Source: Candidatus Chromulinivoraceae bacterium (GTDB taxonomy: Bacteria > Patescibacteriota > Saccharimonadia > Saccharimonadales > Saccharimonadaceae). Taken from it: 47,979 bases of DNA. Positions 1-47,979 of the stretch are shown piece after piece. The stretch lies in the NCBI GenBank assembly GCA_035478595.1, contig DATIJL010000013.1, positions 1-47,979 on the forward strand, read 5' to 3'. Under the pieces are notes generated by a model. That model did not search any database. It was not told the origin of the DNA and saw nothing but the letters and a program-made list of their open reading frames with translations. Within the stretch, counting starts at the first letter, position 1; each line of letters begins with the position of its first letter. Position numbers and translations under genes: made by a program.

Positions 1-82
1 ATTGGTAGAATAGGCCATGGCAGGCCTCCTTTCTGTATTTATTTAGTCGTAAACACAGTATACGGAGTGCCTGCTTTTTTGG

Positions 83-114
83 GATAGATGGCTAACGCCA
101 TCTATCTTCTTTTT
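83..114 (+). terminator. Rho-independent terminator
   Basis: A perfect 10-bp stem (83-92 with 97-106) closed by a TAAC loop is followed by TTCTTTTT. It would end a plus-strand transcript entering from the left of the window. Nothing else is recognised in bases 1-82. Confidence 0.8.
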
Positions 115-164
115 ATGTTGCAAAGGTGGTGAGTTAGTACGTCGCTATTGATAAAAATATAAAG

Positions 165-178
165 ATATTTTAAAATAT
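165..178. promoter_or_regulatory. AT palindrome before the NDT/RHH trio
   Basis: ATATTTTAAAATAT is a perfect 14-bp palindrome ending 6 nt before the first gene's ATG and overlapping a TATACT hexamer at 176-181. Because the downstream genes carry RHH DNA-binding domains, it is a candidate autoregulatory operator. AT-rich DNA makes such palindromes easy to find by chance, so this is weak. Confidence 0.3.
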
Positions 179-184
179 ACTTAC

Positions 185-766
185 ATGATTATCCAGATTA
201 TCGGTAACGCAAGCAATCTTACGGGAGACCTTCCCTTCTACCATACTATTCTTGAGGTTATTCATGATAGTGGTGCGGTCATTGCGCGCGATTGGATTAG
301 TGCTGCTCAAAACCGCATCGATAAAAATATCATCAGAGATGACACAAAAGTCGAATGGGATGATGTTCATAAAGAGAATAGCGAAGCTATTACACGCTCT
401 GATGTTGTCATTATCGAAGCCACCAACTACGGTTTTCAGGAGGGATTCTACACTGCACAAGCCTTGCAACAAAAAAAGCCCATACTTCTCCTCACACGCG
501 AGAATATTCGAGGCAAGCTGGTATACGGTATTAAGCATAAACTTTTAACCACCGCACACTACGACAATAGCGATGATCTCAAAAAGATCGTAGCTAAATT
601 CGTAAAAGCAAACACTATCAATACAAAGGATCTTCGGTTTAACTTTTTTATTGATCGACAAATCTATGGGTATCTACGTGAAGTTTCCTACGAAACTGGC
701 AAAAATAAGTCAGAAATTATTCGTGAACTGCTAGAACAGGAAATCGATAAGCAGGAACCGGTGTAG
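185..766 (+). CDS. NDT-like Rossmann domain fused to ribbon-helix-helix, copy 1
   Basis: A 193-aa protein in two parts. Residues 1 to about 135 resemble the nucleoside 2-deoxyribosyltransferase / DUF4406-like fold: a first beta strand (IIQIIGNAS), a strand ending SDVVIIEAT, a G-x-x-x-G segment (GFQEGF) and KKPILLLT. Residues about 150-190 form a CopG/Arc-type ribbon-helix-helix (DLRFNFFIDRQIY, then ETGKNKSEIIRELLE). This suggests a DNA-binding regulator sensing a nucleotide-like ligand, or an enzyme with a DNA tether; neither is proven. It is the first of three translationally coupled paralogues, its TAG sharing a G with the next GTG start. No clear Shine-Dalgarno is seen. I do not recognise a named family with this architecture. 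Confidence 0.85.
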   Translation: MIIQIIGNASNLTGDLPFYHTILEVIHDSGAVIARDWISAAQNRIDKNIIRDDTKVEWDDVHKENSEAITRSDVVIIEATNYGFQEGFYTAQALQQKKPILLLTRENIRGKLVYGIKHKLLTTAHYDNSDDLKKIVAKFVKANTINTKDLRFNFFIDRQIYGYLREVSYETGKNKSEIIRELLEQEIDKQEPV

Positions 767-1332
767 TGATCGTTCATATTGCCGGTAGTCTTCGAGATTC
801 AGAAGTTGACACCACCTATCTTCAGCAAATCATCGAGACGGTCCACGATCATGGTGCCGTCCTTGCCCATAGCTGGCTAGAAGCCGCCATTGCCCGGCAA
901 AAGGAATCTATCGTTATTCCCGACTGGACGCCTTACGTCGAGGCAAATCTAGACGCTGTCATTCGAGCCGACGTCGTAATTGTAGAACTTACTCACTATT
1001 CGTTTTCCCAAGGATTTCTTATTGCCGCAGCTTTTGAACATAAAAAACCGGTGCTCGCAATATCTCGACACTCCACACACGGCGATACAGTTAGCGGCAT
1101 TACCAATCCTCTTTTTACTTATAAACGATACTCCGACGGCACTGACTTGAAACAAACCGTCGATGAGTTCTTACGCAAGAATACCGTTTACACCCAAGAT
1201 CTTCGGTTTAATATGTTTCTTACTCGTCAAATTTTCAAATATCTCGAGGAAGTCTCGCACGAAACTGGTAAAAGTCGCTCTGAGATAATCCGCGCGATCA
1301 TTAAACGAAAGGCAGAGGGTAATCGTGGTTAA
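766..1332 (+). CDS. NDT-like Rossmann domain fused to ribbon-helix-helix, copy 2
   Basis: Second tandem paralogue, 188 aa, starting at a GTG that overlaps the preceding stop by one base (TAGTG), so translation is probably coupled. Same layout as copy 1: N-terminal strand IVHIAGSLRDSE, central ADVVIVELTHYSFSQGF, KKPVLAIS, then an RHH segment starting DLRFNMFLTRQIF and containing ETGKSRSEIIRAII. The Glu in the G-x-x-x-G segment of copy 1 (GFQEGF) is Gln here, so if copy 1 used that Glu catalytically this copy would not. Basic C-terminus (KRKAEGNRG). Function unknown; probably a paralogous partner able to hetero-oligomerise through the RHH. Confidence 0.85.
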   Translation: MIVHIAGSLRDSEVDTTYLQQIIETVHDHGAVLAHSWLEAAIARQKESIVIPDWTPYVEANLDAVIRADVVIVELTHYSFSQGFLIAAAFEHKKPVLAISRHSTHGDTVSGITNPLFTYKRYSDGTDLKQTVDEFLRKNTVYTQDLRFNMFLTRQIFKYLEEVSHETGKSRSEIIRAIIKRKAEGNRG

Positions 1333-1909
1333 CTTTACGACACAAGTACATGTCACCGGAAGTGCTCGTAAATTTGAAGACGACGCAATCTATCTGCAGG
1401 CGATTGTACAAGCGGTATACGACAATCATGCGATAGTCTTTAGGAACTGGCTTGAAGCAGCCGCAAGCCGCACTAAGAATAAGATCCATGATGATGACGT
1501 AGACTGGGAGAGCATCCTCAACGATAACCTAGATGCGATCGTAAAATCCGACCTTGTTGTTGTAGAGGCTACCCAAGCTCGTTCTAGTCAAGGCCTGCAA
1601 GCATACATAGCGGCCCAACATAAAAAACCAACGCTTATTGTTACCCGGTCACAAATTAAAGATCGATTTATTTCAGGTGTAGAGAATAAGTTTATAACCG
1701 TCCACCAGTACTCTAATACCGACGAACTGCAGACTATTGTCGCAAAATTCATCAAACAAAATAGCATCCCTGAAAAGGATCTTCGGTTTAACATGATCTT
1801 AGACCGAAGAATTTATAAATACCTTCGCGATACCTCTTACGAAACTGGCAAAAATAAGTCAGAAATTATCCGTGAACTTTTGGAGCGAGACATTAGTCGT
1901 CGTAAATAA
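1325..1909 (+). CDS. NDT-like Rossmann domain fused to ribbon-helix-helix, copy 3
   Basis: Third tandem paralogue, 194 aa, with a GTG start inside the last codons of copy 2 (8-nt overlap). Domain order is the same: VHVTGSARKFED at the N-terminus, SDLVVVEATQARSSQGL in the middle, KKPTLIVT, then an RHH starting DLRFNMILDRRIY with ETGKNKSEIIRELLE. Its RHH coding DNA is almost identical to that of copy 1 (32 nt unbroken at 689-720 and 1838-1869), although the N-terminal domains have diverged strongly. This points to conservation of the DNA-binding part or to gene conversion. It ends the coupled trio. Confidence 0.85.
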   Translation: MVNFTTQVHVTGSARKFEDDAIYLQAIVQAVYDNHAIVFRNWLEAAASRTKNKIHDDDVDWESILNDNLDAIVKSDLVVVEATQARSSQGLQAYIAAQHKKPTLIVTRSQIKDRFISGVENKFITVHQYSNTDELQTIVAKFIKQNSIPEKDLRFNMILDRRIYKYLRDTSYETGKNKSEIIRELLERDISRRK

Positions 1910-2065
1910 CTCAGAATCACTCAAGCAGCACTCACGCATCATGAAATTTGTTTTTATTCGACATTCAAAAACCGACCGTATGCTTGCCCATATTCTTCGA
2001 GAGCCAGCGAGGGTTGAAATACAGGAAACTCGACTATAGTAACAAAAAGCCCCTGTACGTATGAC

Positions 2066-2090
2066 TATGTATGGACTATAATCATACATA
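2066..2090 (+). promoter_or_regulatory. Inverted repeat bracketing a -10 box
   Basis: TATGTATG (2066-2073) and CATACATA (2083-2090) form a perfect 8-bp inverted repeat whose 9-nt spacer contains TATAAT (2077-2082). A regulator bound here would block RNA polymerase at the fourth gene of the cluster (start 2112, preceded by GTGGAG near 2099). The RHH proteins encoded just upstream are the obvious candidates. No convincing -35 is seen. Confidence 0.55.
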
Positions 2091-2111
2091 CAGTATAAGT
2101 GGAGTGATAGC

Positions 2112-2681
2112 ATGAACATAGCCACGCAAATCAGCGGCAACATTCGACCCGGTAATAAGGCGCTTTTTGCGCTCAAAACCATGCTTGCTCATATAGGCAT
2201 TAAAGTGACTCAATCCGTCCAGGATGAGTCACTTTTTCATAAGACCAATATGAAGGTTGCGTGGCAGCACTACGAAAAGGAGGTGGACTTTTACAAATCC
2301 ATAGAACACTCGGCATTCCATATCATATACAATGACGGCCCGATCAGTAATGAGATCGGCCTTCAAGTTCTTTATGCAATGGTAAAAGATCGACCTATCC
2401 TTATGACAGGCCTGCCTTTATTCGCAGATGACCTCAACCTACTCATTCGAGACACGCTCACAAAACATGTACGTGAGTTTCACTCCATCAACCTTCCAGA
2501 GCTTGAACTTACCGAGCTAAGCAGACTACTTACAAAACTCAAACCTGTAAGCTATAGTCTATCGAAAAGCGAGAAGATTCTTATCAATGCTCGTATCAAG
2601 GGCTTCTTTCGAGATTTGGTCACCGAAACAGTAGTTCAAACAAGTTCCAGTGGGATTACGACACCCGCTCAAAAGGCCTAG
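2112..2681 (+). CDS. Divergent relative of the NDT-like proteins, lacking RHH
   Basis: A 189-aa protein of unknown function. The N-terminus (IATQISGNIRPGNKALFALKTMLAHIGIKV) follows the same strand-helix plan as the three preceding proteins. A central segment (AFHIIYNDGPISNEIGLQVLYAMVKDRPILM, here quoted in parts) corresponds to their sensor strand, G-x-x-x-G and KKPILL regions. The C-terminus has no recognisable ribbon-helix-helix. It has its own promoter and a likely operator 20 nt upstream, and it overlaps the convergent Nudix gene by 4 nt. It may be the effector of a regulator-effector set; that is inference from position and fold resemblance only. Confidence 0.75.
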   Translation: MNIATQISGNIRPGNKALFALKTMLAHIGIKVTQSVQDESLFHKTNMKVAWQHYEKEVDFYKSIEHSAFHIIYNDGPISNEIGLQVLYAMVKDRPILMTGLPLFADDLNLLIRDTLTKHVREFHSINLPELELTELSRLLTKLKPVSYSLSKSEKILINARIKGFFRDLVTETVVQTSSSGITTPAQKA

Positions 2682-3184
2682 ATTATTCGTTTGAAATCCG
2701 GGTGTGCTTGTAAAAAATCGTGTACCTCTGCAAAATCATCAAATGCATGATGATACTCCGCAACTCTTTCAAGCGGCACAAATGCTCGTTCGAAAATCTC
2801 TAGCTGTGGAACATATTCTTTTACATTTACTACTCGCGAAACAAAAAGAGGCTGATATGCTTCGAGTGGATACCCGGCGTTCTCCGGTGACTCAAATAGC
2901 TTTTTAATTCGCCATCCGCCGACGTGGATAAGATCACCTAGCTCAACTGCAGCCTCTTCCATTGCTTCGCGTCGCACACACTCCTCGGCCGTTTCACCCT
3001 CTTCGCGGTGTCCGCCTAGTAGCCCCCAACCACGTTCTGGACGTGACATAACGAGTGCACTCTCATAAATTGCAGCAACCATACACGCCGTTATAAGTTC
3101 AACAGCCGGCATATCGCTGCCAGCTTCGAATTGAGCCAACGTTGAACTATCACTTCCCCAATATATTTTCTTAAATTGTTGCAC
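2678..3184 (-). CDS. Nudix hydrolase
   Basis: 168 aa with a near-complete Nudix box: G58, E64, R72-E73, E76-E77 follow the G-x5-E-x7-R-E-U-x-E-E spacing, with Ala79 where Gly is usual. The enzyme would hydrolyse a nucleoside diphosphate linked to another moiety using divalent metal bound by the box glutamates; the substrate cannot be told. The start is GTG, 1 nt past the ruvA stop, with AGGGG upstream, so it is probably co-transcribed and coupled with ruvA. The C-terminal half (residues 110-160) is not a known extra domain. Confidence 0.88.
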   Translation of the reverse strand: MQQFKKIYWGSDSSTLAQFEAGSDMPAVELITACMVAAIYESALVMSRPERGWGLLGGHREEGETAEECVRREAMEEAAVELGDLIHVGGWRIKKLFESPENAGYPLEAYQPLFVSRVVNVKEYVPQLEIFERAFVPLERVAEYHHAFDDFAEVHDFLQAHPDFKRII

Positions 3185-3185
3185 T

Positions 3186-3761
3186 CTAACCCCTCAATGC
3201 TTGCGTTACGCGGTCGGCAGTAGAAAGATCCATAGGCACGCTTTCGAGTGCGCGGGTAGCATCGTTAAGGTTATAGCCGAGTGCCATAAGCGCTTCGAGC
3301 GCTTCGTCGGTATGTAGAAGAGTTTGTGATATGCCAACTGCGGACACATCAGTCCTCAGCGCTAACCCAACCTTATCGGTCAGATCTACGACTACACGTT
3401 CGGCGATTCGCTTACCAACACCGCTTGCTTTGGTTATGTATGTGCTGTCACCGTTCGCGATTGCATTACGCACCTGCTCACTATCTCCAAGACTCAAAAT
3501 CGAAAGCGCAGCCTTAGGACCAACGCCCTGCACGGTAATCAGCATCTCAAACAATTTTTTAGCAGCTAGACTGGTAAAACCAAACAATTCCTGCGACTGT
3601 TCGCGAATGTGATGATAGGTATAAAACTTCATCGGTTCGTTTAGTAGCGCTTGTTCATAGTCACCCACCGCAACACTTACTTCATATCCCACGCCATGAA
3701 CATCTACAATAACAGAGGAACCAAACTTTTCAGCAACAACTCCAGAAACATGTGCAATCAT
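3186..3761 (-). CDS. ruvA: Holliday junction branch migration protein RuvA
   Basis: 191 aa, normal RuvA length. It begins with the OB-fold domain (MIAHVSGVVAEKF, then VGYEV), followed by the helix-hairpin-helix region (LITVQGVGPKAALSILSL and ASGVGKRIAERVVVDL), and ends with the small RuvB-binding three-helix domain (EALEALMALGYNLNDATRAL). RuvA tetramers bind four-way junctions and load the RuvB motor. ruvC lies about 4.4 kb away on the same strand and ruvB is not in the window. It probably leads a two-gene unit with the Nudix gene. Confidence 0.97.
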   Translation of the reverse strand: MIAHVSGVVAEKFGSSVIVDVHGVGYEVSVAVGDYEQALLNEPMKFYTYHHIREQSQELFGFTSLAAKKLFEMLITVQGVGPKAALSILSLGDSEQVRNAIANGDSTYITKASGVGKRIAERVVVDLTDKVGLALRTDVSAVGISQTLLHTDEALEALMALGYNLNDATRALESVPMDLSTADRVTQALRG

Positions 3762-3811
3762 AGATACTATTATGACACACCCTCGCGCAAGTCACACATA
3801 CTCTCTAATCC

Positions 3812-4159
3812 TCACTTGTTCCAGTCTGCTCGTTTCGCCTGCAGTTTCTCTAAAACTCCATCGATTAAATCTTGTTCCTTAAACCCAGCATACGCAAGAG
3901 TGGTCAATAGTTGAATTTGCGTATCTACAATCTCCGATAAAAGATCCTCTGGTACGACTTCCTGATCTTTCCACTCCCGACGGGGAAGTTCACGAACGAC
4001 TTCCCATGCCTCCTCTTGAGTGTGATAGGCAAAGCTAAGGCACGCTTCCCAGTCACGTACAAGTGGCTTCATAAGGCCACGGTCCACACGCCTCTGTTGA
4101 GCCTCAAGTACAGCGGTAAATAATGACATGCCTTCACTATGGTTCGTCTGTTGATTCAT
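3812..4159 (-). CDS. MazG-like all-alpha NTP pyrophosphohydrolase
   Basis: 115 aa, helical. The core EEAWEVVREL (about residues 49-58) and LLSEIVDTQIQLLT (about 74-87) match the paired E-x-x-E and E-x-x-D metal-binding helices of the MazG / dimeric dUTPase superfamily, which hydrolyse (d)NTPs to monophosphates. Family assignment rests on these motifs only and the substrate is unknown. Downstream of its ATG is a second possible start (Met11). It stands alone between ruvA and the PBP gene. House-cleaning of the nucleotide pool would fit the nearby Nudix gene. Confidence 0.65.
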   Translation of the reverse strand: MNQQTNHSEGMSLFTAVLEAQQRRVDRGLMKPLVRDWEACLSFAYHTQEEAWEVVRELPRREWKDQEVVPEDLLSEIVDTQIQLLTTLAYAGFKEQDLIDGVLEKLQAKRADWNK

Positions 4160-4274
4160 ATTTGCATGCTGCTTTCCGATGAAGAGTTTTTAATCATAAC
4201 CTTATAATACATAAACATACAAACACGTGAAAGCATGCGTATCGTTTAATAAGACTAGACAATGAGAGTTCGTG

Positions 4275-6581
4275 TTATGGTTTTACCGGAAGTATGCCCG
4301 TACCACCAGATCCAGATCCGCCTGTGCCGGTTCCATTCGCACCACCAGTTCCAGTTCCTCCGGTTCCAGTCGAGCCCGTACCTGTTGTTCCGCCAGTATC
4401 CGCGCCGGTCGTCCCCGTACCCGCTGTTCCTGTTCCGCCTGCACCGCCAGATGTTGTCGTAGTATCGTTAGTTGTTGTCTGACTACTATTGGCGTTGTTG
4501 GATGGATTACTGGTCGTTGTATCCTGTGTTTGAGTTTCGGTTTTTTGTTGAGTCGTATCGCAAGTTGTAGTAGGCAATGCCGAAGCCAAGAAGTATTCGT
4601 TATACGTATTGGAACTCGAGCCGCTCGCGAGACTACCAGTGCCATAACAAACCGGTTTTTGAATTACACCAGAAGGAATCGGGAACGCAGTATTCGGAAT
4701 TCCTTTCAAAGCCGTCTTCATCGTATTCACCCATATAGGACCAGCCATACCAGAACCACCATTCAACATTGGCTGATTATTATTATTCCCGACCCATACG
4801 CCAACTGCTAGTTGCGGTGTATAGCCAATCGTCCAAGCATCGCGGTCATCGTCGGTCGTACCAGTCTTAACCGCTGCAGTACGTCCAGAAACAGTTAGGG
4901 ATGATCCGAAGATAGGCGCGCGTGCATTGTAGTCCGACAAGATACTCGATATAAGATACGCAGCCTGCGGACTAACCACCTGTTTACTCTTTTCGTCAGC
5001 CGTAAAAATCTTCTGGTTGTACTTGTCATTAATTTGCTGGATAAGAGTTGTGTCGAACTGCTGTCCTTGATTGGCGAACGCCGCGTAAGCATTAGTCATT
5101 TGCGTTAGCGGAGCCTCGGCTGCACCAAGCGCCAGTGACAATCCGTAATTTTTACTCGCATCAATACTACTGATTCCCATACGGTTAGCCGCCTGCACAG
5201 CCTTGTCTATGCCAAGCTTTTGTAATACTTCAACACTTGGAATATTGAGAGATTGACTAATTGCTTGCCGAACCGTTACACTTCCACGAAACTTCTTGTC
5301 AGCATCGAGTGGTTTGTAGCCGTTAAAGTCGGTCGGGACATCTTGCAGGATAGTGGCCGGCGTAATCACGCCTTCAGCCAATGCTTCACTATAGTAAATA
5401 GATTTAAAGCTCGATCCCGGCTGACGCGCCGTTGTGGCCATATTCACCTTACCCCAATCTGGGTTATTGTAATCAGCACTTCCCACGAGCGCGCGCACTT
5501 CACCCGACGTCGGATCTATTGCAACCGCACTGGCATTCGAGCCACCGTTGCGCTGAATATATGCCAGGTGATCATTAATATTGCCTTCGATGGTATGTTG
5601 TAAGGTTAGATCAAGCGTTGTCTTTACCTGATAACCAGAACGCATCACTTGCTCTTCACCGTATTTATCGTACAGCTGTTGCAGCACCATCTGGCTGAAT
5701 GCCGGCGCCTCACCAGCCGCCTGAGCCTGGACGGGGGCGTAGGTCAGCTGTTCATTCAAAGCCGCTTGCTGTTGGGCCGCTGTAATATAGCCATTTTGAA
5801 CCATCTGTTTTAACACATAGGTTTGGCGATCTTTCGCATAGGTGGGATTGCCTGTAACCGGCGAGTACGCGTTAGGCGCTGGAAGCACCCCGACTATCAT
5901 TGCACTTTCAGCCAAGTCAAGATCTTTTGGTGCTTTATTGAAGTACGTTTTAGCTACTGACTGGATACCGAAGTCAGTTCCGCCCCAGAATACCGAGTTA
6001 AGGTACATATCAAGAATTTGATCTTTAGAATACCGCTGTTCAATGGCAATCGAGATTGTCAGCTCTTGGTATTTACGTAAAATCGTTTGCTGGTTAGATA
6101 GTAACGTTGCCCTTGCAAGCTGCTGTGTGATGGTTGAACCACCGCCGGCAATACTTCCCGAACTCACGTCACTAAATAGTGCGCGCAACGTGCCTGTAAT
6201 TGAAAAACCGCCATCACTGTAAAAATTTTTATCCTCAGATGAAACGAGTGCTTGTTGCGTGTACTTAGAAATCTGGTCAAGCGGCACGATATCGCGATGT
6301 TCAGCCCGGCCTACGCTGTAAATAACCTGACCATTCTTATCAGTAAGCGCAATGCCGGTATTATTACTATTCATCAATCGCGTTTGATCACCGATATCGT
6401 TGTAGTAGTAAATGTACGTAATAAGCGGCGTCAAAATCAAAAACGCCAATATGGGCGTCCCAATCAATAATGCCTTTTTCTTTTTAGATAAACTCTTAAA
6501 CCAGCGCCACGATCTTTTTGCCGATCGTTTTATGCGAGTAACGCGAGATACTCGCTTTGTATATCTTCCTCTACGGACCAT
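4275..6581 (-). CDS. Class A penicillin-binding protein (glycosyltransferase/transpeptidase)
   Basis: 768 aa bifunctional peptidoglycan synthase. A basic cytoplasmic start is followed by one membrane segment (about 37-58). The GT51 domain shows ED116-117 and GGSTITQQLAR (147-157). The transpeptidase domain shows the SxxK motif at 390-393, SLN at 444-446 and KTGT at 572-575. It polymerises lipid II and cross-links the glycan outside the cell. From about residue 680 there is a low-complexity tail, first Thr/Gln/Asn-rich, then Gly/Thr repeats, ending GTGILPVKP. A TATAAT box lies 6 nt upstream of the ATG (6588-6593) with no Shine-Dalgarno, suggesting a leaderless mRNA. Confidence 0.95.
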   Translation of the reverse strand: MVRRGRYTKRVSRVTRIKRSAKRSWRWFKSLSKKKKALLIGTPILAFLILTPLITYIYYYNDIGDQTRLMNSNNTGIALTDKNGQVIYSVGRAEHRDIVPLDQISKYTQQALVSSEDKNFYSDGGFSITGTLRALFSDVSSGSIAGGGSTITQQLARATLLSNQQTILRKYQELTISIAIEQRYSKDQILDMYLNSVFWGGTDFGIQSVAKTYFNKAPKDLDLAESAMIVGVLPAPNAYSPVTGNPTYAKDRQTYVLKQMVQNGYITAAQQQAALNEQLTYAPVQAQAAGEAPAFSQMVLQQLYDKYGEEQVMRSGYQVKTTLDLTLQHTIEGNINDHLAYIQRNGGSNASAVAIDPTSGEVRALVGSADYNNPDWGKVNMATTARQPGSSFKSIYYSEALAEGVITPATILQDVPTDFNGYKPLDADKKFRGSVTVRQAISQSLNIPSVEVLQKLGIDKAVQAANRMGISSIDASKNYGLSLALGAAEAPLTQMTNAYAAFANQGQQFDTTLIQQINDKYNQKIFTADEKSKQVVSPQAAYLISSILSDYNARAPIFGSSLTVSGRTAAVKTGTTDDDRDAWTIGYTPQLAVGVWVGNNNNQPMLNGGSGMAGPIWVNTMKTALKGIPNTAFPIPSGVIQKPVCYGTGSLASGSSSNTYNEYFLASALPTTTCDTTQQKTETQTQDTTTSNPSNNANSSQTTTNDTTTTSGGAGGTGTAGTGTTGADTGGTTGTGSTGTGGTGTGGANGTGTGGSGSGGTGILPVKP

Positions 6582-6640
6582 GCACTTATTATAATACGTT
6601 AACCTTAAAGAACACTATAGCAAACCGCCGAGCGGTTATA

Positions 6641-8074
6641 TTATACCGTAAGGGCTACTCGTTTATCTGTAGTAATTTCTCGTTGGTGGCTGCCAATCTC
6701 TATCGGATATTCGCCAGTAAAAACCGATACATCGAATGATTCAGGCGAACACTTGGTAGCCATGAGCATACCCTCAACCGAAAGATACCCAAGAGAGTCT
6801 GCCCCAATAGCCTCACAAACCTCTTCTATCGTCCGACCGTGTGCAATAAGTTCGGCCTGTGACGGCATATTTATGCCATAAAAGTTAGGAAACTTCACCG
6901 GCGGTGAACTAATCCGCACGTGGATCTCGGCCGCGCCGGCCTCGCGTAGCATCTCAATAAGTACGCCCAGTGTCATGCCACGTACAATAGAATCTTCAAT
7001 AAGCACCACTCGTTTGCCGTTCAAAACGGTAGGGTCGGGGACTAACTTTTCACAGACAGCCTGCCTTCGCTCCTCTTGGTCAGGCTTAATAAATGTACGT
7101 AGACGACTAGAACGTTTAATTCCCTCCACGTATTTTAAGCCACTTTCCCTTGCATAACCCTCTGCTGCCGGGATCGCTGATCTCGGAACAGGCACTACAA
7201 TAGTCGACGTAGTATCTCCCCCAACGGGCTGCTCACGCGCCAGTTGTACACCAAAGTCATACCTCACGTCTTCGACTATCCGTCCATATAAACGACTGTC
7301 ACCACGCGCAAAATACACTAACTCAAAAATGTCCAACTTTGGGTTGGACTGTACTATCCGTACAGTCTCTATGCCCGCGCTACTAAAAACGATCAGCTGG
7401 CCTGGCGAGATGTCCGTTTGGTCAGTAGCCCCAAGCGCATCTAAGGCACGAGTTTCCGAGGCAACTGCATAACCACCGCCAGGTAGCTTGCCATACGAAA
7501 GCGGACGAATGCCATACGCATCACGAAAAGCCACGAGTTTTTCCTCGTGCAGTGCCACGCATGAAAAGGCACCAACCAAAAGAGGGAAGACGCGTTCCAC
7601 TGCCTCCACTACTCCACTTCCCGCTTGCAGGTAATAACCTATAGCCGCATGCATCATGCCAGAATCATTCAACAACTCTATCGGCATATTTTTAGAAACC
7701 AAAAAATCAGCCAGTGATTTAATCACCGATAAATTACCATTATGAGCCAGTGCCCAACTCGTCTTAGCATCAGCAAACGGTTGAATATGCTCAAGGTCAG
7801 AGGCACTACCACTTGTGGCGTACCTGTTATGTCCAATCGCTGCCCTACCCTCAAGACTTTGGAGCGTAACCTCTGGATATGCTTCCACTACCAACCCTAG
7901 CTTTACATGGCGCAACAATTCGCCTTCATTATCCCACGTTACAATCCCCGTCCCATCCTGACCACGGTGTTGCAACTCTTCTAACATAGAAGCCGTGAGT
8001 CTGGCAGCAGCATTACTCCCCCATACTCCAGCTACGGCACATTTTTCGGATAATTCGGCACTCAGTCGGACCAT
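6641..8074 (-). CDS. purF: Amidophosphoribosyltransferase
   Basis: 477 aa. The N-terminal glutaminase domain has its nucleophile Cys12 (CAVAGVWG) after an 11-residue propeptide, then LQHRGQDGTGI and GHNRYAT. The C-terminal phosphoribosyltransferase domain carries the PRPP loop VLIEDSIVRGMT. PurF makes 5-phosphoribosylamine from PRPP and glutamine, the first step of purine synthesis. No other purine gene is in the window; if the genome is a typical reduced CPR one, the pathway may be absent and the enzyme could serve another role. AGGGGA precedes the ATG. Confidence 0.95.
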   Translation of the reverse strand: MVRLSAELSEKCAVAGVWGSNAAARLTASMLEELQHRGQDGTGIVTWDNEGELLRHVKLGLVVEAYPEVTLQSLEGRAAIGHNRYATSGSASDLEHIQPFADAKTSWALAHNGNLSVIKSLADFLVSKNMPIELLNDSGMMHAAIGYYLQAGSGVVEAVERVFPLLVGAFSCVALHEEKLVAFRDAYGIRPLSYGKLPGGGYAVASETRALDALGATDQTDISPGQLIVFSSAGIETVRIVQSNPKLDIFELVYFARGDSRLYGRIVEDVRYDFGVQLAREQPVGGDTTSTIVVPVPRSAIPAAEGYARESGLKYVEGIKRSSRLRTFIKPDQEERRQAVCEKLVPDPTVLNGKRVVLIEDSIVRGMTLGVLIEMLREAGAAEIHVRISSPPVKFPNFYGINMPSQAELIAHGRTIEEVCEAIGADSLGYLSVEGMLMATKCSPESFDVSVFTGEYPIEIGSHQREITTDKRVALTV

Positions 8075-8137
8075 TCAAAATTCCCCTATAAAAGCGTTAG
8101 AGTTTCATGGTAACATGCTTTAGTTTATATAGTAAGT

Positions 8138-8614
8138 TTACTGCCCCCGGCTCATCATAGAATACGTAATAGCTGCCGCTAGCGCATCAGCACAGTCGTC
8201 TGGTTTTGGTACTTCTTTTAGACCCAAATGTATTCGTACCATTTCTTGCACCTGCTTTTTATCTGCCTTACCATATCCAGTAAGAGTTTGCTTAATTTGC
8301 ATTGGCGTATATTCCGCAATCGGCAGCTTTGCCTTACGACCAGTAAGTATAGCCACGCCCCTTGCCTGCGCTACGCTAATTGCCGTCGTTACGTTACGCG
8401 CAAAAAACAGCTGTTCTATCGACATTACCTCAGGTTTAGTCTCAGCAATAATCTCAGTAAGTCCATCAAAAATCTCTTCAAGCCGCTCGTCTATCGGTGT
8501 ATGTGCCGGCGTAGTAATGACACCCGCCGTTACCATGCGTGCCTTACCCTTTATCACATCCACAACCCCAAAACCTAAAATGCCCGTGCCGGGGTCGATA
8601 CCGATGATTCTCAT
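8138..8614 (-). CDS. ruvC: Crossover junction endodeoxyribonuclease RuvC
   Basis: 158 aa, the usual length. The RNase H-like fold begins MRIIGIDPGTG with catalytic Asp7. SIEQLFF supplies Glu67 and the C-terminal DDCADA cluster (139-144) the remaining acidic residues. RuvC cuts Holliday junctions symmetrically after RuvAB migration. TATACT (8621-8626) lies 6 nt before the ATG and there is no Shine-Dalgarno, so transcription may start at the ATG even though yebC lies just upstream. Confidence 0.97.
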   Translation of the reverse strand: MRIIGIDPGTGILGFGVVDVIKGKARMVTAGVITTPAHTPIDERLEEIFDGLTEIIAETKPEVMSIEQLFFARNVTTAISVAQARGVAILTGRKAKLPIAEYTPMQIKQTLTGYGKADKKQVQEMVRIHLGLKEVPKPDDCADALAAAITYSMMSRGQ

Positions 8615-8628
8615 AGCTTTAGTATACG

Positions 8629-9354
8629 TTACTCTTCAACATCAACAGTAATGTCAGCGTTGGTATGTACGTTTACAACGTCGTCAAGATCATCAAGCGC
8701 GTCCATAACTTTTAGCGCCTTGCGAGCAACTTCTGGATCACTAATTTCTACTTGTGCATTTGGAACGTACTGCAGTTCCGCTTCTTTTACTTCAAGCCCA
8801 GCAGCCATAATTGCTGTACGTACTTTTGCGAGTTCTTTTTGGTCAGTATAAACAATAAGCTCACCCTCATCTTCTATCGCATCTTCTGCGCCAGCATCAA
8901 GCACGGTCAAAAGTGCGTCCTCGCCACTTGCTGCAACACGAATTACACCTTTACGAGCAAATTGAAACGCAACACTGCCAGGTTCTGCCATTGTTCCACC
9001 ATTTTTAGTAAGTGCAGAACGAACTTCTGGGTAGGTACGGTTTTTGTTGTCAGTTGCGGTCTCGATAATAATACCCATACCACCCGGGCCGTATGCTTCG
9101 TAGGTTGCTTCTTCAAGCGTTGCCGCATTTTTATCTGCAACGCGGTCAATAGCACGCTGAATATTAGCGGCTGGCATGTTTGCTTGCTTTGCTTTTTCAA
9201 TTGCAAGAGCAAGTGCCGAGTTCATAACCGGGTCGACACCACTACGAGCAGCAATGGCAATTTGGTTACCAATTTTAGTAAATACTGCGCCACGCTTGGC
9301 GTCTTTAGCGCCTTTTTCGCGCTTAATAGTTGACCATTTACTGTGTCCTGACAT
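8629..9354 (-). CDS. yebC: YebC/PmpR/TACO1 family regulatory protein
   Basis: 241 aa, full family length. The N-terminus MSGHSKWSTIKREKGAKD is the family signature, followed by the conserved GGMGIIIET and a Glu/Asp-rich end. Family members have been described as transcription regulators and, more recently, as factors helping ribosomes through difficult peptides. Location next to ruvC is a common bacterial arrangement. A GGGAGA Shine-Dalgarno lies 5 nt before the ATG. Confidence 0.96.
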   Translation of the reverse strand: MSGHSKWSTIKREKGAKDAKRGAVFTKIGNQIAIAARSGVDPVMNSALALAIEKAKQANMPAANIQRAIDRVADKNAATLEEATYEAYGPGGMGIIIETATDNKNRTYPEVRSALTKNGGTMAEPGSVAFQFARKGVIRVAASGEDALLTVLDAGAEDAIEDEGELIVYTDQKELAKVRTAIMAAGLEVKEAELQYVPNAQVEISDPEVARKALKVMDALDDLDDVVNVHTNADITVDVEE

Positions 9355-9456
9355 TAAGATCTCCCGTGGTTACATCGAGTATATATTTTCTTTATTATAA
9401 CAGATATAAACCACTCTTTCTAGAGGATCTTAGCTTACTTCTTGCAGCGTTAAACC

Positions 9457-10188
9457 CTACCCATACAACCAATGAGCCACACCCCCATGATGTGAACATG
9501 CGCCGCTACCAGTTGCGTTACTATGTGAACCGTCGTTACAAGTAGCCCCTATCCTACTAGTGGCTTGGGCAGGAGGTGTGTAAGTATTCGTACTAGGTGA
9601 CGTGTATGTCTGAGCTGTCGGTGGAGCTACGTATGTTCCAATAAGTGTTACCCTTGCAACGGGCTGTGTAGTAATTTCGTTTTTCGTTTCTTTTCGAGCC
9701 GTTTCCTTTCCCTGTACATAAGTCACTTCGTAAGTAATAGTACGTGTACCATCAGCACCTACAACAGAAACCTTGGTTTTACCCGAAGGTAAAGTGTCTG
9801 TCTGCTGCTCGATAGAGCCAAACGGCACGACCTCTGTTTTGGTTTCAATTTTAGCGATCGGCTTTTTAGCGTCTTCTTCGATTCGACGCTGCTGATCAGC
9901 AGTAGACTTTGCCTGCTGCTGAGCCTGCGCGTCCGCAGTGTCTTGGGCTAACCTTGCCTGCTTAACACTAGCGGGTTCAGTGGCAGCCATAACAGTACCG
10001 AAGCTAAACATTGTAACTAGCATGACAGCAAGAGCCACCATAACAATAACCATACGTGAAACCGGTTTGTTAATATGTTTTGACTTCTGAAGATGGTGCG
10101 GTTTTATGAAGAAGAAAATGGTCGCTACGACAAGACCTATAAGCGTAAACATCATTAGTGTGCCACTTATATAGTAGATAGCATCCAT
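9457..10188 (-). CDS. Membrane protein with G5 and DUF3761 domains
   Basis: 243 aa. Two N-terminal membrane segments (about 5-28 and 45-69) precede an extracytoplasmic Ala/Gln-rich linker (80-110). A G5-like domain follows at about 112-188 (KTEVVPFGS, then YVQGKETARKETKNEI and PVARVTLIGT). After a Thr/Pro-rich spacer, the C-terminus (CNDGSHSNATGSGACSHHGG) matches the DUF3761 pattern with paired Cys and His. G5 domains are associated with cell-wall sugar binding. A surface role in envelope or host contact is inferred. Confidence 0.85.
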   Translation of the reverse strand: MDAIYYISGTLMMFTLIGLVVATIFFFIKPHHLQKSKHINKPVSRMVIVMVALAVMLVTMFSFGTVMAATEPASVKQARLAQDTADAQAQQQAKSTADQQRRIEEDAKKPIAKIETKTEVVPFGSIEQQTDTLPSGKTKVSVVGADGTRTITYEVTYVQGKETARKETKNEITTQPVARVTLIGTYVAPPTAQTYTSPSTNTYTPPAQATSRIGATCNDGSHSNATGSGACSHHGGVAHWLYG

Positions 10189-10285
10189 GCTTCTTTGATC
10201 TCCCTTAATACACCGTTATAGGGGGATTATAGCATGAAGAATAGCTGCTAGAGGAAATCTTCTTATTTTTTAGTTTCACTAATAC

Positions 10286-10314
10286 TTGAAGATCATTTGC
10301 TTTGGCTAGATAAT
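10286..10314 (+). promoter_or_regulatory. Sigma70-like promoter before the 60-aa ORF
   Basis: TTGAAG (10286-10291), a 17-nt spacer and GATAAT (10309-10314) stand 8 nt upstream of the ATG at 10323. The predicted transcript would start at or next to the start codon. Confidence 0.55.
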
Positions 10315-10322
10315 CAGAGCAT

Positions 10323-10505
10323 ATGGAAATTATACAAATCAGATCTGCCGTAAATATAATCTTTTCCAGTCTTTCGGGATCAAGCCGCGTTAGTTATACT
10401 GCGTCAAATAATTTCTTAATTTTTATCGGTATTATTCTTTTACTCGCGCTAGCGAGTATCATCATTGTTTCTATCGTAAAAAAGATTCGTAACAAGAAAA
10501 AATAA
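10323..10505 (+). CDS. Small single-span membrane protein
   Basis: 60 aa with one strongly hydrophobic segment (FLIFIGIILLLALASIIIV, about 32-50) followed by a lysine/arginine-rich tail (KKIRNKKK). This is a typical N-out, C-in anchor with no extra domain. A plausible promoter sits directly upstream, which is the main reason to accept so short an ORF. No function can be assigned. Confidence 0.5.
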   Translation: MEIIQIRSAVNIIFSSLSGSSRVSYTASNNFLIFIGIILLLALASIIIVSIVKKIRNKKK

Positions 10506-10510
10506 CTCCC

Positions 10511-10549
10511 GGGTGGAACTCTCACACCTTTCGGCGGAGAGTCCCACCC
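10511..10549. terminator. GC-rich hairpin at the 3' end of the cfa insert
   Basis: GGGTGG-A-ACTCTC (10511-10523) pairs with GAGAGT-C-CCACCC (10537-10549), a 13-bp stem with one mismatch. It lies just past the stop of the GC-rich cfa gene and lacks a run of T on either strand, the style of terminator often seen in high-GC Actinobacteria. Confidence 0.55.
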
Positions 10550-10582
10550 CATCCCACGTTCTCGGATGAAGGAGAGAGGACC

Positions 10583-11764
10583 TCAGTACAGATAGGCCCG
10601 AGTGAGGGGCCACTCGCCGTCGGCGGGCTTTCCCTTGGTGAATACCACTTGCGTCAGACCAAGCTGACCATAGCGGAACCCACCCTCGGACCCTGCGAGC
10701 CAGAAGTCCCGCATGCGGTAGAACGCCTCGTCGAACATCTCGACGATCCGCGCACGGTTCTTGCGATGTGCATCGCGCCACATACGCAGAGTCTCCGCGT
10801 AGTGCTGCCACAGGTTCTCACGGTCGACCGACCACAAACCGTGCGACGCCAGCCCGTCCTCGATCTCGGCGACAGTCGGCAAGTATCCTCCGGGGAAGAT
10901 GTACTTGTCGACCCATGCATCCACAGGCCGAGACCGTTGCTGTGTGATCGTGTGGAGCAGCGAAACGCCACCGTCAACCAGCAGCTCCGCAACCTTACGG
11001 AAGTACTGATCACGGTTGCCGCGCCCCACGTGCTCGAACATGCCGACGCTCACGATCCGATCGAACGGCTCATCCATCGGTAGGTCCTGGTAGTTCATGA
11101 GTTCGAATCGCACCAGGTGCGACACACCCTCACGCTCCGCCAGTTCACGTGCGCCGGCCAGTTGTGCCGTGCTGAGCGTAATGCCCAACACTCGCGCCTT
11201 GTACTGCTTGGCGGCGGCGACGGCCAGGTGACCCCAGCCGCAACCGATGTCAAGCAGCCGCATGCCGGGCTGAAGCCGCAGCTTGCGGAGCACGTGATCG
11301 ATCTTTTGGTGCTGCGCCTGCTCCAGGCCATCCTCCGAGTCCTTGAAGTACGCACACGAGTACGTACAGGTCGGGTCGAGGAACAGCTTGTAGTAGTCGT
11401 TACCCACACTGTAGTGGGTCTCGATGTAGCTCTGCTGAGCCTCCTTGTGGTTGCGGTGACGGCGGAACGGCTGACGTACAGCCACCGTAGGCTGATTCCG
11501 AGCCACCAGCTCGAAGAACAGCGGGAGCTGGTCTTCACTGATCTGGAGCTGCCCGTTGGTGTAGGCCTCGCCGATGGCGAGGCTTGCGTTGACGAGCATC
11601 CGTCGAACCATGCCGGGGTCCTTGATAGCGACCCGCAGCACCGGTTCGTCGACTCCCCTCACCCCCGCATAGCGACGAACTGAGTCGTCCCAGAACGTCA
11701 CCTCCACGTTTCCTCGGCGCAGAAGTGTGCGGAGTACCTGATGTGCCAGATTCTTCTCGAGCAC
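10583..11764 (-). CDS. cfa: Cyclopropane-fatty-acyl-phospholipid synthase family protein
   Basis: 393 aa SAM-dependent enzyme. After an N-terminal helical lipid-binding region come HYSVGNDYY (117-125), the SAM-binding motif LDIGCGWG (171-178), SVGMFEHVG, and the C-terminal FPGGYLP and ENLWQHYAETL segments of the CFA/mycolic acid cyclopropane synthase family. It would methylenate (or methylate) double bonds of membrane phospholipid acyl chains. Base composition is strikingly GC-rich, with G or C at most third codon positions, unlike flanking genes. GTG start with AAAGGG upstream. An actinobacterial origin is likely. In an organism without fatty-acid synthesis it would act on acquired lipids. 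Confidence 0.93.
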   Translation of the reverse strand: MLEKNLAHQVLRTLLRRGNVEVTFWDDSVRRYAGVRGVDEPVLRVAIKDPGMVRRMLVNASLAIGEAYTNGQLQISEDQLPLFFELVARNQPTVAVRQPFRRHRNHKEAQQSYIETHYSVGNDYYKLFLDPTCTYSCAYFKDSEDGLEQAQHQKIDHVLRKLRLQPGMRLLDIGCGWGHLAVAAAKQYKARVLGITLSTAQLAGARELAEREGVSHLVRFELMNYQDLPMDEPFDRIVSVGMFEHVGRGNRDQYFRKVAELLVDGGVSLLHTITQQRSRPVDAWVDKYIFPGGYLPTVAEIEDGLASHGLWSVDRENLWQHYAETLRMWRDAHRKNRARIVEMFDEAFYRMRDFWLAGSEGGFRYGQLGLTQVVFTKGKPADGEWPLTRAYLY

Positions 11765-11825
11765 TGTTTTGCCCTTTCCTCATCCAGTCGGACATACTAA
11801 GTATAACTAAAGATGACTGGATAAT

Positions 11826-11859
11826 AAATTACCGCAAAATCGAAACATTGCGGTAATTT
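11826..11859 (-). terminator. Rho-independent terminator of the VOC gene
   Basis: AAATTACCGCAA and TTGCGGTAATTT form a perfect 12-bp stem with a 10-nt loop, followed on the minus strand by TATTA. It separates the VOC gene from the GC-rich cfa insert. Confidence 0.75.
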
Positions 11860-11878
11860 ACAGACTTGAGTGACCCGA

Positions 11879-12295
11879 CTATTTTGCTGCGGTAATATTA
11901 ACCATCCAAAATACACCAAATTTATCTATACACATACCGAACATGTCACCCCAAGGTGCTTTGCTAAGTGCTTGCTCTACTTTGCCACCTCCTACCAGCT
12001 TGTCGTAGTAGCCAGTTAGTTCCTCTTCGTTCTCACCGCTAAGCGAAAGACTCATATTTGTTCCGGCGATAAAGTCACGCATGCCAGTTGCAGCATCTGC
12101 AGCCATAATGGTGATACCGTTATCTGCAACAAGAGCGGCGTGCATAATTTCATCTGGTTTAACGCCATGGTCGGTCATGCCAGCTTCTCCGAATGTAGAG
12201 AGAGTGAGTTGTCCACCGAAGACTGTTTTATAAAATTCCATTGCCTCACGAGTGTTACCTTGAAAACTAATATATGGGTTGAGTTTTGATTGCAT
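11879..12295 (-). CDS. VOC/PhnB-like glyoxalase-fold protein
   Basis: 138 aa, starting at the ATG preceded by AAGGAG, not at an upstream in-frame Met. It begins LNPYISFQGNTREAMEFYKTVFGG and has GITIMAADA and a C-terminal WGDMFGMCIDKFGVFWMVN, matching the PhnB/3-demethylubiquinone-like branch of the vicinal oxygen chelate superfamily. Members of this branch often lack proven activity. Substrate unknown. It has its own terminator, so it is probably monocistronic. Confidence 0.85.
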   Translation of the reverse strand: MQSKLNPYISFQGNTREAMEFYKTVFGGQLTLSTFGEAGMTDHGVKPDEIMHAALVADNGITIMAADAATGMRDFIAGTNMSLSLSGENEEELTGYYDKLVGGGKVEQALSKAPWGDMFGMCIDKFGVFWMVNITAAK

Positions 12296-12371
12296 GCTTT
12301 TCTCCTTATTATGTTCATGTTTAATTATACTCGACTGGGCGATTTGCATCTGATTAGATATGATAAGAGAT

Positions 12372-13145
12372 ATGAACATGACACAGCACGAGGCCTGGCA
12401 AGTCCTTACAAAAGTACCCAAGCTAACCATATATTTTTGGATTATTAAAATTATTACCACTGCACTCGGTGAAGCAACTTCGGATTATCTGGTCAATACA
12501 ATTAGCCCCTACATTGCAGTTGGGCTAGGATTTATTCTCCTTGTTATAATGCTTGCTTGGCAATTGACAACTAAAAAATATACTCCAGCGATTTATTGGC
12601 TCACCGCCTTAGCTGTAAGTATAGCGGGCACAATGGGCGCTGATGTCGTACACGTGGGATTTGGTATACCGTATGCAATATCGACCGCTTTCTATACGCT
12701 CGCTCTCGCTGCAGCCTTTACTCTTTGGTATCGCAGTGAGAAAACGCTATCTATTCACAGTATTTACACAAAGAAGCGCGAGAGTTTTTACTGGTTAGTG
12801 GTACTCCTAACTTTTGCACTTGGAACAGCCGCAGGCGACCTTACGGCCTTCACCTTTAATCTGGGATTCTTATTATCAGGTATTCTATTTACAGCCATTT
12901 TTGCAGTTCCATGTCTTCTTTACTGGAAGTTTAAACTAAACCCTATCGTAACTTTTTGGTTTGCGTATATTTTTACCCGACCAGTGGGCGCATCGTTCGC
13001 AGATTGGTTTGGTAAACCGATCTCGATCGGAGGCCTTGGCTACGGAGATATTGCAGTTTGTGCGTTTTTAATTACATTGTTTGTAATTTTTGTCGCATAT
13101 GTTTCGATAACTCGCACCGACAGATTCTCAAAACTCGAAGGATAG
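12372..13145 (+). CDS. COG4705-type multi-pass membrane protein
   Basis: About 257 aa with some eight membrane segments. It contains four related acidic motifs: LGEATSDYL, GTMGADVVHVGFG, LGTAAGDLTAF and RPVGASFADWF. Each has Gly and an acidic residue next to a helix, so it looks like an internally repeated transporter-type protein. COG4705 proteins are uncharacterised membrane proteins. I start at the ATG at 12372 because TATGAT lies 7 nt upstream (12359-12364); an in-frame ATG at 12360 is also possible. It is divergent from the VOC gene. Confidence 0.75.
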   Translation: MNMTQHEAWQVLTKVPKLTIYFWIIKIITTALGEATSDYLVNTISPYIAVGLGFILLVIMLAWQLTTKKYTPAIYWLTALAVSIAGTMGADVVHVGFGIPYAISTAFYTLALAAAFTLWYRSEKTLSIHSIYTKKRESFYWLVVLLTFALGTAAGDLTAFTFNLGFLLSGILFTAIFAVPCLLYWKFKLNPIVTFWFAYIFTRPVGASFADWFGKPISIGGLGYGDIAVCAFLITLFVIFVAYVSITRTDRFSKLEG

Positions 13146-13157
13146 CCAGCGATAAAT

Positions 13158-13190
13158 AAAAAGACCTCCAAATAAAGGAAGTCTTTTTTA
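13158..13190. terminator. Bidirectional terminator between COG4705 gene and tRNA-Lys
   Basis: AAAAAGAC-C-TCC (13158-13169) pairs with GGA-A-GTCTTTTT (13177-13188), one mismatch, with A and T tracts on both sides. It can serve the plus-strand membrane protein gene and the minus-strand tRNA. Confidence 0.75.
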
Positions 13191-13198
13191 TAATTTCA

Positions 13199-13275
13199 TG
13201 GAGGGTCCAGTGGGGCTTGAACCCACGACACCCTGCTTAAAAGGCAGGTGCTCTAACCAGCTGAGCTATGGACCC
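13199..13275 (-). tRNA. tRNA-Lys (anticodon UUU)
   Basis: All four stems pair: acceptor GGGTCCA/TGGACCC, D-arm GCTC/GAGC, anticodon stem CCTGC/GCAGG with loop CTTTTAA (anticodon TTT), T-arm GTGGG/CCCAC with loop TTCAAGC. CCA is encoded. The discriminator base preceding CCA reads U, which is unusual for tRNA-Lys. Confidence 0.95.
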
Positions 13276-13288
13276 ATGTAGTAAGTAC

Positions 13289-13304
13289 TACCAACGCGTT
13301 GGTA
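13289..13304. repeat. 16-bp perfect palindrome in the tRNA-Lys leader
   Basis: TACCAACGCGTTGGTA is self-complementary. It lies 14 nt before the tRNA 5' end and just after the predicted transcription start, so it would form a hairpin at the very 5' end of the precursor tRNA. Confidence 0.55.
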
Positions 13305-13312
13305 ACTTTAAA

Positions 13313-13342
13313 AAGATATCACTTTTAAGGGGTGTTTGTCAA
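13313..13342 (-). promoter_or_regulatory. Promoter of tRNA-Lys
   Basis: On the minus strand TTGACA (13337-13342) is followed after 18 nt by TATCTT (13313-13318), or after 17 nt by ATATCT. It is correctly placed for the tRNA. Confidence 0.6.
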
Positions 13343-13591
13343 TATTTAGACAAAACGCGCCTACTCATTTTCAAGTATTTGTTGCTGAAACGGAGAGATC
13401 TCGGCTTCTTCAGAAGCCTCCTCTAAGTGCAGCTCACAGTAGAGCTGACTTAGCGCTAACGCGCCTTGCAGTTTTTTGGGCCGCTCTTCTACCGTGGATT
13501 GATCACAATTTTCATGTATACATATAGACATAACATAACCATGATACTACACATACGATATGCGTAGACTGTGATCTGAGTCACAAAACGT
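13343..13591. other. Intergenic stretch without a supported gene
   Basis: A 63-codon plus-strand frame exists (13336-13527), but it overlaps the tRNA promoter, has no start signal and shows no protein-like pattern. I see no RNA gene or clear repeat here. Confidence 0.5.
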
Positions 13592-14077
13592 CTAATGCTC
13601 CTTGTCTTTGTGATGACGGCGCGATGTTTTGGTAAAGAGAAGGTCAACTACCGCGAAGATAAGCCCGGCCGTCACGATAACAGCGCGGTACTGTACGAAG
13701 AATTCATATACTGGTTTACCAGTAGCGTCTATCACCAGAGCCGAACCAAGTGGCTCAAGTAGCAGCGCTATCGCCAGTCCGGCAAACGCCAGCGCACCAA
13801 CCACCCGTTGGATCATATTTTTATATGTCGGACCGCTCGAAAGTAGCAAAAGAGCCGGTAGCAAGATAAGTACCGCCGACACCACACTCGAAAGAGGCGG
13901 TTTAATAATTTGAATACCAGTGTTGGCAATGATAGGCGTTAGGTCGCCCACCCATAGCGTACTGAGCATCGCTCCGGCGGCAAGCGCCAAGCTTGGTGCA
14001 CCAAATCGTCGCTTAGTAAAAAACACGACAGCGAATAGTAGTGCAATAACGATCAGAAAAATCGCCACAAAGCTCAA
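13592..14077 (-). CDS. Small multi-pass membrane protein
   Basis: 161 aa with about five hydrophobic segments (near 1-20, 28-45, 62-80, 90-110, 130-148) and a short basic, His-rich tail (SRRHHKDKEH). No motif identifies a family. Its ATG overlaps the stop of the DUF192 gene by 4 nt (ATGA), so the two are translationally coupled and may act together at the membrane. Confidence 0.75.
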   Translation of the reverse strand: MSFVAIFLIVIALLFAVVFFTKRRFGAPSLALAAGAMLSTLWVGDLTPIIANTGIQIIKPPLSSVVSAVLILLPALLLLSSGPTYKNMIQRVVGALAFAGLAIALLLEPLGSALVIDATGKPVYEFFVQYRAVIVTAGLIFAVVDLLFTKTSRRHHKDKEH

Positions 14078-14559
14078 AATTGTATCCCCTGTAGGTTGTT
14101 TTCATCAAACTGCGCAGTGGCGTTTATATCGATGGATTTTTGCCCTACTACACCAGCTGCAAGTTCTACTACGTAACGTGCATCATCTTTGGGCGCAAAC
14201 TGTTGATACGGATAGCTTTCTGGTGGCACATTCTTGACGATGTATATCACCTGCTTGTCTTTATTGAGCCACACGATATCTATGGGAAAATTCATATCCT
14301 TCATGTTGATAGGCCATTTGCCGTCCGTATCATAAACAAAGATCATAGCGTTATCCACGCTTAGGCTTGGTGTACCTGTTAGGCCTTTATCGCGCGCAGC
14401 TTGCGTTTTAGCCACTTGAGCCGTGAAGATTCCATCACCAAGATGTAACGTCGTGTGCGGCTGTAGCTGCGGCCACAGGACGTACACAGCGGCCATAGAC
14501 ACGAGCATCAATACCAAGGCAATTACACCCCAGGACATGGCGTCTCTTCGTCGGCTCAT
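14074..14559 (-). CDS. DUF192 family membrane-anchored protein
   Basis: 161 aa with one N-terminal membrane anchor (about 9-29). The extracytoplasmic DUF192 domain shows the family pattern: VAKTQAARDKGLTGTPSL, then MIFVYDTDGKWPINMKDMNFPIDIVWL and the I-x-x-I-V-x-N-V-P-P-E-S-Y segment. The biochemical role of DUF192 is unknown. It is coupled to the downstream membrane protein and follows rimK by 56 nt. Confidence 0.88.
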   Translation of the reverse strand: MSRRRDAMSWGVIALVLMLVSMAAVYVLWPQLQPHTTLHLGDGIFTAQVAKTQAARDKGLTGTPSLSVDNAMIFVYDTDGKWPINMKDMNFPIDIVWLNKDKQVIYIVKNVPPESYPYQQFAPKDDARYVVELAAGVVGQKSIDINATAQFDENNLQGIQF

Positions 14560-14615
14560 ATGCGCACAGCCCGCATTATCATAAGCCTTATTATAGCAAA
14601 GAAGCTAAAAAGGGG

Positions 14616-15527
14616 TTACGCGCCGATTTTATCTTTTTTGGTACGACGTTTAGCGTTCATCTCGACATATTCGATAATCGGACCTGCGACATCACGACCA
14701 GTTACCTTTTCGATGCCAAAGCCAGGACTGGCATTCACTTCAAGAATAAGCGGACCGCGCTCGCTACGCATCATGTCGACACCGGCAATATTAAGACCCA
14801 TAGCCTTTGCAGCACGGATAGCCATTTTGCGTTCTTCTTCAGTCAGCTTAATTGGAGTGCCTTCGCCACCTTTGTGTAGATTAGAGCGAAAATCATCATC
14901 CAAGCTCTGGCGTTTCATACTAGCAACCACGCGGCTACCAACCACAAACACACGGATATCCGTACCAGCAGATTCTTTTACGAATTCTTGCAATAGTACG
15001 TTCGTGCCATCTTCATTAGATAGATAGAATGCCTGAAGTACTGATTTTGCAGCTTTTTTGCTTTCAGCTAGAACGACACCATTTCCATGAGTGCCACTGG
15101 CCAGCTTAATAATAACCGGCATACCACCCACTTTGTCGATGAGGTCATCAATGTCCGTAGAGTTGCGTGAAAAAACCGTTTTTGGAATGCCGATACCTGC
15201 CTTGGAAAGCAGTTGCATACTACGTAGCTTATCACGCGAACGGTTAATTGATATCGAGCTGGAAACGGCGTAGATACCCTGCATTTCAAGCTGACGAACG
15301 ATAGCCGTACCGTAACGAGTCATATTTGCTGCAATGCGTGGAATAACTGCATCGAAACCACCGAGGTCTTCTCCGTGGTAGCTAATTGTTGGATTGTTTT
15401 GTTCAATAGACGCGTAGCAGTCACGGTATTTGATAACCGAAACTTCATGACCACGCTTAATAGCCTCTTCTTTGAGACGCTTTGTCGAGTAGTTACCTGG
15501 ACCATTAGAAAGGATTGCAATTTTCAT
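14616..15527 (-). CDS. rimK: RimK-type ATP-grasp ligase
   Basis: 303 aa. It has an N-terminal pre-ATP-grasp domain (MKIAILSNGPGNYS), a central ATP-binding segment (MPVIIKLASGTHGNGVV), the RimK signature NLHKGGEG (216-223) and metal-binding EVNASPG (263-269). RimK enzymes add glutamate to the C-terminus of ribosomal protein S6 or make small glutamyl peptides through an acyl-phosphate. Its start overlaps the stop of the RimB-like protease gene by one base (TAATG), so ligase and protease are made together. Basic C-terminus (KRRTKKDK). Confidence 0.93.
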   Translation of the reverse strand: MKIAILSNGPGNYSTKRLKEEAIKRGHEVSVIKYRDCYASIEQNNPTISYHGEDLGGFDAVIPRIAANMTRYGTAIVRQLEMQGIYAVSSSISINRSRDKLRSMQLLSKAGIGIPKTVFSRNSTDIDDLIDKVGGMPVIIKLASGTHGNGVVLAESKKAAKSVLQAFYLSNEDGTNVLLQEFVKESAGTDIRVFVVGSRVVASMKRQSLDDDFRSNLHKGGEGTPIKLTEEERKMAIRAAKAMGLNIAGVDMMRSERGPLILEVNASPGFGIEKVTGRDVAGPIIEYVEMNAKRRTKKDKIGA

Positions 15528-15973
15528 TAGTTTTCTCCGCCATCTGTATCATATTCTTGATTAATCTGTACGTCGACCAGAATGCCTTGTTCCCGTAGGA
15601 ATCGGCGACCGATAAGTATCTCGCGCTGCATCTTTGACCTATTAGAGAGGCCAATGGTGATCGGATAAGCCTTACCCTGGATCGTAATTTCAGTGGTAAT
15701 AATATACCGCCTAACAAGATGTCCCGTTGAGCTGCGTACCTGCGTCACTTCGTAATCTTCTGTTTCTTGTGTAAAAGATTCGTTTTCCGACGGGATAAAC
15801 CGCAGCACCCGTCTCCCATCAGATTCCCGTTTATGCTCTTTAACATACGAGCAGTGCATTGCCCCAGAATAGGCACCAGTATCTATCTTTGCGACACAGT
15901 CAATAATGCCGTACTGCGGCAACGATACGTGTTCTACACAGCCAAAGATAGTGGGAGTATGGGTATTTGACAT
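15527..15973 (-). CDS. RimB-like retropepsin-fold aspartic protease
   Basis: 148 aa of the RimB / COG4067 family (sometimes labelled ATP-dependent zinc protease). Catalytic AKIDTGAYSGAMHC carries D31-T-G33, and the conserved C-terminal segment is NRSKMQREILIGRRFL. RimB partners with RimK in other bacteria, trimming the glutamate tail, which fits the one-base gene overlap. A full promoter ends 6 nt before the ATG, so the mRNA is probably leaderless. Confidence 0.9.
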   Translation of the reverse strand: MSNTHTPTIFGCVEHVSLPQYGIIDCVAKIDTGAYSGAMHCSYVKEHKRESDGRRVLRFIPSENESFTQETEDYEVTQVRSSTGHLVRRYIITTEITIQGKAYPITIGLSNRSKMQREILIGRRFLREQGILVDVQINQEYDTDGGEN

Positions 15974-15979
15974 TCTAAT

Positions 15980-16008
15980 ACTTTAGCACATTTTGATGTA
16001 ATAGTCAA
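15980..16008 (-). promoter_or_regulatory. Promoter of the RimB-RimK pair
   Basis: Minus strand TTGACT (16003-16008), exactly 17 nt, TAAAGT (15980-15985), then 6 nt to the ATG at 15973. It closely resembles the DUF1704 promoter at 18370-18398, implying shared control. Confidence 0.75.
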
Positions 16009-16012
16009 CTAT

Positions 16013-16999
16013 CTACCCCTGTTGAAGAAATAGATCAATTTGGTCAGCCAGACGTGAAACCACGTCGAATTGCCGGCCATCGCGACAAGCATAGCACAAT
16101 TTAAGTACCGGCGCAGTATTAAATTCTATTAGCCAGTAATTTTGGTCGTTTGCCGGCTGCGTGTAATCTTTACAGAAGACATCGGCCACAATAAACCCTG
16201 CTCCGAGCTGTTGCACTAGTGTCTCAACTTTTTTGATATATGTTTTATGCACTTCAGGGAACACATTGTAGATTGATGCACCGCCGCGAACCATTGTAGA
16301 GCGGTTAAGCTCTACAATTTCTCCTCTTATTGGGATGCGCTCGCTTGTCAACAAGGCCTCGTCAACAATTTCCTCCGAAAGAGATGGATACGTAATACGC
16401 TCCAGTTTGATCTGAAGGCGGGACTCGTTTTCCTCTCCAATAAGTTTGGCGATTGTTGAGATACCGTCACCAACAACCCTGGCAGTTTGGCGCAGTAATA
16501 CTGCCTCGACCTTACCGTTCATCACAAGAAAGCGTAATTCCTCACCCTCGACTTGCTGCTGTACTAAAATCGTATCCGAAACTTGCTGTGCTTTTTTAAT
16601 CGCTTCTTTAAGCGTTTCCAATGTGGTGATATTAAGCGTCAAACCACGACTCAACGACGAATTTGATGGCTTTACAATCACCGTACCGAACTCAGCCAAT
16701 AAGGCTTCCGATATACTATCACTTGGTTCAGTCCTAACCAGCTTTGAATAAGGCGTAGGAAACTCATACGCAACAGCAAAATCATATGTCTCTTGCTTAT
16801 TTACAGATACATCTTGTACATATTTAGAGTTGAAGGGGTACGTAATAAAGGAGGCTTTGGTTGTCCAACGCTTTTTCGTTGGACTCTCATAGGATACTAC
16901 CAGGGGATTGTGGGACATTTCGCTCATGCGATAGCCTTTAGCTTGTAACGCTTTGTTGAGCAGCTTAAAAGAGGCAAATTGGTCGTCTTGGACTGTCAT
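16013..16999 (-). CDS. ATP-grasp ligase, cyanophycin synthetase/GshAB-like
   Basis: 328 aa. I start at the ATG preceded by AAAGGAGG rather than an upstream in-frame start inside the neighbouring gene. The ATP-grasp core is seen in FGTVIVKPSNSSLSRGL, ILVQQQVEGEELRFLVM, VVGDGISTIAKLI and the metal-binding WLIEFNTAP (289-297). These features match the ATP-grasp domain of bifunctional glutathione synthases and cyanophycin synthetases, which form amide bonds on amino acids or peptides. It follows the DUF1704 gene by 10 nt, in the manner of ligase-peptidase pairs described in amidoligase gene neighbourhoods. Confidence 0.85.
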   Translation of the reverse strand: MTVQDDQFASFKLLNKALQAKGYRMSEMSHNPLVVSYESPTKKRWTTKASFITYPFNSKYVQDVSVNKQETYDFAVAYEFPTPYSKLVRTEPSDSISEALLAEFGTVIVKPSNSSLSRGLTLNITTLETLKEAIKKAQQVSDTILVQQQVEGEELRFLVMNGKVEAVLLRQTARVVGDGISTIAKLIGEENESRLQIKLERITYPSLSEEIVDEALLTSERIPIRGEIVELNRSTMVRGGASIYNVFPEVHKTYIKKVETLVQQLGAGFIVADVFCKDYTQPANDQNYWLIEFNTAPVLKLCYACRDGRQFDVVSRLADQIDLFLQQG

Positions 17000-17009
17000 A
17001 GATCCTCCT

Positions 17010-18362
17010 TTATTTTGACGAGGTTTCGTACACGATTCGTTCGTGTGCTTTTGATGATGGGTCGTTTTTACCAAGGAGGACAAAGGTAAAACGAAGGTCG
17101 TCGCCTCTAATTTCTTCGAGATAGCGCCAGGTGTTCACAGCACCATTGTAGTATGCGAGGTCCTTAAACCAAGGGAGCTCATCTGTACCTCGGAACATAC
17201 GCATCGTACCACCGTACGCGCTGTCTTGTGCTTTGTCGCGAGCTGTGCCCGTTAAATCATCACCCTTTAGAGAACCGAGAGCAGCGAGACGCCATTTAAT
17301 CTCAAACGTATCTCGAAAATCTTTATTGTCATGATACGCAAGACCAGCTGTAATGTAATGATCAATACCCGCCTCGGAGAATTTCCCTTTAAGAGCTTGC
17401 TCCATAACAACTCCTAGACCCTCTTCAGCGTCATAGTAGTCGCTAAGACCGTTAGCAAGAGGTTCAAGATCTGTTTCTTCACCCATAACAGCGCGTAACA
17501 TATGTACACCAAGTTCATGAACAACTAGTCCGCGCAACTGGTCTTGGCTAAGCTCACCGCGATCGTCCGGAATAACGATTCGCTTTTCAGTCGACTTAAC
17601 ATTAATTGACTTTGCAGACTCAACATCTACCTTCCAGTCCTCCGCTGCTTCGCCAAATTCGTCACGAATAATCTCTTGGAAAATCGCTTGAGTCTCTTTA
17701 ACAGAAAACGTTTCTTTTCCTTCAGGAACATGGGCTAGCATGCCACCATATAAACCTTCGACAATTCCTTGAACCCATTCGATAGTTTCCTGTGAAGGGT
17801 GAAAACGTTCTGGTATTTCACCGCCCTCCGAAAAGCCCGTCAATGAGAAGAGCTCGTCACGAAGTGTCGCAGCTTCACCTATCAGATTTTTCTGGCTAAT
17901 GGCGGCGAGTTTCTCTTGTAGCAGCGAACGGTAAGTAGCTTCATCCGGCGTACCATAGAGTTCAATATTAAGCTGCATATACTCTGAGCGAAGATGCAAT
18001 TTTTCGGCTTCATCCTCTGTATTGTTTAGCTCATCGGCAAGCTCCATTAAACGAGTTCGGGCTTTGTAGCCCTCGATAAACTGATCATAGGCGACAGTAA
18101 ATTTAGGATTAAGATCCCTCGCAGCGAGGATAGAATTTCCTACAGCCGCTATCTCTGCAGTTCGCTCGGTAAAATCAATCGCATCAAGTTTGTCATATGT
18201 ATGATCGGGGTTTCGAACTTCACCTGCCAAAAATGCAGCCTTTTGCTCCTTAGCGTCTTGGGGTACAAAGTTGGTAATAAGCTTCGGCTCGAGCTCAAGC
18301 AACGCCTTGTAGCGCTCCGACAATGTTGTTTGCGGTTCTTTCTGCTCGATTGTCATTTCCAT
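17010..18362 (-). CDS. DUF1704 family metallo-carboxypeptidase (QEGLA/MATCAP-like)
   Basis: 450 aa. Zinc motif HELGVH lies at 282-287, and the family signature EEGLGVVMEQ (313-322) stands in place of the QEGLA sequence that gives bacterial members their name. The human relative MATCAP removes the C-terminal tyrosine of tubulin, so a C-terminal peptidase role is likely. The N-terminal 150 residues are helical and glutamate-rich. It is paired with an ATP-grasp ligase 10 nt downstream. A TTGACT-17-TAAAAT promoter ends 7 nt before the ATG, suggesting a leaderless mRNA. Confidence 0.85.
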   Translation of the reverse strand: MEMTIEQKEPQTTLSERYKALLELEPKLITNFVPQDAKEQKAAFLAGEVRNPDHTYDKLDAIDFTERTAEIAAVGNSILAARDLNPKFTVAYDQFIEGYKARTRLMELADELNNTEDEAEKLHLRSEYMQLNIELYGTPDEATYRSLLQEKLAAISQKNLIGEAATLRDELFSLTGFSEGGEIPERFHPSQETIEWVQGIVEGLYGGMLAHVPEGKETFSVKETQAIFQEIIRDEFGEAAEDWKVDVESAKSINVKSTEKRIVIPDDRGELSQDQLRGLVVHELGVHMLRAVMGEETDLEPLANGLSDYYDAEEGLGVVMEQALKGKFSEAGIDHYITAGLAYHDNKDFRDTFEIKWRLAALGSLKGDDLTGTARDKAQDSAYGGTMRMFRGTDELPWFKDLAYYNGAVNTWRYLEEIRGDDLRFTFVLLGKNDPSSKAHERIVYETSSK

Positions 18363-18369
18363 TACCTAA

Positions 18370-18398
18370 ATTTTACCATTTTATAGATAAAAAGTCAA
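18370..18398 (-). promoter_or_regulatory. Promoter of the DUF1704-ligase pair
   Basis: Minus strand TTGACT (18393-18398), 17-nt spacer, TAAAAT (18370-18375), then 7 nt to the ATG at 18362. The -35 overlaps the stop codon of the GNAT gene. Confidence 0.75.
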
Positions 18399-18904
18399 CC
18401 AACCGTAAGCTCCATCGTTATCATTTTTGCCCCATAGAAGTCATTTTTGGTATAACCTGTCTTTTTAAAACCATACTTTCTGTAGAGAGTCTGAGCTCTA
18501 AAGTTATTCTCTACGACCGAAAGATAGAGTGTATCGCCTGGTTTTGCGACACTTAGCGACTCTTTAAACAAAGCCTTACCGATTCCCCTACCCTGATAAT
18601 CAGGATCAACGAAGAGTCCCCTTTTGCGAATCGTACGGTCGTCGGCACGGACCTCTTTGGTGTAGCCAACTATCAACCCATTTGCTACAGCAACCCAGAT
18701 ATACCATGCAGGATCATCTAACTTGGGTAAGAAAAAATCGAAACGCCGCTGGCGAGCCGACTTCGACATTGCAAAATATTGGAGAAAAATCTTACGTTCT
18801 TGCTCGGGAATAAGATCTGTATACGAGATCTGGTGAACCTTACATGACAGACGGTATATTCCATCTATATCTTCTTTAACCGCTCGTCTGATGATTGGTT
18901 TCAC
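18395..18904 (-). CDS. GNAT family N-acetyltransferase
   Basis: 169 aa with the standard GNAT layout: N-terminal IIRRAVKEDIDGIYRLS, central WVAVANGLIVGYTKEV, acetyl-CoA loop VDPDYQGRGIGKALF (Q/R-x-x-G-x-G/A) and C-terminal VVENNFRAQTLYRKYGFKKTGY. It would transfer an acetyl (or other acyl) group to an amine; the substrate is unknown. The start is GTG, 25 nt after dnaJ and before the DUF1704 gene, so it may be read from the dnaJ promoter. Confidence 0.9.
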   Translation of the reverse strand: MKPIIRRAVKEDIDGIYRLSCKVHQISYTDLIPEQERKIFLQYFAMSKSARQRRFDFFLPKLDDPAWYIWVAVANGLIVGYTKEVRADDRTIRKRGLFVDPDYQGRGIGKALFKESLSVAKPGDTLYLSVVENNFRAQTLYRKYGFKKTGYTKNDFYGAKMITMELTVG

Positions 18905-18929
18905 TATACGCTCTATTGTAGAGATACGT

Positions 18930-20033
18930 TTAGAAAAATCCAGCCTTTTTACCGCTCTTAAATTCCTCGAGGAGGGCTTTCTGCTTTTTGTTCAACTTTG
19001 TTGGAATGTCTACGATAACACTAACAATATGCGCACCGCGAGAGTTAGCGCGCATATGCGGAACACCATGATTAGAGAGTTTAAAATCGGTTCCACTTTG
19101 GGTACCAGACGGAATTTTCATCCTGACCGTTCCGTCGACCGTTTCAACATCCATTTCGGTACCAAGAGCGGCATCTACCATAGAAACATGCTCTTCGCTA
19201 AGGATAATATCGCCTTCGCGCGTAAACTTCTTGTGTGCTTTTACGCGAATATGTACATACAAATCACCCCGCGAACCGCCCCCTATAGCCTCTCCACGTT
19301 CCTTGAGGCGAATTGTTGAGCCGTCGTCGATTCCAGCGGGAACCTTAAGCGTAATAGTTTGCTTACGGCGCTGCGTCCCCTTGCCCTTACAGACACTACA
19401 AACTTTTTCAGGGACTTTACCCGTACCCCTACAGTTCTCACATGTAGCCGCCTGCTGAATAGGACCAAAAACAGTATTCATAACGCGTGTTTGCTGACCC
19501 GCACCCTTACAGACCGGACAAGTTTTCATACTATGACCAGGTTCTACTGTTGTGCCATGGCAATGTTCGCATTCGTCATCCATATCGAGTGTTATTTCTT
19601 CTTCAACACCAAACACGGCGTTCTCGAACGAAAGTGCTATTGTCGTCTCTACATCGCGGCCGCGTTTAGGGCCTGTGTCTCGCTGAGCACCACCGCCAAA
19701 GAATTGACCAAAGATGTCACCAAGACCACCGTCACCAAAGTCAAAGTGGACATTTTGACCACCAAAACCTTCAAATGGATTACTACCGGTATAACCCCCG
19801 CCACCGCCAGGATTACCGCCCACTCCAGCATGACCAAACTGGTCGTAACGCTGACGCTTTTGCTGGTCTTTTAGCACCTCATAGGCCTCATTCGCCTCTT
19901 TAAACTTAACTTCGTCGCCACCCTCTTTATCTGGGTGATATTTAACGGCAAGCTTACGAAACGCCTTTTTTATTTCATCGGCGCTGGCGCTCTTAGACAC
20001 ACCCAAAACTTCGTAGTAATCTCGTTTATTCAT
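18930..20033 (-). CDS. dnaJ: Chaperone protein DnaJ
   Basis: 367 aa full-length type I DnaJ. J domain ([14 protein letters not shown], with HPD in KYHPDKEG), Gly/Phe-rich linker (about 70-120), four CxxCxGxG-type zinc repeats ([31 protein letters not shown]) and C-terminal substrate-binding domain. It delivers unfolded proteins to DnaK. It is separated from dnaK by about 4 kb but shares the CIRCE control element. A promoter interlaced with CIRCE ends 8 nt before the ATG, and no Shine-Dalgarno is seen. Confidence 0.97.
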
Positions 20034-20041
20034 CTTATATT

Positions 20042-20070
20042 ATGATACAAAACTAGCACTTGGATGTCTA
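20042..20070 (-). promoter_or_regulatory. dnaJ promoter
   Basis: Minus strand TAGACA (20065-20070), 17-nt spacer, TATCAT (20042-20047), 8 nt to the ATG. The -35 and spacer lie inside the CIRCE element, so HrcA binding would directly block polymerase. Confidence 0.6.
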
Positions 20071-20079
20071 GAGTGCTAA
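20053..20079. promoter_or_regulatory. CIRCE element (HrcA operator) of dnaJ
   Basis: CTAGCACTT, 9 nt, GAGTGCTAA: a CIRCE inverted repeat with two deviations in one arm. It sits between dnaJ and the divergent XRE gene, only 6 nt from the latter's -35 box. Confidence 0.9.
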
Positions 20080-20085
20080 GACAAT

Positions 20086-20114
20086 TTGACATATAATATT
20101 GTTTATGTTATAAT
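20086..20114 (+). promoter_or_regulatory. Consensus promoter of the XRE/zinc-ribbon gene
   Basis: Perfect TTGACA (20086-20091), 17-nt spacer and perfect TATAAT (20109-20114). This is the strongest promoter in the window, in AT-rich local DNA in front of a GC-rich gene. Confidence 0.85.
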
Positions 20115-20154
20115 CCATAAGTTGTTACCGTCTTCTCTAGGGAGAGAACTGTAC

Positions 20155-20490
20155 ATGCACAAGATTAAGTTGCGCCGCCTGGAGCTTGACCTGTCGATCA
20201 GCGACGTGGCCGTCCTGAGCGGCGTAGCACCTGGCACTATCGGCAGCATCGAACGCGGTGGGCGTGTCTTCAAGATCAACTTCGAGACCGCCAGGACTCT
20301 CGCGTACGGCCTCGATACGCCACTACACACGCTGTTCTGCGAGACTGAGCTCTCCGATCTGGGAAGGCCTGCACTGACAGGAACCAAGATTGGCAAGCCC
20401 AAGACCGCTCGCATGGGTGTCATCTGCATCTCGTGCCACCTGGAGATCCCCCGGGCGCACAACACCTGCCCCACCTGCATCGCCGCCTGA
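20155..20490 (+). CDS. XRE-type HTH regulator with C-terminal zinc ribbon
   Basis: 111 aa starting at the ATG after AGGGAGA, not the upstream in-frame start that would lie in the promoter. Residues 1-60 form a lambda-repressor-like helix-turn-helix (LRRLELDLSISDVAVLSG and APGTIGSIERGG). The C-terminus holds CxxC at CISC and CPTC, a likely zinc ribbon. The gene is very GC-rich compared with dnaJ and the FAD gene on either side, and has a consensus promoter and its own terminator, so it looks like a self-contained acquired cassette, possibly of actinobacterial origin. Target unknown. Confidence 0.82.
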   Translation: MHKIKLRRLELDLSISDVAVLSGVAPGTIGSIERGGRVFKINFETARTLAYGLDTPLHTLFCETELSDLGRPALTGTKIGKPKTARMGVICISCHLEIPRAHNTCPTCIAA

Positions 20491-20516
20491 AATACGGCGT
20501 GAGCTAGTCGGGGCAC

Positions 20517-20548
20517 CCCCGCACTTCATGTGCGGGGTTTTCCCTTTT
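20517..20548 (+). terminator. Terminator of the XRE gene
   Basis: CCCCGCAC (20517-20524), TTCAT loop, GTGCGGGG (20530-20537) then TTTTCCCTTTT. It lies in the 60 nt between the convergent XRE and FAD genes. Confidence 0.9.
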
Positions 20549-20553
20549 AGATG

Positions 20554-22200
20554 CTAAAAATGTTCGCGAATGTGACTAAAGCTAAAATCCCAAGTTGCGT
20601 CCGTCTTTTTGTGTGGATTAAAGATATCCTGCGGGTCGTAAAGGTGTTTAATCTCTCGCATATATCCAAGCACATTCGGGCTGTACATCTGCTCAAGCCA
20701 TGGACCACGAATCAAACCATCTCCATGCTCACCAGAAACAGAACCTCCATACGATATAACTAGTGTATTTACTTCTTTCATGGCTGGCTCGAACTTAGCA
20801 CGCTCTTTAGGGTCTTCGATTTTCATGAGTGGAATAACATGAAAGTTACCATCACCCATATGACCAGCAATGGTCGCAAATAGGTTATATTTTTTAATGA
20901 TAGCGCGAAGTTGCGGCAAAAATTCGGTTAGGCGATTGGGCGGTACGACGAAGTCATCAATAAACGGTGCAGTATGCTTATCTTTAACCTTTTTACGCAG
21001 TAGGTTAAAGCTTTCGCGGCGCATAAGCCAGAATTTTCGTGACTTAGCCTCTGTGCTGTCTTCCTCCATGTAGGTAAATCCAAATCTCTTAAGATCAAGC
21101 TTAGCTTCGTGAATTTTCTTTTTGACTTCTTCTGGCGTAGCGCCAGTAAACTCAATCAGCAAAATAAGCTTTGGTATGCCACGAGCGATCATAAGACCAT
21201 CTGGCAGTAGTTGCAACGCTGTTTTAATCCACGTCCACAGGCCCAACTTAGCGATAAACAAGAAAAAGAATCTGAAGCTAAGCCATAATGTATTGTCATC
21301 AAAGCTTTCGAAGGTTGCAGGCTTACGCGCAAGAACAGCCGGAATGACATCGCCAAGATTATCGAGTGTGTGCATATAGCAAACAAGCGTACCAGAGTGC
21401 GGTGAATGCGGCACTAGTCTGACTTTTGCCTCGGTAGTAATACCGAGCGTTCCTTGGCCTCCAATAAACAACTTGGTTAGATCGAAAATACCAGTCTCAC
21501 GCTTCCAGACATTCCACAAATGATAGCCGGTTGAATCTTTCGTAACGTGAGGTGCAGCAGCCTGAATTTCGTCATAGTGAGAATCGAGTAGGTCGAATGT
21601 CTGACGGTAGAGGTTACCCTCAAAATCATCCTGCTCCATTTTGGCGTTCAACTCAGCTCGCGTAAGCGGCTTGAGCGTATACTCATTGCCATCACTTAGC
21701 ACGACTTTCATTTCAGTTACAAAATTATCGGTTTTACCATATTCGAGCGACTTTTCACCACCCGAGTTGTTATTGACCATTCCACCCACTGAGGCAAGAT
21801 CACGACTCGCTGGGTAACATGGTAGAAGACTACCATGTTTTAGGGTTTCCACTTCAAAATCCTTATACATAAGCCCTGGTTGAAAGTGTGCTGACTTTTC
21901 ATCAACCTCATAGAGTTGATTCATGTGTCTACTCACATCTAAAACAATTGATTCGCCGATGGCACCACCAGACATGTCCGTGCCCCGGGAACGGGGCGTA
22001 ATACTAAGATCCGGCATGATTGATTTGTGTTGCATAACAAAAGAAACAGCTGCTTTTATGTCCTCAGTAGCCTGCGGAAACACAACGACCTGAGGTTTCA
22101 GTTCAAATAAACTTGCGTCGTGACTGTAAAACTCACGAGTCTCTTCTGAGGTGTCGATTTCTCCCTTAAAAATTTTGGCAAGCTCTTTTGCTATATCCAT
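20554..22200 (-). CDS. FAD-binding oxidase/dehydrogenase (GlcD/D-lactate dehydrogenase type)
   Basis: 548 aa. The FAD-binding type 4 domain covers about residues 35-215 (VVVFPQATEDIKAAV, PRSRGTDMSGGAIG, GGMVNNNSGG). The FAD-oxidase C-terminal domain covers about 270-530 (IAGHMGDGNFHVIPL, SVSGEHGDGLIRGPW, YDPQDIFNPHKK). This is the D-lactate/glycolate dehydrogenase architecture without a C-terminal iron-sulfur module. Substrate cannot be decided; D-lactate is the usual guess. GGAG precedes the ATG by 6 nt. Its stop is 4 nt from the XRE terminator. Confidence 0.9.
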   Translation of the reverse strand: MDIAKELAKIFKGEIDTSEETREFYSHDASLFELKPQVVVFPQATEDIKAAVSFVMQHKSIMPDLSITPRSRGTDMSGGAIGESIVLDVSRHMNQLYEVDEKSAHFQPGLMYKDFEVETLKHGSLLPCYPASRDLASVGGMVNNNSGGEKSLEYGKTDNFVTEMKVVLSDGNEYTLKPLTRAELNAKMEQDDFEGNLYRQTFDLLDSHYDEIQAAAPHVTKDSTGYHLWNVWKRETGIFDLTKLFIGGQGTLGITTEAKVRLVPHSPHSGTLVCYMHTLDNLGDVIPAVLARKPATFESFDDNTLWLSFRFFFLFIAKLGLWTWIKTALQLLPDGLMIARGIPKLILLIEFTGATPEEVKKKIHEAKLDLKRFGFTYMEEDSTEAKSRKFWLMRRESFNLLRKKVKDKHTAPFIDDFVVPPNRLTEFLPQLRAIIKKYNLFATIAGHMGDGNFHVIPLMKIEDPKERAKFEPAMKEVNTLVISYGGSVSGEHGDGLIRGPWLEQMYSPNVLGYMREIKHLYDPQDIFNPHKKTDATWDFSFSHIREHF

Positions 22201-22485
22201 CTATTGCTCCGATTGTTCGTTTTTGATGATCCGGAAATTATCCTGGAGATATATCAGGTCGGATACGATATCCTCGAGTTTAATCTTTAACTCGTAGCTT
22301 TCGGTGTCACGACTAATATCATCCAACTTGGTAGCGACAGTTACAAAATAATCACCTGAGACGACTTCAGCATCTAGTTCGAGTGCTTCACGGCGACTAA
22401 TCTCTTGATCACGGACGAAGCGAGGCGAGCGCCAATTGCTTATACGACCAATAAAATTAGATATTTGATAAGTAGATGTATCCAT
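22201..22485 (-). CDS. Conserved-looking small protein of unknown function
   Basis: 94 aa, soluble, predicted helical and acidic (KLDDISRDTESYELKIKLEDIVSDLIYL quoted only in part as KIKLEDIVSDLIYLQ). It sits with no intergenic space directly between radC and the FAD oxidase gene, with GGAG upstream, so it is probably translated as part of that operon. No family recognised. Confidence 0.65.
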   Translation of the reverse strand: MDTSTYQISNFIGRISNWRSPRFVRDQEISRREALELDAEVVSGDYFVTVATKLDDISRDTESYELKIKLEDIVSDLIYLQDNFRIIKNEQSEQ

Positions 22486-22486
22486 A

Positions 22487-23233
22487 CTATTCTTTCTCCT
22501 TACAGCTTATAAATGTGTCACCGGCAATAATCAGATGATCAAGCAAATCGATGCCAAGCACTTGACCGGCATCTTTTAATTGGGCAGTTGCACGTCTATC
22601 ATCTTCTGTCGCCTCTAATGATCCTGATGGATGATTATGCGCTACGATAACAGCCACCGCACCATATTCGATAGCCGGCTGGAATACCTCACGCGGATGT
22701 ACGATGTTTGCCGTCAAGCTACCAATAGAAATAATCTCCTCATGGATAACTTGGAAGCGACTATTAAGATACAGGCCTCTTAGTTGCTCTTTTTGAAGGT
22801 GCCCCATACTCTTAAGATGTTCGAATGCCTGCTCTGCCGTACGGATATAGACTGGCTTTCCACCTTTTTGTTGATAGGCACGACGACCAAGTTCAAAACT
22901 AGCCACAATCTGACATGCTTTTGTAATTGGGATATCAAGCGTCTCGGCTAACCGTTGCGGATTTCTTTCGTTTACAATTGCCTGTTCGCCGTACTCACGC
23001 ACAACACGATGTGCCATGCTCATAACTTCTTCTTTACGAGTGCCGACGCCGAGCAGTACAGCAATTAGCTCAGCATGCGTAAGATTACTCGGACCCGCGC
23101 TTAGCAGCTTCTCTCGGGGCTTGTCCGCTAATGGCAGGTCGCGAACCCGCAAAACGTACCGCGTGTCACCCTCGCCGATAACCATATCGTTATCAACCAT
23201 CGTATAGGCATCTGTTTCAATAAGCATAGGCAT
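22487..23233 (-). CDS. radC: RadC/JAB domain protein
   Basis: 248 aa. Helix-hairpin-helix-like N-terminus (LLSAGPSNLTHAELIAVLLG) and C-terminal JAB/MPN domain with HNHPSG (199-204) and Asp212 as metal ligands. RadC was once thought to be a repair protein; its real function is unsettled and the JAB fold suggests a metalloprotease or nuclease-like role. Start at MPMLIETD. TTCACA-17-TATAGT lies 11 nt upstream. Confidence 0.93.
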   Translation of the reverse strand: MPMLIETDAYTMVDNDMVIGEGDTRYVLRVRDLPLADKPREKLLSAGPSNLTHAELIAVLLGVGTRKEEVMSMAHRVVREYGEQAIVNERNPQRLAETLDIPITKACQIVASFELGRRAYQQKGGKPVYIRTAEQAFEHLKSMGHLQKEQLRGLYLNSRFQVIHEEIISIGSLTANIVHPREVFQPAIEYGAVAVIVAHNHPSGSLEATEDDRRATAQLKDAGQVLGIDLLDHLIIAGDTFISCKEKE

Positions 23234-23280
23234 AATTATCTCTAACTATACCTCCACAAAGTGTAAATGTGAAGAGATAG

Positions 23281-23865
23281 CTAATATATGATGTGATTAT
23301 GTAAAAAAGAAAGAAGCTGTGCGTAATGTGTACTCACAAGTACGCTAGCGATAATAAGAAGTACAGGAATAACAATCAGTGTTTCTGTCCATTTTCCCGT
23401 GGTCACACGAAGTTGTTTAATTGGTGGAAACCCAAACTTTACGGGGATAGGTAGTAGCCATGGAACACCCTCTTTGGTGATAGTATCCATAATCAGATGC
23501 GACAGCATACCGATCATAAGCGCCCACCACACGTACGTAACTTGCATGCTCGGCAAGAGAGGCTGCAGAAAATTCAGAAGCAGACGTGAGAGAAGACCGA
23601 CAAGTACCAATCCCAGTAATGAGTGTGTTAAGAATCGATGGCCACCAAGCATTTTGCCGATGATTTTGCCAATAACCCCTCCTATAGGAAGATTACGCCA
23701 GAACGGTGCTGTTGGCTGATCTATATCTGGAATAATACCACCTATTTGATTCGCTAGTATCGCTATAACAGCCGTGGCAAGTGTAATAGTCGGGAGTTCT
23801 GGTAAAACTACAATAACCGCCAAAAGTGAGGTGGCTGCGGCAATGTCATGTGTACGAGCTTTCAT
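23281..23865 (-). CDS. DUF457 (YdjM-like) membrane protein
   Basis: 194 aa with about four membrane segments. It has the DUF457 metal-dependent hydrolase pattern: THDIAAATSLL near the N-terminus, GGIIPDIDQP, GGHRFLTHSLLG and SHLIMDTITKEGVPWLLP. These His/Asp residues are typical of the LexA-regulated YdjM family. Catalytic function is not established. TACAAT lies 8 nt before the ATG. Confidence 0.88.
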   Translation of the reverse strand: MKARTHDIAAATSLLAVIVVLPELPTITLATAVIAILANQIGGIIPDIDQPTAPFWRNLPIGGVIGKIIGKMLGGHRFLTHSLLGLVLVGLLSRLLLNFLQPLLPSMQVTYVWWALMIGMLSHLIMDTITKEGVPWLLPIPVKFGFPPIKQLRVTTGKWTETLIVIPVLLIIASVLVSTHYAQLLSFLHNHIIY

Positions 23866-23883
23866 ATCTCTTTATTGTAATCT

Positions 23884-23910
23884 AAAAGCCCCACATTATG
23901 CGGGGCTTTT
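23884..23910 (-). terminator. Terminator after dnaK
   Basis: AAAAGCCCC (23884-23892) pairs with GGGGCTTTT (23902-23910), and CA/TG pairs extend it inward. It lies 20 nt past the dnaK stop and reads well on the minus strand, GC stem then T-rich. Confidence 0.85.
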
Positions 23911-23929
23911 AGCAAGGCTACGAGAGAGA

Positions 23930-25813
23930 TTATTTTTTCTCTTCGTCAACGACTTCGCCTTCTACAGGTTCGTCGCCCTTTTTGTCATCTTCTGCTGGTT
24001 TTTCTTCTTTAGCGGCAGCTTCGTAAAGCTTAGCGCCAACCGTTTGAAGTTTCTCCATCAATTCCTTAGCTGCTTTTTCAAGCTCTTCTTTATCATCTGA
24101 GTCTTTGTGCTTTTTAGCTTCGTCAGCTGCATCCTTAATGAGTTTTACGTCATCCTCAGAGATTTTATCCTTGTACTCGTCAGGCATTTTATCCGCTTGA
24201 TAAATAGTGTTTTCGAGCGTATTGCGAGCATCAATAACTTCGCGCTTTTTCTTATCATCTTCAGCGTGCACCTCAGCTTCTTTTTGAGCCTTTTCGATGT
24301 CTTCTTTGCTCATATTGCCACTATCCTGGATAGTTACTGAGTTTTCCTTACCAGTCCCCTTATCCTTAGCGGTTACATGGAGAATACCGTTGGCATCGAG
24401 GCTAAAGGTGACTTCAATCTGTGGAACGCCACGAGGTGCTGGTGCGATACCATCAAGCACAAATTTGCCAAGACTCTTGTTGTCGGCAGCCATTTCACGC
24501 TCACCTTGCACAACATGAATCTCTACTTGTGGCTGGTTGTCGCTTGCTGTCGAGAATGTCTCACTCTTTGAAGTTGGAACGGTTGTATTGCGCTCAATAA
24601 GCTTAGTTGCAACACCGCCCATTGTTTCGATACCAAGAGATAGTGGCGTTACATCGAGCAGCAGTACATCCTTCACGTCACCTTGGAGCACACCACCCTG
24701 AATGGCAGCACCGACGGCAACAACCTCGTCTGGATTAACGCCCTTTAGTGGCTCTTTGTTAAAGATAGTCTTTACTTTCTCGACGACAGCTGGCATACGG
24801 GTCATACCACCAACAAGAACGATCTCATCAATCTCACTCGCCTTAAGGTTTGCATCTTTTAGCGCCTTTTCGACAGGATCGGCTAGACGAGTAATAAGAT
24901 CACCTACGAGGTCTTCGAGCTTAGAACGGGTTAATTTGTATTCAAAGTGCTTTGGACCTTCAGCATCGGCAGTAATAAACGGCAGGTTAATGTCAGTTTC
25001 GGTCGTGCTTGAAAGTTCCTTCTTAGCTTTTTCAGCTTCGTCCTTAAGACGCTGCATTGCAGCTTTGTCACCCTTAAGATCAATGCCCTCTTGGTTTTTA
25101 AATACATCAATAAAGTGGTTAACGATGCGGTTGTCGAAGTCTTCACCACCAAGGTGAGTATCGCCGTTGGTTGAGCGAACCTCGAATACACCATCACCTA
25201 GTTCAAGAACTGACACATCGAACGTACCACCACCAAGGTCGAAGACAACGATCTTTTCGTCTTTTTTACTTTCAAGACCGTAAGCAAGCGCAGCTGCAGT
25301 AGGTTCGTTAATGATACGCTTAACTTCAAGGCCGGCAATTTTACCAGCATCTTTAGTTGCCTGGCGCTGTGAATCATCAAAGTAGGCAGGAACGGTGATG
25401 ACCGCTTCTGATACCTTTTCACCAAGAAATGCCTCGGCATCTGCTTTGATCTTTGAAAGAATCATCGCGCTAACTTCTTCTGGCGTGTATTCTTTATCAC
25501 CAAGTTTTACGGCAACACCATCGCCTTTTTTAATGATCTCGTATGGCATTATGTCGAGGTCTTTCTGAATTTCAGTATCAGACCATTTGCGGCCAATGAG
25601 ACGCTTTACACCATAAATGGTATTCTTAGCATTTGTCACACGCTGGCGCTGTGCAACCTGGCCGACTAGACGTTCGCCGTTCTTGTTGATGGCAACAACA
25701 CTTGGCGTCGTACGGTTACCTTCAGCGTTAGCAATGACTTCAGGCTTGCCAGCCACCATGTAAGCGAAAGCGCTGTTGGTTGTACCAAGGTCGATTCCGA
25801 TGATTTTACCCAT
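23930..25813 (-). CDS. dnaK: Chaperone protein DnaK (Hsp70)
   Basis: 627 aa full-length Hsp70. ATPase domain with [48 protein letters not shown] and [12 protein letters not shown]; substrate-binding domain with [14 protein letters not shown]; acidic helical lid; C-terminus [10 protein letters not shown] in the EEVD-like style of bacterial DnaK. AAAGGAG lies 9 nt before the ATG, and a perfect CIRCE is 100 nt upstream. It ends the hrcA-grpE-85aa-dnaK unit. Confidence 0.98.
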
Positions 25814-25865
25814 AGTATTAATACTCTCCTTTTGTTAGAAATCAATCTGTATATCTGGATTTATT

Positions 25866-25874
25866 TTAGCACTC
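25866..25874. promoter_or_regulatory. Orphan CIRCE half-site before dnaK
   Basis: TTAGCACTC matches one arm of CIRCE exactly, but no second arm follows at 9 nt. It is 37 nt from the full CIRCE, between it and dnaK. Confidence 0.4.
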
Positions 25875-25911
25875 CACATTGTAGATTGCCAATATATTCA
25901 TTGTAAATAAA

Positions 25912-25938
25912 TTAGCACTCTCATGTCAAGAGTGCTAA
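25912..25938. promoter_or_regulatory. CIRCE element (HrcA operator) of dnaK
   Basis: TTAGCACTC, 9 nt, GAGTGCTAA: the perfect consensus. It gives dnaK its own HrcA-controlled promoter region inside the hrcA-grpE-dnaK gene run. Confidence 0.97.
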
Positions 25939-25954
25939 TTAAGTTATCGTCGTA

Positions 25955-26212
25955 TTAGCTCAGAGCCTCGAGAGCCTTGCCACCAAGCGATCGCGTTAAA
26001 TGCTTGTCTCCTTGTAACCATTCATGCCAGATAGGGGTATCTTCAGGAGGGATACTCAATCTACCGACAGTCCCAAGATCATACTCTGTTCCAACAGCCG
26101 CCACATTACTTTCCGACTCTACCGAACGTAGAGGGCCACCTTTCGATATAAAGTCAACTTTGCCGCTATAGTAACTAGTAGAGTGATTCATCATTTCGTG
26201 ATCTGCAGACAT
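25955..26212 (-). CDS. 85-aa protein of unknown function between grpE and dnaK
   Basis: 85 aa, soluble, no recognised family. Features: Met/His-rich start (MSADHEMMNHS), a GGPLRSVESES segment and a tryptophan-containing IWHEWLQGD near the C-terminus. A GAGGAAAAT Shine-Dalgarno precedes the ATG. It is embedded in the heat-shock run 18 nt after grpE, with the dnaK CIRCE directly after it, so it is expected to be co-transcribed with hrcA-grpE. Confidence 0.65.
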   Translation of the reverse strand: MSADHEMMNHSTSYYSGKVDFISKGGPLRSVESESNVAAVGTEYDLGTVGRLSIPPEDTPIWHEWLQGDKHLTRSLGGKALEALS

Positions 26213-26230
26213 ATATTTTCCTCGCTTAGT

Positions 26231-26698
26231 TTATTGACGTGTTACTTTTACCATAGCATGACGAACTGGAATACCGTTAAGTAAATAGCCAGCTTGAAGT
26301 TCTGCCTCGATTACTTCTTTTTCCCCTTCGGCTGTCTCATCGAATTGAATAGCTTCGTGAAGCTCGGGATCAAACTCAGTGCCAGCAGTTGCGTCAATGC
26401 GCTTGAGATTAAGTGCCTCTAGAGATTTCTCAAGATTTTTAGTAAGGCCAGCGACACCTTGTGCCCATTTATTGTCTTTTAGATCATCAGGGATATGAAA
26501 TGCGGCACGTTCAATATTATCAATGACAGGAAGAAGCTTTAAAATAGCCCCTGCCTGTCCAGCCTCGCGTGCACCAATCTTCTCAGCCTCTACGCGTTTG
26601 CGATAATTTTCAAAATCAGCACGTGTACGCTGTAAATCGGCGGTTAGTTCAGCAATTTGCTGTTCATATTCGTCTGTTTTTTTACCTTTTGCTGGCAC
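26231..26698 (-). CDS. grpE: Nucleotide exchange factor GrpE
   Basis: 155 aa, shorter than many because the N-terminal disordered region is brief. Long coiled coil (ELTADLQRTRADFENYRKR), then LLPVIDNIERA and the C-terminal beta domain (EFDPELHEAIQ, GYLLNGIPVRHAMVKV). It exchanges ADP for ATP on DnaK. It follows hrcA by 15 nt with an AGGAGA Shine-Dalgarno. Confidence 0.96.
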   Translation of the reverse strand: MPAKGKKTDEYEQQIAELTADLQRTRADFENYRKRVEAEKIGAREAGQAGAILKLLPVIDNIERAAFHIPDDLKDNKWAQGVAGLTKNLEKSLEALNLKRIDATAGTEFDPELHEAIQFDETAEGEKEVIEAELQAGYLLNGIPVRHAMVKVTRQ

Positions 26699-26713
26699 GT
26701 TTCTCTCCTTAAA

Positions 26714-27424
26714 CTACAAAACTTCTTCTAGCATAGCACCCGCGTGACGAACGAGGCGCATTACCCGACCGTAACTTTGACGCGTTGGCCCAAGTACACC
26801 GATATAACTATGGTCAGAGTACGGCGAGCGAAATCGACTGATGATAAGGCTGGCTCCGCTACTCTTACCAATAGGATTCTCAGCCCCAATGTATACATTG
26901 AGCGGTTCGTTTGGCGCCGCCTCTCGTAGCCACGGCTCGAGATTATCAAGTAGACGTGCTACTGCTTGCGTGTGATTGCTCTGCATAAACTCGGGCTGAC
27001 TAAACAGATTACCAATACCGCTCATATAGAGTTGATCGCCAATGGTAGCTAAGCCGAGGTTTTGCGTCAAGTCGACCAGGCTATCAACCGCACTTCTAAT
27101 TGCTCGCGCGCTTGAATCATTATTGGAGACTCGCGCTTCAATCGCTCTCGCACCACGATCGAAACCAGGAGTATCCGTCTCCTGAGCCTCGGTAATACTG
27201 TTGACGTACAATCGATAGCCCTTATCAGTTGGAATACGACCAGCACTAGTGTGTGGTTGCATAATAAGCTCCATCTCCTCGAGTCGAGCCATTTCGCTGC
27301 GAATAGTCGCGCTAGAGACACCAAACAATTTGGCCAATATTACGCTGCCAACAGGCGCCGCAATTTCGGCGTACTGTTCAATAATAGCGGCAAGAATAGC
27401 GATCTGACGGTCGGTCATATCCAT
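26714..27424 (-). CDS. hrcA: Heat-inducible transcription repressor HrcA (short form)
   Basis: 236 aa, clearly shorter than the roughly 340 aa of Bacillus-type HrcA. The winged-helix N-terminus is intact (GVSSATIRSEMARLEEMELI, PHTSAGRIPTDKGYRLYV), and the GAF-like sensor is reduced, ending with YIGVLGPTRQSYGRVMRLV. HrcA binds CIRCE with GroE help and represses chaperone genes. A CIRCE lies 4 nt upstream of its ATG, so it autoregulates. A second ATG at 27418 has TAGAAT 6 nt before it and could be the true leaderless start. Confidence 0.95.
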   Translation of the reverse strand: MDMTDRQIAILAAIIEQYAEIAAPVGSVILAKLFGVSSATIRSEMARLEEMELIMQPHTSAGRIPTDKGYRLYVNSITEAQETDTPGFDRGARAIEARVSNNDSSARAIRSAVDSLVDLTQNLGLATIGDQLYMSGIGNLFSQPEFMQSNHTQAVARLLDNLEPWLREAAPNEPLNVYIGAENPIGKSSGASLIISRFRSPYSDHSYIGVLGPTRQSYGRVMRLVRHAGAMLEEVL

Positions 27425-27427
27425 ATT

Positions 27428-27454
27428 CTAGCACTCTTTTAATACGAGTGCCAG
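27428..27454. promoter_or_regulatory. CIRCE element (HrcA operator) of hrcA
   Basis: CTAGCACTC, 9 nt, GAGTGCCAG: 16 of 18 consensus arm positions. It lies between hrcA and the divergent adenylate-kinase-like gene, 3 nt from the latter's -35 box. Confidence 0.9.
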
Positions 27455-27456
27455 AG

Positions 27457-27485
27457 TTGCATCACAGAGGTGCATACCGTATACT
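27457..27485 (+). promoter_or_regulatory. Promoter of the adenylate-kinase-like gene
   Basis: TTGCAT (27457-27462), 17-nt spacer, TATACT (27480-27485), then 6 nt to ATG 27492. Together they give a leaderless arrangement. Confidence 0.75.
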
Positions 27486-27491
27486 GTGCCC

Positions 27492-28136
27492 ATGGAAGAC
27501 ATCTTGCTCGCTCAAAAACCGCTCTCTACCATCAAGCAATGGCTTGAATCCGGTTCTATAAACATCTTTGGCCTGCCCTTTGCTGGAAAGGACACACATG
27601 GTGCGACCCTTTCGCATTTATTCGATGCTCCACTCCTCGGAGGGGGAGATATTTTACGCAATAGCGTTATTCCTCCAGAACTCAAGAAAGACCTCGATGC
27701 GGGTCTCCTTTTTCCTCCAGATAAATATCTAGAGATCGTTACTCCATACCTTAGTAAGTCAGAATTTCAAAACAGACCACTCATTCTTAGCTCGGTTGGC
27801 CGTTGGATTGGTGAAGAAGAAGGAATTTTGCGCGCTACAGAGGCAAGTAATCACTCTATTAAAGCAGTAATCTACCTACATTTAAGTGACGAAGTCGTAT
27901 ATAGGCGTTATGAGAAATCCCAGGAAAAAGGCGATCGTGCCGGACGTGCTGATGACGCTCGTCATATTCTCGCCACGAGAATCGAAGAGTTCAACACCAA
28001 AACCTTACCTGTTATCGAGGTGTACCGTCAAAAAGGTCTTTTAATTGAGGTGAATAGTGACGCCGAAAAACACGAAGTAATCGAAAATATCCTCGCACGG
28101 CTCTTTCTCAAAGCGACACTCGGTTCAGAAAACTAA
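27492..28136 (+). CDS. Adenylate kinase-like NMP kinase
   Basis: 214 aa. P-loop GLPFAGKDTHG, in place of the usual GxPGxGKGT; then GGGDILRNS, corresponding to the AMP-site region; a LID-less middle; GRADDARHILATRIEEF, the GRxDD signature; and ending ALARLFL-like helix. It should phosphorylate a nucleoside monophosphate, though Pro-Phe in the P-loop and Asp for Gly before Thr are departures, so activity is uncertain. The ATG at 27492 is chosen over GTG 27486 because of promoter spacing. The gene ends 1 nt from the convergent lepA stop. Confidence 0.8.
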   Translation: MEDILLAQKPLSTIKQWLESGSINIFGLPFAGKDTHGATLSHLFDAPLLGGGDILRNSVIPPELKKDLDAGLLFPPDKYLEIVTPYLSKSEFQNRPLILSSVGRWIGEEEGILRATEASNHSIKAVIYLHLSDEVVYRRYEKSQEKGDRAGRADDARHILATRIEEFNTKTLPVIEVYRQKGLLIEVNSDAEKHEVIENILARLFLKATLGSEN

Positions 28137-28137
28137 A

Positions 28138-29916
28138 CTACGACTTTTTAAGTAAAACCGTAAAGGCTTCAGATGGGATATCCACTTTACCAAAGCGCTT
28201 CATGCGCTTTTTGCCTTTTGCTTGCTTAGCGAGCAGCTTTTTCTTACGTGAGACATCACCACCATATAGATAGCCAGTCACATCTTTGCGATACGCAGAA
28301 AGATCGGCACGAGCGATAAACTTACCACCGATTGCCGCCTGTAAACTAACCTGAAAGTTTTGGCGTGGAATCACCTCTTTAAGTTTATCTACCACTTCTC
28401 GACCAACACGTTGTGCCTCCGAGCGATGCATCATAAGACTTAATGCGTCTATGATCTCGCCCGACACGTAAAAATCTACTTTCACAAGGTCTTCTGTTTT
28501 GTAACCAGATAGTTCGTAATTAAAACTACCAAATCCGCTAGTGACTGATTTCAATTGATCGTAGAAATCAGTCAGTAAGTTAGCAAGTGGGGCTTCAAAG
28601 GCAATGAGAGCACGCTCATCGATATAGCTCAGATTCTTTTGTTGACCACGCTTAGAAACGATTAGTTGAATAACCGCCCCAATGTATTCTTGTGGTACAA
28701 CAATTTCTCCGTCAACCCATGGCTCACGAATCTCCGCCACCTTACTAGCATCTGGCATTTCACTTGCCGACTTAATGTCAATTTCTTCACCACTACTTAG
28801 GCGTACCTGGTAATCAGTTGAGGGATTTGTAACCACAAGGTCAAGATCATATTCGCGTTCAAGGCGTTCACGAATGATGTCCATGTGGAGCAAGCCCAAG
28901 AAACCGATTCGTACGCCATAGCCAAGTACGGGTGAGTTTTCCGGCTCGAATTGAAGTGCCGAATCACTCATCGAGAGTTTTTCTACCGCTTCCTTAAGAT
29001 CATCGTAGTTCTCGTTTGAAACTGGGAAAAATCCTGCATACACGAACGGTTTCACATTTTTATATCCCGGTAAGGCCTGTTCAGAACGAGCTCGGCGAAC
29101 CGTTACCGTATCACCTACTTTTGCATCACGCGTAGTCTTAAGGTTGGTCACAATATAGCCAATTTCCCCCGTGCTAATATCAACTCGTGAACTCATGGTT
29201 GGGCTTAATGCACCCACTTCTAGCGCTAAACCATTAGCACCTGTCGCAAGCATTTCAATCGTGTCGCCTTTTTTAATAGCGCCGTCGACAACGCGTATAT
29301 ACAGAATGACTCCGCGATAGTCGTCATAGTAGCTATCAAAGATAAGCGCACGCGTTGGTTTTTCTGGATCACCCTGTGGTGGCGCCATACGTTCAATAAC
29401 GGCATCAAGTACATCCATGACACCTTCGCCGGTCTTGGCACTAATCTTGAGAATGTCCTCCTCACGACACCCAAGCAGATTCATAACTTCAGCAGAAACG
29501 CGTGGAACATCGGAAGCTGGAAGATCAATCTTATTAAGCACCGGGATAATTGTAAGATCGGCAGCAATAGCCAGGTAAACGTTTGCGAGTGTTTGCGCCT
29601 GGATTCCCTGACTTGCATCTACAACCAGGATCGCCCCTTCACAGGCCGCCAAACTACGCGAAACCTCGTAGCTAAAATCAACATGTCCCGGTGTGTCGAT
29701 AAGGTTAAGGTCGTGACTCTTATACTGCATGCGAACCGGGGCAAGTTTGATAGTAATCCCCTTCTCGCGTTCAAGATCCATAGTATCGAGCAACTGTGAT
29801 TTCATATCACGATGCTGAACAGTACCTGTCATCTCGAGCATACGATCAGCAAGTGTCGACTTACCGTGGTCGATATGAGCAATGATACAAAAGTTTCGAA
29901 TATTAGACTGATTCAT
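28138..29916 (-). CDS. lepA: Elongation factor 4 (LepA)
   Basis: 592 aa. G domain motifs AHIDHGKS, DTPGHVDF and NKIDLP, then domain II, EF-G-like domains, and the LepA-specific C-terminal domain (GGDVSRKKKLLAKQAKGKKRMK). LepA is a ribosome GTPase involved in initiation/assembly and back-translocation. TATAAT lies 12 nt upstream of the ATG, inside the end of murJ, predicting a 5' leader of only a few bases. No terminator separates it from the convergent kinase gene. Confidence 0.97.
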   Translation of the reverse strand: MNQSNIRNFCIIAHIDHGKSTLADRMLEMTGTVQHRDMKSQLLDTMDLEREKGITIKLAPVRMQYKSHDLNLIDTPGHVDFSYEVSRSLAACEGAILVVDASQGIQAQTLANVYLAIAADLTIIPVLNKIDLPASDVPRVSAEVMNLLGCREEDILKISAKTGEGVMDVLDAVIERMAPPQGDPEKPTRALIFDSYYDDYRGVILYIRVVDGAIKKGDTIEMLATGANGLALEVGALSPTMSSRVDISTGEIGYIVTNLKTTRDAKVGDTVTVRRARSEQALPGYKNVKPFVYAGFFPVSNENYDDLKEAVEKLSMSDSALQFEPENSPVLGYGVRIGFLGLLHMDIIRERLEREYDLDLVVTNPSTDYQVRLSSGEEIDIKSASEMPDASKVAEIREPWVDGEIVVPQEYIGAVIQLIVSKRGQQKNLSYIDERALIAFEAPLANLLTDFYDQLKSVTSGFGSFNYELSGYKTEDLVKVDFYVSGEIIDALSLMMHRSEAQRVGREVVDKLKEVIPRQNFQVSLQAAIGGKFIARADLSAYRKDVTGYLYGGDVSRKKKLLAKQAKGKKRMKRFGKVDIPSEAFTVLLKKS

Positions 29917-29934
29917 GTTCTAGGGGTAATTATA

Positions 29935-31563
29935 TCAGTTCACCGAAGCGCGCCCAAACAGCAGCTTTTTCAGACGACCTAAAATTGGATCAACTTCAGC
30001 CAGTCTTAGCACTTTACTTGCCAAGAAGTACGTAGCCAAACTAATAACAACGATCGTAACGAACTTAGGGAACGTCGAAAGAAAGCTCTGGTCATTAGCA
30101 CCAAATTGAAAGAACAGCACGGCGATATAGCTTATAACTCCCATAAAGAGCGTTGCACCAGCCATCCGCCAAATTGCCTTCATAAACGGAATATCAAATA
30201 AACCACCAATACGTCGTGACATAACATTAAATAAAATCATAACTTCTACAAAGGCTACTATCGACTGCGCCCAGGCAAGGCCGTACGCTCCCATATGAAG
30301 TTTCATCGTAAACCAGATTGCGAGAAAAATATTGAGGGCAATAGCAAAAATAGATATATAAAGCGGTGTTTTCGTATCTTGCTGCGCATAAAAACTACGG
30401 GCGGCAATATAGTAAATCGACCGGAATAAAATAGCTACGACAAGCGTACCAAGTAGACCAGCAATTAATGAATCACCGCCGTTAAAAATAAAACTTACGA
30501 TATAACCTCGAGTGAAGAATGTAATTGTGGCGACAGGCAATGCAAGCCAAATAATAACGCGAAGAACCGATTGTAGCTCCGACTTAAAAAGATCCGGACG
30601 TCCCTGACTTAATCGCTCGGTCATTTTAGGAAATGCCGCCGTGCTAATAGCAACGCCAATAAGGTTGATTGGAGCCAAGTGTAATGTGGTAGCCTGCTGG
30701 TAGGCTCGAACTGTTCCCGCGATCATGCGCGATGCCAGGTTCATTTCTACTAAACCATTCAAGTAGTCCGCTCCCTGATCGAGTGATCGTGGTGGCAATA
30801 AATGTAATACCTGCCTAAAGCCTTTATTTTTCCAATAAATTTTAAACTGATAATCAAAACCGAGTCCCATCAATCCGACGGAGCTCACCACAAGTTGCAT
30901 AATAGAGCCCAGCACGACACCAAGTGCCACACCCATAATTCCTCCATCAAACACTTGCCATCCAAAAATATTGATACCTCCTGTAAAAAAAACGGTACCA
31001 ATAATAATGCCGACGTTATAAATAGTCGGCGCAAGTGCGTAAAATGTAAAGCGCCCCACCGCCTGTTGCATACTAGCAATAACTGTTGCTACCGCAAATA
31101 AGAACGGGTTAACAGCGATTACACGCATCATACTAACCGCAAGGCTGCGGCCAGATTCATCCAAACCAGGGCCAACAACATAGTGTACTAATTGATCAGC
31201 AAAAATAATGATAAGAATACTGGCAATCAATGTGAGGATTGCCATGAAGTTTACCAAACTTGTAGACAGTTCCCATGCCGATCTCTTATTACCCGTTGCT
31301 AGACGCTGATTAAACACAGGGATGAATGTCACACTTAGTGCACCAGACACTAAGATAACAAACATAAAATCCGGTATAGTAAATGCCACAGTATAGGCAT
31401 CAATTCCAACCGGATATGTTTTTAGGTAGTAACCATTTAGTAAGCGGTCGCGGAAAAATCCTAAAAGGCTCGAAAGAAGCATCGAACCGGCGAGCAGCGC
31501 TGCTGCGTGCCGGATCGATAATCGCATGTTAGCTTTAGCAACGACGCTTCGTACTCGTCCCAT
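29935..31563 (-). CDS. murJ: Lipid II flippase MurJ
   Basis: 542 aa polytopic membrane protein with about 14 hydrophobic segments. It has MOP-family MurJ features: an N-terminal ALLAGSMLLSSLLGFFRDRLL, FTIPDFMFVILVSGALSVTFIPVF and a conserved LLPPRSLDQGADYLN loop. MurJ flips lipid II across the membrane for peptidoglycan assembly, feeding enzymes such as the PBP encoded at 4275-6581. It follows ftsH by 19 nt. Confidence 0.93.
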   Translation of the reverse strand: MGRVRSVVAKANMRLSIRHAAALLAGSMLLSSLLGFFRDRLLNGYYLKTYPVGIDAYTVAFTIPDFMFVILVSGALSVTFIPVFNQRLATGNKRSAWELSTSLVNFMAILTLIASILIIIFADQLVHYVVGPGLDESGRSLAVSMMRVIAVNPFLFAVATVIASMQQAVGRFTFYALAPTIYNVGIIIGTVFFTGGINIFGWQVFDGGIMGVALGVVLGSIMQLVVSSVGLMGLGFDYQFKIYWKNKGFRQVLHLLPPRSLDQGADYLNGLVEMNLASRMIAGTVRAYQQATTLHLAPINLIGVAISTAAFPKMTERLSQGRPDLFKSELQSVLRVIIWLALPVATITFFTRGYIVSFIFNGGDSLIAGLLGTLVVAILFRSIYYIAARSFYAQQDTKTPLYISIFAIALNIFLAIWFTMKLHMGAYGLAWAQSIVAFVEVMILFNVMSRRIGGLFDIPFMKAIWRMAGATLFMGVISYIAVLFFQFGANDQSFLSTFPKFVTIVVISLATYFLASKVLRLAEVDPILGRLKKLLFGRASVN

Positions 31564-31582
31564 AGGGTTTCTTGCCTAAAGC

Positions 31583-33439
31583 TTAGTGAAGCTTAGCCTC
31601 CGTTGGTAAGGTTGTATCTTTAAGGATTTGCTTAACTTGAGATTCTTCGATGGTCTCATCTTCAAGCAGCGCTTTTGCAAGTTTATCCAGACCTTCACGG
31701 TTGTGTGAGATAACTGCCTCAGCACGCTTAGCCGCCTCTTTAATGAGTGCCTCAACTTCCTTGTCGATCTCTTTAGCAGTATCGTCGCTGTACGGGCGCT
31801 CGTGGGTAATCCGGTCAAAGACCATGCCCCCGTTATCTTCGTGGAAGACTTGGTCACGCAGCTTACTTCCCATACCCTGTTCAATTACCATGTCGCGCGC
31901 AATTTCAGTTGCCTTGCGAAGATCCGAGCCAGCACCAGTGGTAATGCCGTCTGGACCGTAAAGGAGCTTTTCAGCCACACGACCACCCATAGCGCGAGCA
32001 AGGATGTCTTTAAATTCGTAGACATTTGTGTAGTTTCGGTCTTCAGGCGGCAAGAACCATGTCACACCACCAGTACCGCCACGAGGGATGATCGTTACCT
32101 TGTGAACAGGATCACTATCTGGAAGCACATGACCAACAATAGCGTGCCCAGCTTCGTGGTATGCGGTCATTTTCTTCTCTTCTTCGTTCATGATCTTGGT
32201 CTTACGCTCTGGACCAATTGCAATTTTTTCGAATGCTTCAGTTAAATCTGCGTTGCTAATTTTTTTAGCGTTGCGACGTGCGGCAATAATTGCAGCCTCG
32301 TTCACCATATTGGCAAGGTCCGCACCAGATGAACCGGCAGTTTTAGCGGCAAGTGCCCCGATATTTACCGATTCGTCCACAGGCTTGTTTTTAAAGTGAA
32401 CCTTAAGGATCGACTCACGATCGCGTCGTTCTGGCAACATAATGTTCGTTCGGCGGTCAAACCGACCCGGACGAAGTAGTGCTGGATCGAGTACGTCTGC
32501 GCGGTTAGTTGCCGCTAGCACGATAACATTCGTACCAGTTTCGAAACCATCCATTTCAACCAAAATTTGGTTGAGCGTTTGTTCGCGTTCATCGTGTCCG
32601 CCACCCATACCAGACCCACGGCGGCGACCAACTGCATCAATCTCATCAATAAAGATGATAGCCGGTGAGTTCTTTTTAGCCTTTGCAAACAAATCACGTA
32701 CACGAGATGCACCCACACCAACAAACATTTCTACAAACTCTGAACCAGAGATAGAAAAGAATGGTACGTTAGCCTCGCCTGCGACAGCGCGAGCAAGCAT
32801 TGTTTTACCAGTACCTGGATTACCAACAAGCAATACACCCTTAGGGATCTTAGCTCCAAGACTCTCATACTTCTTTGGATGTTTCAAGAAATCTACAACT
32901 TCCTCAAGATCCTGTTTAGCAGAGTCGTTACCTGCAATATCATCAAAGACCACTTTCTCTTTGTCGATGCCATACAGTTTAGCCTTAGACTTACCAAAGC
33001 CCATGGCTTGGTTGTTTTGACCTTGTGCCTGGCGCATCATAAACATAAAGAAGCCAGCAATTAGAAGGGTAGGCACGATAATAATCGCGAGGTTCCAGAT
33101 AGTATTGCCAACATCAGATGGCTGGGTAACGTCAACCTCAGTCTTATTGTGCTGCAGTCCCTGCTCATAGAGACTACTACCGCCTTCTTTGACAGACTTC
33201 TCTGTTGGCTGAGTTTGATCACTCGGCGTAACTTTAATGTCATTACCCTGAATCTCGATACGCTTAATTTGTCCGTTGTTTGCCTCTTGTATAACCTGTG
33301 AAATCGGCACGGTTTTTAGATCGCCATGTGGCGATACGAGTGCGACGACGACTAGTATTACAAATACTAAGATGGCCCAAAAAAGACTCAAGCGAATCAT
33401 GTTACTCATCTTATTCTTAGGCGATTGTGGCTTTGGCAT
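31583..33439 (-). CDS. ftsH: ATP-dependent zinc metalloprotease FtsH
   Basis: 618 aa. Two membrane segments (about 15-36 and 115-135) flank an extracytoplasmic domain. The AAA+ module has Walker A GNPGTGKT (206-213), Walker [12 protein letters not shown] and the SRH region. The protease has HEAGH (428-432). FtsH degrades misfolded membrane and regulatory proteins as a hexamer. The C-terminal tail is short. It heads a run with murJ and lepA and follows tilS by about 70 nt. Confidence 0.97.
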
Positions 33440-33509
33440 AAAAAATCAATTAATCCTTCCTAGGTTCGGTGCTTATAAGAAAATCCCACTCTTTTTATAA
33501 TAGCATTCC

Positions 33510-34349
33510 TCAAGAGGTTTTAACAACAAAAGAACGCTGCGTGAAAGTTATAACAGACCCTTCCGAGATATCTTGTGAGCTGCCCGGCCGGGCTACCTTA
33601 ATAGCAAGGAGTGTATGCTCTAATTGCGGCCGAGTTGCTGATACACCCTCACTTGCAATAATTATCTTCAGTAGTTCGGTCGCAACTGGTGGATCGATCT
33701 GAGTGAAAAAATAGCGAGAATGCTCAGTGCCCCGAGCTAATACGTTCGCTTCTCGCTCGATAGCATTTTTTATAACAAGCTGGCTGCGCCAAAGATCAAG
33801 CAATCCTTGCTTGTTTTCCAGAGGCAGTAGGGAAGTGATAGCCCGACGAACACGGTTACGCAAGTACTGTGTTTCACTATTAGTACTGTCCTCTACCCAT
33901 TCGAGTCGTTTTATACGAGCGTATGTGCGAATATCCTGCTTGGTAAGTTGTAGTAGTGGTCGTGTAATATCCGGTGCGTCTAATACAGCAAGTCCTCGCC
34001 AACCCGTTCCGCGGAGTATATTGATAGCGATTGTTTCTATAATGTCGTCAGCATGATGCGCCGTTACAAGTTGAGCTTGGTGCTTTTTAGCTTCTCCGCG
34101 TAGGAAGACATAGCGCCGATCACGCGCCAGCTCTTCACTCGCCTTTTTTCCCAGTTCTTCCCGCTTAGTTACAAATGACAAACCGTATTTTTTAGCCAGT
34201 TGTTCAACAAACCGTGCGTCCGCAGCTGAATCATCCCGAATACCGTGGTCAAAATGTGCTACTAGTAATTCGTGACCACCATCTGCCACGAGCATATCCA
34301 ATAGCACGACCGAGTCTATACCACCACTAATTGCTAGAAGGTAACGCAC
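33510..34349 (-). CDS. tilS: tRNA(Ile)-lysidine synthase TilS
   Basis: 279 aa, a short form lacking most of the C-terminal substrate-binding domains. The PP-loop SGGIDS (8-13) starts the N-type ATP pyrophosphatase domain. AHFDHGIRDDSAADA, TAHHADDIIETIAINILRGTGWRGL and NRVRRAI follow family expectations. TilS changes C34 of tRNA-Ile(CAU) to lysidine. GTG start, 6 nt past the small upstream gene, so it is probably coupled to it. Confidence 0.93.
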   Translation of the reverse strand: MRYLLAISGGIDSVVLLDMLVADGGHELLVAHFDHGIRDDSAADARFVEQLAKKYGLSFVTKREELGKKASEELARDRRYVFLRGEAKKHQAQLVTAHHADDIIETIAINILRGTGWRGLAVLDAPDITRPLLQLTKQDIRTYARIKRLEWVEDSTNSETQYLRNRVRRAITSLLPLENKQGLLDLWRSQLVIKNAIEREANVLARGTEHSRYFFTQIDPPVATELLKIIIASEGVSATRPQLEHTLLAIKVARPGSSQDISEGSVITFTQRSFVVKTS

Positions 34350-34355
34350 GTGCCA

Positions 34356-34529
34356 CTAGCCCCACCGTTTTGAAACGCACACGCCCAGCCAAATGCCAAA
34401 GATGCCACCGATAGTGCCACCAAGGATTCCCCAAATATCCAGCAAATTACCGTCACCAAACAAGATAGGTAGGTAGCCACCCAAAAAACTAAAGACAGTC
34501 GCAAACAATAGGATTAGTCGTTTACTCAT
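34356..34529 (-). CDS. 57-aa membrane peptide upstream of tilS
   Basis: 57 aa with two hydrophobic stretches (about 4-24 and 32-51) rich in Gly (ILGGTIGGIFGIWLGV) and a basic end (SKRWG). It starts at an ATG with TATACT 7 nt upstream (34537-34542), so it probably opens the tilS transcript as a leaderless gene. No family recognised; Gly-rich hairpin membrane peptides of this kind are common and poorly described. Confidence 0.6.
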   Translation of the reverse strand: MSKRLILLFATVFSFLGGYLPILFGDGNLLDIWGILGGTIGGIFGIWLGVCVSKRWG

Positions 34530-34549
34530 ATTCTATAGTATATACGATC

Positions 34550-35185
34550 TTACGCGCCTGATGGCGGCGTTTCATTACACGTCAGGCCACTACCGCTGCT
34601 TGTAATATTGGAGAGGGTAATGGAGTGTTTGTAGTAATCTTGGGCAATATCGTATGTCCCCGAGCCCGTACCTCCGATTGTACCGTTAAAATTGCATAAA
34701 TAGAAAATTGCATAGGTATGCGACGGATCCATTTCACGAAAGCCTAAGCGTCGATACGATACAGTATTCTGTGGCTGGGTCAGCATATTCCAAGCAGAAA
34801 TAATATAACTTGTGCCATCGCTTGCGTAAATATAACAACCGGGGTAATGGCCCACACCGGTTGATGGCGTACTTTGCGGAAGTGATACACCAAGCCCAGG
34901 TACCCAATCGGACGTATGCGTTCCAATACTACAGTTAGCATCTGTCCTAGCTGTTGTAGTTCCCCAGTCAGGGTTTAAGTTAGACGCCGTAAACGGATAA
35001 CTACCATGTTGTGCAAAGTAATTTTCGACGAGCTGACGGACATTCGTAAGGTCGGCCTGGATCTTAGCCTGTTGGGCCTTATTTTGCGCTCCATTATAGG
35101 ACACAATAACGATGGTTGCCAAAATAGCTATCACTACAATGACAATGAGAAGTTCAACAATCGTAAAGCCACGTACTTTTTTCAT
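34550..35185 (-). CDS. Type IV pilin-like prepilin
   Basis: 211 aa. Class III signal: MKKVRG cleaved before FTIVELLIVIVV, with Glu at mature position 5. The N-terminal helix (to about residue 55) is followed by a globular domain with Cys residues likely forming disulfides (NCSIGTHTSD, GCYIYASDG, LCNFNG, LTCNE). Such pilins build surface fibres used for twitching, adhesion or DNA uptake. No assembly gene lies beside it, so it is a stand-alone pilin here. Confidence 0.92.
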   Translation of the reverse strand: MKKVRGFTIVELLIVIVVIAILATIVIVSYNGAQNKAQQAKIQADLTNVRQLVENYFAQHGSYPFTASNLNPDWGTTTARTDANCSIGTHTSDWVPGLGVSLPQSTPSTGVGHYPGCYIYASDGTSYIISAWNMLTQPQNTVSYRRLGFREMDPSHTYAIFYLCNFNGTIGGTGSGTYDIAQDYYKHSITLSNITSSGSGLTCNETPPSGA

Positions 35186-35215
35186 AATGCTTATGATTAA
35201 AATTGTAACAGACTT

Positions 35216-36454
35216 TTATAGATAACGCGTGCTCCCAAACGGAATCTTTTGTTTTACTTCTCTACTCGTACCTAGCGTATTAGCAACGTGGATTGTTCGA
35301 TCACCAAACCGTGAATTAATAGCGTCAATCGCCTCGGTGACATATTGTTCCCTAGCCAGCTGATCACCAAATAAGCTCAACTGGTCGTCTTCATCGCTAT
35401 CGCTCAATTCATAACAACTTACACCAATTTCATAACAACCACCAGGTACCTGCAAAAATAGCATGCGAGCCTGCGCATAAATTGCCGCATCACTAAAAAA
35501 CGGTAGATCGCACATATGACGCGCATGCCAATAGCCACGCTCCTCTGTTTTTGCATACACCAATACACCGCGAGCATGCTTATTTTGCGAACGGAGTTTT
35601 CGGCCAACTGACTCACACAGATTATGAAGTCGCTGTAGCACCTGCTGATGTGGCATATGTTTTTTCTCTAGCACATATTGACGACCAACCGTTTTGAGAT
35701 CATGCATGACATCATCTACTTCGTAGCCACGTAGACGCTGGTGCCACTGCTCACCTAAAATACTTTTAAAAACCATCGTTCGCAAACTATATGCATCAGC
35801 GTCCAGGAACTGAAGGGGAGTGTAGATCCCAACAGCGTTTAATCGATGTTCGTTGTGCTTAGCGATACCTGTCAGATCGGTTAGTTTTAGTGTTGAGAGC
35901 GTCGAGCGCAAATTTAAGTGATCAATTACATCCAACCCATCAGGCTTATGCAGACCGGCGGCGGTTTTTGCTAAAAATCGGTTGGGTGCTATTCCCACAT
36001 TACAGCGCATCGCCTTACCTATCTCATTACGTAATCTGTCTTTCATTTCGTAGCCAATATCCACTAATTCTCGCCCACGGATCACCTCGGTTGTTTTATG
36101 AAAATCGATCACCCCTTCATCGATGCTTTTCATAGTCACATGTGCCGAGTAATCTTTCATGATAGCCAACAACTTGTGGTACACAAACCGGTACTTTGGC
36201 GGATCACTCTCAAGCGCTATCAAATCAGGACAAAGTACGCGCGCCTCTTTTACACGCATACCCACGCTAACACCTAGTGCCTTAGCCTCATAACTGGCCG
36301 TCACGATAGACGTATTTTCCGTGCGACGGTTAACCACGGCGATAGGGCGGCCTCGGAGTCGTGGTCGAGCTTGTTGCTCAACGGTTGCAAAACAAGAATT
36401 CAAGTCAATGTGCATGATGAGCGGACGCTCAATATTGTACGACCCATTATTCAT
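35216..36454 (-). CDS. Y-family DNA polymerase (DinB/UmuC type)
   Basis: 412 aa. Palm residues HIDLNSCFA (Asp17) and SIDEGVIDF (Asp112, Glu113) are intact. YRFVYHKLL and the thumb NRFLAKTAAGLHKPDGL are typical. The C-terminal little-finger region is followed by QLSLF (358-362), a good beta-clamp binding motif. It should do translesion synthesis. The first 8 nt overlap the 90-aa gene upstream, and with a 43-aa gene before that it forms a three-gene coupled operon. Confidence 0.92.
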   Translation of the reverse strand: MNNGSYNIERPLIMHIDLNSCFATVEQQARPRLRGRPIAVVNRRTENTSIVTASYEAKALGVSVGMRVKEARVLCPDLIALESDPPKYRFVYHKLLAIMKDYSAHVTMKSIDEGVIDFHKTTEVIRGRELVDIGYEMKDRLRNEIGKAMRCNVGIAPNRFLAKTAAGLHKPDGLDVIDHLNLRSTLSTLKLTDLTGIAKHNEHRLNAVGIYTPLQFLDADAYSLRTMVFKSILGEQWHQRLRGYEVDDVMHDLKTVGRQYVLEKKHMPHQQVLQRLHNLCESVGRKLRSQNKHARGVLVYAKTEERGYWHARHMCDLPFFSDAAIYAQARMLFLQVPGGCYEIGVSCYELSDSDEDDQLSLFGDQLAREQYVTEAIDAINSRFGDRTIHVANTLGTSREVKQKIPFGSTRYL

Positions 36455-36716
36455 AATGGTCAGCCTCCATCGTCAAGTGCCATGTCAACCGCTCAGCATC
36501 AAATTCTAAACGATAGTCAGCGCCACCGTCTGTCACGTCAAAAATATGAACCGTCCGCGTTCCCTTGTTTGACGGATGTCTGAGGCCAAGCTCCGTCACC
36601 TCTATTTCCCGACCATTCGGCCGCCTAAACCGTAGCGGCATACATAGCTTTAGTCCATCCCCAAAGCTCGTTAGTACTTGTACACGTTCGTTTAAAAAAG
36701 TTTCGTCATTCATCAT
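36447..36716 (-). CDS. Small protein coupled to the Y-family polymerase
   Basis: About 89 aa, predicted mostly beta (LTSFGDGLKLCMPLRFRR, GREIEVTELGLRHP, RTVHIFDVTDGGADYRLEF). It overlaps the polymerase gene by 8 nt and the 43-aa gene by 11 nt. AGAGGA lies just upstream of two adjacent ATG codons (36716 and 36713). A polymerase accessory or regulatory role is suggested by position only. No family recognised. Confidence 0.75.
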   Translation of the reverse strand: MMNDETFLNERVQVLTSFGDGLKLCMPLRFRRPNGREIEVTELGLRHPSNKGTRTVHIFDVTDGGADYRLEFDAERLTWHLTMEADHYE

Positions 36717-36837
36717 CAAATCCTCTAAAAGTTTTATTAGAGAAACGCTTTATCAGATTGTTCGCCCGTCCTTTTGCCCGTTTCTTAGCAAAAACCCGAA
36801 GACGATGAATGACCAATCGTGAGGGACGCTTAACCAT
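36706..36837 (-). CDS. 43-aa strongly basic peptide opening the polymerase operon
   Basis: 43 aa, very rich in Arg and Lys (MVKRPSRLVIHRLRVFAKKR, then AKGRANNLIKRF), ending in an acidic GFDDE. It overlaps the next gene's start, as expected for translational coupling. TATAAT is found about 30 nt upstream. Its charge suggests nucleic-acid binding. It is too short for homology to be judged by eye, so it is moderately supported. Confidence 0.5.
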   Translation of the reverse strand: MVKRPSRLVIHRLRVFAKKRAKGRANNLIKRFSNKTFRGFDDE

Positions 36838-36959
36838 AGAAGATCAGTGAGTATCACGCGGATACCTTTATTATACCACTCCTGCATTTTAAGCGATCGT
36901 TCCAATGCTGTTGTTATTTTTTCAAACCGCAAGGGCAGGGGAGAGGGGAGTTGTATCTG

Positions 36960-37592
36960 TTAGGAGACCGTGATGCCTAGTTCGCGTGCCAAATAGGGCG
37001 CAATCCTGGCCAACTGTACAGCGTCAATCGTCGCATCTTTTAGGTATTTCCACCCTATTATTTCGATCAGCTCCGACGTTCTAAAATCTACCTTCTTGCA
37101 ACTCGCTCGCTCAAATATTGTCTTTTCAAGCGTACTTGCCTCAAACGTCACATCCACGAGTCGTGCGTTTAAAAAGTCCGTCTCCTGTAATGTACAGTCT
37201 ATGAATCGTACCCGCCGAAGATCTGAAAATCTCAGATTAGCCATATCAAGTTTACAGCCACGAAAAATAACGTCATGTAAAGAGGTTCGACTAAAGTCCA
37301 AACCAGACATGCGGCAATCGGTAAACTCAGTGCGATTAAACGTACCATTAGAAAGGTTTGCAGCCGAGAGATCCGTTTTGGTTACCATAAAATCACGCGC
37401 ATTGCAGCGCTCAAACTGCGCTGTGGTAAATTGAGAGTGTTCTATTTTTGTGCTTGAAATATCTAGGGAAGTTGCACTGTAATTTATCGCATCAGCATAT
37501 TGTAAAACTGAGTTTTCAACGTCCCCATCTAGAAACTGTTCTATTTCTATAGGTTCAAGTTTTGCGAGAAGTTGTGGCAGACTGACTTTCAT
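36960..37592 (-). CDS. Pentapeptide repeat protein
   Basis: 210 aa from the ATG at 37592 (an upstream in-frame start is less likely). Repeats of the A(D/N)LXX type run from about residue 55 to 180: TDLSAANLSNGTF, GLDFSRTSLHDVIF, MANLRFSDLRRVRF, TDFLNARLVDVTF. They would fold into a right-handed quadrilateral beta-helix. Some family members mimic DNA and protect gyrase; most have no known role. Next to tRNA-Met, transcribed divergently. Confidence 0.85.
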   Translation of the reverse strand: MKVSLPQLLAKLEPIEIEQFLDGDVENSVLQYADAINYSATSLDISSTKIEHSQFTTAQFERCNARDFMVTKTDLSAANLSNGTFNRTEFTDCRMSGLDFSRTSLHDVIFRGCKLDMANLRFSDLRRVRFIDCTLQETDFLNARLVDVTFEASTLEKTIFERASCKKVDFRTSELIEIIGWKYLKDATIDAVQLARIAPYLARELGITVS

Positions 37593-37652
37593 ACACTCTA
37601 TCGTATCACTTCCCTGGCCTATCTTGCCAAGAGATGGACAGATAAAAACCTC

Positions 37653-37681
37653 TAGAAAATAAGATAGCAATCTGCTACAAT
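37653..37681 (+). promoter_or_regulatory. Promoter of tRNA-Met
   Basis: TAGAAA (37653-37658), 17-nt spacer, TACAAT (37676-37681), 15 nt before the mature tRNA 5' end. Confidence 0.5.
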
Positions 37682-37696
37682 CATCGAGGTAAACGT

Positions 37697-37773
37697 GGCA
37701 GCGTAGCTCAGTTGGTTAGAGCGTAGGACTCATAAGCCTAAGGTCACAGGTTCGATCCCTGTCGCTGCTACCA
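37697..37773 (+). tRNA. tRNA with CAU anticodon (Met, elongator type, or Ile2)
   Basis: Acceptor GGCAGCG/CGCTGCT (G1-U72), D-arm GCTC/GAGC, anticodon stem TAGGA/GCCTA (one A-G mismatch) with loop CTCATAA, T-arm ACAGG/CCTGT, CCA encoded. The G1-U72 pair and lack of three GC pairs next to the anticodon loop argue against the initiator. A lysidine-modified Ile tRNA cannot be excluded, and tilS is present in the window. Confidence 0.93.
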
Positions 37774-37787
37774 TAAGCATTATCATA

Positions 37788-37814
37788 AGAGACCCTTGAG
37801 GGGTCTCTTATTTT
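37788..37814 (+). terminator. Terminator of tRNA-Met
   Basis: AGAGACCC (37788-37795) pairs with GGGTCTCT (37801-37808), 5-nt loop, then TATTTT. Confidence 0.85.
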
Positions 37815-37836
37815 GTACGCGGAATATTACTTATAT

Positions 37837-38211
37837 TCAAAACCTATAAAATAATGCGAAAGTAACTATCGTGAATAGGTATAACAGCATACCGAGCAGT
37901 ATGACGGTTCCCGCTAAGCTAACCATGTAACGTTTCCATACTGGAGTCGTACTTCTCTTTCCACTGATACTAAAAGTGTCACCTATGCGATACATCACCG
38001 GAAATATGACCATGGTAATGGGAGCTAACAAGATAATAGCAATAATCGGATAACTATTGTTGACGCTCCACCGTTGCAGCATGCCTCCTAATAAGTCGCC
38101 GTTACTTAGCAAGATGACCAGCGCGAACCAGATTATTACGAACAATGATCTTAAGCCTAGATATGTCTTTTTTGTTTCAGACGATGGGTTATACTTAACC
38201 TTTTTTACCAT
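37837..38211 (-). CDS. Small membrane protein, unknown
   Basis: 124 aa with three hydrophobic segments (about 21-36, 55-73, 95-120) and a basic N-terminus. No family recognised. TAGAAT (38218-38223) lies 6 nt before the ATG. The AATAARTGCATGG context at its start is nearly identical to that of the PBP gene (6581), supporting a leaderless start. Confidence 0.65.
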   Translation of the reverse strand: MVKKVKYNPSSETKKTYLGLRSLFVIIWFALVILLSNGDLLGGMLQRWSVNNSYPIIAIILLAPITMVIFPVMYRIGDTFSISGKRSTTPVWKRYMVSLAGTVILLGMLLYLFTIVTFALFYRF

Positions 38212-38374
38212 GCATTTATTCTATCATGCCAAATAGTAATATCTGGAGCTCGTACATTAGAGACAGATGACCGTTAGTCAACAACCATTTGACGATGCCA
38301 CCGCAACAAGCTATAGAGACGGGGACTTTTATTTTGTAATCCCCTCTAATTGAATTCGTTGCAACTGGCTCTTA

Positions 38375-38908
38375 CTACTTCAGCTTTCGAACCAACAAGA
38401 CGATACCGACAGTCGCCAAGACACTCCATAGAAGATCGGCAAATGGATTCATGAGAAGTAAGGCACCGAGAGAGAAGGTATTGGTCGTTGCACAGGACAG
38501 CTCACCACACATTTGTTCAATTCCTGGAACTGCCGCAAAGAGAAAACACACTGCTACTGCGGCAAATAACCAAGTGACGACTGTCGCAAATCGCCCGATA
38601 CGACGGGCCGTAAGAAGTAGATAGATCGCGAGGCAACAAAATATGGCAATGAGCAGCATCGGAAGTGATGGAGTTATTAAGATGGCAAGGAACGATGGCG
38701 AGAAGAGGATCGCTCCGATATCACTTAGAAGCGAGGGGCTTTGAACAAAGAGATACACGCAGCTGATGAGCACAATAGCAAGTGGAGCTAAGAGTAGTTT
38801 GTTTTTGCTAGACACGCCTCCTTTAGCTGATGTGTTAGTCTTAGGTTTTTGAACCCCTGATGCTTTAGAGTCTTCTTTCTTGATCGCCGCGTTTTTGCTG
38901 TTAGCCAT
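38375..38908 (-). CDS. Membrane protein with Lys-rich N-terminus, unknown
   Basis: 177 aa. A charged N-terminal region of about 35 residues (KNAAIKKEDSKASGVQKPK) is followed by four membrane segments (about 38-55, 70-98, 108-128, 150-172) and a Cys-containing loop (MCGELSCATT). Its promoter is TTGCTC (38940-38945), 17 nt, TATCAT (38917-38922), 8 nt from the ATG. No family recognised. Confidence 0.65.
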   Translation of the reverse strand: MANSKNAAIKKEDSKASGVQKPKTNTSAKGGVSSKNKLLLAPLAIVLISCVYLFVQSPSLLSDIGAILFSPSFLAILITPSLPMLLIAIFCCLAIYLLLTARRIGRFATVVTWLFAAVAVCFLFAAVPGIEQMCGELSCATTNTFSLGALLLMNPFADLLWSVLATVGIVLLVRKLK

Positions 38909-38953
38909 ATGGCTTCATGATATCAATTACCCGACCTGAGAGCAACCTACATT

Positions 38954-39018
38954 GAAGAGCCCCCCAACCACGAGCTGCCTTGCGGCAATTCAAATGGTTG
39001 AGGGGTGTACTCTTCAGC
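38954..39018. terminator. Large GC-rich stem-loop after the SGNH hydrolase
   Basis: GAAGAG and CTCTTC, then CCCCCCAACCA and TGGTTGAGGGG, pair across the region, and an inner arm around GCTGCC/GGCAA can form. There is no T tract. It lies at the 3' side of the GC-rich hydrolase and resembles a high-GC terminator. Confidence 0.5.
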
Positions 39019-39032
39019 GAGACGGATTTATG

Positions 39033-40482
39033 TTAGACCCCACCCGTGATCGCGTAGGCGAACACGTTGCTGAGATCCAGGTGGCCGTTCGCGTTCGGGT
39101 GGAACACGTAGGCCCTGTTGTTGCCCGCCTGGTCGACGTTCTGGAAGTCGGAACTTCCCGTATCGCAGACGGTGTGCCCCACGAACGGCGAACCTGTCCC
39201 GTTCATGGGCACATAGTGCAGCCGCGACGCGTAGTCGCTGCTCTCCCCCTGCACCAGCGTGATCTCGCTGCTGATGGTTGCGTCGATTTGGCCGACGATG
39301 TATCGCGCAGCCTGAGCGTTTGCCCAGTGTGTCGATCCGTTGTAGAGGTAGAAGCAGCCCGTGTTCTCGGGGTCGCTCGCGCTCTCCACCGGCATCATGT
39401 ACGGGTAGTCGGCGACGTAGATCTGAGCGTTCGGAGCATCCTGGAGGATCGTCTCGTAGGTGCTCTTCAATGCCCCCGGAAGGGCGTTGGTGATCTTGTC
39501 CACCGTCGTCGCGTAGATGGAGGTGGAGGAGTCACACGACGAACCAAGTGGCCAGACGCACGCCGTTGCGTAATCAACCGAACCCTACGTCATTTCCTCC
39601 GATCGTAAGCGTCACCTTTTGGGTGCTGTTGGACAGCGCAGCAGCCTGAGGCACCTCGTTGTTGTATGCACTAGTGATAGCACTGGTCGTTGCCCCCGAG
39701 CACGCCACAAAGGCCGTCGTTCCCAGGTTGAGAGACGCATCGTTTTGCAGCAGGCGCGGATATGCCACCGAACTCTGGTGACATGTGTCTACGTTCGGTA
39801 TATCAGTACCGTACTCGAAGGGTGAGTTGCCCTCGCCGCTTGAGAACGAGTCGCCCATAGCAACGTACGTCGCCATGGGCTGGTCGGTCGGAATCACTGT
39901 ACCGTTGTTGCCGAAGCCGTGTATGAACAGCGGCCTCTCGGTGTATCCCAGTGACGACGATTGCGATGTGGACACCTTGTACGAGTGAAGCATGCCAGTC
40001 GCACCTACTACGGGAGTGGAGGGTCCACCACCGTAGTAGTAGTTTTGGCATACGACATCAGTGATGTGGATGTTTGCACCAGTTGTCGTGGTGGTGATGT
40101 CCACTCCGTCAGCCGACCACTCCAGGTGGGCTGACGAGTCTTCAGTCCACCAGAACTCGACTACGCCCACAGAGCTGTTCGTGTACTGGCTGACACCCCA
40201 CGCACCGTTCGTCACGTCAGCCTGAGCTGCGAGAAACGATGCTTTGTCGGCGAAGTGATCCGAAACGCCGTACCACTTCGAAGCGTCCGTCAGAAACGAC
40301 GACCAGTCGAAGGTGATGTCGGTCGGATCGCACGTCTGACCAGATAGGGTGGAGCTGGTGTGCAGGTTGGTTGCGACCGGGTACGAATCGGTTGCCTGGG
40401 CGACACCCGGCGTGATGATGCCGAGCACCAACGCGAAGGCGGCGAGCAGCACCAAGATGCCACTGTTTCTCACCTTTTTCAA
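39033..40482 (-). pseudogene. Secreted SGNH/GDSL hydrolase broken by one frameshift
   Basis: About 483 codons from a TTG start with AAAGG upstream. An N-terminal signal peptide (LVLLAAFALVLGIITPGVAQA) precedes a carbohydrate-binding-like region. The esterase domain has GDSFSSGEG (block I) and TIGGNDVGFG. At 39578-39580 one extra base shifts the frame, giving a TGA stop at 39574-39576. The following frame continues in register with VDYATACVWPL and ends with catalytic HPNANGH. So all key residues exist but in two frames. The DNA is GC-rich, unlike its neighbours, and the family is typical of Actinobacteria. Either a recent pseudogene or a sequencing error. Confidence 0.85.
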
Positions 40483-40552
40483 GGGAGTACCTTTCTGTTA
40501 AAGGTCGTTCCTTTGGATGGGAATTACTGGTTGCTCGCTGAAGAGCATTTTT

Positions 40553-40580
40553 ACTATATATTTAATAGGTTATATTGCAA
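40553..40580 (-). promoter_or_regulatory. Promoter of the SGNH hydrolase gene
   Basis: Minus strand TTGCAA (40575-40580), 16-nt spacer, TATAGT (40553-40558), in AT-rich DNA. It predicts a leader of roughly 60 nt before the TTG start. The rest of 40581-40783 holds no supported gene; a plus-strand frame at 40640-40858 has no start signal. Confidence 0.6.
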
Positions 40581-40783
40581 AGCGTGAGCAAAAAAGAAGA
40601 GTGCGGACGTCCAAAAGGATGATTGTATCATAGACTGAAATGGCATACCCGTTCTATCCTTGCAGCGTAGTAGCTAAGCCGCTAGACATTCTTAGACTTG
40701 ATATGATTTCATCCATTCTAATCAGTTCGCGTCTTATACGGTTCCAGTTGATTCCTGCATTGCCTACCAATAAATTATGTCTT

Positions 40784-40811
40784 AAAAAGAAGTCTTGTAT
40801 GGCTTCTTTTT
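40784..40811 (-). terminator. Terminator after the sortase gene
   Basis: AAAAAGAAG (40784-40792) pairs with CTTCTTTTT (40803-40811), about 30 nt past the sortase stop. Symmetric, so it could work in both directions. Confidence 0.75.
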
Positions 40812-40841
40812 GTATCCGTCTAAACAACGTATGGAGAATGA

Positions 40842-41465
40842 CTACTCCAAAACGCTAAACACCACCAGTCGGCTTGAGTCACTATCCGTAGCGTTAACCC
40901 AAGCACCATCACATGTAATTAGGTTTAAGTGGCTCTTACCATCCGAAGATTGAAAGACTGAAGACGCATTGGCCGTTGGGCTATACTGCTTGCTATCAGT
41001 TACGGCAAATGTTTTCATATGCCCCTTTTGGTCAAGCACAGAAATCTTATCGCCTTTTTTTAGTTTATAAATATCATTAAATACAGAGCCATGCAATCCA
41101 GTCCAGCCTGAATGTCCTGCTATTACTGCGCTCCCCTCATCCCCCGGACGGGTACCAAACTGATACCAGGCTGTCTCATCCGGGTTCTTTTTTATATCCA
41201 TAGTACCATCCGCCTTTAGACCGGCAAACGCAATAGAGGCACTCACGCCGATAGATGGAATGGTGATAGTCTCTGGTAACGCCGATGGCGGCTTTTGTTG
41301 GCCTATGTACGTAGTCGTAGTAGTAAATGGAAGTGGGTTACTCTGAGCCATATCTTGTAAGATAACTTGTCCTACAAGTATGCAAAGTCCACTTACAACC
41401 ACCCGCATGAGCCGAGAAAGCTCTTGTAACCTTCTGAGGTTCTTATGGGTGCGTTTGATACGCAT
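40842..41465 (-). CDS. Sortase (class D/F-like)
   Basis: 207 aa. An N-terminal membrane anchor (about 19-38) and a Thr-rich linker precede the sortase barrel with catalytic His118 (AGHSGW), Cys185 (LITCDG) and Arg199 (SRLVVF). Sortases cut LPxTG-type signals and join the protein to the cell wall. The gene directly upstream encodes an LPNTG protein, the obvious substrate, 21 nt away in the same operon. The short form without other domains resembles class D/F enzymes of Actinobacteria and CPR. Confidence 0.92.
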   Translation of the reverse strand: MRIKRTHKNLRRLQELSRLMRVVVSGLCILVGQVILQDMAQSNPLPFTTTTTYIGQQKPPSALPETITIPSIGVSASIAFAGLKADGTMDIKKNPDETAWYQFGTRPGDEGSAVIAGHSGWTGLHGSVFNDIYKLKKGDKISVLDQKGHMKTFAVTDSKQYSPTANASSVFQSSDGKSHLNLITCDGAWVNATDSDSSRLVVFSVLE

Positions 41466-41486
41466 AGATTGTCCCCAAAATCGGAA

Positions 41487-42419
41487 TTAGTTGGTGCGTT
41501 TTTTACGGATAAAGAACATTACCAGGATAGCAGCAGTACTCGCGCTTAACGTGCTAACAACAAGTGGCAGCACGTTTTGGTTAGAACCCGTGTTGGGTAA
41601 CCCTGGCACACTGGTAGATCCGCTACCGCCGCCAGTGGTGGATGCACATGTAGGCACCGTAATCGTATCAGTATTAAGCGTCACATTTCCATTTCTCGCC
41701 AAAAGTCGCCCCTCAATAGTGGCGCCGTTATTAACTGAGATAGAGTTTAAAGCGAGGATCGTGCCCTTAAAATTAGCCGTTGTATTGATAGAAGCTGTAT
41801 TAACTCGCCAAAAAACATTACAAGCCTGAGCTCCATTTATGAGCGATACGGTACTACCCGATCCAACAGTTAACCCGGTACCATTAAAATTTGCTTCAAA
41901 AATAAATACAGATGATGGATCGTTTTGACCATCTAGCACAAGCGCACCGGCACCTGCGGTAATACCAAACGTTGTCGAGGCAGAGTCGTAAACGCCAGCC
42001 GTTTTAGTAGTTCCACCAAGCTCGGTTGGCACCGTCGTAACCGGCGTACGACCTGATGCGTCCGTATAAGCAGTGGTAAGGTCATTCTTCGCTCCCACTA
42101 ACAGTGGGCCATTCGTTATCCGACATGGGAGAGGACCGGCTGCATCAACCGAATATATCGTACCAGTCACTTGCGAACAGTTAAGTCCAATGCCTGCACC
42201 CGACGCAGGACTCAAGCCTACATTACCAAGAATCACCGATGCATTTCCAGCGTCAGTGATATTAGGAGTACCAGCCAATATAGCGAACGGCGTGGCGGTT
42301 CCTAGACTAACAGTGGACTGCGCCGCGCGTGCTGTTGATGCACTCGTTATAATGCCGGCCGCAACAACCGCTCCGCTTACAAATAAACTATTAAGTATTT
42401 TCCTACTAGTTTTTCCCAT
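41487..42419 (-). CDS. DUF3494 (ice-binding-like) LPxTG surface protein
   Basis: 310 aa. Signal peptide (1 to about 33, ending TARA), then a DUF3494 beta-helical domain of about 200 residues (LGTATPFAILAGTPNITDAG, VILGNVGLSP, VFWRVN, GTILALNSISVNNGATIEGRLLA). After a Gly/Ser linker come the sorting signal LPNTG (274-278), a hydrophobic segment and RKKRTN. DUF3494 domains bind ice in some organisms but are widespread as adhesins, so ice binding should not be assumed. AAAGGA precedes the ATG. Confidence 0.92.
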   Translation of the reverse strand: MGKTSRKILNSLFVSGAVVAAGIITSASTARAAQSTVSLGTATPFAILAGTPNITDAGNASVILGNVGLSPASGAGIGLNCSQVTGTIYSVDAAGPLPCRITNGPLLVGAKNDLTTAYTDASGRTPVTTVPTELGGTTKTAGVYDSASTTFGITAGAGALVLDGQNDPSSVFIFEANFNGTGLTVGSGSTVSLINGAQACNVFWRVNTASINTTANFKGTILALNSISVNNGATIEGRLLARNGNVTLNTDTITVPTCASTTGGGSGSTSVPGLPNTGSNQNVLPLVVSTLSASTAAILVMFFIRKKRTN

Positions 42420-42686
42420 GATCTTTTCCTTTGTTAGTTAATGCTTCTGAACGAATCGTGTGCATCAGTTCCAACCAGGAAAATGTATAGATGGTTGAGT
42501 GATATATGTCCCGGGAGACTAAGGCTAGGTATACATCTCTAGCCTACGTTCTCATCCTTTTGTACATAGTGTCTGTGGTAATACTATCAAGCTAATGGTT
42601 AATAGGCAAATCAAAATTGTAACTTCTACTACACTAGCATAGGAGCACCTGTGTTTAGCGAATAACTTACAAGAACTACATTCACC

Positions 42687-42715
42687 TTGCAACGCTTATG
42701 TTTTTCCTATTAAAT
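42687..42715 (+). promoter_or_regulatory. Promoter of the beta-helix gene
   Basis: TTGCAA (42687-42692), 17-nt spacer, TTAAAT (42710-42715). AAGGA follows at 42735-42739 before the GTG at 42746. The remainder of the 325-nt gap 42420-42745 shows no gene. Confidence 0.55.
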
Positions 42716-42745
42716 AGACCTACAGCAACCTAACAAGGATACGCC

Positions 42746-44419
42746 GTGGCACGATTGCCTGTTCCAGGATCAGATAACGATACATAGGGAAATGTCCTCA
42801 ACGATTTTTTGACGCAATCGCATAATGCCGATGGTACACTAAAATCCTCTGCTATTACCTCAAGTGGGGCTAATGCCACCACAACCTCGACCGGTCTTAT
42901 CCAGTTGGCTGGTGATCTTGCTGGAACTGCCACAAGTCCTACCGTTCCCGCTCTCGCCTCAAAAGCCAATGACAGTGCGGTCGTCCATAAAAGCGACTTT
43001 ACCGCAAAGGGTACCTTAATCGGCGGAACTGGCGCGAGTATTTACGCCAGCCTGTCCGTTGGTTCTGACACGCAGTTACTCACCGCCGATTCCACCCAAA
43101 CAACCGGACTCAAATGGGTTAATAAGCCTACTTCTGGTATTATATACGCAGTCGATTATGGTGCTGTATTTAATGGTTCTACAGATGACGCAGCAGCATT
43201 ACAGTCGGCGATTGCCGCGGCGGTAAGCACGGGCAAACCGCTCATGCTTTCACCTGGCACGGCCATTATTGGCACGTCTCTCTCTATCAGCGCGCCTATC
43301 ACGATAGTAGGAGCCGGAAGCGCCGCAACAATCTTAAAAGCTAAAAACAGCCTAAACGACTTTATTATCAAGTTTACCGGCGGCTCAGCTGGCGTTGGCA
43401 TAGTGAGTGCCGTCTTTATGGATTTTACACTTGACGGCAACTTAGCAAACCAAACAGCTGGTGGCGGCATTTTAGCCAGCGGTGCGGTACAGTGTGTTTT
43501 TGAGCGACTTCCTTTTACGAGCTGTTACAACTGGGGTCTTGAGCTTGGTCCTATTACTGGTGGCGCCTTTGGACACCATAACCGTGTTTTCAACTGTCTG
43601 TTCGACAATTCCGGTACTAGCACTGGGTATGGAGGAGGTACCTGGACAACCTCAAGCGACGAAAACTGGTTTATTCTCTGTGACTTTGAAAACCTCGGTG
43701 GCGCTTCCGCTCCTACCGGCACTTCACCCATCATGCTGTACGATCTTGCTGGTCTACAGTGTATTATTGGCTGTAATTTTGTAGGCGGTTCGAACAATTG
43801 TATTGCTGTGAGAATCCAAAACTGTAAAGAAACAAAAGTCATCAGCTCCACATTCGATAATACCGCTGGTGATAGTGTTTTTATGGTAGCAAACAGCTGT
43901 ACGGTTACTGGGAATGTATTTGCTGGACCAGGGACGGTTGGGTCAACCCCAGCGTCTGGCGTTAACCTCGAATTTAATACCCACTTTAATATTATCAGTG
44001 GTAACTCACTCGTCACTTCAGACATAACGGGTAAAACCCGTAGTCTCATCCGCGAGGAATCCACTGGTGGTGCTGGCGATAACCTACTAGAGGGTAATGG
44101 CATGAGTTGGGGTGCTTCTGGACCAACCGTCGCGCTACTTGAGACGGGTGGCACCAATACGATCGTTCGTAATAACATTGGCTGGAAAACCGAAAACACT
44201 GGTACTGCCACTGTACTGTCCGGCACCACGAGCATCGCAGTTTCGCACGGACTAGATACAACACCAGCGCTCGCTAATCTTAGCGTTACGCCTACCAATA
44301 GTCTGGGTAGTGCAACTCGCTTCTGGATAAGTGGCGTCACGAATACATCATTTACTATAAATGTTGATGTCAATCCAGGTGCGACCACGGCTACGTTCGC
44401 CTGGGCTGCACGAATGTAG
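42746..44419 (+). pseudogene. Beta-helix surface protein with an in-frame amber codon
   Basis: A 558-codon frame from GTG (AAGGA 6 nt upstream). It opens VARLPVPGSDNDT, meets TAG at 42785-42787 (codon 14), then continues in frame GNVLNDFLTQSHNADGTLK without further stops to 44419. From memory of related proteins, this N-terminal pattern usually has Trp here, so TGG to TAG is a one-base change. Residues about 135-440 form a right-handed parallel beta-helix of the pectate-lyase/tail-spike type (VDYGAVFNGSTDDAAALQSA, then turn-rich repeats). The C-terminal domain is beta-rich. Loss of function, readthrough or a base error are all possible; initiation at TTG 42809 seems unlikely. Confidence 0.8.
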
Positions 44420-44432
44420 AACTACTCAGTTT

Positions 44433-45455
44433 CTAACCTTCACTAAAGCCATTTGGATTCGATATTTGCCAGCGCCATGTGTCTGCGCACGCATCTTTGA
44501 GCGTTTTAGTCGCTCTCCACTCCAGCTGTGTATTCGCCTTTGAGACATCAGCATAGTACTCAGACAAGTCACCTGAGCGTCGTTTAATAATATCGTAAGG
44601 TATACTTTTTCCCGTAGCCTCTTCAAAAGCATGAATCACCTCAAAAACAGAGCTTCCCTTGCCAGTTCCTAAATTAAATACATCAAGACCGTGCATGCTT
44701 TCCATCCGCTTAAGCGCTGCGACATGCCCTTTCGCAAGATCAATCACATGGATATAATCACGAATACACGTCCCGTCAGGAGTGTCATAATCATTACCAA
44801 AAACGTGAAGCTTCTCTAGCTTGCCCACAGCAACCTGCGAAATATACGGCATGAGATTATTCGGCGTATTACGCGGATCTTCCCCAATCCTACCACTCTC
44901 GTGAGCCCCAATAGGGTTGAAGTAACGCAGTAAAATGACTCGCCATGAATCGTCTGACTTTGCGATGTCACGTAGGATCTGTTCCGTCATGTATTTTGTT
45001 TGGCCATATGGGTGAGGAATACCAATTCCTGTTTGAGTCGTCTCACTCCATGGCAATACAGGCGCATCTCCATAGACAGTAGCCGACGAGCTAAAAATAA
45101 GTTTCTTAATATTAGCTCGTTTCATTGCGCTGCAAAGCACTAACGTTGTGTCTAAATTGTTCTTATAGTAGGCCAACGGCACCAGTACTGACTCACCTAC
45201 CGATTTCAGGCCAGCAAAATGGATAACCGCCTCTATATCGTTCTCAGTAAAGATCTCTTTCAAGAGTACTTCATCCCGCACGTCGCCAGAGTACAGTTGA
45301 ACGCTCTTGCCGCTCAGTTCTTCTACTCGCTTGATAGCAGTTGGGTGGCTATTACAAAAATTATCAACAACCACTACTTCATATCCCTGCGCCAGTAACT
45401 CAATCGCTGTGTGAGTTCCAATATATCCAGCGCCGCCTGTCACCAAAATTTTCAT
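44433..45455 (-). CDS. galE: UDP-glucose 4-epimerase
   Basis: 340 aa starting at MKILVTGGAGYIGTHTA (an upstream in-frame start would lie in the neighbouring gene). Rossmann NAD site GGAGYIG, SSSATVYGD, catalytic YGQTK and the C-terminal FNLGTGKG, typical of extended SDR epimerases. It interconverts UDP-glucose and UDP-galactose for surface glycans. It starts 1 nt after the DUF2127 stop, so it is coupled to it. Confidence 0.96.
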   Translation of the reverse strand: MKILVTGGAGYIGTHTAIELLAQGYEVVVVDNFCNSHPTAIKRVEELSGKSVQLYSGDVRDEVLLKEIFTENDIEAVIHFAGLKSVGESVLVPLAYYKNNLDTTLVLCSAMKRANIKKLIFSSSATVYGDAPVLPWSETTQTGIGIPHPYGQTKYMTEQILRDIAKSDDSWRVILLRYFNPIGAHESGRIGEDPRNTPNNLMPYISQVAVGKLEKLHVFGNDYDTPDGTCIRDYIHVIDLAKGHVAALKRMESMHGLDVFNLGTGKGSSVFEVIHAFEEATGKSIPYDIIKRRSGDLSEYYADVSKANTQLEWRATKTLKDACADTWRWQISNPNGFSEG

Positions 45456-45456
45456 A

Positions 45457-45987
45457 TTAGTCTTCCAACGCCATTTCAGTTCCAACGGCAGATTCAGATG
45501 TAGAGACCTGCAACGTCTGCCGCGCCTTACCATATTCTCGCCATATCAGCCATAGCATGAATATGTCAAAAACAGTAAGCAAGATCATTCCTATGCCAGG
45601 ATGAAGAATAATACTATATGTCTGATATATCATCATCATACCAAGAGTGATAAGCGAAAAAGGATACGCCCATAACTGATTTCGCAAAATCCCAATGACC
45701 GCGATTAGTTTTGTGGCAGCATGGACCCACAAATACGCAATAATAAATACTCTACCGCCATGGGCTAAGTGATCTGTCCATCCAAGCAGGGTTGTTGTCA
45801 CCATATCGTGTGGGTCTTCAACGCGATCACGCTGTGTAATAAAAACGATAAAATCATGAATCGAATGAGGACTAATAAAAAGCAGTAAGAAACCGCCTAA
45901 AACTTCAAGAACGCCACCAACACCCTTGATAACTATGCCACCTTCAAATACCTTATCTAAAAGTGTGGATGGATGATACCAACTCAT
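45457..45987 (-). CDS. DUF2127 family membrane protein
   Basis: 176 aa with about four membrane segments and the DUF2127 pattern: DKVFEGGIVIKGVGGVLEVLGG at the N-terminus, VHAATKLIAVIGILRNQLWAYP in the middle and DIFMLWLIWREYG near the end. Function unknown. TACAAT (45994-45999) lies 6 nt before the ATG with no Shine-Dalgarno, predicting a leaderless mRNA shared with galE. Confidence 0.88.
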   Translation of the reverse strand: MSWYHPSTLLDKVFEGGIVIKGVGGVLEVLGGFLLLFISPHSIHDFIVFITQRDRVEDPHDMVTTTLLGWTDHLAHGGRVFIIAYLWVHAATKLIAVIGILRNQLWAYPFSLITLGMMMIYQTYSIILHPGIGMILLTVFDIFMLWLIWREYGKARQTLQVSTSESAVGTEMALED

Positions 45988-46034
45988 AGCCTCATTGTAG
46001 CATCTAGCGAGGTGTTTACCTCTTCTTTCAGAAT

Positions 46035-46063
46035 GTGCCAGGGAGAGAACTAACCCCTGGCAC
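46035..46063. terminator. Stem-loop after the KGG gene
   Basis: GTGCCAGGG (46035-46043) pairs perfectly with CCCTGGCAC (46055-46063), 11-nt loop. No T tract, so terminator function is only probable. It lies between the KGG and DUF2127 genes. Confidence 0.5.
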
Positions 46064-46104
46064 TACATTATTGGTTCCGCCTACCTAAAAAACTCAAAAA
46101 CGCA

Positions 46105-46326
46105 CTATTTATTGCGATGGCTATTACGGCCACCTTCGCGCTTAGCTTCCAATGGCTGCGCTTTAGCTCCTGCACGCCCAGCCACCCTTGGGTCAGCACC
46201 GTTTTTACTCCCAAATTTACCGGTACTTGCCGCAGCGCCACGCTGTGCAATTTTGCTGACCGTCTTTTTATCCATTGCTGCAAAACCACGGTTGGCTGTA
46301 CTATTATCGCTATTTTTAGCTGCTAT
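46105..46326 (-). CDS. KGG/Con-10-like stress protein, apparent ATA start
   Basis: 73 codons if read from ATA at 46326. The sequence has the family pattern NRGFAAMDKKTVSKIAQRG, then TGKFGSKNGADPRVAGRAGA and KREGGRNSHRNK, similar to Gly/Lys-rich KGG stress proteins. There is no ATG, GTG or TTG in the right place. AAAGGAGG stands 4 nt before the ATA, and the first in-frame ATG (46275) falls inside the conserved RGFAAMD segment. So the true start is probably ATA, either a rare start or a G-to-A change. Small, basic and disordered; role unknown, desiccation or stress tolerance in relatives. Confidence 0.65.
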   Translation of the reverse strand: MAAKNSDNSTANRGFAAMDKKTVSKIAQRGAAASTGKFGSKNGADPRVAGRAGAKAQPLEAKREGGRNSHRNK

Positions 46327-46430
46327 ACCCCCTCCTTTACTTATGGTTTGTAGCTATAAGTATGGTCTAATCTTGGAATGCGCGCCGTTAAGGTTTTCAC
46401 GGAACTATTCAACAACATCGGAGGGCGATA

Positions 46431-46459
46431 TTGCTTAAAAAGTAAAATTATGTTATAAT
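46431..46459 (+). promoter_or_regulatory. Promoter of the CPBP protease gene
   Basis: TTGCTT (46431-46436), 17-nt spacer, TATAAT (46454-46459). It implies a leader of about 107 nt before the ATG at 46574. Confidence 0.7.
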
Positions 46460-46465
46460 AGAAGG

Positions 46466-46550
46466 GCTGCAGTAATGCAGCACCTTAACAACGCACTTAC
46501 TTTTTCTCTGTAGGTGGCTCTCACTTTTTATACTTTAAAGATTGAGAGCC
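46466..46550 (+). promoter_or_regulatory. Structured 5' leader of the CPBP gene
   Basis: Two hairpins: GCTGCA-GTAA-TGCAGC (46466-46481) right at the predicted transcription start, and GGCTCTCA/TGAGAGCC (46516-46523 with 46543-46550) with a 19-nt loop. No known riboswitch recognised. Confidence 0.45.
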
Positions 46551-46573
46551 GTCTACATGAGAAGGGAACAACG

Positions 46574-47389
46574 ATGGCGCGCCTCAAGTTCATGCTCAAC
46601 CCCGACTCTCCCCGTTCACTCGATGTGAGTACGGGGAGCGTGACCAAGACGTACCTCAAGCAGACCCTGGCCACCCTCGCGGTGGTCACCGGGCTGTACC
46701 TCCTGTTCGGTTGGTGGGCGGATGCCCCGGGCTTCTTCGCCCCGCTCCACACCTACAAGCCGATGGGGTACGGACTGTCTGCGATCTGGTACGTGTTCGC
46801 CGCTGGAATCGTCGCAACCGCCTTCAAGGGACTGACTTCGGTCATCTTCAGGGCACCCCATCCCACCAGCACCAGCCAGTTCTTCACCCGAGGAACCTGG
46901 CTCGCACTCAACGCCGGTGTGTTCGAGGAGATCATGTACCGCTGGTTGCGCCTGATCGGCGCGATGGCTGTCCTGAACATCCTCAACGTGGTGACTTTCG
47001 GCCTCGTGCGACTGGTTGTCAGCTACATCCTGGCTCCTATTGTCAACTGGGCGAGTCTGGGCATCCTGGACCGCCCACTGACCGGGCACCTCGGCTGGCT
47101 GATCGCCGGCGGCATCGTGCTCGCAAGCCTGCGGTTCAAGACGATCCATCGCAACACGGAGGAGAGTTCTGAGTCCAAGCGGACCAGCTTCGCCAACATC
47201 CTTGGCGTGCTGACCTCATGGTACTTCGGCTTGATCATGTTCGGGCTCGTCTTCGCCTGCGGACTGTGGACGGCGATCGTCGCCCACGTGCTGTATGAGC
47301 TGTGCGTCTACTGGACACGCGGCGTCACCAACAGCATGCACCCGCAACCGGTCCACATTCGGCCCCCGGCGTCCATCTTCACCGAGTAA
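46574..47389 (+). CDS. CPBP-family intramembrane protease
   Basis: 271 aa, start chosen at the ATG following GAAGGGAAC. About seven membrane segments. The CPBP (CAAX/Abi) motifs are seen: FEEIMYRW (EExxxR), a mid-protein FGLIMFGLV helix, and AHVLYELC with the metal-coordinating His. Such enzymes cut prenylated or signal-containing proteins, and some act in bacteriocin immunity or surface regulation. GC-rich with G/C-ending codons, unlike the flanking genes, so probably acquired from an actinobacterium, yet driven by an AT-rich promoter. Confidence 0.75.
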   Translation: MARLKFMLNPDSPRSLDVSTGSVTKTYLKQTLATLAVVTGLYLLFGWWADAPGFFAPLHTYKPMGYGLSAIWYVFAAGIVATAFKGLTSVIFRAPHPTSTSQFFTRGTWLALNAGVFEEIMYRWLRLIGAMAVLNILNVVTFGLVRLVVSYILAPIVNWASLGILDRPLTGHLGWLIAGGIVLASLRFKTIHRNTEESSESKRTSFANILGVLTSWYFGLIMFGLVFACGLWTAIVAHVLYELCVYWTRGVTNSMHPQPVHIRPPASIFTE

Positions 47390-47396
47390 GTGCGTC

Positions 47397-47429
47397 GGCG
47401 AGTCTGTCCCTATCCGGGAGAGGCTCGCC
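47397..47429. terminator. GC-rich hairpin after the CPBP gene
   Basis: GGCGAG (47397-47402) pairs with CTCGCC (47424-47429), extended inward by TCCC/GGGA with mismatches. No T tract; same style as the hairpin after cfa. Confidence 0.5.
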
Positions 47430-47478
47430 AGCGTCACACAGTTGTCAAAAAACATTTGACCGTTGTGCAGCGTTCATT

Positions 47479-47511
47479 AAAAAAGAGAAGCTCTTGTCAG
47501 CTTCTCTTTTT
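47479..47511. terminator. Bidirectional terminator
   Basis: AAAAGAGAAGCT (47481-47492) pairs with AGCTTCTCTTTT (47499-47510), 6-nt loop, flanked by A and T runs. It serves the CPBP gene and the opposing 49-aa gene. Confidence 0.85.
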
Positions 47512-47518
47512 ACTAGTT

Positions 47519-47668
47519 TTATTCGACATCTATATCGTCTGGTAGGCGATCAGCATGGCTCGCGATAAAGCTTCGCAGCTCTTCACTTGTCCGCGGGCGG
47601 TTCCAAGTAGCTAAATCGAGGCTATTCGTAAGATTTACCGAACCGTCGTCGGAGGTGGTGATATCCAT
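47519..47668 (-). CDS. 49-aa acidic protein
   Basis: 49 aa, MDITTSDDGSVNLTNSLDLA, then WNRPRTSEELRSFIASHADRLP and an acidic DDIDVE end. AAAGGA precedes the ATG at a good distance, and a strong terminator follows the stop, which is why I accept it. Predicted one helix. No family recognised. Confidence 0.6.
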   Translation of the reverse strand: MDITTSDDGSVNLTNSLDLATWNRPRTSEELRSFIASHADRLPDDIDVE

Positions 47669-47815
47669 TTTTGCGTCCTTTTTGTTTCTATCGTTTTATG
47701 TATTTATTTAAGCATAAATATGATTAAAAAGCAATAGTATTTTATGACAATTTATCCGGCTCCCATACATCTTGGACACTTCGTCATATACTTTCTAATC
47801 TAGAAAGGAGTGAAA

Positions 47816-47979
47816 GTGAGAACAAGAACAATGACCAGAAACAACTCCAAGTGTATGGGGCTCGTATTCGACTGGCCTGGTTTTCGAGCTGCCGAGGAAC
47901 TCGGCAGCGTGAGCGCTGCCTGTAAACACTACGGGATTGCCAGGAGTGAGTATTACTACTGGCATAGCCGGTGGGTAGC
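47816..47979 (+). CDS. Transposase/integrase N-terminus, cut by window end
   Basis: A GTG start with AAAGGAG 6 nt upstream opens a frame running off the window. Its readable part contains AAEELGSVSAACKHYGIARS followed by EYYYWHSRW, the helix-turn-helix start typical of IS481/IS3-type integrase-core transposases. The sequence around 47765-47790 (CATCTTGGACACTTCG) could be the element's left end. Family assignment is tentative without the DDE domain. Confidence 0.6.
   Translation, partial: MRTRTMTRNNSKCMGLVFDWPGFRAAEELGSVSAACKHYGIARSEYYYWHSRWV

Follow-up and report, generated by a model that had tools for sequence, protein, structure and literature searches.

Three adjacent genes at positions 185–1909 of the window (the whole stretch of 47,979 nucleotides that was analysed, which is the entire contig C13 of a 1.14-Mb genome, G000) encode fusion proteins that are likely to act as one-component regulators, in which an apparently dead DNPH1-type domain would sense a nucleotide ligand and a C-terminal ribbon-helix-helix (RHH) domain would bind DNA at TATGTRTA-type sites. 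The fusions probably constitute an undescribed family of gene switches sensing a nucleotide-like metabolite. No description of a DNPH1/NDT-RHH fusion was found in Pfam, NCBIfam, PADLOC or the open-licence literature, in agreement with an earlier sequence-only reading of this DNA, which knew of no named system with such an architecture.

The three paralogues lie on the + strand. Paralogue 1 (185..766, ATG start, 193 residues) comprises a DNPH1-type domain at residues 1–145 and an RHH domain at residues 149–190. Paralogue 2 (766..1332, GTG start, 188 residues) overlaps with paralogue 1 by 1 nt through the stop-start sequence TAGTG, and paralogue 3 (1325..1909, GTG start, 194 residues) overlaps with paralogue 2 by 8 nt (1325–1332). 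The open reading frame coordinates match exactly the row of three paralogues with overlaps of 1 and 8 nt described previously. Protein comparison reveals 41–43% identity of paralogues 2 and 3 to paralogue 1, the RHH strand DLRFN is invariant across the three proteins, and their architecture is kept in sister genomes of the class.

Individual window proteins fall below the Pfam cut-off for PF05014. A family profile of 17 sequences matched rat Rcl/DNPH1 in the PDB at E 7.5e-12 and human DNPH1 at about 1e-9, while the profile of 65 sequences matched DNPH1 at E 7.8e-21 across residues 3–141 and also a true NDT, 2a0k, at E 3.7e-6. The AF2 model of paralogue 1 (mean pLDDT 74, pTM 0.66) led to a similar result in Foldseek, where DNPH1/Rcl accounted for 50 of the 50 PDB matches listed, the best with an E of 2.1e-6 and a TM on target of 0.78, up to 0.80. 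Thus, the N-terminal domain is of the DNPH1 type within the NDT superfamily, and the structure prediction and structure search suggested with the sequence-only reading have recovered a DNPH1/NDT-type fold.

The catalytic triad of human DNPH1 is formed by Tyr-24, Asp-80 and Glu-104, with the phosphate coordinated by Ser-98 (PMC10603095). Substitution of Glu-104 by Gln abolishes activity and retains substrate binding, the E104Q protein still binding 5-hydroxymethyl-dUMP (PMC10603095, PMC12751057), and human DNPH1 D80N was crystallised with the same nucleotide. In the window the positions of Tyr-24, Asp-80 and Glu-104 are occupied by Gln/Asn/Tyr in paralogue 1, His/Asn/Leu in paralogue 2 and His/Asn/Gln in paralogue 3. 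Two independent alignments agree that Asp-80 is kept in 0/65 surveyed fusions, and both place Gln at the Glu-104 position in 33 of the 65 fusions, Glu in 16 and other residues in 16. The same searches recovered stand-alone DNPH1-like enzymes of the phylum that retain the Asp (10/10) and the Glu (10/10). Judged from these alignments, the enzyme domain of the fusions looks dead. The Ser-98 column displays Ser or Asn in 48/65 fusions, and the loss of the triad with retention of the fold and of a Ser/Asn phosphate position would be the pattern expected of a sensor. Within the trio this position carries Gly, Ser and Arg, respectively, and because Ser-98 is altered in two of the three proteins the ligand of the trio may differ or be lost. 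The sensor role previously proposed for the first domain is strengthened by the loss of the catalytic triad, while the same loss argues against nucleotide scavenging as an enzyme. An NAD-derived signal, also proposed from the sequence, is not indicated, as the closest relatives act on (deoxy)nucleoside 5'-monophosphates, and no specific evidence pointed to ADP-ribose or NAD sensing.

The RHH segment of paralogue 1 (residues 149–190) begins DLRFNFFIDRQIYGYLREVSYETGKNKSEIIRELL. Matches of the window proteins to Pfam RHH_1/RHH_3 are below cut-off, and RHH_1 is matched in 7/65 family members at E up to 0.01. A profile built from 29 fusion C-termini, where the strand-helix-helix pattern of the RHH (CopG/Arc) family is present, has its clearest PDB matches among RHH chains, with TTHA0139 first at 5e-4; CopG, NikR, VapB26 and a CopG-family regulator follow more weakly, mixed with a few weak unrelated chains. 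The Arc-like strand R-F-N is almost fixed in the class group, with R in 17/18, F in 18/18 and N in 18/18 members, and is common elsewhere too. In the AF2 model of paralogue 1 this strand is unformed (pLDDT <50 at residues 147–156), the structure predictions being of monomers only. The family profiles, the fold search and the RHH profile together bear out the earlier assignment of an NDT-like domain and a C-terminal RHH to each trio protein.

Fusions of this kind recur throughout Patescibacteria, where as many as one in ten of the genomes sampled carry them. Full-length fusions were found in about 20/393 genomes of the class. The profile matched in 14–16 of about 394 genomes of the family and order samples and, at E up to 1e-15, in 39/380 genomes sampled across the phylum; a few stand-alone enzymes are included in these profile counts. 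Fusions are scattered over many families, with one or two copies per genome as a rule, and a second case of an adjacent pair is found in G752 (L128). The record CP025011 (L008) carries the same fusion sequence as G209 and was not counted as additional support, and a strict-pattern scan of genome contigs returned one Saccharibacteria record. The survey of Saccharibacteria genomes proposed earlier for the fusion and its neighbours thus found the same architecture recurring, scattered across the phylum. Searches of phages, plasmids and viral contigs returned no fusion relatives. In the tree the class fusions of the window type form one clade (99/84) and the stand-alone enzymes another (96/92). 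The three window genes group in a single clade (100/99), and thus the trio is a local tandem duplication or expansion; since most relatives are single-copy, three subunits are unneeded for function in general. A divergent fusion subfamily with the C-terminus RTSFMSTRKID...GVSKGELIR is observed in L097, L109 and L110, and in L097 and L109 two genes with no assigned function, of about 357 and 362 residues, adjoin it.

Downstream of the trio lies a companion gene, P0004 (2112..2681, + strand), which encodes a related NDT/DNPH1-like fold lacking the RHH. The companion has no match in Pfam, and BLASTP of paralogue 1 (P0001) against P0004 returned nothing. An iterated HMM search from the companion family reaches the fusions, and hhalign of companion against the fusion profile gives an E of 8e-4 with a low probability of 24%. 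The AF2 model of the companion (pLDDT 83) ends in one long helix, with no RHH, and its best PDB matches in Foldseek are BcmB and DNPH1, with an E of about 7e-4. From these profiles and models the companion appears to be a relative of the fusions without the RHH. In seven genomes (L096, L098, with two, L101, L102, L104, L111 and the window) members of the companion family lie one or two genes away from a fusion.

An inverted repeat, TATGTATG-GACTATAAT-CATACATA (2066..2090), straddles the −10 box of the companion with a variant of the enriched upstream word TATGTATA and is a candidate operator. Its exact arms have an expected count of 0.00 in window shuffles. The pattern TATGTRTN{5,16}AYACATA has one match in the 1.14-Mb genome, at 2066–2090, and the reversed control pattern also has one, while the opposite arrangement of paired sites occurs nowhere in the genome. 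A word screen set 50 regions upstream of fusions or companions against 449 such regions belonging to other genes at the same loci, and TATACATA/TATGTATA was the most enriched of 3932 8-mers (9/50 versus 3/449, p 9e-8). TATGTRTA was found at 17 sites, compared with a mean of 2.9 and a maximum of 9 in 1000 dinucleotide shuffles, and in 12/50 regions versus 5/212 low-GC controls (p 2e-6). It had first stood out upstream of companions and class fusions; the non-class fusions were a held-out set, in which TATGTRTA-type motifs occur in 4/29 regions versus 7/339 (p 0.007). Taken alone, the regions upstream of class fusions offered little beyond the −35 box as a single exact word; the word emerged once the companion and phylum loci were combined and compared with controls from neighbouring genes. 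The candidate sites differ in spacing and orientation among loci, and TATGTRTA is absent upstream of the trio, whose leader is cut by an insertion sequence. We infer that this upstream word is a candidate operator of the fusion family. Elsewhere in the window, upstream of a possible small − strand ORF, lies a palindrome with TATGYGTA arms, TACACATACGATATGCGTA (13548–13566), whose pattern matches nowhere else in the genome (control 0); the RHH family may have a second target here.

In the mechanism we favour, the N-terminal domain would descend from a DNPH1-type (deoxy)nucleoside-5'-monophosphate N-glycosidase that lost catalysis and would now serve as a ligand-binding sensor and dimer module, while the C-terminal RHH would bind DNA as a dimer. 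Ligand in the dead active site would act allosterically by altering the spacing or orientation of RHH pairs, leading to release from, or stronger binding to, TATGTRTA-type sites over promoters. Any repression would fall chiefly on the promoter of the RHH-less companion (2112) and, in many genomes, on the promoter of the fusion itself. The ligand would most likely be a nucleotide or a piece of one; it may be a non-canonical dNMP. Hetero-oligomers of the trio are possible. An extended version of this model, which we regard as rather unlikely, holds that forms of DNPH1 trapping their substrate (Glu-104 to Gln, Asp-80 to Asn) were turned into nucleotide-pool sensors across the phylum, that the trio forms mixed oligomers of differing ligand affinity, and that the RHH-less relative is an anti-repressor or ligand buffer with a promoter controlled by the trio.

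The organisation of the locus suggests how the trio came to its present position. The first 141 bases of the window (1..141, − strand) match the end of contig C19 exactly and, as the terminal inverted repeats and target duplications of 6 bp indicate, are the right end of an insertion sequence. Its transposase gene (− strand) has a probable start at about base 18 (MAYSTN..., with AGGAGG ahead of the start) and runs off the contig. The insertion sequence ends some 43 bp upstream of the first trio start codon, and a likely trio promoter, TTGATA-17-TAAAAT (148..176, + strand), is located just inside its junction, with 10/12 matches in a consensus scan that overall found no more sites than in shuffles. 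Beyond the companion lie a NUDIX hydrolase (2681..3184, − strand; Pfam PF00293, 3e-11) and ruvA (3189..3761, − strand), in synteny with L093, L101, L103, L104 and contig C7 of the same genome; at the fusion loci we take the flanking genes to be RuvA and RuvB, names assigned by us from sequence. The order in L104 is RuvA, companion, methyltransferase, fusion and RuvB, with L101 and L103 being similar. Contig C7 carries RuvB, a fusion, a methyltransferase and a broken fusion copy, and C13 the trio, companion, NUDIX and RuvA. C7 and C13 both terminate in one insertion sequence, with terminal repeats CGTA..AACTCA..ACCTTTGCAACAT, and TCGCTA is the 6-bp target duplication common to their flanks; for the other copy (C1/C19) it is GGTGAC. 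Because of these common ends, the TCGCTA duplication and the synteny, the trio and the broken copy probably once formed a single tandem array in the ruvA-ruvB interval that was split by the insertion sequence, the joining being deduced from target duplications and synteny. Two copies of this element break the assembly, at the ends of C1, C7, C13 and C19, where target duplications indicate the joins. The broken copy (C7 57099–57510; L092 11100–11515) lacks the N-terminus, and its frame is broken between the DNPH1-like and RHH parts; GYQ is still found at its catalytic position. The broken copy, the insertion sequence and the RHH-less companion had all escaped the sequence-only reading. This fourth copy, the insertion sequence beside it and the divergence of the trio at the Glu-104 and Ser-98 positions would fit drifting, decaying duplicates of which only the ruvB-side copy works. 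This explanation has a low probability, as the three frames, at 41–43% identity, are long, intact and tightly coupled, with DLRFN invariant.

NUDIX genes lie directly beside seven fusions (7/121 genes at distance one versus 6/684 further off, p 0.001), and an eighth NUDIX neighbour, in L118, escapes the motif pattern. ThyA-like genes adjoin fusions in L112 and L113, and RdgB-, Maf- and MazG-like neighbours, recognised by eye in the sequences, are leads only. Together these genes point to nucleotide-pool metabolism, and apart from NUDIX the neighbours are varied. In L112 (5613–6809) the ThyA-like domain beside the fusion is fused to a SAM methyltransferase (PF00303, 1.7e-14; Methyltransf_11, 5.7e-21). 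CYTH-domain genes adjoin fusions in two unrelated genomes (L105 6992–7567 and L143 4991–5620). A glyoxalase/VOC-type gene is divergent from the GHE-type fusions of L130, L137, L139 and L140 (Pfam test in L137), and in these four fusions the Glu nucleophile is kept and Asp-80 is not. The Glu retained in 16/65 fusions, the DNPH1 fold and the nucleotide-sanitising NUDIX and RdgB-like neighbours could be taken to mean that the fusion is still a nucleotide N-glycosidase of altered active-site chemistry, tethered to DNA through the RHH and cleansing or modifying nucleotides near the chromosome. Such activity is very unlikely, as Asp-80, and hence the full triad, is missing in all 65 fusions, Tyr, Leu and Gln occupy the nucleophile position of the trio, and the same phylum has stand-alone paralogues that look catalytic.

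Gene context supported neither a toxin-antitoxin nor a defence reading. The weak RelB-type match of the RHH, the small size of the genes and the adjacency of the companion in seven genomes would suit an autoregulating antitoxin whose Rossmann domain neutralises its partner, with the companion (2112) as the toxin. The chance of this is slim, since the companion is a fusion relative of the same fold, most fusions have no companion beside them, the companion may be convergent, divergent or co-directional with no fixed operon, and no toxin family is matched in Pfam, NCBIfam or PADLOC. Anti-phage defence was one of the roles considered in the sequence-only reading. On infection an NDT/SLOG/TIR-like domain, of a clade common in such systems (TIR-DrHyd-SLOG, PMC9503650), would sense a nucleotide signal or make one, and defence genes would be switched on through the RHH. 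This is very unlikely given 0 PADLOC matches for the four window proteins, the empty phage, plasmid and viral searches, no defence genes seen by eye beside about 60 loci, housekeeping and nucleotide-metabolism neighbours, a lost active site and a ruvA-ruvB position conserved in the family.

Patescibacteria are reduced cells, many of which live on other bacteria, and to our knowledge only a small number of their regulators are understood. With its readable ligand pocket and candidate operator, such a widespread family opens nucleotide sensing in this phylum to direct testing. If the one-component regulator model is true, the fusions would clearly illustrate how an enzyme can turn into a sensor via the substitutions that structural biologists use for trapping substrate, and DNPH1 would join the enzyme folds reused for transcription control. 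The N-terminal domain displays the fold and sequence of DNPH1/Rcl (2'-deoxynucleoside 5'-phosphate N-hydrolase 1) and of bacterial MilB and BcmB, with which it also has in common the helix bearing GY[E/Q]. In contrast to these enzymes, the fusions carry an RHH and, as Asp-80 is missing in 65/65, are devoid of the full Tyr/Asp/Glu triad, and those of the class group have no GSIRGG loop. By fold, the domain would fall in the DrHyd (deoxyribohydrolase) superfamily of PMC9503650, the text of which does not mention RHH; unlike the TIR-DrHyd-SLOG conflict proteins, the fusions show no evidence of NADase or cyclase and have no conflict-gene neighbours. The C-terminal 40 residues resemble the RHH regulators CopG, Arc and NikR. 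In NikR the RHH is N-terminal and the nickel domain ACT-like; the fusions similarly join an RHH to a separate ligand domain, although in a different layout, with the RHH at the C-terminus and a Rossmann nucleotide domain. In the Nudix-related regulators NrtR and BtAraR, ligand sensing by a Nudix domain that has lost its catalytic residues shifts a winged helix (PMC4666351, PMC6800001). Thus, NrtR/BtAraR combine Nudix with winged helix and the fusions a DNPH1-type domain with RHH and, with no homology between them, both would follow the same logic of an enzyme domain that lost catalysis and serves, next to a DNA-binding domain, as the ligand sensor.

Follow-up and report, generated by a model that had tools for sequence, protein, structure and literature searches.

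The window, a stretch of 47,979 nucleotides, is contig C13 of an assembly of 1,135,732 bases in 19 contigs, which is an estimated 99.49% complete and, we infer, probably a metagenome bin; its small size, kin genomes of 0.5–1.7 Mb, and a phylum of >100 families point to Patescibacteria, perhaps Saccharibacteria. On the forward strand, a reading frame that opens with GTG at 42746 meets a TAG at codon 14 and then continues to a second TAG (Table 1). An earlier note on this DNA had claimed that the frame is long after a lone TAG, and we indeed counted 543 sense codons between the two stops. Because the chance of such a run is ∼2e-13, as calculated from base composition, and because the sequence matches PF12708 and PF19264, the frame 42746–44419 is not accidental. 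Where the earlier note had placed a Shine-Dalgarno sequence before the GTG, a Shine-Dalgarno-like AAGGA is present; the promoter that it had also described was not recovered, and a scan of 42420–44600 gave 0 sigma-70-like promoters compared with 2.8 expected in shuffles. Divergent from this gene, on the reverse strand (window:40842–42419), a sortase gene adjoins a gene for an ice-binding-like protein, which gave a weak LPXTG-anchor match.

Table 1. Parts of the amber gene, in window positions, and the loci of its phage relatives
Feature	Position	Strand	Basis or remark
Shine-Dalgarno-like AAGGA	42735..42739	+	6 nt 5' of GTG; sequence and SD scoring
Codons 1–13, upstream half of N-terminal module	42746..42784	+	every conserved column of this stretch kept
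In-frame TAG, codon 14, at the invariant Trp site of relatives	42785..42787	+	TGG in 77/77 other distinct copies
Remainder of N-terminal module, codons 15–33	42788..42844	+	module alignment
DUF5907 repeat match	42872..43075	+	PF19264, E 7.5e-7, residues 22–89 of frame from 42809
Beta-helix (pectate-lyase/tailspike-like) domain, limits approximate	43148..44182	+	PF12708, PHROG, Streptomyces phage homology
C-terminal segment, within region resembling Vibrio and Pseudomonas phage tail proteins	44183..44416	+	tblastn
Final stop TAG	44417..44419	+	sequence
Phage relatives' loci, homologues of window:42746-44419	L079:6001-7398; L080:4758-6158; L173:1216-2658

The codons on both sides of the first TAG encode an N-terminal module with the consensus RLP.PG.D...WG..LN.(F/Y)L, in which Trp occupies position 14. 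The earlier note had named such a motif (ARLP-PG-D-GTWGNVLNDFL) in register across the TAG, and the module proved to be real, with 78 distinct copies in an alignment that took in copies scoring past a limit of 60 and left out lower-scoring, identical, and module-less loci. At the Trp site, the codon is TGG in 77 copies and TAG in one, that of the window. Of the 77, 7 lie elsewhere in the own genome, 68 are of same-family origin, and 2 belong to Streptomyces phages; these copies are kin rather than independent, and their loci were drawn from the higher-ranked matches. The homologous codon thus strongly supports the claim that the amber replaces an expected Trp. Further, because the module spans the site in all 77 other copies, the 13 codons before the TAG belong to the same gene.

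A search of the own genome, in which the query carried an X in place of the TAG codon, revealed seven further module copies (L003–L008 and L015), bringing the module genes of this genome to at least eight with the window gene included. None of the seven contains a stop. The module lies at or near the start of these proteins, mostly as M-A-R-L-P, and no signal peptide was apparent in them when judged by eye. Of 151 genomes in the family, 52 (own genome counted) have a match to the window protein, as do 12 of 286 genomes in a scan of the phylum; among the matches listed, some of those from the family and 40 from the phylum, a stop lay inside the match only in that of the window itself.

The remainder of the gene shows no decay besides the TAG at codon 14. 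In ≥90% of the 77 copies, 13 module columns are conserved, and the window keeps 12 of these, the stop being its sole departure. The beta-helix has 59 columns that do not vary among eight relatives, and 55 of them are kept in the window; when each of these relatives was left out in turn, 0–8 departures were observed, and the window's four are unremarkable. Consistent with the beta-helix proposed in the earlier note, PF12708 matched with 38.5 bits over a cut-off of 27 (E 1.5e-9, residues 114–187 of the frame from 42809), and PHROG tail-spike families were also matched, the best at 2.5e-8. The tblastn matches H12–H15 to phage tail proteins extend from query residues 411–462 to 553–557 of the read-through frame. 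No NCBIfam family was found for the protein, a sequence search of solved structures gave 0 matches, and a single-sequence AlphaFold2 model had a mean pLDDT of 35.4, too low to use. The product is plausibly a surface protein, and the window gene is filed here as a putatively broken member of the N-terminal module family and as that only.

We also compared the window protein with other collections. It matched 15 of 50,697 phage records, 11 of the 15 being Streptomyces phages, and the nearest full-length relatives found were LuckySocke gp41, GiJojo gp34, and an unannotated pSt2308 ORF, all of Streptomyces phages. Among the relatives found, the window protein is closer to the Streptomyces phage proteins (∼42% identity over 507 aligned positions) than to two proteins from same-family genomes (34–36%; G029 at L094 and G023 at L095). 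A tree of nine beta-helix domains likewise set these two apart from the window and Streptomyces sequences, although the tree is midpoint-rooted and has one fork open. The LuckySocke gene sits among tRNA genes and adjoins a peptidase gene, with no annotated tail cluster in the stretch shown; Streptomyces phage BRock also has the module, under a collagen-like protein. In IMG/VR, six pattern matches yielded 0 confirmed relatives, and 46 pattern matches in a named genome collection yielded one weak relative, which is 40 residues long and lies in a Bacteroidetes bin. Three records of a plasmid collection matched: two carry the same beta-helix protein of a Streptomyces plasmid, and the third gave a short Criblamydia match. 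A narrow literature search found no description of the module in such small-genome bacteria.

The genome uses the ordinary code. Among 218 sampled genes (those of ≥150 aa in the window and 12 stretches of the own genome), 88 end in TAG (40%), 104 in TAA, and 26 in TGA, and the in-frame extension to the next stop has a median of 8.0 codons past TAG compared with 11.5 past TAA. Read with the standard code, the window and the 12 sampled stretches have coding densities of 79–95%, and the shift on opening TAG is similar to that on opening TAA or TGA. The gene for RF1, prfA, is present (463.6 bits, cut-off 423.25). The genome has 43 RF00005 matches, of which 42 are above the cut-off, and ARAGORN called a tRNA at every match except the sub-threshold one; no CUA anticodon was found among the tRNAs so called, a set that may be incomplete. 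The tRNAs Ile-GAU, Ala-UGC, and Val-UAC would be expected, and because none of the three was found, some tRNA genes may be missing from the assembly. A change of genetic code was rejected on stop usage, the presence of RF1, and the tRNAs.

On own contig C8, a tRNA-like gene at 7621–7697 (L085:102–178) scored 56.6 bits with RF00005 and has an enlarged anticodon loop. ARAGORN called it 'ctta (Lys|Stop)', and, unlike in the other tRNAs listed, CCA is not encoded; among the eight best-matching loci checked in other genomes, none shared the 'ctta' call. We set it aside as a suppressor because its loop contains no CUA. The same contig carries a gene for a DabA-type inorganic carbon transporter beside one for a proton-antiporter subunit (L121:9254–13661), unexpected in so small a genome if C8 truly belongs to it.

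A-to-I editing of UAG would yield a codon that is decoded as Trp. TadA, the bacterial enzyme known for such editing, requires a UACG motif, according to PMC12255301, whereas the RNA at the stop reads UAGG. The TadA family PF14437 had no match in the own genome, although the same profile matched 12 of 14 control genomes, and the sole PF00383 match resembles a cytidine deaminase by eye. The tRNA-Arg anticodon edited by TadA is ACG; one Arg tRNA with GCG and none with ACG was found. Editing of the UAG was rejected on the motif mismatch and the absence of TadA. Around the TAG, the RNA showed no structure beyond that of shuffled sequences (z 0.78; 153 of 200 shuffles fold equally well). A search of 42600–43000 for direct and inverted repeats of ≥10 bp found none, and the only tandem repeat within 42400–44500 is a weak one at 44197–44218. 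The first in-frame start past the stop, TTG 42809, has no Shine-Dalgarno sequence and would exclude the module, and none of the 126 codons scanned past the TAG provided an in-frame start with a Shine-Dalgarno match of >3 nt.

Taken together, these results argue that the TAG is probably the product of a recent one-base nonsense mutation in the module's invariant Trp codon and an allele that the sequenced population truly carries. What is observed is the stop, the invariance of its site in relatives, a gene otherwise free of decay, use of the ordinary code, and the presence of RF1. We favor a nonsense allele because the site is Trp in 77 of 77 other copies, the own-genome copies are intact, the conserved columns are kept, TAG is an ordinary stop, RF1 is present, no CUA tRNA was called, and no start with a Shine-Dalgarno sequence follows. 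A single TGG to TAG change would have turned the invariant Trp codon of this tailspike-like beta-helix protein into an amber; RF1 would then release, in the ordinary way, a peptide of 13 residues from ribosomes that initiate at the GTG, and the full-length protein would be lost or made at trace level only. On this view, the living population would indeed carry the base, and the change would be too young for the rest of the gene to have been damaged. A point against this reading is that the lack of a second lesion is equally expected of an error or of a gene still in use, and we also count against it the finding reported in PMC7918605 that dN/dS stays <1 in many bacterial genes despite an in-frame stop.

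A young nonsense allele fits all the evidence, and an error of sequencing, assembly, or strain consensus, with an intact gene in the living population, fits nearly as well. The genus holds a single genome. Such an error would be in keeping with a lone substitution free of other decay, with 19 contigs probably binned from a metagenome, and with intact relatives being the rule, yet the assembly otherwise looks clean, as its coding density attests, and none of the other seven module copies shows a stop; we regard an error as unlikely. It is less probable still that the stop is tolerated, with low-level amber readthrough or downstream reinitiation (for example, at TTG 42809) giving some working product. 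In-frame stops are, as reported in PMC7918605, widespread in bacterial genes and often under purifying selection, and the 543 codons downstream are intact; the intact frame lends readthrough no special support, however, because a young mutation explains it equally. Against a tolerated stop are RF1, the lack of a suppressor tRNA among those called, the unstructured RNA, the TTG without a Shine-Dalgarno sequence, and the other family members, which, among the matches listed, have no stop inside the match. More doubtful still is that the amber serves as a population-conserved, low-yield control, in which rare readthrough would give a few cells or molecules an actinophage-shared, tailspike-like binding protein for use against actinobacterial partners.

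Surface proteins are often phase-variable, which would favor on-off switching of the gene by a change in its DNA that can revert at this site, but the lesion is a substitution rather than a change of repeat length, and the repeats such a switch would call for were not found; we consider this switch extremely improbable. The same low standing is given to restoration of the protein by reassignment of TAG or by mRNA editing of the UAG toward a Trp codon: either could supply the residue that all relatives have, but the use of TAG as a terminator and RF1 oppose the former, and the sequence context, the deaminase matches, and the Arg tRNAs oppose the latter. Among the causes suggested in the earlier note, the one-base change fits best, whereas phase variation is left unsupported by the repeats, and readthrough has no positive evidence from RF1, the tRNAs, or the RNA fold.

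The stop itself is of little weight, being a probable nonsense allele of a single gene in a small genome that has at least eight with the module. It does call for caution in annotation: a gene caller would take TTG 42809 as the start, as happened in the list of open reading frames, and the module would be missed. Of more interest is the wider family, as a many-copy module and a beta-helix are common to small-genome bacteria (probably Patescibacteria) and Streptomyces phages; this would open to testing the idea that phage-type proteins serve these bacteria in binding to actinobacterial hosts.

Overall, the gene has an in-frame stop where relatives have a sense codon, as in a nonsense pseudogene, and RF1 together with the lack of a CUA anticodon among the tRNAs called sets it apart from a recoded or suppressed amber gene. 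It resembles the genes with in-frame stops and nonsense pseudogenes described in PMC7918605 in having a single in-frame stop and being otherwise undamaged, but differs from those genes in that no orthologous stop occurs in the relatives seen. LuckySocke gp41, GiJojo gp34, and the pSt2308 ORF are alike in having the RLP...W..LN.FL module followed by a beta-helix; these Streptomyces phage proteins differ in being phage-encoded, in their intact Trp codon, and in being shorter, with no match to the last 55 residues of the window protein. The two same-family proteins also share module and beta-helix but have an intact Trp, are 434 aa long from a MARLP start, and align only as far as window residue 477.
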